DNA from: an uncultured Clostridia bacterium
Lineage (GTDB): Bacteria; Bacillota; Clostridia; Christensenellales; Borkfalkiaceae
Reading direction: 5' to 3'
DNA length: 32,632 nucleotides
NCBI GenBank assembly: GCA_947630245.1
Contig: CANRGR010000011.1
Span: 1-32,632 of the forward strand
The notes under the pieces are model-generated. The model had not been told where the DNA came from. It worked only from the letters and a program-made list of their open reading frames with translations, and did not search any database. Made by a program: the position numbers and the translations under genes. Within the stretch, counting starts at the first letter, position 1; every line of letters starts with the position of its first letter. Below are positions 1 through 32,632 of this stretch, one piece after another.

Positions 1-1
1 G

Positions 2-529
2 ATCAAAGAGGAGACCGGCATCAACTACGCCGACGTGGAGCGGCAGATCCTTCTCAGAAACGTCGACCGGAATTGGATCGACCACATCGACGAAATGGAC
101 CGCCTCCGCAAGGGAATCGGACTGCGCGCCTATGCCCAGACGGATCCCATCATCGCCTACAAGCAGGAAGGCTCGGCAATGTTCAACGAAATGGTGGAAC
201 GGATCCAGACGAATACGGTCGCGATGCTCTTGAAGGTAAGGGTGGAAGTCCGCCAGCAGCCCGTCTCGCGCGTCATGCCGACGATCGCGCCCGCTTCCGC
301 GCCCGCGGCGCAGGACGAAGCGCAGAAGGCGCCCGAAGCGCCCGCAGAGCGCTCGGCTCCCATCGCGGGACCGCAGATCCCCGCGGCGATTGACGTAGAC
401 AGCCTCCGGACCAGCGGGTCGAGCAAGTTCAATCCCGCCTCCATGCCCAAAAAGAAGAAGATCGGTCCGAACGATCCTTGCCCTTGCGGCTCCGGATTGA
501 AATATAAGAAGTGCCACGGCAAACCGTAA
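2..529 (+). CDS. secA: Preprotein translocase ATPase SecA, C-terminal part (5' truncated)
   Basis: SecA is the ATPase motor that pushes unfolded preproteins through SecYEG at the cytoplasmic membrane. Only the last 175 or so codons are in the window; the frame is open from base 2. The visible start belongs to the helical wing/scaffold region (NVDRNWIDHIDEMDRLRKGIGLRAYAQTDP, a highly conserved SecA block, quoted here in short form: 'WIDHIDEMD' and 'GLRAYAQ'). It is followed by a low-complexity Ala/Pro/Glu-rich linker and ends in the SEC-C zinc motif, CPCGSGLKYKKCH, which binds SecB or ribosomes in other bacteria. The stop is at 527-529 and prfB starts 23 bases later, the common secA-prfB order of Firmicutes. 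The family assignment is secure; nothing can be said about the missing N-terminus. Confidence 0.97.
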   Translation: MKEETGINYADVERQILLRNVDRNWIDHIDEMDRLRKGIGLRAYAQTDPIIAYKQEGSAMFNEMVERIQTNTVAMLLKVRVEVRQQPVSRVMPTIAPASAPAAQDEAQKAPEAPAERSAPIAGPQIPAAIDVDSLRTSGSSKFNPASMPKKKKIGPNDPCPCGSGLKYKKCHGKP

Positions 530-552
530 GATCAAGCGGAGCACGGAGTGAT

Positions 553-1650
553 ATGTTCAAAGCAGACGATTACAGATTGAGAATGAAGTCCCTCGAAGAC
601 ACGCTCGGCGAGGCAAAGTATGCTCTCGACATCGACCACCGCTATGATCAGCTCAAAACGCTCAAAGCGGAGCAGGAGAAGCCCGAGGTATGGCAGGATC
701 TCGAACGTTCGAAGAAGATCGGGCGGGAGATCGCGTCCATCGAAGGGAAAATCTCTTCCTACGAGGCGGGCAGAAAGGCGATCGACGACGCAAACGAGAT
801 CATAGATCTCATCGAAGAGACGGAAGAGGAAGATCTCGTGCCCGAGCTCGACAAAATGATTCAGACCGCCGAAAAGGACATCGAGGAGATGCGCATCCGC
901 GCCCTTCTCCGCGGCAGATACGACGGCAGTAACGCGCTTTTGGCGCTCCACGCGGGCGCGGGGGGCACCGAGGCGTGCGATTGGTGCTCGATGCTCTACC
1001 GCATGTATTGCCGCTATGCGGAAAAGAACGGATTCAAAGTGACCGAGATCGACCGCCTTGCCGGCGACGGCGCGGGACTCAAATCGGTCGATTTCAAGAT
1101 CGAAGGGGAGAACGCATACGGCTATCTCAAAGCCGAGATCGGCGTTCACCGCCTCGTGCGCATTTCGCCCTTCGACGCGAACAAACGCCGCCAGACGTCG
1201 TTCGCATCCCTCGAAGTCATGCCCGAAGTTGAGGACGACGGCGAAATCGAAATCAAGGACGAGGACATCCGCATCGACGTCTACCGCTCCTCGGGCGCGG
1301 GCGGACAGAAGGTCAACAAGACGGAGACCGCAATCCGCATCACGCACTTTCCGACGGGGATTGTCGTCACCTGCCAGAACGAGCGCAGCCAGCTCCAAAA
1401 CAAGGAAATGGCATTCAAGTATCTGCGCTCCAAACTGATCGAAAAACAGCTTGAACAGCGCATGGCGGAGGAGGCGGCGCTCAAAGGGGAGACCAAAAAG
1501 ATCGAGTGGGGCTCCCAGATCCGCTCCTATGTCTTTTGTCCCTACACCCTCGTCAAGGACCACAGAACGGGCTATGAGATGGGGGACGTTCAGGCGGTGA
1601 TGGACGGCGATATTCAGGGATTTATCATTGATTATCTCAAAAAATCATAA
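553..1650 (+). CDS. prfB: Peptide chain release factor 2
   Basis: RF2 reads UGA and UAA stop codons and triggers peptide release on the ribosome. The 365-residue product has the stop-codon recognition tripeptide S205-P206-F207 and the catalytic G250-G251-Q252, at the same residue numbers as in E. coli RF2. I chose ATG 553 because a CGGAG ribosome binding site lies just upstream and the protein then begins at the usual RF2 N-terminus; the open frame extends further upstream into secA. There is no in-frame TGA and no CTTTGA shift site near codon 25-30, so this copy does not use the programmed +1 frameshift that autoregulates many prfB genes. It ends 3 bases before tsaD. Confidence 0.97.
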   Translation: MFKADDYRLRMKSLEDTLGEAKYALDIDHRYDQLKTLKAEQEKPEVWQDLERSKKIGREIASIEGKISSYEAGRKAIDDANEIIDLIEETEEEDLVPELDKMIQTAEKDIEEMRIRALLRGRYDGSNALLALHAGAGGTEACDWCSMLYRMYCRYAEKNGFKVTEIDRLAGDGAGLKSVDFKIEGENAYGYLKAEIGVHRLVRISPFDANKRRQTSFASLEVMPEVEDDGEIEIKDEDIRIDVYRSSGAGGQKVNKTETAIRITHFPTGIVVTCQNERSQLQNKEMAFKYLRSKLIEKQLEQRMAEEAALKGETKKIEWGSQIRSYVFCPYTLVKDHRTGYEMGDVQAVMDGDIQGFIIDYLKKS

Positions 1651-1678
1651 GTTATGTCAGACATAATACTATGCAAAA
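1651..1678 (+). repeat. Near-palindromic repeat element, copy A (inverted relative to copy B)
   Basis: This 28-base stretch contains the perfect palindrome TTATGTCAGACATAA (1652-1666) followed by TACTATGCAAAA. Its reverse complement matches 13198-13225 at all but three of 28 positions, and the similarity continues weakly into T-rich flanking DNA. The tsaD start codon (1654-1656) lies inside the left arm of the palindrome, so the element supplies the first codons of TsaD. The origin is unknown. It could be a protein-binding site, a recombination site or a small dispersed repeat. Confidence 0.7.
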
Positions 1679-2697
1679 GCCAAAAAACCGAAAAGACGGA
1701 TCCGATCATTCTCGGAATTGAGTCCTCCTGCGATGAAACGGCGGCAGCCGTGATCCGCGGGAGGTCGTTGCTTTCCGACGAGATCATCTCCTCCGCGCCC
1801 GTGCAGGCGCAGTACGGCGGCGTCGTTCCCGAGATCGCCTCCCGCGCGCATACCGACGCGGTGGACGAAGTCGTGCGGCGGGCGCTGAAAAGCGCGGGGA
1901 TCAAGAAGGAGGAGCTCGACGCGGTCGCGGTGACCTACGGCGCGGGACTTTTGGGCGCGCTTTTGGTGGGACTTTCCTTTGCAAAGGCGTTTGCCTTCGG
2001 GCTCGGTATTCCGCTCATCGGAGTGAACCATATCCGCGGGCATCTTGCCGCCGCGTATCTCGAAGACGCGGAGCTTGCCCCGCCCTTTGTCACTCTCCTT
2101 GCGAGCGGGGGACATACCGCGATTCTGTATGCGGAGTCGGAGACCGGATTCCGTTCGCTCGGCGGCACGGTGGACGACGCGGCGGGCGAGGCGTTCGACA
2201 AAGTCGCCCGCGTTTTAGGGTTGCCCTATCCCGGAGGACCGCATCTCGAAGCGCTCGCGCGGGAGGGAAGTCCCGTCGTTCCGCTTCCTAAGATGTTCAA
2301 GGGAGAGGGCGGATACCGCTTTTCGTACAGCGGGCTCAAAACGGCGGTGATCAACTATATTCATACGAAGGAGATGAAGTCGGAGGCGTGGAGCCGCGCG
2401 GACGTCGCCGCTTCCTTTCAGCATGCCGCGCTCGATATCCTCGTCGAACGGACGGTCGAGGCGGCGAAGGAGGAGGGCGTCGGGGTCGTGACCGCGGGAG
2501 GAGGCGTGATCGCCAACGGATACCTGCGCGAGCGCCTTGCCTCGGCTTGCGGGCGCGAAGGGCTCCGCCTCGTTCTGCCCGCCAAGAAGCGCTGTACCGA
2601 CAACGCCGCGATGATCGCCTCCGAGGGACTGATCCAATACCGCGCGGGAAATTTTTCCCCGCTCTCCCTCAATGCGCAGGCATATATCCCGCTTTGA
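1654..2697 (+). CDS. tsaD: tRNA N6-threonylcarbamoyladenosine (t6A) transferase TsaD
   Basis: TsaD transfers threonylcarbamoyl from threonylcarbamoyl-AMP to A37 of ANN-reading tRNAs, working with TsaB and TsaE in bacteria. The 347-residue product shows the family opening ILGIESSCDETAAAV, the metal-binding HIRGH motif (residues about 128-132) and the glycine-rich nucleotide segments ('LLASGGHT', 'TAGGGVIANGYLR'). Length is normal for Firmicutes. ATG 1654 is the only plausible start in frame, but I see no good ribosome binding site and the start codon sits inside a repeated palindrome. The partner enzyme that makes threonylcarbamoyl-AMP is also in this window (27462-28451), though not in the same operon. 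The gene may be co-transcribed with prfB. Confidence 0.96.
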   Translation: MSDIILCKSQKTEKTDPIILGIESSCDETAAAVIRGRSLLSDEIISSAPVQAQYGGVVPEIASRAHTDAVDEVVRRALKSAGIKKEELDAVAVTYGAGLLGALLVGLSFAKAFAFGLGIPLIGVNHIRGHLAAAYLEDAELAPPFVTLLASGGHTAILYAESETGFRSLGGTVDDAAGEAFDKVARVLGLPYPGGPHLEALAREGSPVVPLPKMFKGEGGYRFSYSGLKTAVINYIHTKEMKSEAWSRADVAASFQHAALDILVERTVEAAKEEGVGVVTAGGGVIANGYLRERLASACGREGLRLVLPAKKRCTDNAAMIASEGLIQYRAGNFSPLSLNAQAYIPL

Positions 2698-2712
2698 GGA
2701 GCTTTGGGATCC

Positions 2713-2741
2713 GCATAAAAACCGTTCGCTTGCCGAAACTG
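2713..2741 (+). promoter_or_regulatory. Possible forespore (sigma-G/F type) promoter for spoVAD
   Basis: GCATA (2713-2717) is followed after 17 bases by GAAACTG (2735-2741), a partial match to the Bacillus sigma-G pattern (GHATR, about 18 bases, CATxHTA). A similar GCATA/GATACTG pair lies upstream of sigG at 11920-11949. The spoVA operon of B. subtilis is read by sigma-G, which makes the location sensible. The boxes overlap the terminator hairpin. The match is weak, so this is inference. Confidence 0.3.
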
Positions 2742-2759
2742 CATTCGAACGGTTTTTTT
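2717..2759 (+). terminator. Rho-independent terminator after tsaD
   Basis: A 12-base arm (2717-2728, AAAAACCGTTCG) pairs perfectly with 2746-2757 and is followed by a run of seven T (2753-2759). The loop is 17 bases. The hairpin would end the secA-prfB-tsaD transcript. The T-run is immediately followed by the ATG of spoVAD at 2760, which leaves no room for a ribosome binding site. Confidence 0.85.
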
Positions 2760-3752
2760 ATGAGACACCAGACCATCTATTTCAAACATCAGCCGCGGAT
2801 TATCGCGGTGAGCACGATCGCCGGGACGAAGGAATGCGAAGGGATCGTGGGCAGGTATGTCGAAACCGCCCTCAACGACGACATGTACGGCGAGTCCACC
2901 TACGAAAAGGCGGAGTGCAAGATGCTCTCGCACGTCATCGACGGCGCGATCATCAACGCGGGGCTCGAACGGCATGAAGTCGATATGATCGTCTCGGGGG
3001 ATCTGCTCAACCAGATCATCTCGGCGAGCTTTGCGGCGCGCGACTATTCGGTGCCGTTTTTGGGAGTTTACGGCGCCTGCTCGACAATGGCGGAGAGCCT
3101 CGCTGTGGCGTCGGCGTTCATCGACGGCGGCTATTGCGATCATGTCGTCGCGGCGACAGGCAGCCATTTCGCCTCGGCAGAGCGGCAGTACCGCTATCCG
3201 CTCGAACTCGGGACGACCCGCCCTCCGCAGTCGCAGTGGACGGTGACGGGCGCGGGCGGCGCGCTTCTTTCCCGCAGCGGGGACGGGATCCGCATCACGG
3301 CGGCAACGCTCGGGAAGGTCGTCGATTACGGCGTCACCGACGTCAACAACATGGGCGCAGCAATGGCGCCCGCCGCGGCGGATACCATTCTGACCCATTT
3401 CCGCGAGACGGGGGAGTCCCCCTCGCAGTACGATCTCATCGTCACGGGGGATCTCGGCGCGCTCGGAAGCCGCATTCTCAAAGATCTCACCTGGGAGAAG
3501 GGGCTCGACATCTCCGAAAACCATGTCGACTGCGGGGAGATCATCTATAACGTCATCGAGGACGAATTTCAGGGCGGGAGCGGCGCGGGCTGTTCCGCGG
3601 TCGTCCTCAATTCTTATCTTCATGCCAAGATGATGACGGGCAGTCTCAGGCGCATTCTCTTCGTCGCAACGGGCGCGCTCCTTTCCACCGTCTCCTCGGG
3701 ACAGGGGGAGAGCATTCCGTGTATCGCGCACGGCGTCGTTCTCGAACGCTGA
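2760..3752 (+). CDS. spoVAD: Stage V sporulation protein AD (SpoVAD)
   Basis: SpoVAD is a thiolase-fold protein of the SpoVA complex. It binds dipicolinic acid and is needed to load it into the forespore. The 330-residue product aligns well from memory with B. subtilis SpoVAD: 'SGDLLNQ', 'FLGVYGACSTMAESLA', 'ATGSHFASAERQYRYPLE', 'GAAMAPAAADTI', 'GDLGALGSRILKDL', 'IPCIAHGVV'. ATG 2760 gives the family N-terminus, but it directly follows a terminator T-run and has no visible ribosome binding site; the frame is open upstream, and no better start with a binding site was found. spoVAE follows 18 bases downstream. The usual upstream partner spoVAC is absent here; tsaD occupies that position. Confidence 0.94.
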   Translation: MRHQTIYFKHQPRIIAVSTIAGTKECEGIVGRYVETALNDDMYGESTYEKAECKMLSHVIDGAIINAGLERHEVDMIVSGDLLNQIISASFAARDYSVPFLGVYGACSTMAESLAVASAFIDGGYCDHVVAATGSHFASAERQYRYPLELGTTRPPQSQWTVTGAGGALLSRSGDGIRITAATLGKVVDYGVTDVNNMGAAMAPAAADTILTHFRETGESPSQYDLIVTGDLGALGSRILKDLTWEKGLDISENHVDCGEIIYNVIEDEFQGGSGAGCSAVVLNSYLHAKMMTGSLRRILFVATGALLSTVSSGQGESIPCIAHGVVLER

Positions 3753-3770
3753 TCGCGCGGGTACATAGTT

Positions 3771-4148
3771 ATGGAATATCTCGGCATAGTTTTAATGTTT
3801 TTGAAGGCGTTTGCCGTGGGCGGACTCATCTGCATGATCGCGCAGATCGTCATCAATTTCACCGATCTTACGGCGGGGAAGATCCTCGTCCTGTTTATGC
3901 TTGCGGGGATTGTGCTCACGGCGGTCGGGCTCTATCAGCCAATTGTGGATTTTGCGGGCGCGGGCGCGACGGTTCCCATTTCGGGCTTCGGCTATCTTCT
4001 CGCCAACGGCGCGATGAAGGGAGCGGAGAAGGGACTGTTTGCCGCGCTCACGGGTCCGCTCGTTGCGGCGAGCGCGGGCGTCTCCGCGGCGGTCGTCTTT
4101 TCCTTCCTCATGGCGCTCATCTTCAAATCGCATACCAAGCACAACTGA
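3771..4148 (+). CDS. spoVAE: Stage V sporulation protein AE (SpoVAE), membrane subunit
   Basis: This small, very hydrophobic 125-residue protein has about four predicted membrane segments ('FLKAFAVGGLICMIAQIVI', 'ILVLFMLAGIVLTAVGLY', then two more). It carries the SpoVAE-type features 'FTDLT' and 'GFGYLLANGAMKGAEKGLFAALTG' (given here in part). SpoVAE and SpoVAC are thought to form the inner-membrane channel for Ca-dipicolinate in the forespore. It lies directly after spoVAD, which is the conserved gene order. The start ATG 3771 has only a weak upstream GCGGG. A sigma-A-like promoter for the next gene lies in the following 75-base gap. The call is confident from content and neighbour together. 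Confidence 0.9.
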   Translation: MEYLGIVLMFLKAFAVGGLICMIAQIVINFTDLTAGKILVLFMLAGIVLTAVGLYQPIVDFAGAGATVPISGFGYLLANGAMKGAEKGLFAALTGPLVAASAGVSAAVVFSFLMALIFKSHTKHN

Positions 4149-4169
4149 TCGCCTTTTTCGGTTTTTTGA

Positions 4170-4198
4170 TTGCATTTGCGCGAAAAATGTAGTATAAT
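4170..4198 (+). promoter_or_regulatory. Sigma-A-type promoter for the kinase-hydrogenase operon
   Basis: TTGCAT (4170-4175), a 17-base spacer and a perfect TATAAT (4193-4198) lie 26 bases upstream of the kinase start codon. The sequence TTGCATTTGCGCG that opens this promoter is repeated exactly in the minus-strand promoter at 15012-14984. Confidence 0.75.
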
Positions 4199-4223
4199 GC
4201 AGGAAAGCCGAAGGAGGTTTGCG

Positions 4224-4979
4224 ATGCAGGCGTATGAGGTCATCAAGACCAGAGAGAATAAGATCATCTATCGGGACGGGGACAAGCTCGTCAAGCTGTT
4301 TGACGAAAACTATCCGAAGTCCTTTATTCTGAATGAGGCGATCAACCAGGCCCGTGTTGCCGAGACGGGTCTGAATATTCCCAAATTTTATGAAATGACG
4401 GTCATCGGCGGCAGGTCGGCGATCGTCATGGAGTTTGTGGAGGGGAGGACGTTTCTCGATCTCTTCCGCGAGGAACCGGACCGCCGCGCCGAACGCATGG
4501 AGCAGTTTGTGCGGATCCAGCGGGACGTCCATTCCCGCAAACATCTTCTTCTGACAAAGTACAACGACAAGCTCAAACGCAAGATCCTCGCCTCCGATCT
4601 CGACGCGTCAACCCGCTACGATCTCTCCATGCGGCTGGACGGAATGCGCCCGCACACGCACGTTCTGCACGGCGATTTTCTGCCGAGCAACGTCATTGTT
4701 CGGCCGGACGGAACGCCGTTCATTCTCGACTGGTCGCACGCCAGCCAGGGGAACGCGACGGCGGACGCGGCAAAGACCTATCTCCTGTTCCGTCTCGGCG
4801 GCGCGGATGAATTTGCGGAGGAGTATCTCGATGAATTCTGCCGCCAGATGGGGGTTCCGCGCACCTATGCGGAGGAGTGGATTCCGCTCGTTGCGGCGGC
4901 GCAGCTCTCGGCGGCGGGAGACCCTCTCCGCCGCGAAAAACTGTTCAAATGGACCTGCGAGGAGGATCTCCATGCATAA
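4224..4979 (+). CDS. APH-fold (aminoglycoside/choline-kinase-like) phosphotransferase, substrate unknown
   Basis: This 251-residue protein has a protein-kinase-like fold of the APH family. It shows the catalytic loop H149-G-D151-x4-N156 (HGDFLPSN) and the metal-binding D169 in 'ILDWSHASQGN', with a beta-sheet N-lobe before it ('AIVMEFVEGRTFLDLF' marks the hinge). The start ATG 4224 has a strong AAGGAGG at 4211-4217. It overlaps the hydrogenase gene by 8 bases, so the two are probably translationally coupled. A resistance role is unlikely given the context. Members of this fold in spore formers include spore-coat (CotS-like), choline, homoserine and sugar kinases. The substrate cannot be read from the sequence. 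Confidence 0.8.
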   Translation: MQAYEVIKTRENKIIYRDGDKLVKLFDENYPKSFILNEAINQARVAETGLNIPKFYEMTVIGGRSAIVMEFVEGRTFLDLFREEPDRRAERMEQFVRIQRDVHSRKHLLLTKYNDKLKRKILASDLDASTRYDLSMRLDGMRPHTHVLHGDFLPSNVIVRPDGTPFILDWSHASQGNATADAAKTYLLFRLGGADEFAEEYLDEFCRQMGVPRTYAEEWIPLVAAAQLSAAGDPLRREKLFKWTCEEDLHA

Positions 4980-6384
4980 ATTCGATACAAAAGTTCAGCT
5001 TATCAAGTATAAAGTGCTCAAAGAGGTCGCGCGGCTCGCGTGGGAGGACAGTCTCCTCGAAAACGTCACCGAGATTCCCGTCACGCTTGCGCCCGGGAAG
5101 ATCCCGACGATGCGGTGCTGCGTCTATAAAGAGCGGGCGATCCTTGCCGAGCGGGTGCGGCTCGCGGTGGGCGGGAACCGCCACAACAGGAAGGTCATTC
5201 AGGTCATCGGGATCGCCTGCGAGGACTGTCCCGCGGGCGGATACGAAGTCACGAGCGCGTGCAGAGGTTGTCTTGCGCACCGCTGTGAAGAGGCGTGCAA
5301 GAAGGAGGCGATCTCCTTCGACCGCCAACAGAAGGCATACATAGACAAGACGAAATGCGTGGAGTGCGGGGCGTGCGCCAAAGCGTGTCCCTATACCGCG
5401 ATTCACAACTATAAGCGTCCCTGCGAGCAGAGCTGTAAGGTGAAGGCGATCTCGATGGGGAAGGATAAGGAGGCGGTCATCGACTATGAGAAGTGCATCG
5501 CCTGCGGCGCGTGTGTCTATACCTGTCCGTTCGGGGCGATCACCGACCGCAGTTATATTCTCGACGTCATCGACATGATCCTCAAAAGCAAGCAGAATAC
5601 CGAGTACAACGTCTATGCGCTCATCGCGCCCTCCGTCGCGGGGCAGTTTCCCTATGTGCGGATCGGGCAGGTGATCACGGGGATCAAAGAACTCGGTTTC
5701 AAGGGCGTTGCGGAAGTTGCGCGCGGGGCGGACATGGTCGCATGGGAGGAGAGCCGCGAGCTCGAAGAGCGCGGATTTCTCACGTCGTCGTGCTGTCCCG
5801 CCTTTGTCTCCTATGTGGAGAAGAATTTCCCGCAACTCACGGAGCACATCTCGAACCGTCTCTCCCCCGCGGGGACGATCGCAAAATATCTCAAAGAGCG
5901 GGAACCCTCCTGCAAGACCGTCTTTATCGGACCTTGCACGGCGAAAAAGACGGAGTTTCAGCGCGCGGAATATGCGGGGCTCATCGACAGCGTGATCACC
6001 TTCGAGGAATTGCAGGCGCTGTTCGACAGCAAGGACATCGAGTTGGAGCGGCTTGCCGAAACGCCGATCGAGGACGCGTCTCCCTACGGGCGGCGGTTTG
6101 CCCGTTCGGGCGGCGTCGCCGAGGCGGTGACGCGCTCACTCGAAGAGCGGGGGAGCGGATTCGAAGTCAACGCGATCTCGTGCAGCGGCATCGAAGAGTG
6201 CCGTGCCGCGCTCCTCAGGGCGAGCAAGGGCGTGCTGAATGCGAATTTCATCGAGGGAATGGCATGCCCCGAGGGCTGTGTCGGCGGCGCGGGGTGTCTG
6301 ATCCACAGCGAGAAGAGCCGCGCCGAGGTGGACGCATACGGCGAGGCGGCGGAAAAGCGCACGATTTCGGAGGTTCAGCCGTGA
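4972..6384 (+). CDS. Monomeric [FeFe]-hydrogenase-like protein with ferredoxin-type clusters (group B-like)
   Basis: This is predicted to reduce protons or oxidise H2 (or act as a related redox sensor) with ferredoxin, in the cytoplasm. The 470-residue chain has a Cys-rich N-terminus (C97, C100, C105, C109), two ferredoxin-like motifs (C129-x2-C-x2-C-x3-C139 and C175-x2-C-x2-C-x3-C185) and an additional C151/C155 pair. The H-cluster motifs follow: L1 TSSCCPAF with C274/C275, L2 GPCTAKK with C322, and L3 EGMACPEGCVGG with C432 and C436. All ligand cysteines expected for the H-cluster are present. L1 has Ala-Phe where classic catalytic enzymes often have x-Trp, which suggests the less-studied group B. 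The start overlaps the kinase gene by 8 bases. No maturase genes (hydE, hydF, hydG) are in the window. Confidence 0.88.
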   Translation: MHKFDTKVQLIKYKVLKEVARLAWEDSLLENVTEIPVTLAPGKIPTMRCCVYKERAILAERVRLAVGGNRHNRKVIQVIGIACEDCPAGGYEVTSACRGCLAHRCEEACKKEAISFDRQQKAYIDKTKCVECGACAKACPYTAIHNYKRPCEQSCKVKAISMGKDKEAVIDYEKCIACGACVYTCPFGAITDRSYILDVIDMILKSKQNTEYNVYALIAPSVAGQFPYVRIGQVITGIKELGFKGVAEVARGADMVAWEESRELEERGFLTSSCCPAFVSYVEKNFPQLTEHISNRLSPAGTIAKYLKEREPSCKTVFIGPCTAKKTEFQRAEYAGLIDSVITFEELQALFDSKDIELERLAETPIEDASPYGRRFARSGGVAEAVTRSLEERGSGFEVNAISCSGIEECRAALLRASKGVLNANFIEGMACPEGCVGGAGCLIHSEKSRAEVDAYGEAAEKRTISEVQP

Positions 6385-9146
6385 GCGAACGATTCCAAAA
6401 CCGCGCCGAGCGGCGCGCGTTCACGAAAAAAATCCGTCTCGAACGGTTTTGCGACGCAGATTTTTCCGCATGGTCCTTCGGCGGCGCGGTGAAGGGAATC
6501 GCCCTTGTGACGACCTTCCGCAACGCTCCGCAGAAGCCGATCGGCGGGAAATGTCTTGAAATTGCGCGCGCGCATCTGCCGGCACGGCTTCCCGCGGAGG
6601 CGGCGAGGACGTTTTCTCCTGCGCTCGATCTGCGCGCCTGTCCCGTTCTCTCCGTTGCGGTCAATACGCACGGCTGTATCCCCGGCGGGAAACAGCATTT
6701 TCTCACCCTGACGGCGACGGACGGAAGGGCGGAGTTCTCGCAAAAATTCGTCTATGCCTGCGACCGATGGAACGTCCTCAGAATGGATCTCTCCGCCTGT
6801 CCCTTCCTCGGCTCCGTCTCCGCGCTCCGCTTTGTCTTTACGACGGACGCCACGGGCGACGTCCCGTGGGACGGGTGCATGCAGATCGGCGAGATTCTCG
6901 CGGGCGAATATTTCGACCTTCATTTCGAAGAGGAGGGAAACACGCAGGGATTCACCGCCGAGGGGGGAACGCTCTCTGCGGCGGACGACGCGCTCATTCT
7001 CACGGCGGAGGAGAGCGTCTGCGCGATCAAGAGCCCGACGCGGCGGTACAACCGCAACGACGATCCGATCTATCATGTGGGAAGCCTCAAAAATACAATC
7101 TGCCTCGTACTGTGCAATGAGGGAGCGGCGGAGGCGGAAGTTCGGTTCCGCACCGCGCGCGGCGGCTCGGGCAGCTGCCGCAGGGAACTTTCGCCCGTGC
7201 GGGAGTACCGCCTCTATGAGTTTTTCTTCGGGGACGATCCCGCCTGGGGAGACGACGTCGTCTCCTTCCGGATTGTCTTTTCCGGCATGGAGAGGGGGGC
7301 GCGCGTCAGGATCGACGAGATCGCCTTTCGCGAGGAACGGAAAGAGGGCGCGCTCGGGACGTTCGAAGCGAGCGCCCTGCCCGATCACACCGTCACCGTG
7401 CGCGGGGAGATCTTCGCGGCGGCGCGGCGGGATTTCGCGGGCGGAACTCTCGTTCTCCATGCAGTCACGCCCGACGAGGAGCGGGGATTGGTTCTCGCCT
7501 CGGCAAAGCTCGACCGTCTTTGCGGCGGCGTTTTTGCCTTCGAGGGCGTCCCTTTCCTTCGGAACGAAAAAAAGACCTTGCTCGATTACGACCTTCTGCT
7601 CCTGCTGGAAAAGGACGGGAGGGAGACGCCCGTCTGCGAGCGGAAGGGAATCGGGAATTGGAGAGAGGTCTTTCATCCCAAGTACGCCTTCCCGACGCCC
7701 GATCTTCGTCTGAACGTCCGTGAGTTCGGCGCAAAGGGGGACGGATTCACCGACGACACGGCGGCGATCCAAGCCGCGGTTGACGCCGCAACGGCGCTCG
7801 GCGGCGCGCAGGTGACGCTCGGCGGCGGCAGGGTCTATCTCGCGACCCGGATCGTCCTCAAAGACGGCGTTGCGCTCGTCATCGAACGCGGTTCGGAGCT
7901 TCGCCAGTGCGACGATCTGCGCTGCTATCGCTATCCGGTCGAACTCGGTCACGACAGCAAGAACTTCTCCTACATCACCTGGGGGAGCACCCAGCTTGTC
8001 AGCAATTTTCCGCTCATCTATGCCCGCGGCGCGAAGCGGATCAAGGTGACGGGCGGCGGAAGGATCCGCATGTCCGACTGCAACAACATCTCCGAGGATC
8101 TCATCGAGAGGGATTTCCCGCTCGATCTTCAATTCGAAATCTGCCGCGAACGCCTGCACATCATTCCCATCGGTTTTTACGACGTGGAGGACGCCGAGAT
8201 CTCCGATCTCGAAATCGTGCGCTGTTCGGGGTTTCACATCGCCTACTATTTCAGCCGCCGTCTCACGCTTGCGAACGTGCGGTTGCACGAGGCGCGCTGT
8301 GCGAGCGGCGACGGCGTGAGCCTGTTCTCGTCGCGGGACGTCGAGATCTTCCGCCTGAGTTTTCTGAGCAACGACGATGGGGTCGTGCTCGTCACGACCT
8401 ACAACGAGCCGCGCGGCGTGCTCTGGTTCTTCCCGAAGCCGGGCGAGGATGAGTCGGTGGAGAACGTCGACGTGCGCTCTTCATACATCAATTCAGGCGG
8501 CGGAAAGGCGATCGCGTTCATCTCATGGGGGAGCGATTCTCCCGACCCCGAAAAAGCGGGGATCCGCAACATCACGGTGCGGGACTGCACGCTCATCGGC
8601 GGGTTCTCCGTCGGGACGTGGGCGGACAATCCATACCACGGGAAGTTCCCCTTTGACAACACCGAGACGGACGATTTCTCCTGCGTTCAGGAGGTCGTCC
8701 TGCTCGACAACGATTACAGAAGCCCGTGCGATCTCTCGCCCAACCTTGTGACGGGATTGATCTCGGACTGCGGACTGCATTCTCAGAGCAATCTCGTCAA
8801 CGCGGACTTCTCCGCAGGACTCAACTATTGGAAGCGGGAAGGAGAGGTCTCCTCGCGCGGCGGCGCAGCAGTATTGGACGCGCGCGGCGGCACGGCGGCG
8901 CTCTCGCAGGGGCTGAATCTTGCGCGGGGGAACTACCGCTTCTCCGCCGAAATCCAAGCGGAGGGCGAATTTGTCCTCTTTGTCCGCGAATGGGGCGAAG
9001 AGGAGAGCGTATTCCCCCTCGGAACGGAAGCGGGAAGGCAGAACGCGGAGTTTTTCGTCCGCGGCGGGGAGACGCGCGTCGGACTGCGCCTGAAAGACAG
9101 GACGGGGACGTTCCGCAATCCGAACATAGAGCTGTGCGGGCGGTGA
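6381..9146 (+). CDS. Right-handed beta-helix (GH28/pectate-lyase-like) protein with flanking beta-sandwich domains
   Basis: This 921-residue protein has three parts. Residues 1-440 are probable beta-sandwich, carbohydrate-binding-like modules. Residues 444-800 form a beta-helix opening with 'VREFGAKGDGFTDDTAAIQ', the hallmark of pectate-lyase/GH28-like proteins. Residues 806-921 form a C-terminal carbohydrate-binding-like module starting 'LVNADFSAGLNYW'. In the helix, D644 (SGDGVSLFSS) and D665-D666 (NDDG) fit the acidic positions of GH28 polygalacturonases; the usual Gly-His motif is not evident. GTG 6381 has GGAGG at 6369-6373 and overlaps the hydrogenase stop by 4 bases. There is no signal peptide or membrane anchor, so it appears cytoplasmic, which is unusual for a pectin-type glycosidase. 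It could act on imported oligosaccharides; the substrate is unknown. Confidence 0.75.
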   Translation: MSERFQNRAERRAFTKKIRLERFCDADFSAWSFGGAVKGIALVTTFRNAPQKPIGGKCLEIARAHLPARLPAEAARTFSPALDLRACPVLSVAVNTHGCIPGGKQHFLTLTATDGRAEFSQKFVYACDRWNVLRMDLSACPFLGSVSALRFVFTTDATGDVPWDGCMQIGEILAGEYFDLHFEEEGNTQGFTAEGGTLSAADDALILTAEESVCAIKSPTRRYNRNDDPIYHVGSLKNTICLVLCNEGAAEAEVRFRTARGGSGSCRRELSPVREYRLYEFFFGDDPAWGDDVVSFRIVFSGMERGARVRIDEIAFREERKEGALGTFEASALPDHTVTVRGEIFAAARRDFAGGTLVLHAVTPDEERGLVLASAKLDRLCGGVFAFEGVPFLRNEKKTLLDYDLLLLLEKDGRETPVCERKGIGNWREVFHPKYAFPTPDLRLNVREFGAKGDGFTDDTAAIQAAVDAATALGGAQVTLGGGRVYLATRIVLKDGVALVIERGSELRQCDDLRCYRYPVELGHDSKNFSYITWGSTQLVSNFPLIYARGAKRIKVTGGGRIRMSDCNNISEDLIERDFPLDLQFEICRERLHIIPIGFYDVEDAEISDLEIVRCSGFHIAYYFSRRLTLANVRLHEARCASGDGVSLFSSRDVEIFRLSFLSNDDGVVLVTTYNEPRGVLWFFPKPGEDESVENVDVRSSYINSGGGKAIAFISWGSDSPDPEKAGIRNITVRDCTLIGGFSVGTWADNPYHGKFPFDNTETDDFSCVQEVVLLDNDYRSPCDLSPNLVTGLISDCGLHSQSNLVNADFSAGLNYWKREGEVSSRGGAAVLDARGGTAALSQGLNLARGNYRFSAEIQAEGEFVLFVREWGEEESVFPLGTEAGRQNAEFFVRGGETRVGLRLKDRTGTFRNPNIELCGR

Positions 9147-9159
9147 CGGAGGAGCGGGA

Positions 9160-10659
9160 TTGGAGAGACGGTACATCGCAATAGATCTGAAATCCTTTTA
9201 TGCCTCCGTGGAGTGCGTGGAGCGGGGGCTCGATCCGATCCGCGTCAATTTGGTTGTCGCCGATGAGAGCCGAACGGAAAAGACGATCTGTCTTGCCGTG
9301 TCGCCCGCGTTGAAGGCGTACGGCGTTCCCGGCAGGGCGAGGCTCTTCGAGGCGATCGAGAAGGTGAAAGCGGTCAACGCGGAGCGGCTCAGACGTGCGC
9401 CGGGCGGCGGCTTTGCGGGGAAATCGTATCTCGATCCCGAGGTGCGCGCAAACCCCTCGCTCGCCCTCGATTTTCTCGTCGCCCCGCCCCGCATGTCCCT
9501 CTATATGGAGTACAGCAGGCGGATCTATGACATCTATCGGGAATTTGTCTCGTCCGAGGACATTCACGTCTATTCGATCGACGAAGTGTTCATGGACGTC
9601 ACGGATTATCTCAAAGCCTACCGTATGACGGCGCACGAACTCGCGATCAAGATCATCAAGGAAGTCTATGCGCGGACGGGGATCACCGCTACGGCGGGAA
9701 TCGGGACGAATCTGTATCTTGCCAAAGTCGCGATGGACATCGTCGCCAAGCACGTCCCCGCCGACGAGGACGGCGTGCGCATCGCCGAGCTCGGCGAAGA
9801 GAGCTATCGCAGACAGCTCTGGACGCACCGTCCGCTCACCGATTTTTGGCGGGTCGGACCAGGCTACGCGCACAAGCTCGAAGCGTACGGGATGATGACG
9901 ATGGGGGATGTCGCCCGCTGTTCCGTCCGCAACGAAGATCTTCTCTTCCGTCTGTTCGGGGTGAACGCGGAGTTGCTCATCGACCACGCGTGGGGATACG
10001 AGCCCTGCACGATCGCCGAGATCAAGGCGTACCGCCCCCGCGAGAACAGCCTCGGCGCGGGACAGGTGCTCTCCGAGCCGTATCCGTTCGAAAAGGGAAA
10101 GCTCATCGTGCGCGAGATGACCGATCTTCTCGTCCTCGACCTTGTCGACCGCCACCTTGTGACGAACCGCCTGACGCTCACGGTCGGATACGATACGGTC
10201 AATCTTACCGACCCCGAAATCAGAAAGAAGTACCGCGGAGAGATCGTGCGCGACCGCTACGGCAGGGAGATTCCGAAGCATGCGCACGGGACCGCCGTCT
10301 TGAAGGAATATTCCTCCTCGACGCGGAAAATCACCGAGGCGGTGACGGAACTGTACGATCGGATTGTCGATCCCAAGCTCTATGTCCGCAGAATGTACCT
10401 TGCCGCCTGCCATGTGCTCGACCGTGAGGCGGCGCCCCGCGGCGAGCCCCGCCAGCTCGATCTCTTCGGAAACGCGGAGGCGGAGGAACGCGCGCGGGCG
10501 GCGGAGAAGGAAAAACTCGAAAAGGAGCGCAGCGTGCAGGAAGCGGTTCTCTCCATTCATAAAAAATTCGGAAAAAACGCGTTGATCCGCGGAATGAACA
10601 TGGAAGAGGGCGCGACGGCAATCGAGCGGAACGACACGATCGGAGGACACAAAAAATGA
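9160..10659 (+). CDS. Y-family DNA polymerase, UvrX/YqjW-type (UmuC-like)
   Basis: This is a translesion DNA polymerase of 499 residues. Catalytic acidic motifs are visible: D8 in 'IAIDLKSFYASVEC' and the S-x-D-E motif in 'YSIDEVFMDVT' (about 137-147). The helix-hairpin-helix region ('TDFWRVGPGYAHKLEAYG') and little-finger domain follow. Near the C-terminus Q432-L-D-L-F436 is a classic beta-clamp-binding motif, followed by a charged helical tail. The start is a TTG at 9160 with GGAGGAG at 9148-9154, five bases upstream; no ATG fits. The gene overlaps the YolD-like gene by 4 bases (ATGA), the conserved UvrX-YolD pairing of Firmicutes. I see no obvious LexA box near it; it sits inside an operon instead. 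Confidence 0.92.
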   Translation: MERRYIAIDLKSFYASVECVERGLDPIRVNLVVADESRTEKTICLAVSPALKAYGVPGRARLFEAIEKVKAVNAERLRRAPGGGFAGKSYLDPEVRANPSLALDFLVAPPRMSLYMEYSRRIYDIYREFVSSEDIHVYSIDEVFMDVTDYLKAYRMTAHELAIKIIKEVYARTGITATAGIGTNLYLAKVAMDIVAKHVPADEDGVRIAELGEESYRRQLWTHRPLTDFWRVGPGYAHKLEAYGMMTMGDVARCSVRNEDLLFRLFGVNAELLIDHAWGYEPCTIAEIKAYRPRENSLGAGQVLSEPYPFEKGKLIVREMTDLLVLDLVDRHLVTNRLTLTVGYDTVNLTDPEIRKKYRGEIVRDRYGREIPKHAHGTAVLKEYSSSTRKITEAVTELYDRIVDPKLYVRRMYLAACHVLDREAAPRGEPRQLDLFGNAEAEERARAAEKEKLEKERSVQEAVLSIHKKFGKNALIRGMNMEEGATAIERNDTIGGHKK

Positions 10660-11048
10660 ACGGTTACGAGGAGATCATCGGGCTTCCGCGCCCGCAATCG
10701 AAATACCCGCGCATGTCCTCTCAGGATCGTGCGGCGCAATTTTCTCCCTTTGCCGCCTTGAAGGAATATGAGGAGGAGATCGAAGAGGCGGGCAGAGAGA
10801 CGGAGGAGTGGGTCGAATCGGACGACTCCCACATCGCGCGCATCGGCGAGACGCTCACCCGCTTGCGCGGAAAAAAGGGCGCGCGGGTCGGGATCGTCTG
10901 CTTCGTTTGGGACGAAAAAAAAGAGGGCGGCAGGTACCGCACTCTTACGGGCGAGCTCGAACGGATTGACGAGGCAAGACGAGAGATCGTGCTTTCCGAC
11001 GGCGAGCATATTCCCTTTTTCGGACTCAAAGAACTCGAAGAACTCTGA
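10656..11048 (+). CDS. YolD-like protein, partner of the Y-family polymerase
   Basis: This 130-residue protein carries the motif 'RMSSQDRAAQFSPFAALKEY' near residue 23-42, typical of the small proteins encoded next to UmuC/UvrX polymerases in Firmicutes. A beta-rich C-terminal half ('RYRTLTGELERIDEARREIVLSD', quoted in part) resembles the YolD domain. The function of YolD is thought to be an accessory or UmuD-like role for the polymerase, but this is not settled. The start ATG overlaps the polymerase stop. The stop TGA (11046-11048) directly abuts the stop of the convergent minus-strand gene, with no bases between, and no terminator hairpin is evident. Confidence 0.8.
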   Translation: MNGYEEIIGLPRPQSKYPRMSSQDRAAQFSPFAALKEYEEEIEEAGRETEEWVESDDSHIARIGETLTRLRGKKGARVGIVCFVWDEKKEGGRYRTLTGELERIDEARREIVLSDGEHIPFFGLKELEEL

Positions 11049-11825
11049 TTACGGAATGCCGCGGTACTGCTTTTCGGGCGGCTCGTTTCCGATGAGCGTG
11101 ATCGCGCGGCGGGGACACAGATTGACGCAGCGATAGCAGAGCACGCACTTTCCGAGCGGGACCGCCTTCCCGCCTTCGAGCTTGAGATTATGGACCGGGC
11201 ATCGCTTTTCGCATGCGCCGCACCCCACGCAGCGGACGGGATCGACTTTGAGCCTGCCGCGTTTTTCTTTTTCGCCCTTTCTCCAATACTTTCGCTGGCA
11301 GAAATATCCCACGGCATGGGAAAGGACGCCGAATCCCCGTCTCCGCGTCTTGCTGCACAAAAGACGGCGGGCGAACGCGTCCGCTCTCTTCTCCGCGCGG
11401 TTGAGCAGAGTTCCGAGCTCGCCCCCGTTCCGGATTGCAAAGATCCGACAATCCGCAAGATTATTCGGCATATTGAAATGTTCCGCGAGAATGACCGTCC
11501 CGCCGTACTTTTCGACCGTTCTCCCGATGCTCGCCGCGCCGTCGCCCGAAAAGAAGTACTGCGTTTCGGCGATCGCCACCTTCTTGCCTTTGAGGCGCGA
11601 TCCGCAGCGGTGCACGAACTCGCGCATCGGAATGGGCGGCGCGGAGCCGTAGATGGGGAAGGCGAGGAGAACGACGTCGGCGGAGGAAAGCGCGTCAACG
11701 TCGGGATCCGACGTCACGTCGTACAGCTTCGCCGTATATTCGGCGGAGACATTTCGGAGAATCCGTTCGGCAATGTAACGCGTGTTTCCCGTGCCGGAAA
11801 AATAGAACGCAACAAGCGATTTCAT
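11049..11825 (-). CDS. EFR1-type flavodoxin-ferredoxin fusion protein
   Basis: This 258-residue redox protein has an N-terminal flavodoxin domain with the FMN phosphate loop 'FSGTGNTRYIAE' (residues 9-20). It ends in two [4Fe-4S] motifs: C199-x2-C-x2-C-x3-C209 (CVGCGACEKRCP) and C227-x2-C-x2-C-x3-C237 (CVLCYRCVNLCP). It probably carries electrons between low-potential donors and unknown acceptors in the cytoplasm. I chose the ATG at 11825 because it begins the flavodoxin strand ('MKSLVAFYFSGTGNT'); the longer open frame upstream crosses the sigG leader. The ribosome binding site is weak (a CTGATCG stretch). The gene is divergent from sigG across 154 bases. A TATACT lies just upstream on the minus strand but with no convincing -35. 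Confidence 0.88.
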   Translation of the reverse strand: MKSLVAFYFSGTGNTRYIAERILRNVSAEYTAKLYDVTSDPDVDALSSADVVLLAFPIYGSAPPIPMREFVHRCGSRLKGKKVAIAETQYFFSGDGAASIGRTVEKYGGTVILAEHFNMPNNLADCRIFAIRNGGELGTLLNRAEKRADAFARRLLCSKTRRRGFGVLSHAVGYFCQRKYWRKGEKEKRGRLKVDPVRCVGCGACEKRCPVHNLKLEGGKAVPLGKCVLCYRCVNLCPRRAITLIGNEPPEKQYRGIP

Positions 11826-11919
11826 ACGATCAGTATATGTCACAATCCGCGGAAAGGTTTTATTTTCGGGAAAATTGTCAAAGAACGGAGTAACGGTCTC
11901 CCGCGAAATCGGGGAGCGC

Positions 11920-11949
11920 GCATATTTTTCCGGAAGAATGCGGATACTG
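11920..11949 (+). promoter_or_regulatory. Possible sigma-F/sigma-G promoter for sigG
   Basis: GCATA (11920-11924), 18 bases, then GATACTG (11943-11949) resembles the forespore promoter pattern GHATR-N18-CATxHTA (perfect -35, five of seven at -10). It lies 30 bases upstream of the sigG start. In B. subtilis sigG is read by sigma-F and by itself, so a forespore promoter is expected here. No good sigma-A promoter was found in the 154-base gap. Confidence 0.45.
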
Positions 11950-11979
11950 CCTATCCGTAGGGGTACATAAGGAGGAGAT

Positions 11980-12750
11980 ATGCTGCAAAAAGTTGTGATC
12001 TGCGGAGTAGATACCGCGGGACTTCCGAAACTGACGGCGGAAGAGAACGAAGAACTGATGAGAAAGTTGAAGGCGGGCGACGAAAAGGCGCGGGAAAAGT
12101 TCATCATCGGCAACATGAGGCTGGTGCTCTCGCTCGTCAAACGGTTCTGGGCGAAAAACGCCGCGGCGGACGACGTCTTTCAGGCGGGATGCGTCGGGCT
12201 CATCAAGGCGATTGACCATTTCGACCTCAAATTCAACGTGAAGTTTTCGACCTACGCCGTTCCGATGATTCTCGGGGAGATCAAGCGGTACCTTCGGGAC
12301 GGCAACTCGCTCCGTGTGAGCCGCTCCATCCGCGATACCGCCTATCGGATCCTCAAAGTCCGCGAGGGGATCGAGGAACGGGACGAGGAGGCGACGATCG
12401 AGAAGATCGCCGCGGAAATGAATGTGAAGGAGCGGGAAGTTGTCTATGCGCTCGACGCGATCTCCGATCCCATCTCTTTGTACGACCCTATTTATAACAA
12501 ATCGGGGGATACGCTCGAACTTCTCGACCAGCTCTACGACGAAACGCAGTCGGACGAGATCTGGACGGAGCGCGTGGCGCTGCGCGAGGCGATCGACAGG
12601 CTCTCGGAGCGGGAACGGAAGATCCTCATGCTCCGTTATTACGAGGGAAAGACGCAGACGGAGATCTCCGCGGAAGTCGGCATTTCGCAGGCGCAGGTCT
12701 CGCGGCTCGAAAAAAATGCGCTCGGAACGATCAAAAAAGAAATCTCATAA
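11980..12750 (+). CDS. sigG: RNA polymerase sporulation sigma factor G
   Basis: Sigma-G directs late gene expression in the forespore after engulfment. The 256-residue product begins 'VVICGVDTAGLPKLTAEE', matching the SigG-specific N-terminus (B. subtilis 'VEICGVNTSKLP') that separates it from SigF. Region 2 is clear ('DVFQAGCVGLIKAIDHFD', 'KFSTYAVPMILGEIKRYLRD', 'RVSRSIRDTAYR'), as is region 4.2 with its helix-turn-helix ('GKTQTEISAEVGISQAQVSRLEK'). The start has a strong GGAGGAG at 11971-11977, though only two bases separate it from ATG 11980 (AAGGAGGAG as a whole starts at 11969). The usual upstream spoIIGA-sigE genes are absent here; the gene stands alone upstream of ylmC. Confidence 0.95.
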   Translation: MLQKVVICGVDTAGLPKLTAEENEELMRKLKAGDEKAREKFIIGNMRLVLSLVKRFWAKNAAADDVFQAGCVGLIKAIDHFDLKFNVKFSTYAVPMILGEIKRYLRDGNSLRVSRSIRDTAYRILKVREGIEERDEEATIEKIAAEMNVKEREVVYALDAISDPISLYDPIYNKSGDTLELLDQLYDETQSDEIWTERVALREAIDRLSERERKILMLRYYEGKTQTEISAEVGISQAQVSRLEKNALGTIKKEIS

Positions 12751-12754
12751 GAAA

Positions 12755-12780
12755 TTTTTTTGTCGGATTTGCATAGGATA
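12755..12780 (+). repeat. Partial, degenerate match to the left part of the dispersed repeat
   Basis: The stretch TTTTTTTGTCG...TTTGCATAGGA in the sigG-ylmC gap resembles the left flank of repeat copy B (TTTTTTGTCG..TTTGCATAGTA at 13188-13209) and less well the flank of copy A. The palindromic half is missing. It may be a decayed copy or a coincidence of T-rich terminator-like sequence. Confidence 0.35.
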
Positions 12781-12784
12781 AAGC

Positions 12785-13150
12785 GTGGAAACGAGTTTTT
12801 TGGAACTGAAACAAAAGCAGGTCGTCAACCTTTGCGACGGCAAACAGCTCGGAAAGGTGTGCGACGTCGTGTTCAGCTATCCCGAGGGGAAGGTGCAGGG
12901 GATTGTCGCTCCGGGCGGAAAGGGATTCCGCTGGGGGAAGGCAGACCTGTTCATTGATCTCAAAAACGTGACGAAGATCGGGATTGACGTCGTGCTCGTC
13001 GAGATTCGTTCCGCGCCCGGGAAACCCGAAAAAAAGAAACGGTGGGGCGGGGGGAACGATTATCCGCCTCCGCCGCCGCCTCAGAGTAACAACGATCCGC
13101 CTCCGTTCTACCGCGGAAACGATCGCCGCGACTACGGAGAATATGAATAG
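12785..13150 (+). CDS. ylmC: YlmC/YmxH family PRC-barrel sporulation-associated protein
   Basis: This 121-residue protein is mostly a PRC-barrel-like beta fold: 'LKQKQVVNLCDGKQLGKVCDV', 'EGKVQGIVAPGGKGFRWGKAD' and 'NVTKIGIDVVLVEI' match the YlmC/YmxH pattern (RQKEVINVCDGKRLG...). The family often sits next to sigG or sporulation genes in Firmicutes, as here 34 bases after sigG; its molecular role is unknown. The GTG start at 12785 has an AGGA at 12775-12778. Residues about 84-121 form an unusual tail, with a six-proline run and Asn/Asp/Arg/Tyr-rich sequence, not part of the typical domain. The gene ends just before a bidirectional terminator. Confidence 0.8.
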   Translation: METSFLELKQKQVVNLCDGKQLGKVCDVVFSYPEGKVQGIVAPGGKGFRWGKADLFIDLKNVTKIGIDVVLVEIRSAPGKPEKKKRWGGGNDYPPPPPPQSNNDPPPFYRGNDRRDYGEYE

Positions 13151-13155
13151 ATTGA

Positions 13156-13193
13156 AAAAAACGGGACCGATTCAAACCGTCGTCCCGTTTTTT
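13156..13193. terminator. Bidirectional rho-independent terminator between ylmC and the DnaD-like gene
   Basis: A 12-base arm AAAAAACGGGAC (13156-13167) pairs perfectly with 13182-13193, with a 14-base loop. The T6 run on the plus strand and the A7 run at 13155-13161 (T7 on the minus strand) allow termination in both directions, which fits the two convergent genes. Confidence 0.9.
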
Positions 13194-13197
13194 GTCG

Positions 13198-13225
13198 TTT
13201 TGCATAGTACTATGTCAGACATAAT
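13198..13225 (-). repeat. Near-palindromic repeat element, copy B
   Basis: The sequence TTTTGCATAGTA followed by CTATGTCAGACATAAT is an inverted match (25 of 28 bases) to copy A at 1651-1678. The core TATGTC-A-GACATA (13211-13223) is a perfect dyad about one central base. It lies five bases after the bidirectional terminator and nine bases beyond the stop codon of the minus-strand DnaD-like gene. Copies A and B bracket about 11.5 kb in inverted orientation. Confidence 0.7.
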
Positions 13226-13234
13226 AGCCGACTT

Positions 13235-14935
13235 TTATGAGCGATAACAGTCGCAAGCGCGCCCGTCGGGCAGAAATCCCGTGTCCGAACATTTCGGGCA
13301 GACATACTTGGGCGTGAAGTCCTCCTCCGTCAGATTCAGCCGTTTCATGGCGGATTCCCGCCTCAGGCGATATTGTTCGATCTCTTCCCGAATGGGCGCG
13401 ACCTGCGCGGGGGAAAAGACTTCCGCCTTTGCGAGTTCGATCTCCCGTTTTTTGAGTTCGCGGTCGGAGAGGCGGAACTCCTCGTCCTCTTCCGCCTTTT
13501 TTCGCGCCTGTTCCGCGGCGGACGCCGCTCTTTGCCGAAGGACGGCATAGTGGTGTTCGCGGTCGGCGCGCAAATCCGCTGCGACGGCGGCTTCGCTCCG
13601 GAAGTCGGGTTTTGCGCCCGTCTTTTCGGGGATAGCGTCGGGGGAGAAGATTTCCGTGCGCTTCCAACCGGAGAGAAGTTTATTCATGTAGGCGAGGGGG
13701 GCGGACGCGCCCGCGCTCCGCTTTGCCGCTTCGAGAATCATTTCATCGGAGAAATTCCAGCTCTTCCACGCGCGGATCATTCCGAGCGCGCTCTGCGTCT
13801 TTTTGACGACTCCGCAGACGGATTGGACGGATTGCAGCAGCCGAAGCAGTTTTTCGGTCGCCGCGCAGTAGGCGCGGATTCCCGTGGCGTCCACGATCCC
13901 GTCGGCGTAGAGGGAATCGAGCAGGGCGTCTAACTCTTCGAATCCGTAGCCGAGCTTGAACGCGAGTCCCGAGAGCAGGAGGAGACTTTCGCCGTCGTAG
14001 CCGTGTTCGAGCCATTTTTCCGCATAGGTTTCGATGTATGCGCGGGGATTCTGGATTCTGACGCCGAGTTTCCGCGCGATTTTATAGACGAGGTCGGAGC
14101 ATTCCGCCCGCCGCGCGAGGTATTCCTCCGCCTCCGCACGGGTGTGCAGATCGCGCTCGTTCAGCTCCGAGACGAGAAGATCAAGCCCGGACATGCTCCC
14201 TTTTTTGAGCGCGGATGCCGCGGCGAGCAGCGCGCCCGGTTCCATGCCTTCCGCATGCCATTTTTCGAGAAGTTCGTAGTCCGGTTCGGCGGGTTTTTTA
14301 TAGATTCCGAGGAGCGAAAACAGTTTCCCGAGTTCCCGCTCGTTCTTGTTGAAGTCGGCAAGGTCGCGTTCGACCTGTTCGCAGGTAAATTTTTGCTCCT
14401 TGCAGAGTTTTTTCGCCTTGTTGAGCATGTGCGCCGAGGAGAGCTTTTCGCCGTCCTTCCCCGCGCAGTATTCCGCGATGAGCAGAAACGCCTGCTGTTC
14501 CATCGGGTTGTTTTCGAGAAATTCGAGAATGCGGCTCATCTCATAGGGCTTGAAATCCGCGTTGGCGCGTTGGAGAATCTTGTAAAATTCGCGGTTGAAG
14601 TCCGAATACTTCTCCGGGCGGATCGGCTTGGGCTTGCCGACGGCGGCGTTCACGGGGAGATATTCGACATAGAGCGGATCGCGCGAGAGAATGTGGACAA
14701 GATCGCACTCCTCCCAGAATCCGTAGATTTCGAGAAGCCGCTCATAGGGGATTTTTAACAGCTTTCCCATGCTGCGCCCGTCGAATTCCTCTTTGCAGGA
14801 GCAGAGATAGAGCCCGTACAGATAGGCGCGCACGGCGTCCCCGTCCGCCTGCGGGAGATATTTCGTGATGAACTGATTCTCCACGCTTGTGAACATATTC
14901 GAAGTAAAATCTTTGGAAAAGACCGAGAAGGACAT
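13235..14935 (-). CDS. DnaD/DnaB-family replication protein fused to a DnaI-like N-terminal zinc region, no AAA+ domain
   Basis: This 566-residue protein appears modular. Residues 1-95 form a winged-helix-like domain. A helical middle follows, then a DnaB_2/DnaD motif at about 389-430 ('WNFSDEMILEAAKRSAG', 'YMNKLLSGWK'). Residues about 459-566 form a charged coiled coil ending in 'YVCPKCSDTGF' and 'CDCYRS' (C546, C549, C561, C563). This tail resembles the N-terminal helicase-binding zinc region of clostridial DnaI/DnaC loaders, encoded directly after the dnaD-like gene in e.g. C. difficile. Here the chain stops right after the zinc motif; the AAA+ ATPase that should follow is absent. The start at 14935 has AGAGGAA upstream. 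DnaD and DnaI load the replicative helicase at origins; the dnaB helicase gene is at 26039-27460. Confidence 0.8.
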   Translation of the reverse strand: MSFSVFSKDFTSNMFTSVENQFITKYLPQADGDAVRAYLYGLYLCSCKEEFDGRSMGKLLKIPYERLLEIYGFWEECDLVHILSRDPLYVEYLPVNAAVGKPKPIRPEKYSDFNREFYKILQRANADFKPYEMSRILEFLENNPMEQQAFLLIAEYCAGKDGEKLSSAHMLNKAKKLCKEQKFTCEQVERDLADFNKNERELGKLFSLLGIYKKPAEPDYELLEKWHAEGMEPGALLAAASALKKGSMSGLDLLVSELNERDLHTRAEAEEYLARRAECSDLVYKIARKLGVRIQNPRAYIETYAEKWLEHGYDGESLLLLSGLAFKLGYGFEELDALLDSLYADGIVDATGIRAYCAATEKLLRLLQSVQSVCGVVKKTQSALGMIRAWKSWNFSDEMILEAAKRSAGASAPLAYMNKLLSGWKRTEIFSPDAIPEKTGAKPDFRSEAAVAADLRADREHHYAVLRQRAASAAEQARKKAEEDEEFRLSDRELKKREIELAKAEVFSPAQVAPIREEIEQYRLRRESAMKRLNLTEEDFTPKYVCPKCSDTGFLPDGRACDCYRS

Positions 14936-14954
14936 CTGATTCCTCTTGATATGC

Positions 14955-14983
14955 TTGCTTTTTTCCGCAAGGCGTTGTATAAT
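14955..14983 (+). promoter_or_regulatory. Sigma-A-type promoter for sbcDC
   Basis: TTGCTT (14955-14960), a 17-base spacer and a perfect TATAAT (14978-14983) point toward sbcD, with a leader of roughly 65 bases. Its -10 box ends exactly where the -10 box of the opposing promoter begins. Confidence 0.7.
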
Positions 14984-15012
14984 AGTATAGCATAACTTCC
15001 GCGCAAATGCAA
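14984..15012 (-). promoter_or_regulatory. Sigma-A-type promoter for the DnaD-like gene
   Basis: On the minus strand, TTGCAT (15012-15007), 17 bases and TATACT (14989-14984) lie about 50 bases upstream of the start codon at 14935. The first 13 bases, TTGCATTTGCGCG, are identical to the promoter at 4170. Confidence 0.7.
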
Positions 15013-15054
15013 AGAATTTTTCGCGCGAAACGGAAATCCGCTTTTTTTCAGACG

Positions 15055-16209
15055 ATGATCCTGTTACATACTTCCGATCTTCATATCGGCAAACGCCTCG
15101 CAGACAGGGAGCGCTTGCCCGAGCAGGCAGACGTTCTCGACGAGATCGCACTCCTCTGCGAACGGGAACATGTCTCCGTTGTGCTCATCGCCGGGGACGT
15201 GTTCGATACCTATCTTCCTTCCGCCGAGGCGGAGGAAGTCTTTTACCGTTCCCTCATAAAACTTGCAGGGAAGGACCGCGCGGTCGTCATCGTCAGCGGG
15301 AACCATGACGACGGCGTGCGGCTTGCCGCGGCGGACGGGCTTGCCGCGGAGCAGGGGATCTACATCTTCGGCAACGCGCCGCGCCGTTTTGCGGTTGGCG
15401 GGAGCCGCGCGGTGCGCCCTGTGGAATCGGGGGAGAATTTTCTCGTTCTCGAAGACGTGAGAACGGGCGAACGGGTGTATCTCAACGCGCTTCCCTATCC
15501 CAACGAGGCGCGGCTCAGAGAGGATAAGACGGACGAGAGCTATTCCGAGAAGATGGCGCGGTGGATCGCGCGGGGCGAAGAGGGCTACCGCGGCGGCATT
15601 CCGCATATTCTGCTCAGCCATCTCTTTGTCGCGGGCGGAAGAACGAGCGAGGGAGAGCGGAACATTGATCTCGGCGGCGCGCGCGCCGTTCCCGTCTCCG
15701 TCCTTCCGCGGGACGGATACATCGCGCTCGGGCATCTGCACCGGAGACAGACGATCGGAAACGCGCATTACAGCGGCTCGATTCTGCAATATTCCTTTGA
15801 CGAGGCGGGCACGGAAAAGTGCGTCCTTCTTCTGGAAACGAAGGGCGATTCTTTCGGACCCGTCAGGGAGATTCCCCTTCATGCGGGAAAGAAGCTCGTC
15901 CGTCTCGAATGCACGGGCGTTTCCGAGGCGCTCGCCCTGCTTCCCAAATATGAGAATTGTTTCATCGAACTCACCCTGCATCTCACCGCTCCGCTCACCG
16001 CGCAGGAGACGAACGCCCTGAATCAGGCGAACGAGGGGCTGGTCAGCCTGAACCCGCGCATTCTTTCGGGCGAGACCGTTTCCGTTCCCTCGCGCGCAAA
16101 TATGGACGGCGGGGAGCTGTTCACGCAATATTATCGCTCCGTCTACGGGGAGGACCCCGACGGCGCGCTCAAAACCGCATTTCTGGAACTTTTGGAGGAA
16201 GGAACATGA
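15055..16209 (+). CDS. sbcD: Nuclease subunit SbcD (Mre11-like)
   Basis: SbcD is the metallophosphoesterase nuclease of the SbcCD complex, which cuts hairpins and protein-blocked DNA ends. The 384-residue protein has the phosphodiesterase motifs in order: 'LLHTSDLHIGKR' (D8, H10), 'LIAGDVFDT', 'VSGNHDDG', 'HILLSHLF' and 'IALGHLHRRQ'. I chose ATG 15055 because it gives the normal N-terminus; an in-frame ATG at 15007 would add 16 residues and neither has a clear ribosome binding site. It overlaps sbcC by 4 bases (ATGA), the normal arrangement. Transcription probably starts near 14990 from a promoter that abuts the opposing one. Confidence 0.95.
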   Translation: MILLHTSDLHIGKRLADRERLPEQADVLDEIALLCEREHVSVVLIAGDVFDTYLPSAEAEEVFYRSLIKLAGKDRAVVIVSGNHDDGVRLAAADGLAAEQGIYIFGNAPRRFAVGGSRAVRPVESGENFLVLEDVRTGERVYLNALPYPNEARLREDKTDESYSEKMARWIARGEEGYRGGIPHILLSHLFVAGGRTSEGERNIDLGGARAVPVSVLPRDGYIALGHLHRRQTIGNAHYSGSILQYSFDEAGTEKCVLLLETKGDSFGPVREIPLHAGKKLVRLECTGVSEALALLPKYENCFIELTLHLTAPLTAQETNALNQANEGLVSLNPRILSGETVSVPSRANMDGGELFTQYYRSVYGEDPDGALKTAFLELLEEGT

Positions 16210-18782
16210 AACCGCTCTATCTCGAACTGTGCGGGATCAATTCTTTTTCCGAACCCGCGGAGATTGATTTTACAAGACTGCTCGAATTCGGGATCTTCGG
16301 GATCTTCGGGGATACGGGCTCGGGCAAGAGCACGATTCTCGATTGCATCGGCTTTGCGCTCTACGGAAACGTGACGCGCTCGCGCACGGGAAGCATGTCG
16401 GAGATCGTCAACGAACGGTGCGAAAAGGCGTATGTCCGCTTCGAATTCGAAATCATGTTCGAGGGGCGGCGCCGCCGCTTCCGCGTCGAGCGGGAACTCA
16501 AACGCAAAAATTCCCTGCAATCGGTCAAAGTCTTTGAGCGGGAGGGCGAGGCGCTCCACGCGCTCTGCGACGGCGTGCGGGAGAGCAACGCGCTCCTCGA
16601 ACGCATCATCGGGCTCGAACAGAAGGACTTCGAAAAGTGTATCGCGCTTCCGCAGGGGGAATTTGCGCAGTTCGTGCGCGCCCAGCGTTCGGACAGGCTC
16701 AAACTTGTCTCGCGGCTCTTCGATCTCGAAGCCTACGGCGAGGCGCTCGTCAAGCGCGCCAACGCGAATTTTGCCGCGGCGCGGACGGAGTGCGATCTGA
16801 TCGACGCGCGGCTCGAACCGTATGCTCAGATCTCCGCGGAGGCGAACGCACGGCTTCTGGCGGAGATCGGGCAGTGCGAGGAGGAGAACGCGGGCGCAAA
16901 GCGCGCGCTGGAATCCGCCCGCGAGGAGGAGAAACGCCTCACGGCGCTCGTATTGCGGCGTGAAGAGGCGGAATCGGTCGGGGCGCGGCTCTCCGCTCTC
17001 CGGGAGCGGGAGGGGGAGATTTCGGAGCTCGAACGCGAACTCGTCCGTCTCGAACGCGCGTCCTCCGTGTTACGCACGGCGGAAGAGGCAAAGACCGCGG
17101 AAGAGACCGCGGCGCGGGCAAAATCGGCGCTTGTCGCCGCGCAAGCCCAAAGCGAAGAGGCGGAGAAGAGATGGAAAGACTGCTCCGCATGGGACGAAGA
17201 GCGGGCGGACGAACAGATCGCCCTGCTCACGGAGCGCCGCGCACGGGCACAGCAGGCGGAGGAGGCGGCAAGGAAGATCGCCGTTCTCGGAAAGGAATTG
17301 AACGCCGCGCGCAGCGAATATCATGCCGAATCGGAGAAATTCCGCGATTTTTCCTACGAGGAGGAAAAGGCGGCGATCGAATCGCGCCTGAACAAACTCG
17401 GAGAGGGGGATTTTGCCGCCTTTGTTGAGGAGCGGGGCAAGGCCGCCCTGTTCCGCGGCGAATACGCACAGTTTGCGGGGGAATTGACGTCGCTCGGGGA
17501 GAAGTATCCCGTGGCGAAACCGGATACGGATCCCCTCGCCGAAAAATACAGAGCGCTGTCCGGGGGAGAAGAGATCGACTTCTCCCGTCTCCGCGCGGAA
17601 TACGAAGCGCGGGAGAGGACGAGGCGCGCGGAACAGGCGAATCTGCTCGATCTCGAACGCAGGAACGGGCTCTTCCGCGCCCATCGCGAGCGGTTGATGC
17701 AGCTCCAAACGGAGGGCGTCAGGCTCAAAGAAGAACTCGCCGAATGGCAGTCGCGCGCGGGGGACGGGGAGATGTCTCTTGCCGACGTCGACAGGGAACT
17801 TTCCGCAAAACGGAAGGAGAAAAAGGAATTTCTCGCGATCCGCGAACGCGCGCGGAGCGACCGCGAAGCGGCAAACGCCGCCTATGCCGCGGCATGCGAA
17901 AAACTGCGCGCCGCCGGGGAGAGCGCCGAACGCGCGGACAAGAGACTCAAAGACGAGCTGGAAAGGAGCGGATTTCCGGACGCGGAGGCAGCCGCCGCGC
18001 TCCTTGTCAGATTCGGAAGTCCGGAGCGCGCGAAGGAGGAGACGGCAAAGTACCGCGAAGAGTTTGCGGGACTTGCCGCCCGCGCCCGTGAACTCGGGAA
18101 GGACGATCTCTCCGCGGGAACGCGGGAAGCGCTCGGACAGGCAAAGGAGCGCCTTGCCGCGGCGGAAACGGAATACGAGACGGGCGTGAGGACGCTCGCG
18201 CTCAAAAAGGACGAATATCACCGCGGGGAAGAGGCGCTCGAAAAGAAGCGCGCGATCGAGAAGGAACGTGCCGCCGCGGCGCGCCGCCTGGAACTCGCGG
18301 AGCGGTTGAAAAAGCTCCTCGAAGGGAATAAATTCATGGAGTTTGTCGCGGAAGAGTATCTCGTGAACGTGGCGGAGAATGCGGGCGCAAGACTGCTCTC
18401 TCTCACGTCGGGGCGGTATTTTCTCCGCTATGAAGGGGGATTTCTCGTCGGGGACAATCTCTGCGGAGGAAAGACGCGGGGCGTCTACACCCTCTCGGGC
18501 GGCGAGACGTTTCTCGTCTCTCTCTCCCTTGCGCTTGCGCTCTCGGCGGAGATCTGCGCAAAGAGCCTCCGTCCCATCGAATTTTTCTTCCTCGACGAGG
18601 GGTTCGGCACGCTCGACGAGCGGCTCGTCGACACGGTGATGGACAGCCTCGAAAAACTCAGGAACGAGCATTTTTCGATCGGGATCATCTCCCATGTCGA
18701 GGAACTCAAACACCGCATCGAGCGCAAGCTCCTTGTGGAAAAGGCGAACGAAAAACGAGGTTCGCGCATCAGTGTAAATTAA
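16206..18782 (+). CDS. sbcC: Nuclease subunit SbcC (Rad50-like ATPase), short and without a CxxC zinc hook
   Basis: SbcC is the SMC-like ATPase of the SbcCD nuclease. The 858-residue protein has Walker A G35-DTGSGKST43, the signature 'TLSGGE' (S764-E767) and Walker B 'EFFFLDEGFGTLD' (D797, E798). Between them are two long Glu/Arg/Ala-rich coiled coils. At the apex Rad50/SbcC proteins carry a CxxC zinc hook that joins two complexes. Here no CxxC occurs anywhere in the chain; at the exact midpoint, where a hook should be, the sequence reads K-Y434-P-V-A437, reminiscent of CPxC with both cysteines lost. Length is on the short side for SbcC. The gene is translationally coupled to sbcD. Confidence 0.93.
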   Translation: MKPLYLELCGINSFSEPAEIDFTRLLEFGIFGIFGDTGSGKSTILDCIGFALYGNVTRSRTGSMSEIVNERCEKAYVRFEFEIMFEGRRRRFRVERELKRKNSLQSVKVFEREGEALHALCDGVRESNALLERIIGLEQKDFEKCIALPQGEFAQFVRAQRSDRLKLVSRLFDLEAYGEALVKRANANFAAARTECDLIDARLEPYAQISAEANARLLAEIGQCEEENAGAKRALESAREEEKRLTALVLRREEAESVGARLSALREREGEISELERELVRLERASSVLRTAEEAKTAEETAARAKSALVAAQAQSEEAEKRWKDCSAWDEERADEQIALLTERRARAQQAEEAARKIAVLGKELNAARSEYHAESEKFRDFSYEEEKAAIESRLNKLGEGDFAAFVEERGKAALFRGEYAQFAGELTSLGEKYPVAKPDTDPLAEKYRALSGGEEIDFSRLRAEYEARERTRRAEQANLLDLERRNGLFRAHRERLMQLQTEGVRLKEELAEWQSRAGDGEMSLADVDRELSAKRKEKKEFLAIRERARSDREAANAAYAAACEKLRAAGESAERADKRLKDELERSGFPDAEAAAALLVRFGSPERAKEETAKYREEFAGLAARARELGKDDLSAGTREALGQAKERLAAAETEYETGVRTLALKKDEYHRGEEALEKKRAIEKERAAAARRLELAERLKKLLEGNKFMEFVAEEYLVNVAENAGARLLSLTSGRYFLRYEGGFLVGDNLCGGKTRGVYTLSGGETFLVSLSLALALSAEICAKSLRPIEFFFLDEGFGTLDERLVDTVMDSLEKLRNEHFSIGIISHVEELKHRIERKLLVEKANEKRGSRISVN

Positions 18783-18797
18783 AGCGAGGTATTGCTT

Positions 18798-20477
18798 GTG
18801 GCAAATACGATTTTAACGCCGATCACACTCTGGAAAGATTTCGACGACACGCTTCCGCTCTGCGAGGAGATTCTCTCCGAACGGGAGGCGGACGGCGTCA
18901 TCTGCCGCGAAGTTTACTTTCTCGGGAGACTGACCGAATTCGGAAGAGTGAAAATCTACGGAAAGTTCTATCTTCCCGCGGGCGCGGAGAGCTATCCCGT
19001 CGTGATGATCCTGTTCGAGGCGGGATTTCCCGCCGATCCCCATCTCGTCGCCCATTTCACCGACCGCGGGTTCGGAGTGCTCGCCGTGGATTACTGCGGC
19101 GACATGGGGGACGGACGGCACACGATCTATCCGCGGGATATCGACTATGCGAATTATTCGCGCGTCGGCAGGGCGATGGACTATGCCGACAAGACCGCGA
19201 AGGAGACGAGTTGGTACGAATGGGCGGCGGTCGCGCGCTATGCGGCGAAATATCTCGCCTCCAAGCCCGAGGTGACCGAAGTCGGCGCGCTCGGACTGAG
19301 AACGGGGGGCGAGATTCTGTGGAAGATCGCGCCGTACGCGCCGATCGCCTGCATGATCTCCGTCTGCGCGGCGGGCTGGCTCGCCTATCGCAACATTGAG
19401 AAATTCGCGGGCGAAAACCGCACGTTCAACGAGGAGCGCCACCGCTTCATCGCGGGAATCGACTCGCAGAGCTATGCGCCGCATGTCAAGTGTCCCGTCC
19501 TGCTCATCTGCGCGATCAACGACAAAAAGTGCAATTACGACCGCGTCTACGATACCTTCCAGCAGATCAATCCCGGCGTCGAGCATGCAATTTTGTATTC
19601 CTCGCACGGAAACGGGCTGATCGGCTCCCATTCCTTTGTCGATATCGATCTGTTTCTCGACAAATATCTGCGCAGGCGCTCGGTGTATCTGAGCAAGCCC
19701 ATCTCGCTGACGGTGTTCGAGGACGAGGAGGGGAATCTGAAAGTGCGCGGGCTCTACGACGACGCGGGCGAGCCGAAGGAATGCGGCATCTTCTTCGCGG
19801 AAAAGGTCGACAGCTTCAAGGCGCGGGACTGGACGCGCGTCCTCGGCAACGCCCGAGATCTCAAAAACAGCAAGGCGGTGTTCCCGCTCGATATTTACGA
19901 GGGAAGCCGCAAGGTTCTTTTGTACACCTTCGTGCGCTATTCGAACGGATTCAGCGTCACGTCCAAGATTCAGGAAGTCACGCTCGGCAGCGCCTATAAG
20001 AACAGCCGTCCGCAGAGCCGCATTCTCTATTCCGGAGAGGACGGCTCGGTCGGATTTGCGAGTTTCCGCCGCCGCGCGGGCTCGATTGCGGACTGTTTCG
20101 CCGACGGTGTGCGCTCCGAAGTCCGCGTCCTTCCGGGGTACGGCGGAATCATGGGCGCGTCCGCGGCGGACGGGATCATCAGCTACCGCGTGAGCGAACC
20201 GCGGTATGCGCCGCCCGAGGGCGCCTGCTTCCGCTTCGACGCATACAGCGCGGAGGACCGGAAACTCAAAGTCACCTTCTATACGGACGAGGAAGAGGAA
20301 AAGGGATTTTCCTGCGAGCTCGACATTCCTGCGGGCGGGAAGTGGAAGAACTTCCTTTTGGGCAGCGGAGATCTCAAATCCGGGACGGGCGTTCCGCTCT
20401 CCGATTTTTCGGACGTCGTCTCCGTCGTCTTTTCGAGCGAGAGCGACGTGCTCGTCAATAATTTGATCTGGCTGTGA
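18798..20477 (+). CDS. Alpha/beta-hydrolase-fold protein with non-canonical nucleophile and C-terminal beta-sandwich domain
   Basis: Residues about 1-290 of this 559-residue protein look like a dienelactone-hydrolase/acyl-esterase-type alpha/beta hydrolase: 'YPVVMILFEAGFPAD' around the oxyanion region, an elbow 'GALGLRTGGE', then D242 ('CAINDKK') and H270/H278 ('YSSHGNG', 'GSHSF'). The elbow has Arg168 where the catalytic Ser or Cys (GxSxG) should be, so it is probably not a classic esterase. The last 150 or so residues resemble a carbohydrate-binding or CIA30-like beta-sandwich ('GKWKNFLLG', 'VVSVVFSSESDVLVNNLIWL'). GTG 18798 is preferred over TTG 18792 because GAGG at 18786-18789 is well spaced for it. 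There is no signal peptide. The function is unknown. Confidence 0.65.
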   Translation: MANTILTPITLWKDFDDTLPLCEEILSEREADGVICREVYFLGRLTEFGRVKIYGKFYLPAGAESYPVVMILFEAGFPADPHLVAHFTDRGFGVLAVDYCGDMGDGRHTIYPRDIDYANYSRVGRAMDYADKTAKETSWYEWAAVARYAAKYLASKPEVTEVGALGLRTGGEILWKIAPYAPIACMISVCAAGWLAYRNIEKFAGENRTFNEERHRFIAGIDSQSYAPHVKCPVLLICAINDKKCNYDRVYDTFQQINPGVEHAILYSSHGNGLIGSHSFVDIDLFLDKYLRRRSVYLSKPISLTVFEDEEGNLKVRGLYDDAGEPKECGIFFAEKVDSFKARDWTRVLGNARDLKNSKAVFPLDIYEGSRKVLLYTFVRYSNGFSVTSKIQEVTLGSAYKNSRPQSRILYSGEDGSVGFASFRRRAGSIADCFADGVRSEVRVLPGYGGIMGASAADGIISYRVSEPRYAPPEGACFRFDAYSAEDRKLKVTFYTDEEEEKGFSCELDIPAGGKWKNFLLGSGDLKSGTGVPLSDFSDVVSVVFSSESDVLVNNLIWL

Positions 20478-20502
20478 GCGATTGCTCACGGGAGGGAAAA
20501 GA

Positions 20503-21141
20503 ATGAAAAAGATCCGTCGCCCCGAGATGTTGGGGCGGAAACGGGAGAGCGGAATCTGGAATGACGTCCTTGTCATCGTCTGCGCGCTGCTCCTCGCCCT
20601 GCTGTTCTTCGAAATCTGGTTCAGCCGGGAATATTATGTCGTCGAGATCTCGGGCACGTCCATGATGGGGACGCTCAACGACGGGGATCTGCTCTACGCG
20701 CGGCGCAATGCGGAGGCGGAGCACGGCGACATCATCGTAATCGACGTCACCGATTACGAGGCGTTCCGCGGCTCCCCGCACGATTCCGACGGCAGATTCC
20801 GCATCATCAAGCGGGTCATCGGCACGGCGGGCGACGTCGTCCGCTGCCGCAACGGGGTCGTTTCGGTGAAATATGCGGGCGAGAGCGAATTTACCGCTCT
20901 TGACGAGCCGTACGTCCTCGGCGTCACATCGTCCTTTCCCGAGACGGAAGTGGGAGAAGGCGAGATCTTCTTCCTCGGCGACAACCGCTCCGTCAGCAAG
21001 GACTCGCGCGTGGCGGGCTGTTGCTATACAAAGGACGTCACCGGCGTCGTGCCGGATTGGTCTGTCTCCTGGAAGGGACTCATCAAGGGCTGGGAATCGT
21101 TCCGCTCTCTGTTCGGGGGCAGGACGCAAATCAAGGAATAA
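20503..21141 (+). CDS. lepB: Signal peptidase I
   Basis: This membrane-bound serine protease removes signal peptides from exported proteins, working after SecA/SecYEG. The 212-residue protein has a single N-terminal membrane anchor (residues 21-40, 'DVLVIVCALLLALLFFEIWF'), the catalytic S53 in 'EISGTSMMGTL', the general base K103 in 'RIIKRVIG', and the box E motif 'GDNRSVSKDSR' (159-169). ATG 20503 has GGAGGG at 20491-20496; an upstream in-frame TTG/ATT region is less likely. A small 6-bp hairpin (20474-20489, GTGAGC/GCTCAC) sits just before the binding site, overlapping the previous stop. The gene is followed by degV after 21 bases. Confidence 0.95.
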   Translation: MKKIRRPEMLGRKRESGIWNDVLVIVCALLLALLFFEIWFSREYYVVEISGTSMMGTLNDGDLLYARRNAEAEHGDIIVIDVTDYEAFRGSPHDSDGRFRIIKRVIGTAGDVVRCRNGVVSVKYAGESEFTALDEPYVLGVTSSFPETEVGEGEIFFLGDNRSVSKDSRVAGCCYTKDVTGVVPDWSVSWKGLIKGWESFRSLFGGRTQIKE

Positions 21142-21162
21142 CCATCGGAGGATACATATATT

Positions 21163-22005
21163 ATGGAAATCAAGATCACCACAGACAGCACCTGCGATCT
21201 CGGCAAGAGCATCGCCGAGCGCGGGATCGGCGTGATGCCGCTCTCCGTCATCCTGGGGAAGAACGCTTACCGCGACGGTGTGAACATCACGCCGCAGGAT
21301 ATTTTCGATCATGTGGAAAAGACGGGCGAGCTCCCCAAGACGGCGGCGCCCAGCATCGGCGATTACGAAGAGTTCTTCGCGCGCTATACGGACGAAGGCA
21401 AGACCGTCATCCACTACAATATCTCCGCAAAATCCTCCTCGTCCCATCAATACGCGCTCGAAGCGTCCAAGAAGTTCGGAAAGAAGGTGTATGTCGTGGA
21501 CAGCATGGCGCTTTCGAGCGGGCAGGGGCTCATGGTCATGAAGGCGTGCGATTTCGCGCGGGACGGCATGAGCCCTTCCAAGATCGTCGAGAAAACGCGC
21601 GCGCTTGCGCCCAAGATCAACACTTCCTTCGTTCCCGACCGACTCGACTATCTCTATAAGGGCGGCAGATGTTCCCGCATGGCGATGTACGGCGCGAACA
21701 TTCTCAAAATTCATCCTCTGATCGAGATGAGCGAAGGACAGCTCTATGCGGGCAAAAAGTACCGCGGCTCGATGGAAAAGTGTATCGCAAATTATATCGA
21801 CGATCTGAAAGCGCAGTATCCATCCTATGACAGGACGCGCGCCTTTATCACGCACAGCAGCGCGGACGAGAGCATTGTGGAAGTTGCGCGGAACAAAGTG
21901 CGGGAGCTCTTCTCCTTCGACGAAGTCCTCGAAACGGTGGCGGGATCGGTCATCACGGGACATTGCGGAAAAAATACGCTCGGCGTGCTGTTCATCGCCG
22001 AATAA
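21163..22005 (+). CDS. DegV family fatty-acid-binding protein
   Basis: DegV proteins (FakB-like) bind fatty acids and present them to the FakA kinase for incorporation into phospholipid. The 280-residue product has the family features 'ITTDSTCDL' at the N-terminus, 'TAAPSIGDYEEFF', 'HYNISAKSSSSHQYA', 'VVDSMALSSGQGLMV', and 'FVPDRLDYLYKGGRCS' followed by 'KIHPLIEM'. These match the fatty-acid-binding fold. The start has GGAGG at about 21147-21151. There is no FakA gene in the window. Which fatty acid it binds cannot be told. Confidence 0.93.
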   Translation: MEIKITTDSTCDLGKSIAERGIGVMPLSVILGKNAYRDGVNITPQDIFDHVEKTGELPKTAAPSIGDYEEFFARYTDEGKTVIHYNISAKSSSSHQYALEASKKFGKKVYVVDSMALSSGQGLMVMKACDFARDGMSPSKIVEKTRALAPKINTSFVPDRLDYLYKGGRCSRMAMYGANILKIHPLIEMSEGQLYAGKKYRGSMEKCIANYIDDLKAQYPSYDRTRAFITHSSADESIVEVARNKVRELFSFDEVLETVAGSVITGHCGKNTLGVLFIAE

Positions 22006-22014
22006 GGAGGTTTT

Positions 22015-22548
22015 ATGACGCAGCTTTATTCCGATCGCGATCTCTACGACGCTTACCGCCAGCGCAGGCGGCTTCTTTGCGGCTTCTTTGCGGTGCTCAC
22101 GGTCTATCTTGCGGGCGTTGCCGCGCTTGTCACCTATTATGTTCTTCTTCCCTATAACGATCCCAACGAGAGCTGGGTCATCGCCGTGACGAGCGTCCTC
22201 ACGGGGCTCTTCATCATCTTTTGCTTTCCCTACATGGGAATCTCGTTCAAACGCTGCAACGCGTATTACAAAATGCTGAAATTCATTTCGCGCGGGTTGA
22301 AGGAATATTCCGTGCTTCCCTTTCTCGGGATCGACGATTGGACGACCCGCGACCGCGTGGACGTGAACGTTGCGACCTTTGCGGTCAAAAACGTCAAGCG
22401 CGACGAGGAGATGACGCGGCAGATCTATGTGGACGGCGAAAAGGACTTCCCCGGTTTCCGGGAGGGAGAGTACACCCGTCTCGTCTCGCAGGGGAATCTG
22501 CTCATCGCCTATGAATTTACGGGCACGTTCCGGGAGACGGAAGAATGA
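22015..22548 (+). CDS. Two-TM membrane protein of unknown function
   Basis: I do not recognise a family for this 177-residue protein. It has a basic N-terminus ('YDAYRQRRRLL'), two membrane segments (about 21-46 and 53-76), then a cytoplasmic region of about 100 residues with a basic amphipathic stretch ('KMLKFISRGLKEYSVLPFLG') and a beta-rich end. The start has AAGGAGG at 22004-22010 and follows degV by nine bases. The stop overlaps the ACT gene by 4 bases (ATGA), which implies translational coupling. Confidence 0.75.
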   Translation: MTQLYSDRDLYDAYRQRRRLLCGFFAVLTVYLAGVAALVTYYVLLPYNDPNESWVIAVTSVLTGLFIIFCFPYMGISFKRCNAYYKMLKFISRGLKEYSVLPFLGIDDWTTRDRVDVNVATFAVKNVKRDEEMTRQIYVDGEKDFPGFREGEYTRLVSQGNLLIAYEFTGTFRETEE

Positions 22549-22814
22549 GAGCGGTCGTAACGGTCTCGGGAGAGGACAGAAGAGGGATCATCGCGGCGGT
22601 GAGCGCCTTTCTGTCCGAAAGAGACATCAATATTCTCGATATTTCGCAGACGATCCTCGGCGGACGCTTCGCGATGGTCATGCTCGTGGATGTCGGAGCG
22701 TGCCCGAAGCCGCTCTCGGAAGTCGCCGCAGAAGCGGAGGAAATGGGCAACCGCATCGGCATGAGCGTGCGGTTGCAGCACGAGGATCTCTTCAACGTCA
22801 TGCACACGGTCTGA
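22545..22814 (+). CDS. ACT domain protein, UPF0237 family
   Basis: This is an 89-residue stand-alone ACT domain ('[23 protein letters not shown]', quoted in part; '[22 protein letters not shown]'). ACT domains bind small ligands, often amino acids, as dimers. UPF0237 members are typically encoded right before a UPF0210 protein, as here, with five bases between. The ligand is unknown. The gene overlaps its upstream neighbour by 4 bases. Confidence 0.9.
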
Positions 22815-22818
22815 GTCT

Positions 22819-24174
22819 ATGATGAACCAAGCCAATATCATCGAAACGATCGACATGATCGAAAAGGAACATCTCGATATCCGGACGGTGACGATGGGGA
22901 TTTCGCTGCTTTCCTGTATCCGCGGGACAGCGGATGAGACGGCGCGGGCGGTCTACGACCGCGTCTTGACAAAGGCGGAGAATCTCGTCGGATGCGTTCA
23001 TGCGCTTTCGCGGGAATACGGGATTCCGATCGTCAACAAGCGGATTTCGGTGACGCCCGTCTCCTTTCTTACGGCGGCGTTTCCCGAGGAGAGCGGAAAG
23101 ATCGCTCTTGCGCTCGACCGCGCCGCGGGGGAACTCGGCGTCGACTTCTTGGGCGGCTATTCCGCGCTCGTCCACAAGGGCACGGCGGAGTTCGAGGAGA
23201 AATTTCTCTCCACAATTCCGGAGACTCTCTCTTCGACCGAACGGCTCTGCGCCTCGGTCAACGTCGGATCGTCCCGCTCGGGGATCAATATGAATGCCGT
23301 CCGCAGGGTGGGCGAACTCGTCAAGGAGACCGCGGCGCTCACGGCGGATCGGGACGGAATCGGCTGTGCCAAGTTCGTTGCGTTCTGCAACGCGGTGGAG
23401 GACAACCCCTTTATGGCGGGCGCCTTCCACGGCACGGGCGAGGCGGATACGGTCGTTAACGTGGGCGTTTCGGGACCCGGCGTCATCCGCCATGCGCTCT
23501 CCTTTGCGCCCGAAGCCGATCTCACTTCCGCCGCCGAGATCATCAAAAAGACGGCGTTCAAGATCACGCGGGCGGGGGAACTCATCGCGAGAGAAGCGGC
23601 GAAACGGCTCGGCGTTTCCTTCGGGATCGTCGATCTCTCCCTTGCGCCGACGCCCTCCCGCGGGGATTCCGTAGCGCAGATTCTCGAAGAGCTCGGGCTC
23701 GAAACCGTCGGGACGCACGGAACGACCGCGTGTCTCGCCATGCTCAACGACGCAGTCAAGAAAGGGGGCGTGATGGCGTCCTCGCGCGTCGGCGGGCTCT
23801 CGGGCGCGTTCATTCCCGTCTCCGAGGACGTCGGCATGATCGAAGCCGCGGAGAAGGGAGCGATCACCGTGGACAAGCTCGAAGCGATGACCTGCGTCTG
23901 TTCGGTCGGGCTCGACATGATCGCGGTCCCGGGCGACACGTCCGCCGCGACGGTCTCGGCGATGATTGCGGATGAGGTGGCGATCGGAATGATCAACAAC
24001 AAGACGACCGCCGTGCGCGTGATCCCCGTGCCCGGCAAGCGCGCGGGCGACGAGGTAAACTTCGGCGGTCTGCTCGGACGGGCGCCCGTGATGCCGCTGC
24101 ATACCGGTTCCGCCGAAAAGCTGATCCGGCGCGGCGGGCTCATTCCCGCGCCGATCCACAGTTTCAAAAATTAA
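22819..24174 (+). CDS. UPF0210 (DUF711, PFL-family) protein
   Basis: This 451-residue protein matches the UPF0210/DUF711 family, which is distantly related in fold to pyruvate formate-lyase. Recognisable segments are '[27 protein letters not shown]' (quoted in part), '[14 protein letters not shown]', '[14 protein letters not shown]', '[20 protein letters not shown]', '[20 protein letters not shown]' and '[11 protein letters not shown]'. The biochemical role has not been settled to my knowledge. The partner ACT protein directly precedes it, suggesting a ligand-controlled pair. Two adjacent ATG codons (22819, 22822) could each be the start. Confidence 0.92.
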
Positions 24175-24206
24175 CAAAAAAACATATTTTGGGAGTTTAT
24201 TATAAT

Positions 24207-25976
24207 ATGGAAAGAAAGGATGTAAAGGAACAGTACAAATGGAAGATCTCGGACGTCTTTGAAAGCGACGAAAAATGGGAAGAGGCGTTTGCCGCGCTCG
24301 AACCGCAGGCGGATTTCGAACAATTCCGCGGCACGCTCCACACCGTGGAGGGACTGCTCTCCTTCTTCGGCAAGGAGGAACAACTCACGATCGCCGCGCT
24401 CCGCGTCTATCTCTATGCCTTCATGAAGCACGACGAGGACGTCCGCGAGACAAAATACAATTCCTATATCGCGCGGGTGATGAACTTCTTTACCCGTCTT
24501 GACTCGGAGACGTCCTTCTCGACGCCCGAACTCACCGCTCTGCCGGACGAGACGCTCGACGCGTTCATCGCCGATCCCCGTCTGCGCGATTACGACTACA
24601 TGCTTTCGAGAATCAAGGCGCAGAAGGCGCACATTCTCTCCGAAAAGGAGGAGCGCATTCTCGCCCAGACGGGCGAGCCCATGTCGGCGGCGGGGGACGT
24701 GTTCGAGATGCTCGACAACGCCGAACTCGATCTCCCCGAGATCGAATACGAGGGGCAGAAGGTGCGCCTCTCGCACGGACTGTATTCCGTCATCATGAGC
24801 GGAAAGGACCGCGGGAAGCGGAAGGAGGCGTACGAGCTCTACTATTCCGCCTACCGCAAGATCATCAATACGCTCGCGACGACCTATTTCGGCAACGTCA
24901 AGAAAGATATTTTCTATAAGAACGTGCGCGGCTACGATTCCTGTATGCAGATGGCGATGTTCGAGGAGGACGTCGACCGCTCGGTATACGACAATCTCGT
25001 CTCCTCCGTCGAAGAGGGCGCACCGCTCATGCATCGCTACATTGCGATGCGCAAGAAGGCGATGGGGCTCGATACGATGTATATGTACGACATCTATCCC
25101 GCTCTTGTCGAGGACGCGGAGCTCAAACTCACCTATGAAGAAGCGTACGAACTCGTCTTGAAGGGGCTCGCTCCGCTCGGCGAGGAGTACGGCGCCCTGC
25201 TGCGCCGCGGCAGGGACGAGCGCTGGATCGACGTCTGCGAGACGGAGGGAAAGCGCAGCGGCGCGTATTCGATCGGAATCTACGGAAACCATCCCTTCGT
25301 GCTTCTGAACTATCAAAAGACGACGCACGACGTCTTTACGATCGCCCACGAGATGGGACATTCCATCCATTCCTATTTCTCGAACAAGAACCAGCCGTTC
25401 GTAAAATCGGACTATAAGATCTTCGTGGCGGAAGTTGCGAGCACGGTCAACGAAGTCCTTCTGCTCAAATATCTCCTCAAAACGACGGAGGACGCCAAAC
25501 TCAAAAAATATCTCCTCAACTATTTCATGGACATGATCCGCACGACCCTCTTCCGCCAGACGCAGTTTGCGGAATTCGAGGAACGGGCGCATGCGCTGGC
25601 GGAGGCGGGCGAACCGCTCAACAAGGACAATCTCTCCGCGCTCTATAAGGAACTCAACGAGAAGTATTACGGGAGCGCGGTCGTGCACGACGACAACATC
25701 GCGATCGAATGGGCGCGCATTCCTCATTTCTACCGTTCCTTCTATGTCTACAAATATGCGACGGGCATCACGGCGGCGATCTGCATCGCCAACAAGATCC
25801 TGCGGGAGGGCGAGACGGCGGTGCGCCGCTATTTCGAATTCCTCTCGGGCGGCTGTTCCACCGATCCCGTCTCCCTTCTGAAACTCGCGGGAGCGGATCT
25901 CACCGACAGGGAGACCTTCTCCGCCGCCATGAGGGAATTCCGCGATACCCTCGACGAATTTGAAAAAATTGCCTGA
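24207..25976 (+). CDS. pepF: Oligoendopeptidase F (M3 family)
   Basis: This is a cytoplasmic zinc metallopeptidase that degrades peptides of roughly 7-17 residues. The 589-residue protein has the zinc site H381-E-M-G-H385 in 'FTIAHEMGHSIHS' and the third ligand E409 in 'FVAEVASTVNE', both typical of M3B peptidases, followed by the C-terminal 'YKYATGITAA' segment. The length is normal. ATG 24207 has GGGAG at 24191-24195 (11 bases away, rather far); the open frame also allows a TTG at 24189. A TATAAT lies directly before the ATG but is not a usable promoter (no -35, no leader). Confidence 0.95.
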   Translation: MERKDVKEQYKWKISDVFESDEKWEEAFAALEPQADFEQFRGTLHTVEGLLSFFGKEEQLTIAALRVYLYAFMKHDEDVRETKYNSYIARVMNFFTRLDSETSFSTPELTALPDETLDAFIADPRLRDYDYMLSRIKAQKAHILSEKEERILAQTGEPMSAAGDVFEMLDNAELDLPEIEYEGQKVRLSHGLYSVIMSGKDRGKRKEAYELYYSAYRKIINTLATTYFGNVKKDIFYKNVRGYDSCMQMAMFEEDVDRSVYDNLVSSVEEGAPLMHRYIAMRKKAMGLDTMYMYDIYPALVEDAELKLTYEEAYELVLKGLAPLGEEYGALLRRGRDERWIDVCETEGKRSGAYSIGIYGNHPFVLLNYQKTTHDVFTIAHEMGHSIHSYFSNKNQPFVKSDYKIFVAEVASTVNEVLLLKYLLKTTEDAKLKKYLLNYFMDMIRTTLFRQTQFAEFEERAHALAEAGEPLNKDNLSALYKELNEKYYGSAVVHDDNIAIEWARIPHFYRSFYVYKYATGITAAICIANKILREGETAVRRYFEFLSGGCSTDPVSLLKLAGADLTDRETFSAAMREFRDTLDEFEKIA

Positions 25977-26038
25977 AACAAAAGCGGTCGGCGGGAAGCC
26001 GTAATCCCTGCGGGACCAAACAAACATAAGGAGAACTT

Positions 26039-27460
26039 ATGCCAAACCAGATGCCACACAATTTAGACGCGGAATCCGCCCTGCTCGGCTGTATCCTCAT
26101 CGACGGGGATATCCAGTCCGAGGCGCTCGAATCCCTCAAAGAAGAGGATTTCTATCAGGAATCCCACCGCGAGATTCTTGCCGCGATGAAGGCGGTCTAC
26201 GGGAGCAGGAAGCCCGTGGACGTCGTCACGCTCACCGACCGTCTCGACCGCGACGGGAAACTCGACCGCGCGGGCGGGCTCGCCTACATCACCGAACTCG
26301 CGCAGGTCGTTCCTTCCGCCGCAAATTATAAACAATATCTTGAAATTATCCGCCGTGATTCGGTCAACCGTGCCCTCATCCGCGCCGCAAAGGACATCAT
26401 CGAGAACAGCATGAAGGGGGAGGAGGAGCGCGACGCGCTCGCCTTTGCCGAGAAGCAGGTCTATGACCTTTCGAAGCGGCAGGACGGATCGAATCTCTCG
26501 GGTTTGAAGGACGGGGAAGTCATTCAGGAAGTCATCGGGAAATTCGAGAGCATCCAGTCCGATCCCAACGCCTTCCGCGGCGTGGAGACGGGATTCAAAC
26601 ATCTCGACCGCATCACGAACGGATTGCAGAAATCCGATCTCATCGTCATCGCCGCGCGTCCCGGCATGGGAAAGACGTCCCTTGCAATGAATATCGTCGA
26701 GCACGCCTGTCTCAAAAAGGACGGCGTTGCGGCGGTGTTCTCTCTCGAAATGCCGCGCGTCCAGATTGTGCAGAGGCTCCTCTGTTCGTACGCGGGCGTG
26801 AGCATGGAGAAGGCGCTTGCGGGCAAGCTCGTGCAGAAGGATTGGAAAAATCTCATGCTCGCGAGCGACCGTATGCAGAAGAGCAGGATCTTTATCGACG
26901 ATTCTTCCCGCATAACCGCGGCGGAGATTCTTTCGAAGTGCCGTCGGCTCCGCAGTGCGGAGGGGCGGCTGGATCTCGTGATGATCGACTATATCCAGCT
27001 CATGGGCGGCGACGCAAAATACGCGGGCGCGGAAAACAGACAGCAGGAAGTTGCGAGCATCACGCGCGATCTCAAAATCATGGCGAAGGAGCTCGACGTC
27101 CCCGTGATTGCGCTCTCGCAGCTGAGGCGGATCCAGACGAAGGAGGCGCAGCTCTCCGACCTGAGGGAGTCCGGCGCGATCGAACAGGACGCGGATATCG
27201 TCATGTTCATCAACCGTCCCGACGTCTCCGCGACCCCCGAGGAACTCGCAAAGGGGAATATCGTGAAGGGCGCGGCGGAGCTCGTCATCGCAAAGCACAG
27301 AAACGGCTCGCTCGGGCGCATTCAGCTCCGCTTTATCGGCGAGAGCACGAAGTTCATCGACGTGGACGATCAGGGCGCGCCCGCCGAGGAGCCGCAGTAC
27401 GGGAAGAAACAGCCCGAGTTTGACGCGGAGGACGGCTCCGACGGGCTTCCCTTCGATTGA
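26039..27460 (+). CDS. dnaB: Replicative DNA helicase DnaB
   Basis: DnaB is the hexameric 5'-3' helicase at the replication fork. The 473-residue protein has the N-terminal helical domain ('PHNLDAESALLGCIL') and a RecA-type ATPase with Walker A 'AARPGMGKTS' and Walker B 'LVMIDYIQLM'; the arginine-finger region is 'IAKHRNGSLG'. The start has AAGGAG at 26028-26033. The C-terminal tail is acidic and ends 'DGLPFD', close to the SSB tail motif DxLPF. The upstream 62-base gap holds a GC-rich, possibly structured leader. tsaC follows with one base between. No complete DnaI-type loader is seen in the window; a DnaD/DnaI-like fusion lacking the ATPase lies at 13235-14935. Confidence 0.96.
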   Translation: MPNQMPHNLDAESALLGCILIDGDIQSEALESLKEEDFYQESHREILAAMKAVYGSRKPVDVVTLTDRLDRDGKLDRAGGLAYITELAQVVPSAANYKQYLEIIRRDSVNRALIRAAKDIIENSMKGEEERDALAFAEKQVYDLSKRQDGSNLSGLKDGEVIQEVIGKFESIQSDPNAFRGVETGFKHLDRITNGLQKSDLIVIAARPGMGKTSLAMNIVEHACLKKDGVAAVFSLEMPRVQIVQRLLCSYAGVSMEKALAGKLVQKDWKNLMLASDRMQKSRIFIDDSSRITAAEILSKCRRLRSAEGRLDLVMIDYIQLMGGDAKYAGAENRQQEVASITRDLKIMAKELDVPVIALSQLRRIQTKEAQLSDLRESGAIEQDADIVMFINRPDVSATPEELAKGNIVKGAAELVIAKHRNGSLGRIQLRFIGESTKFIDVDDQGAPAEEPQYGKKQPEFDAEDGSDGLPFD

Positions 27461-27461
27461 G

Positions 27462-28451
27462 ATGAAAACGGAAATCAGAACAATCTCGGAGGAATCCCTC
27501 CGCGAGGCGAAGAAGATCATCTCGGCGGGGGGCGTCGTCGCATTCCACACGGAGACGGTATACGGGCTCGGCGCGAACGCCTTCGACGATTCGGCGGTGG
27601 AGAGCGTCTTTGCGCTCAAAGGACGACCCGCGGACAATCCGCTCATCGCCCATGTGCACGCAGGGTACGATCTCTCCCGTCTCATCGACTTCGATCCGCC
27701 CTATGCCGCGCGCCTTCGGGAAGCTTTTCTCCCGGGACCGCTGACAATGGTCTATCCCTCGGTGGGGAAGGTCTCGCGGTATGTCTCCTGCGGGCTTACG
27801 ACCCTTGCGATCCGCATTCCCTCGTCTCCGGCGGCTCAGGCGTTTCTTCGCGCCGTCGATCTGCCGATCGCCGCGCCGAGCGCAAACGTCTCCAAACATG
27901 TCTCGCCCGTGACGGCGGAGCATGTGTATGACGACTTCAACGGAAAAATCCCGCTCATTCTCGACGGCGGGGAGTGCGCGGGCGGAATCGAGAGCACCGT
28001 GCTCGACTGCACGGGAGAAGTTCCGCAGATTCTGCGCGAGGGGCTCGTGACGCGCGCGATGATCGCCGAAGTCGCGGGGGACTGCGGGGTCTACCGCATG
28101 AAGAGCGGGGAGAAACCGAAGAGCCCGGGAATGGCATACAGGCACTATTCGCCGCGCTGCGGCACGGCTTATTGCTATACGGCGGAAGAGGCGCGAAGGG
28201 TTTATCTCGAAGAGGAGGCGCGGGGCGGGAGGCCCCGGATCCTCTGCGACGGCGCCTGCGCGCGGGAACTGAACGGCTTGAACGTCCTCTGTCTCGGCGA
28301 AACGGGCGAGGAGATGGCGCGGCGGCTGTATTCCCTTCTCCGCCGCGGGGAGAAGGAGGCAACCCTGCTCATCGGGGTCATCCCGAGGGAGACGGAAGGC
28401 GTCATGGCGGGCGTGCTCAACCGCATGAAGCGCGCCTTCGGAGTGGAATAG
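27462..28451 (+). CDS. tsaC: L-threonylcarbamoyladenylate synthase (Sua5/YwlC type)
   Basis: This enzyme makes threonylcarbamoyl-AMP from threonine, bicarbonate and ATP, the substrate of TsaD (encoded at 1654). The 329-residue protein has the YrdC domain ('GGVVAFHTETVYGLGANA', 'KGRPADNPLIAHV', 'AIRIPSSPAA', 'PIAAPSANVSKHVSP') and a C-terminal Sua5 domain ('SPGMAYRHYSPR'), so it is the long form found in B. subtilis. I chose ATG 27462, one base after the dnaB stop, to give the normal N-terminus; the ribosome binding site is weak, and coupling to dnaB is likely. The open frame extends back into dnaB. Confidence 0.95.
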   Translation: MKTEIRTISEESLREAKKIISAGGVVAFHTETVYGLGANAFDDSAVESVFALKGRPADNPLIAHVHAGYDLSRLIDFDPPYAARLREAFLPGPLTMVYPSVGKVSRYVSCGLTTLAIRIPSSPAAQAFLRAVDLPIAAPSANVSKHVSPVTAEHVYDDFNGKIPLILDGGECAGGIESTVLDCTGEVPQILREGLVTRAMIAEVAGDCGVYRMKSGEKPKSPGMAYRHYSPRCGTAYCYTAEEARRVYLEEEARGGRPRILCDGACARELNGLNVLCLGETGEEMARRLYSLLRRGEKEATLLIGVIPRETEGVMAGVLNRMKRAFGVE

Positions 28452-28913
28452 ATGGAAAAACAAAAGACGGTACGAAAGAAAATACTGTTTGTCTGCACGG
28501 GAAACACCTGCCGTTCCCCGATGGCGGAAGCCGCGCTCCGGAAGGAACTCAGGCGGAGAAAGATCACGGGCTACACCGTGCAGTCCGCGGGGATCCGCAT
28601 GGAGAAGGGGAGCACATTGAGCGCGAACAGCGCGCAGGCGCTCGCCGAGGCGAAGATTTCGGTGAACAAGACCTTCAAACCCCGCCAGCTCACCGAGAAG
28701 ATGATCCGCGACGCGCACGTTGTGATCTGCATGACCGAACGCCAGCAGAGCGCGCTCTCGCAGTTTCCGAATGTGACGAGCTTTCCCGCGCTCTCGGGCA
28801 GGGAGATTCCCGATCCGTACGGGCAGGGGATCGACGTCTACCGCGTGACGCTGCGCCGCATAAGGGAATGCCTTCCGCTCGTCATTTCGCGCTTTTGTTT
28901 GCAGGAAGATTGA
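28452..28913 (+). CDS. ywlE: Low-molecular-weight protein-arginine/tyrosine phosphatase (YwlE-like)
   Basis: This 153-residue phosphatase has the P-loop C15-TGNTC-R21-S (CTGNTCRSP) and the catalytic acid D121 in 'PDPYGQ'. Thr19 in the loop matches Thr11 of B. subtilis YwlE, which favours phospho-arginine over phospho-tyrosine, so it probably reverses McsB arginine phosphorylation. The neighbour tsaC (ywlC) is also close to ywlE in B. subtilis. The start has GGAG at 28440-28443 and follows tsaC with no gap. Confidence 0.88.
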   Translation: MEKQKTVRKKILFVCTGNTCRSPMAEAALRKELRRRKITGYTVQSAGIRMEKGSTLSANSAQALAEAKISVNKTFKPRQLTEKMIRDAHVVICMTERQQSALSQFPNVTSFPALSGREIPDPYGQGIDVYRVTLRRIRECLPLVISRFCLQED

Positions 28914-28922
28914 AAAGCCCTC

Positions 28923-28951
28923 TTGACGATCGGGAGGAGTTGTGGTAAGAT
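28923..28951 (+). promoter_or_regulatory. Sigma-A-type promoter for rpiB
   Basis: TTGACG (28923-28928), 17 bases, then TAAGAT (28946-28951) lie 23 bases before the rpiB start, with GGGAGG at 28961-28966 as ribosome binding site. It probably drives the rpiB-DUF1538-PII-pepE group. Confidence 0.7.
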
Positions 28952-28973
28952 AACATTACAGGGAGGATACAAG

Positions 28974-29426
28974 ATGAAAATTGCGCTCGCATGCGACCAC
29001 GGGGGACTTGCCCTCAAAAATAAGATCATGGAATACCTGAAAGAGAACGGCTACGAAACAGAGGATTTCGGCACAACGACGGACTGTTCCTGCGACTATC
29101 CCGATTTCGCCTTGGCGGGAGCGGAGGCGGTTGCAAGCGGAAAATGCGACCGCGGGATCTTTGTCTGTACGACCGGGATCGGGATTTCGATCGCGGCGAA
29201 CAAGGTCCCCGGCGTCCGTTGCGCGCTCTGCACGGACGCAACCTGCGCGCGGCTCACACGGGAGCACAACGACGCGAACGTCCTCGCCCTCGGCGGCGGG
29301 ATTGTCGGCGTCAATCTCGGTCTCGACATCGTGAAAACCTTCCTCGGAACGGAGTTCTCCGGGCTCGAAAAGCACCAAAGACGGATTGATAAGATCTCGG
29401 CGATCGAAGCGAAATATCTTCGTTGA
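28974..29426 (+). CDS. rpiB: Ribose-5-phosphate isomerase B
   Basis: RpiB interconverts ribose 5-phosphate and ribulose 5-phosphate in the pentose phosphate pathway. The 150-residue protein has 'LACDHGGLALK' (D8, H9), the catalytic Cys65 in 'GIFVCTTGIGISIAANK', and 'LTREHNDANVLALGG' (H98). Length is normal for the family. ATG 28974 is chosen from the GGGAGG binding site; the open frame would allow an earlier start at 28923, which is really the -35 box. Related LacAB/RpiB enzymes can act on allose or galactose phosphates, but the motif set fits RpiB best. Confidence 0.93.
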   Translation: MKIALACDHGGLALKNKIMEYLKENGYETEDFGTTTDCSCDYPDFALAGAEAVASGKCDRGIFVCTTGIGISIAANKVPGVRCALCTDATCARLTREHNDANVLALGGGIVGVNLGLDIVKTFLGTEFSGLEKHQRRIDKISAIEAKYLR

Positions 29427-29436
29427 TTTTCCACCC

Positions 29437-30969
29437 ATGACGACGGCGCTGAAATCGAAAATCGTCGAATCGCTCACCTCCGTTCTTCCGATCGCTCTGA
29501 TCGTGATCTTTTTGGGGATGACGTTCATTCCCCTCGACACGGGCGCGTTTGCGCTCTTCCTCGTGGGGGTCTTTTTGCTCATCATCGGGATGGGCTGTTT
29601 TACGTTGGGCGCGGATATGTCCATGCTCGTGATCGGCGAAAAGATCGGCTCTGCCATGACCCGTTCGCGCAAGATCTGGCTCATCGCGTTCCTTTCCTTT
29701 ATCATCGGCATCATCGTGACGGTCGCGGAGCCGGATCTTCAAATCCTCGCGGGGCAGGTTCCCGCCGTGGCGGAAAAGACGGCGCTCGGGAATTATCTTC
29801 TCATCCTCACGGTGGCGGTCGGCGTGGGACTCTTCCTCATGGTCGCCATGCTCCGCATTGTGCTGAGAATCCGTCTTTCCGTCATTCTCATCTTCCTTTA
29901 TGTCGCCGCCTTTGTTCTGAGTTTCTTCGTCGCGCCCCAATTCCGCGCAGTCTCCTTTGACGCGGGCGGCGTGACGACGGGACCCATGACCGTTCCCTTC
30001 ATCATGTCGCTCGGCGTGGGCGTCGCCTCCATCAGAAGCGATAAAAAGGGACAGGACGACTCGTTCGGTCTCGTCGCGCTTTCGAGCGTGGGACCCATCA
30101 TCGCCGTCCTCATTCTCGGGATAGTGTTCAAAATCCAAGATACGTCCTATGAGATCGCGCCGCCCACGGAAGTCGTGTCGACCCGCGGCATCTTCTTCGA
30201 ATATCTTCGCGGATTCGGAAATTACGGGAAGGAAGTGCTCATCGCCATCGCGCCCATTCTCGTCTTTTTCCTTCTGTTCCAACTGTTTACGCGCTCCTTC
30301 CATAAGCGCCAGCTCGTCAGAATCTTTGTCGGATTCGGCTATACTTTCTTGGGACTTGTGCTCTTTCTGACGGGCGCGAATGTCGGGTTCATGCCCGTCG
30401 GCACCGAGATCGGGCGCACGCTTGCGGGGCTGTGGGGCGGATGGCTGCTCATTCCCGCCGGAATGCTCATCGGCTATTTCGTCGTCGCGGCGGAGCCTGC
30501 GGTCCATGTCCTCAACAAGCAGGTCGAGCGCATGTCGGCGGGCGCGATCACTTCCGCGACGATGAAGCGCGGGCTGTGTATCGGGGTCTGCGGCGCAATC
30601 GGGCTTGCAATGCTGCGTATTCTCACGGGGCTCGATATCATGTACATCCTCATTCCGGGCTATGCGCTCGCACTGATTCTGACGTTCTTCACGCCGCCGC
30701 TCTATACGGGTATCGCGTTCGACTCGGGCGGCGTCGCAAGCGGTGCAATGGTCTCATCCTTTGTACTGCCGATGGCGATCGGGGCGTGCGACGTTCTGCG
30801 CGGAGCCGAGGCGATTATGACGCAGGCGTTCGGCTGTGTGGCGTTCGTCGCGCTTGCGCCGCTCATTTCGATCCAGATCCTCGGAATCGTCTATAAGCGC
30901 AAAACGGGCAAAATCAAGCGCAATTTCCTCGCGGTCGAGGATCGGATCCTGACGTATGAGGTAGACTGA
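29437..30969 (+). CDS. DUF1538 multi-spanning membrane protein
   Basis: This 510-residue protein has about 12 predicted membrane segments and two related halves, each carrying a conserved glycine-rich loop: 'SFDAGGVTTGPMTVPF' (first half) and 'AFDSGGVASGAMVSSFV' (second half). This duplicated pattern is typical of DUF1538 proteins, of unknown transport function. The next gene, two bases downstream, encodes a tandem PII-like protein, a recurring neighbour of this family as I recall, which suggests PII-like control of transport. ATG 29437 lacks a clear ribosome binding site; a TTG at 29386, overlapping rpiB, is the alternative and would add 17 residues. Confidence 0.85.
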   Translation: MTTALKSKIVESLTSVLPIALIVIFLGMTFIPLDTGAFALFLVGVFLLIIGMGCFTLGADMSMLVIGEKIGSAMTRSRKIWLIAFLSFIIGIIVTVAEPDLQILAGQVPAVAEKTALGNYLLILTVAVGVGLFLMVAMLRIVLRIRLSVILIFLYVAAFVLSFFVAPQFRAVSFDAGGVTTGPMTVPFIMSLGVGVASIRSDKKGQDDSFGLVALSSVGPIIAVLILGIVFKIQDTSYEIAPPTEVVSTRGIFFEYLRGFGNYGKEVLIAIAPILVFFLLFQLFTRSFHKRQLVRIFVGFGYTFLGLVLFLTGANVGFMPVGTEIGRTLAGLWGGWLLIPAGMLIGYFVVAAEPAVHVLNKQVERMSAGAITSATMKRGLCIGVCGAIGLAMLRILTGLDIMYILIPGYALALILTFFTPPLYTGIAFDSGGVASGAMVSSFVLPMAIGACDVLRGAEAIMTQAFGCVAFVALAPLISIQILGIVYKRKTGKIKRNFLAVEDRILTYEVD

Positions 30970-30970
30970 A

Positions 30971-31807
30971 ATGGATAAAAAGATCGGAACGGGGCTCGGG
31001 AAACTTGTCGATACGGTCGTCAGCGGCGCGGCGTCGGTCACGGGCGCGGTGATCGGAGGGAAACCGCTCTCCAAATCGAAGGGAAAGGAACAGAACCGCG
31101 CAAAACTGCTCGTGAGCGTCGTCAACCGCGGCGACGAGATCCGCCTCAAAGAGATTCTCGACGAAATTTCCATCGCGCTCGGCTTTACGTTCGCGGGCAC
31201 GGGGACGGCGCATTCCGCCGTGCTCGACTATCTCGGCATCGGCGAGACCGAAAAATCCATCGTCGTCTCCCTCTTTCCCGAGAGCGATGAAGAGGCGGTC
31301 ATGCGCGGGATCCGTTCGAGGATGTCGCTCTATCTCGTCGGGAAGGGGATCTCCTTTACGATCCCGCTGTCGGGCGTGTCGGAGATTGTGGCAAACGGAC
31401 TGGGCGGCGCGGCGTCCGTCAAGACGGGCGAGGGGAGGAAAATCATGAAAAACGAAGAACGGAAATATGATCTGATCGTCGCGGCGGTCGCGGCGGGGCA
31501 GGTGGACATCGCAATGGAAGCGGCGCGCGCGGCAGGCGCGGCGGGCGGTACGATCATTCGCGCGCTCTCGTCGGACAATGCGAAGGCGGAGCAGTTCATC
31601 GGCATCAATCTGATGCGCGAGCAGGAGATTTTGCTGATTCTTGCAAAGCGGGAAGGAAAACTTGCGATCATGCAGGCGCTTTCGGAGCGCGTCGGGCTGA
31701 AAACGGACGCGGGAGGCGTGATCTTTTCGCTTCCCGTAGACCGCACGGCGGGCATCACCGCGGCGGACGAGGCGGACGCGGAAAAGAAGGGAGAGGCGGA
31801 TGAGTAA
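30971..31807 (+). CDS. Tandem PII-like regulatory protein
   Basis: This 278-residue protein appears to contain two ferredoxin-like PII domains in one chain: about 42-145 ('AKLLVSVVNRGDEIRLKEI', 'FTFAGTGTAHSAVLDYLG') and about 164-265 ('YDLIVAAVAAGQVDIAMEAA', 'GTIIRALSSD', 'EILLILAKREGKLAIMQAL'). PII proteins bind nucleotides or metabolites and regulate transporters or enzymes. The N-terminus (1-40) is Gly/Ala/Lys-rich with an amphipathic stretch that could touch the membrane. It follows the DUF1538 gene by one base and overlaps the peptidase gene by 8 bases. The ligand and the uridylylation Tyr of classical GlnB are not evident. Confidence 0.78.
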   Translation: MDKKIGTGLGKLVDTVVSGAASVTGAVIGGKPLSKSKGKEQNRAKLLVSVVNRGDEIRLKEILDEISIALGFTFAGTGTAHSAVLDYLGIGETEKSIVVSLFPESDEEAVMRGIRSRMSLYLVGKGISFTIPLSGVSEIVANGLGGAASVKTGEGRKIMKNEERKYDLIVAAVAAGQVDIAMEAARAAGAAGGTIIRALSSDNAKAEQFIGINLMREQEILLILAKREGKLAIMQALSERVGLKTDAGGVIFSLPVDRTAGITAADEADAEKKGEADE

Positions 31808-32501
31808 GCGGATTCTTGCGATCGGCGGAGGAGAGGGAAAAGGACGCGAGAGCGAGCCTGAAAAACTTGCGATCGACGGATACATCGCCTCGGAAGCGAA
31901 AAAAGCGGCGGGGACAAGGCGCGCGTGCGGGCTGTTCCTTCCCACGGCAAGCCATGACTGCATGCCGTATTACAACACGTTTCATAAGGTTTATACGGGG
32001 ATCTTCGGGCTGAAAACGGACGTCGCCCTCACCGTGAACCGCGAGATTGATCTTGAAAAGATGCGCCGCAAATTCGAAGCGGCGGATTTTGTCTACGTCG
32101 GCGGGGGAAACACGGTGTTTATGATCGAGCATTGGAAGAAAACGGGACTGCTTTCGCTGATCAAAGAGGCGTACGAGAGGGGAACCTTCATCGCCGGGCT
32201 CTCCGCGGGCGCGATCTGCTGGTTCGAAGAGATGTATTCGGATTCGGTCATAGAAGGGGAGTATGCGATGTATGAAGGGCTCGGATGGCTGAAAGGAAAA
32301 ATTTCTCCGCATTACGATGAAAGAATGCTTGACTTCGACAGAATCGTGATGTATAATAAATATCGCGCTTGGGGCGTCGAGAACGATGCCGCACTCGAAT
32401 TTGTCGACGGCGAGCCCGTTAAAACAGTTTCGGGAGGCGGGAAGGTCTGGATGCTCGACGGAACGGGCGATAAGATTGTGAAGTCGGAATTTTCGGCTTG
32501 A
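31800..32501 (+). CDS. Peptidase E-like protein (S51 family)
   Basis: This 233-residue protein belongs to the class-I glutamine-amidotransferase-like S51 family, whose best-known member, PepE, cleaves Asp-X dipeptides. The nucleophile S135 sits in 'IAGLSAGAICW' and a candidate H171 in 'KISPHYDE'; 'VYVGGGNTVFMIE' is the conserved glycine loop. Substrate specificity is not certain; cyanophycinase-like members share the motifs. The ATG overlaps the PII gene by 8 bases, with a GGAGAGGCGG binding region upstream. The following 57 bases before the tRNA hold no clear terminator. Confidence 0.85.
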   Translation: MSKRILAIGGGEGKGRESEPEKLAIDGYIASEAKKAAGTRRACGLFLPTASHDCMPYYNTFHKVYTGIFGLKTDVALTVNREIDLEKMRRKFEAADFVYVGGGNTVFMIEHWKKTGLLSLIKEAYERGTFIAGLSAGAICWFEEMYSDSVIEGEYAMYEGLGWLKGKISPHYDERMLDFDRIVMYNKYRAWGVENDAALEFVDGEPVKTVSGGGKVWMLDGTGDKIVKSEFSA

Positions 32502-32558
32502 CGTGCGGGGATTGATCTCCTGCTTCGGTGGCTCCGCCGTATCAAAATGGGAGCGCAT

Positions 32559-32632
32559 GCGGATGTGGCGAAATTGGCAGACGCGCAGGTTTCAGGTTCC
32601 TGTGGGAGACCATGCAGGTTCAAGTCCTGTCA
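32559..32632 (+). tRNA. tRNA-Leu (anticodon CAG), 3' end beyond the window
   Basis: The acceptor strand GCGGATG begins at 32559, followed by a D-arm (GCG/CGC with AAATTGGCAGA loop), an anticodon loop TTCAGGT with CAG at the centre, a long variable arm (TGG-GAGA-CCA) typical of class II tRNAs, and a T-arm with TTCAAGT. The T-stem closes (GCAGG/CCTGT) at the window edge. The 3' acceptor strand (expected to start CA and continue TCCGC) is only just begun. The anticodon stem has one T-T mismatch next to the loop. Confidence 0.9.

Follow-up and report, generated by a model that had tools for sequence, protein, structure and literature searches.

The window considered here, which is the whole stretch of 32,632 nucleotides that was analysed, carries on its minus strand a fused gene that forms one open reading frame of 566 aa, with an ATG at 14935 and a stop codon at 13235-13237. 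The encoded protein is of the DnaD type over most of its length and ends in a module resembling the N-terminus of a helicase loader (Table 1). An earlier note, made from the sequence alone, had described a single frame running from a DnaD-family protein into a loader-like N-terminus and then stopping, and its frame, coordinates and stop were confirmed.

Table 1. Features of the fused gene, its surroundings and the related genes discussed in the text
Feature	Position	Strand	Basis
Fused gene, DnaD-family with C-terminal loader-type module, no AAA+ domain	13235..14935	-	566 aa; one frame in 90/151 family genomes
Residues 1-95, winged-helix-like N-terminal domain	14651..14935	-	AlphaFold2 model, helices and two strands, block pLDDT 53-89
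Residues 105-434, helical DnaD/DnaB_2-type repeats	13634..14623	-	Pfam PF07261, two stretches, best 382-434
Residues 435-455, flexible linker at fusion point	13571..13633	-	pLDDT <50 at 438-445
Residues 456-566, loader N-terminal module, three long helices and cysteine knuckle	13238..13570	-	NF005304 positions 12-119; AlphaFold2; alignment
Presumed zinc motif C546-x2-C549 ... C561-x-C563	13247..13300	-	Invariant cysteines
Promoter-like site 5' of fused gene	14984..15013	-	Consensus match 9/12; no proof of function
Replicative helicase dnaB, 473 aa, presumed partner, 11 kb from fused gene	26039..27460	+	PF03796 E 1.2e-91
G39P-type genes behind dnaD, four g8 species	L064:3089-3688, L065:5216-5803, L066:632-1216, L067:1331-1933		Pfam PF11417

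The Pfam family DnaB_2 (PF07261), which represents the DnaD-type C-terminal domain, is met in two stretches of the fused protein (E 2e-10; 40.6 bits against a cut-off of 22), and three to four repeated helix groups were discerned by eye within residues 105-434 of the AlphaFold2 model. Pfam DnaD_N gave no match in the fused protein, while NCBIfam DnaD_dom (TIGR01446) was unreported for the window protein and above its cut-off in five other fusions scanned. Foldseek lists one DnaD model for the predicted structure of the fused protein, weakly (E 0.65, probability 0.84).

Residues 459-566 had been likened to loader N-termini, and residues 462-565 indeed match NCBIfam NF005304 (PRK06835, 330 positions) over model positions 12-119 only (E 3.2e-10). 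The score of 39.6 bits lies below the whole-protein cut-off of 215, as is expected for a match that covers part of the family only. The fused protein stops three residues past the second cysteine pair, and the AAA+ part is therefore absent; no AAA+ family (Walker A/B ATPase) was found in the protein by the Pfam or NCBIfam scan, in keeping with the view of the earlier note that the ATPase is missing, and DciA (PF05258) was absent from the Pfam scan. Modelled alone with AlphaFold2, the module forms three long helices plus a cysteine knuckle (mean pLDDT 93). To judge from the profile match, the C-terminal ~105 residues are the N-terminus of a PRK06835-type, i.e. clostridial DnaC-type, loader. The description of this region as a 'DnaI zinc region' thus stands as far as a loader N-terminus with a CxxC...CxC motif (NF005304) is concerned; likeness to the DnaI of Bacillus was not found, either by sequence search of solved structures or among the listed Foldseek and VIA-align results. 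A DnaI model matches the AAA+ part only, in the unfused DnaC of a sister genus. Foldseek gave nothing at E≤0.001 for the module or the whole model, sequence searches of solved structures with the module gave no useful or significant match, and the VIA-align results for the module, apparently common helical bundles with no DnaI entry, were set aside as uninformative.

A near-palindromic repeat, TAGTACTATGTCAGACATAATA, lies near the stop of the fused gene (window 13205-13226); the earlier note had placed a repeat copy nine bases past that stop. It is one of 22 copies (≤3 mismatches) dispersed in the genome of the window (G000), 21 of them on the plus strand of their contigs, against a control of 0; a repeat so dispersed is uninformative on truncation. 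A 63-nt inverted pair, 73% complementary, is formed by 1652-1714 with 13162-13224.

The hosts of the gene are uncultured bacteria of the gut. The closest named records belong to uncultured Clostridia and to Candidatus Gallimonas (Clostridia incertae sedis at NCBI), with the sample names chicken, 'Lapin' and sheep-colon. In the best 80 of the 190 loci found, the query was covered from residue 1 to at least residue 563 in every case. A search of 5.8 billion proteins returned 589 matches at E≤1e-5 among 7,996 scored candidates; the best 120 of the 589 cover ≥98% of the query and carry few names, 'DnaD domain protein' and 'hypothetical'.

In 39/39 full-length rows of the alignment, no change affects the four cysteines, D551 or G553, and the matching columns are invariant in 27/27 module rows. 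Counted from the CxC of the motif, the stop follows after 3-11 residues in 79 of the 80 named loci, the longest matching frame of the 80th (L252) being 303 aa long and without the motif. Selection was examined by the Nei-Gojobori method, using our own script, in 80 sequences of the genus (the 79 named loci and the window). The DnaD part gave a median dN/dS of 0.234, the linker one of 0.377 and the module one of 0.285, based on 775, 629 and 753 pairs, respectively, of low synonymous divergence from a total of 3160, the pairs being non-independent. Mean identity was 0.659 in the DnaD part, 0.553 in the module and 0.514 in the linker, the lowest of the three regions. The module is under purifying selection, and a truncation artefact or pseudogene was rejected on the conserved motif and this selection taken together.

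The distribution of the fusion was surveyed in 151 draft genomes of the family, representing 18 genera. DnaD and the module lie in a single frame of 564-717 codons in 90 of them, the whole-protein and module profiles being in agreement; this number and the DnaC presence given below are hand counts from the profile-search tables. The fusion was identified in 18/19 genomes of the genus of the window (g1), 16/18 of g3, 2/2 of g4, 4/5 of g5, 17/18 of g7, 14/18 of g8, 16/17 of g10, 2/2 of g14 and 1/9 of g9. The fused gene is split in two pieces in G132 (g3), and G061, G071, G106, G127 and G150 are without a complete fusion gene.

In the non-fusion genera, a DnaD of ~470 aa adjoins an intact DnaC of ~310 aa, as the succession of dnaD and loader gene ascribed to clostridia had predicted. 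The spacing, with starts taken from the longest frames, is 1-16 bp in 19 of the 24 loci in which both frames were read and 42 bp in one, the genes overlapping in the other four. In a sister genus, the unfused DnaC covers positions 4-322 of NF005304. At L079:2387-4714 (G023), dnaD and dnaC share one reading frame, interrupted by only one stop codon within the match; this arrangement comes near to a full-length fusion.

A DnaC match at E≤1e-27, a threshold chosen after inspecting the table, was found in 0/99 genomes of the fusion genera (best 7.2e-24) as against 40/52 of the others. The remaining 12 of the 52 comprise the fused G098, three genomes with weaker matches (G074, G087, G091) and eight that are 56-90% complete. 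At least four genomes of fusion genera (G066, G103, G114, G124) contain IstB-like AAA+ frames, 248-298 aa long, that do not carry the module. The genome of the window is 94% complete in 99 contigs, and an AAA+ search of it (PF01695) gave three frames only, of 451, 803 and 939 aa, of which the 451-aa frame, the best match and the one scanned further, is DnaA (TIGR00362, 453 bits). A loader hidden elsewhere in this genome was rejected on these results, and the separate full-length loader whose presence would have told against the earlier reading was not found. The helicase domain DnaB_C was complete in 15/15 genomes examined.

The earlier note had left a choice between a deletion by which the dnaD and dnaI genes were fused and truncated and a mode of loading without an ATPase, and had considered the fusion functional. 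Loading in an 'ATPase-free, DciA-like' manner is kept as a probable reading in its ATPase-free sense only, as argued below; DciA itself (PF05258) had no match in any of the 151 family genomes, in a search in which 7/14 controls were positive. That the fusion is functional is borne out by its retention in 90 of the 151 genomes and by purifying selection; the promoter-like site, which had also been adduced, is no evidence of function.

The fusion seems to have arisen several times independently, as suggested by two trees obtained by quick searches with support by SH-aLRT only. The RpoB tree, built from 40 genomes, joins the fusion genera g4, g7 and g14 to the DnaC genus g6 (SH-aLRT 99), while g1, g3, g5, g8 and g10 lie apart from these on one branch (100) with the DnaC genera g11 and g12. 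The well-supported branches force at least three changes; the number of events in the large fusion clade is unsure owing to the weak support for the position of g11 and g12. At least five changes are required by the tree built from the DnaD part of 51 genes, which places the fused gene of G098, a single g9 assembly with 7% contamination, among g9 genes from DnaC genomes (100). The same tree nests two fused genes of a further family (f28), those of G269 and G220, within two species that possess DnaC; these two genomes (100 and 99% complete) show no DnaC, and eight congeners have it. The cut is similar each time, five other fusions matching NF005304 from positions 3-7 to 121-137. A single origin followed by regain of DnaC appears a poor fit to the trees, in view of the fusions inside the g9 clade and the f28 genus.

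Module matches were also obtained in 295 of 347 genomes of the order and in 361 of 391 genomes of the class, where, the fusions already named apart, most of the modules listed belong to frames of DnaC length; rare fusions at these levels may escape notice, since weak matches were unlisted and some long frames unread. Three frames of 406-410 aa from the order-level search represent DnaC with upstream read-in, and hence are no fusions.

Four species of g8 (G007, G082, G090, G144) have a DnaD without the module and no DnaC match beyond DnaA-length frames, and the module profile search found no module match anywhere in their genomes. Directly behind their dnaD lies a gene of ~195 codons, overlapping it by 1-4 bases in three species and separated from it by two bases in the fourth. 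Pfam names these genes Inhibitor_G39P, 'Loader and inhibitor of phage G40P' (PF11417), with scores of 37.3, 24.5 and 23.5 bits in three of the four (cut-off 22); the fourth scores 15.4 bits and is 69% identical to one over the cut-off. The NCBIfam scan of the four proteins gave nothing. Some of their relatives are named 'replicative helicase loader/inhibitor', one of them in Candidatus Coproplasma, and in the 151 family genomes PF11417 was met in three only, all of this g8 group. The four species form one clade of g8 in both the RpoB and the DnaD trees (99 and 100). In the RpoB tree, this clade lies nested inside a group of fusion species (97), so that the G39P relative probably took the place of the fused module here; it may represent another type of phage loader that the host has made its own.

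The module also occurs without DnaD, on at least 21 further proteins (a hand count of the matches listed) in 19 genomes, all in fusion genera. The corresponding proportions, 19/99 genomes of fusion genera and 0/52 of the others, give a one-sided Fisher value of 1.7e-4 with kinship ignored; a second module match in G113, of a DnaC genus, proved to be the first part of its own dnaC, which a contig end cuts off, and was discarded. Third matches counted for G128 and G129 lie outside the 21. With E≤0.01 as the limit, 17 of the 21 match PHROG families for replication initiation or for DnaD-like loaders (best 8.2e-39, weakest 0.0086, several being weak). L200, L201, L203 and L205 had no initiator match in the PHROG scan of all 21, and the notion that all of these proteins are initiators was dropped for that reason. 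The N-terminal part of one of the four, L205:6280-7299 (G027), matches PHROG families of unknown function (best 4.9e-24). L207:6195-7265 (G128) is an initiator-like protein in which the helical part of the module is kept and the cysteines are lost.

L209:8741-9826 (G126) encodes a phage-type initiator consisting of a Lin1244 N-terminus and the module, among SSB, YqaJ and RecT genes; by gene content these surroundings are a phage replication region. A module-bearing relative that is 91% identical, the module included, lies on a 67-kb viral contig of IMG/VR. None of 34 deposited phage records covers 80% of the initiator, and the best 15 of the 34 cover ≤42% of it, in the N-terminal part only. 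The module thus seems to have been grafted onto unrelated initiators within the fusion clade. Prophage-like stretches with a gene of the Zot family near the module-bearing protein were seen at L199, L206, L208 and L210; three of the four Zot-family genes tested are over the Pfam cut-off, that of L210 being below it. The Zot family comprises morphogenesis ATPases of filamentous phages. Filamentous phages are thought to use rolling-circle initiators, and the combination of Zot with module-bearing initiators would be unusual if these stretches are filamentous phages. The L208 initiator had no relative in the viral scan.

These observations make it probable, in our judgement, that the fused gene encodes a composite initiation protein, in which DnaD carries the helicase-gripping module of a former loader and delivers DnaB without a loader ATPase. 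In the ancestor, dnaD and dnaC would have been neighbours or overlapping, and loss of the AAA+ part together with the intervening stop would have joined the docking domain to DnaD. DnaA and single-stranded DNA would draw the DnaD part to the melted origin, as they do DnaD in Bacillus, where the order is DnaA, DnaD, DnaB, DnaI and helicase and DnaD contacts both DnaA and single-stranded DNA (passages of PMC13326638). The C-terminal module, as the N-terminal helicase grip of the former DnaC-type loader, would bring DnaB to the origin, and oligomers of DnaD, by offering the helicase ring more than one docking domain, would stand in for the AAA+ assembly. In Bacillus, the AAA+ part of DnaI is bound by the co-loader DnaB (same passages), and since this is the part of DnaI that the co-loader holds, the fusion would make the contact needless. 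According to excerpts of the respective papers, the N-terminal domain of DnaI holds zinc and binds the helicase (PMC3791466; PMC3401641), DnaC/I loaders bind the helicase through their N-terminal part (PMC4887207) and DnaC of E. coli latches onto the helicase via its helicase-binding domain, thereby promoting ring opening (PMC8213410). If the PRK06835 N-terminus acts like that of DnaI and DnaC, the helicase grip would be on DnaD directly. As the module has no significant match among solved structures, its putative docking role rests on descent from the PRK06835 loader; it is supported by the presence of the module on other proteins and by the G39P relative in its place.

On a wider scale, and with somewhat less assurance, we favour the view that DnaC lost its AAA+ part on several independent occasions, the docking domain remaining on DnaD each time, and that this domain was once replaced by a phage G39P-type loader. 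Phages and mobile replicons of the loaderless cells would then have to bring the docking module themselves, grafted onto unrelated initiators; the proposed reason why mobile replicons would tend to carry their own module on their initiators is that the fusion cells have no free loader. Three elements of this picture are inferred: that the module binds DnaB, that loading proceeds with no ATPase of a loader, and why the mobile copies exist.

The loss of the AAA+ domain should carry a cost, as the loader is an AAA+ protein in both E. coli and Bacillus, and DnaA or an unrecognised ATPase could stand in for it. It is conceivable, if unlikely, that the module merely docks the helicase at DnaD and that ring opening and loading are carried out by another ATPase, for instance DnaA or an AAA+ protein that escaped recognition. 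The genome of the window does contain DnaA, AAA+ frames of DnaA length (~450 aa) recur across the family genomes and ring opening through DnaA-helicase contacts is discussed as possible in a portion of PMC3401641; however, no loader-like AAA+ protein common to the fusion genera was seen among the frames listed, DnaC being absent from them at the above threshold and IstB-like frames being listed for the four genomes named. Considerably less probable is a helicase-binding brake or store, in which case the helicase would assemble on DNA by itself, the module serving only to hold DnaB in place or in an inactive state. Some bacteria are tabulated as loading DnaB without a helicase loader (in the same portion of PMC3401641) and the G39P family is named both loader and inhibitor, but the module resides on mostly initiator-like proteins, 17 of the at least 21 having replication-initiation family matches, which fits delivery better than storage. 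There is very little to commend a functionless, decaying leftover of a truncated loader, to which the lower identity and slightly higher dN/dS of the module than of the DnaD part might point, against the invariant cysteines, the median dN/dS of 0.285, the repeated origin with the same cut and the module on other replication proteins. Equally improbable is an assembly or binning artefact with the true dnaC in an unassembled part, for although every genome used is a draft, that of the window included, DnaC at E≤1e-27 is missing from all 99 genomes, many of them 95-99% complete, and also from G269 and G220.

Delivery of DnaB by a composite DnaD protein may be compared with the known systems. The clostridial DnaC-type AAA+ loader PRK06835 shares the N-terminal CxxC...CxC module and is encoded directly downstream of dnaD in sister genera; the fused protein differs from it in having no AAA+ ATPase domain and in bearing the module C-terminally on the DnaD polypeptide. 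With the DnaD, DnaB (co-loader) and DnaI proteins of Bacillus it probably has in common the route from DnaA through DnaD to the helicase, and the N-terminus of DnaI contains zinc and binds the helicase, as is presumed for the module (for DnaI, parts of PMC3791466 and PMC13326638); the fusion, unlike the Bacillus chain, unites several steps in one polypeptide and has no AAA+ part. DciA is likewise a loader without an AAA+ domain, its sequence being unrelated to the module. DciA sets a precedent for helicase loading without a loader ATPase, and neither lambda P nor G39P is known to have ATPase activity. DnaC, lambda P and DciA bind the helicase at its LH-DH site. DciA and DnaC use the same helicase site, and a serine/glycine marker is said to separate DciA-type from DnaC/I-type helicases (excerpts of PMC9912922). 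G39P of SPP1 is a phage helicase loader that recruits the helicase after an origin-bound organiser (a section of PMC5615212); its relative (PF11417) takes the place of the module in the sister subclade, as a separate ~195-aa protein in which no similarity to the module was seen. Lambda P and DopE are phage-derived loaders, lambda P being listed among AAA+ loaders and DopE as a class in bacteria without AAA+ loaders in passages of PMC13326638. Brezellec et al. reported, in part of PMC5109545, that phage dnaC/dnaI was domesticated at least seven times and that a few species lack both dnaC/dnaI and dciA. Among the titles and abstract openings listed by full-text literature searches, which take in a minority of subscription papers, none described a fusion of DnaD with a loader, loaders of this group that lack the AAA+ part, or a resident loader that had lost this part repeatedly. 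Loaders without an ATPase are already known, and the route through fusion with DnaD appears to be new.

What DnaC and DnaI need their ATPase for, given that DciA manages with none, is an open question of replication. Evolution has seemingly carried out the deletion of the ATPase repeatedly in the chromosome, with close ATPase-keeping relatives as controls. If the proposed reading is true, docking at the origin, rather than ATP use by the loader, would be the indispensable step, and the fusion would offer a compact system for testing docking against ATP use. The three alternatives found beside dnaD, namely DnaC, the fused module and the G39P relative, would show the turnover of helicase loaders at short evolutionary range.
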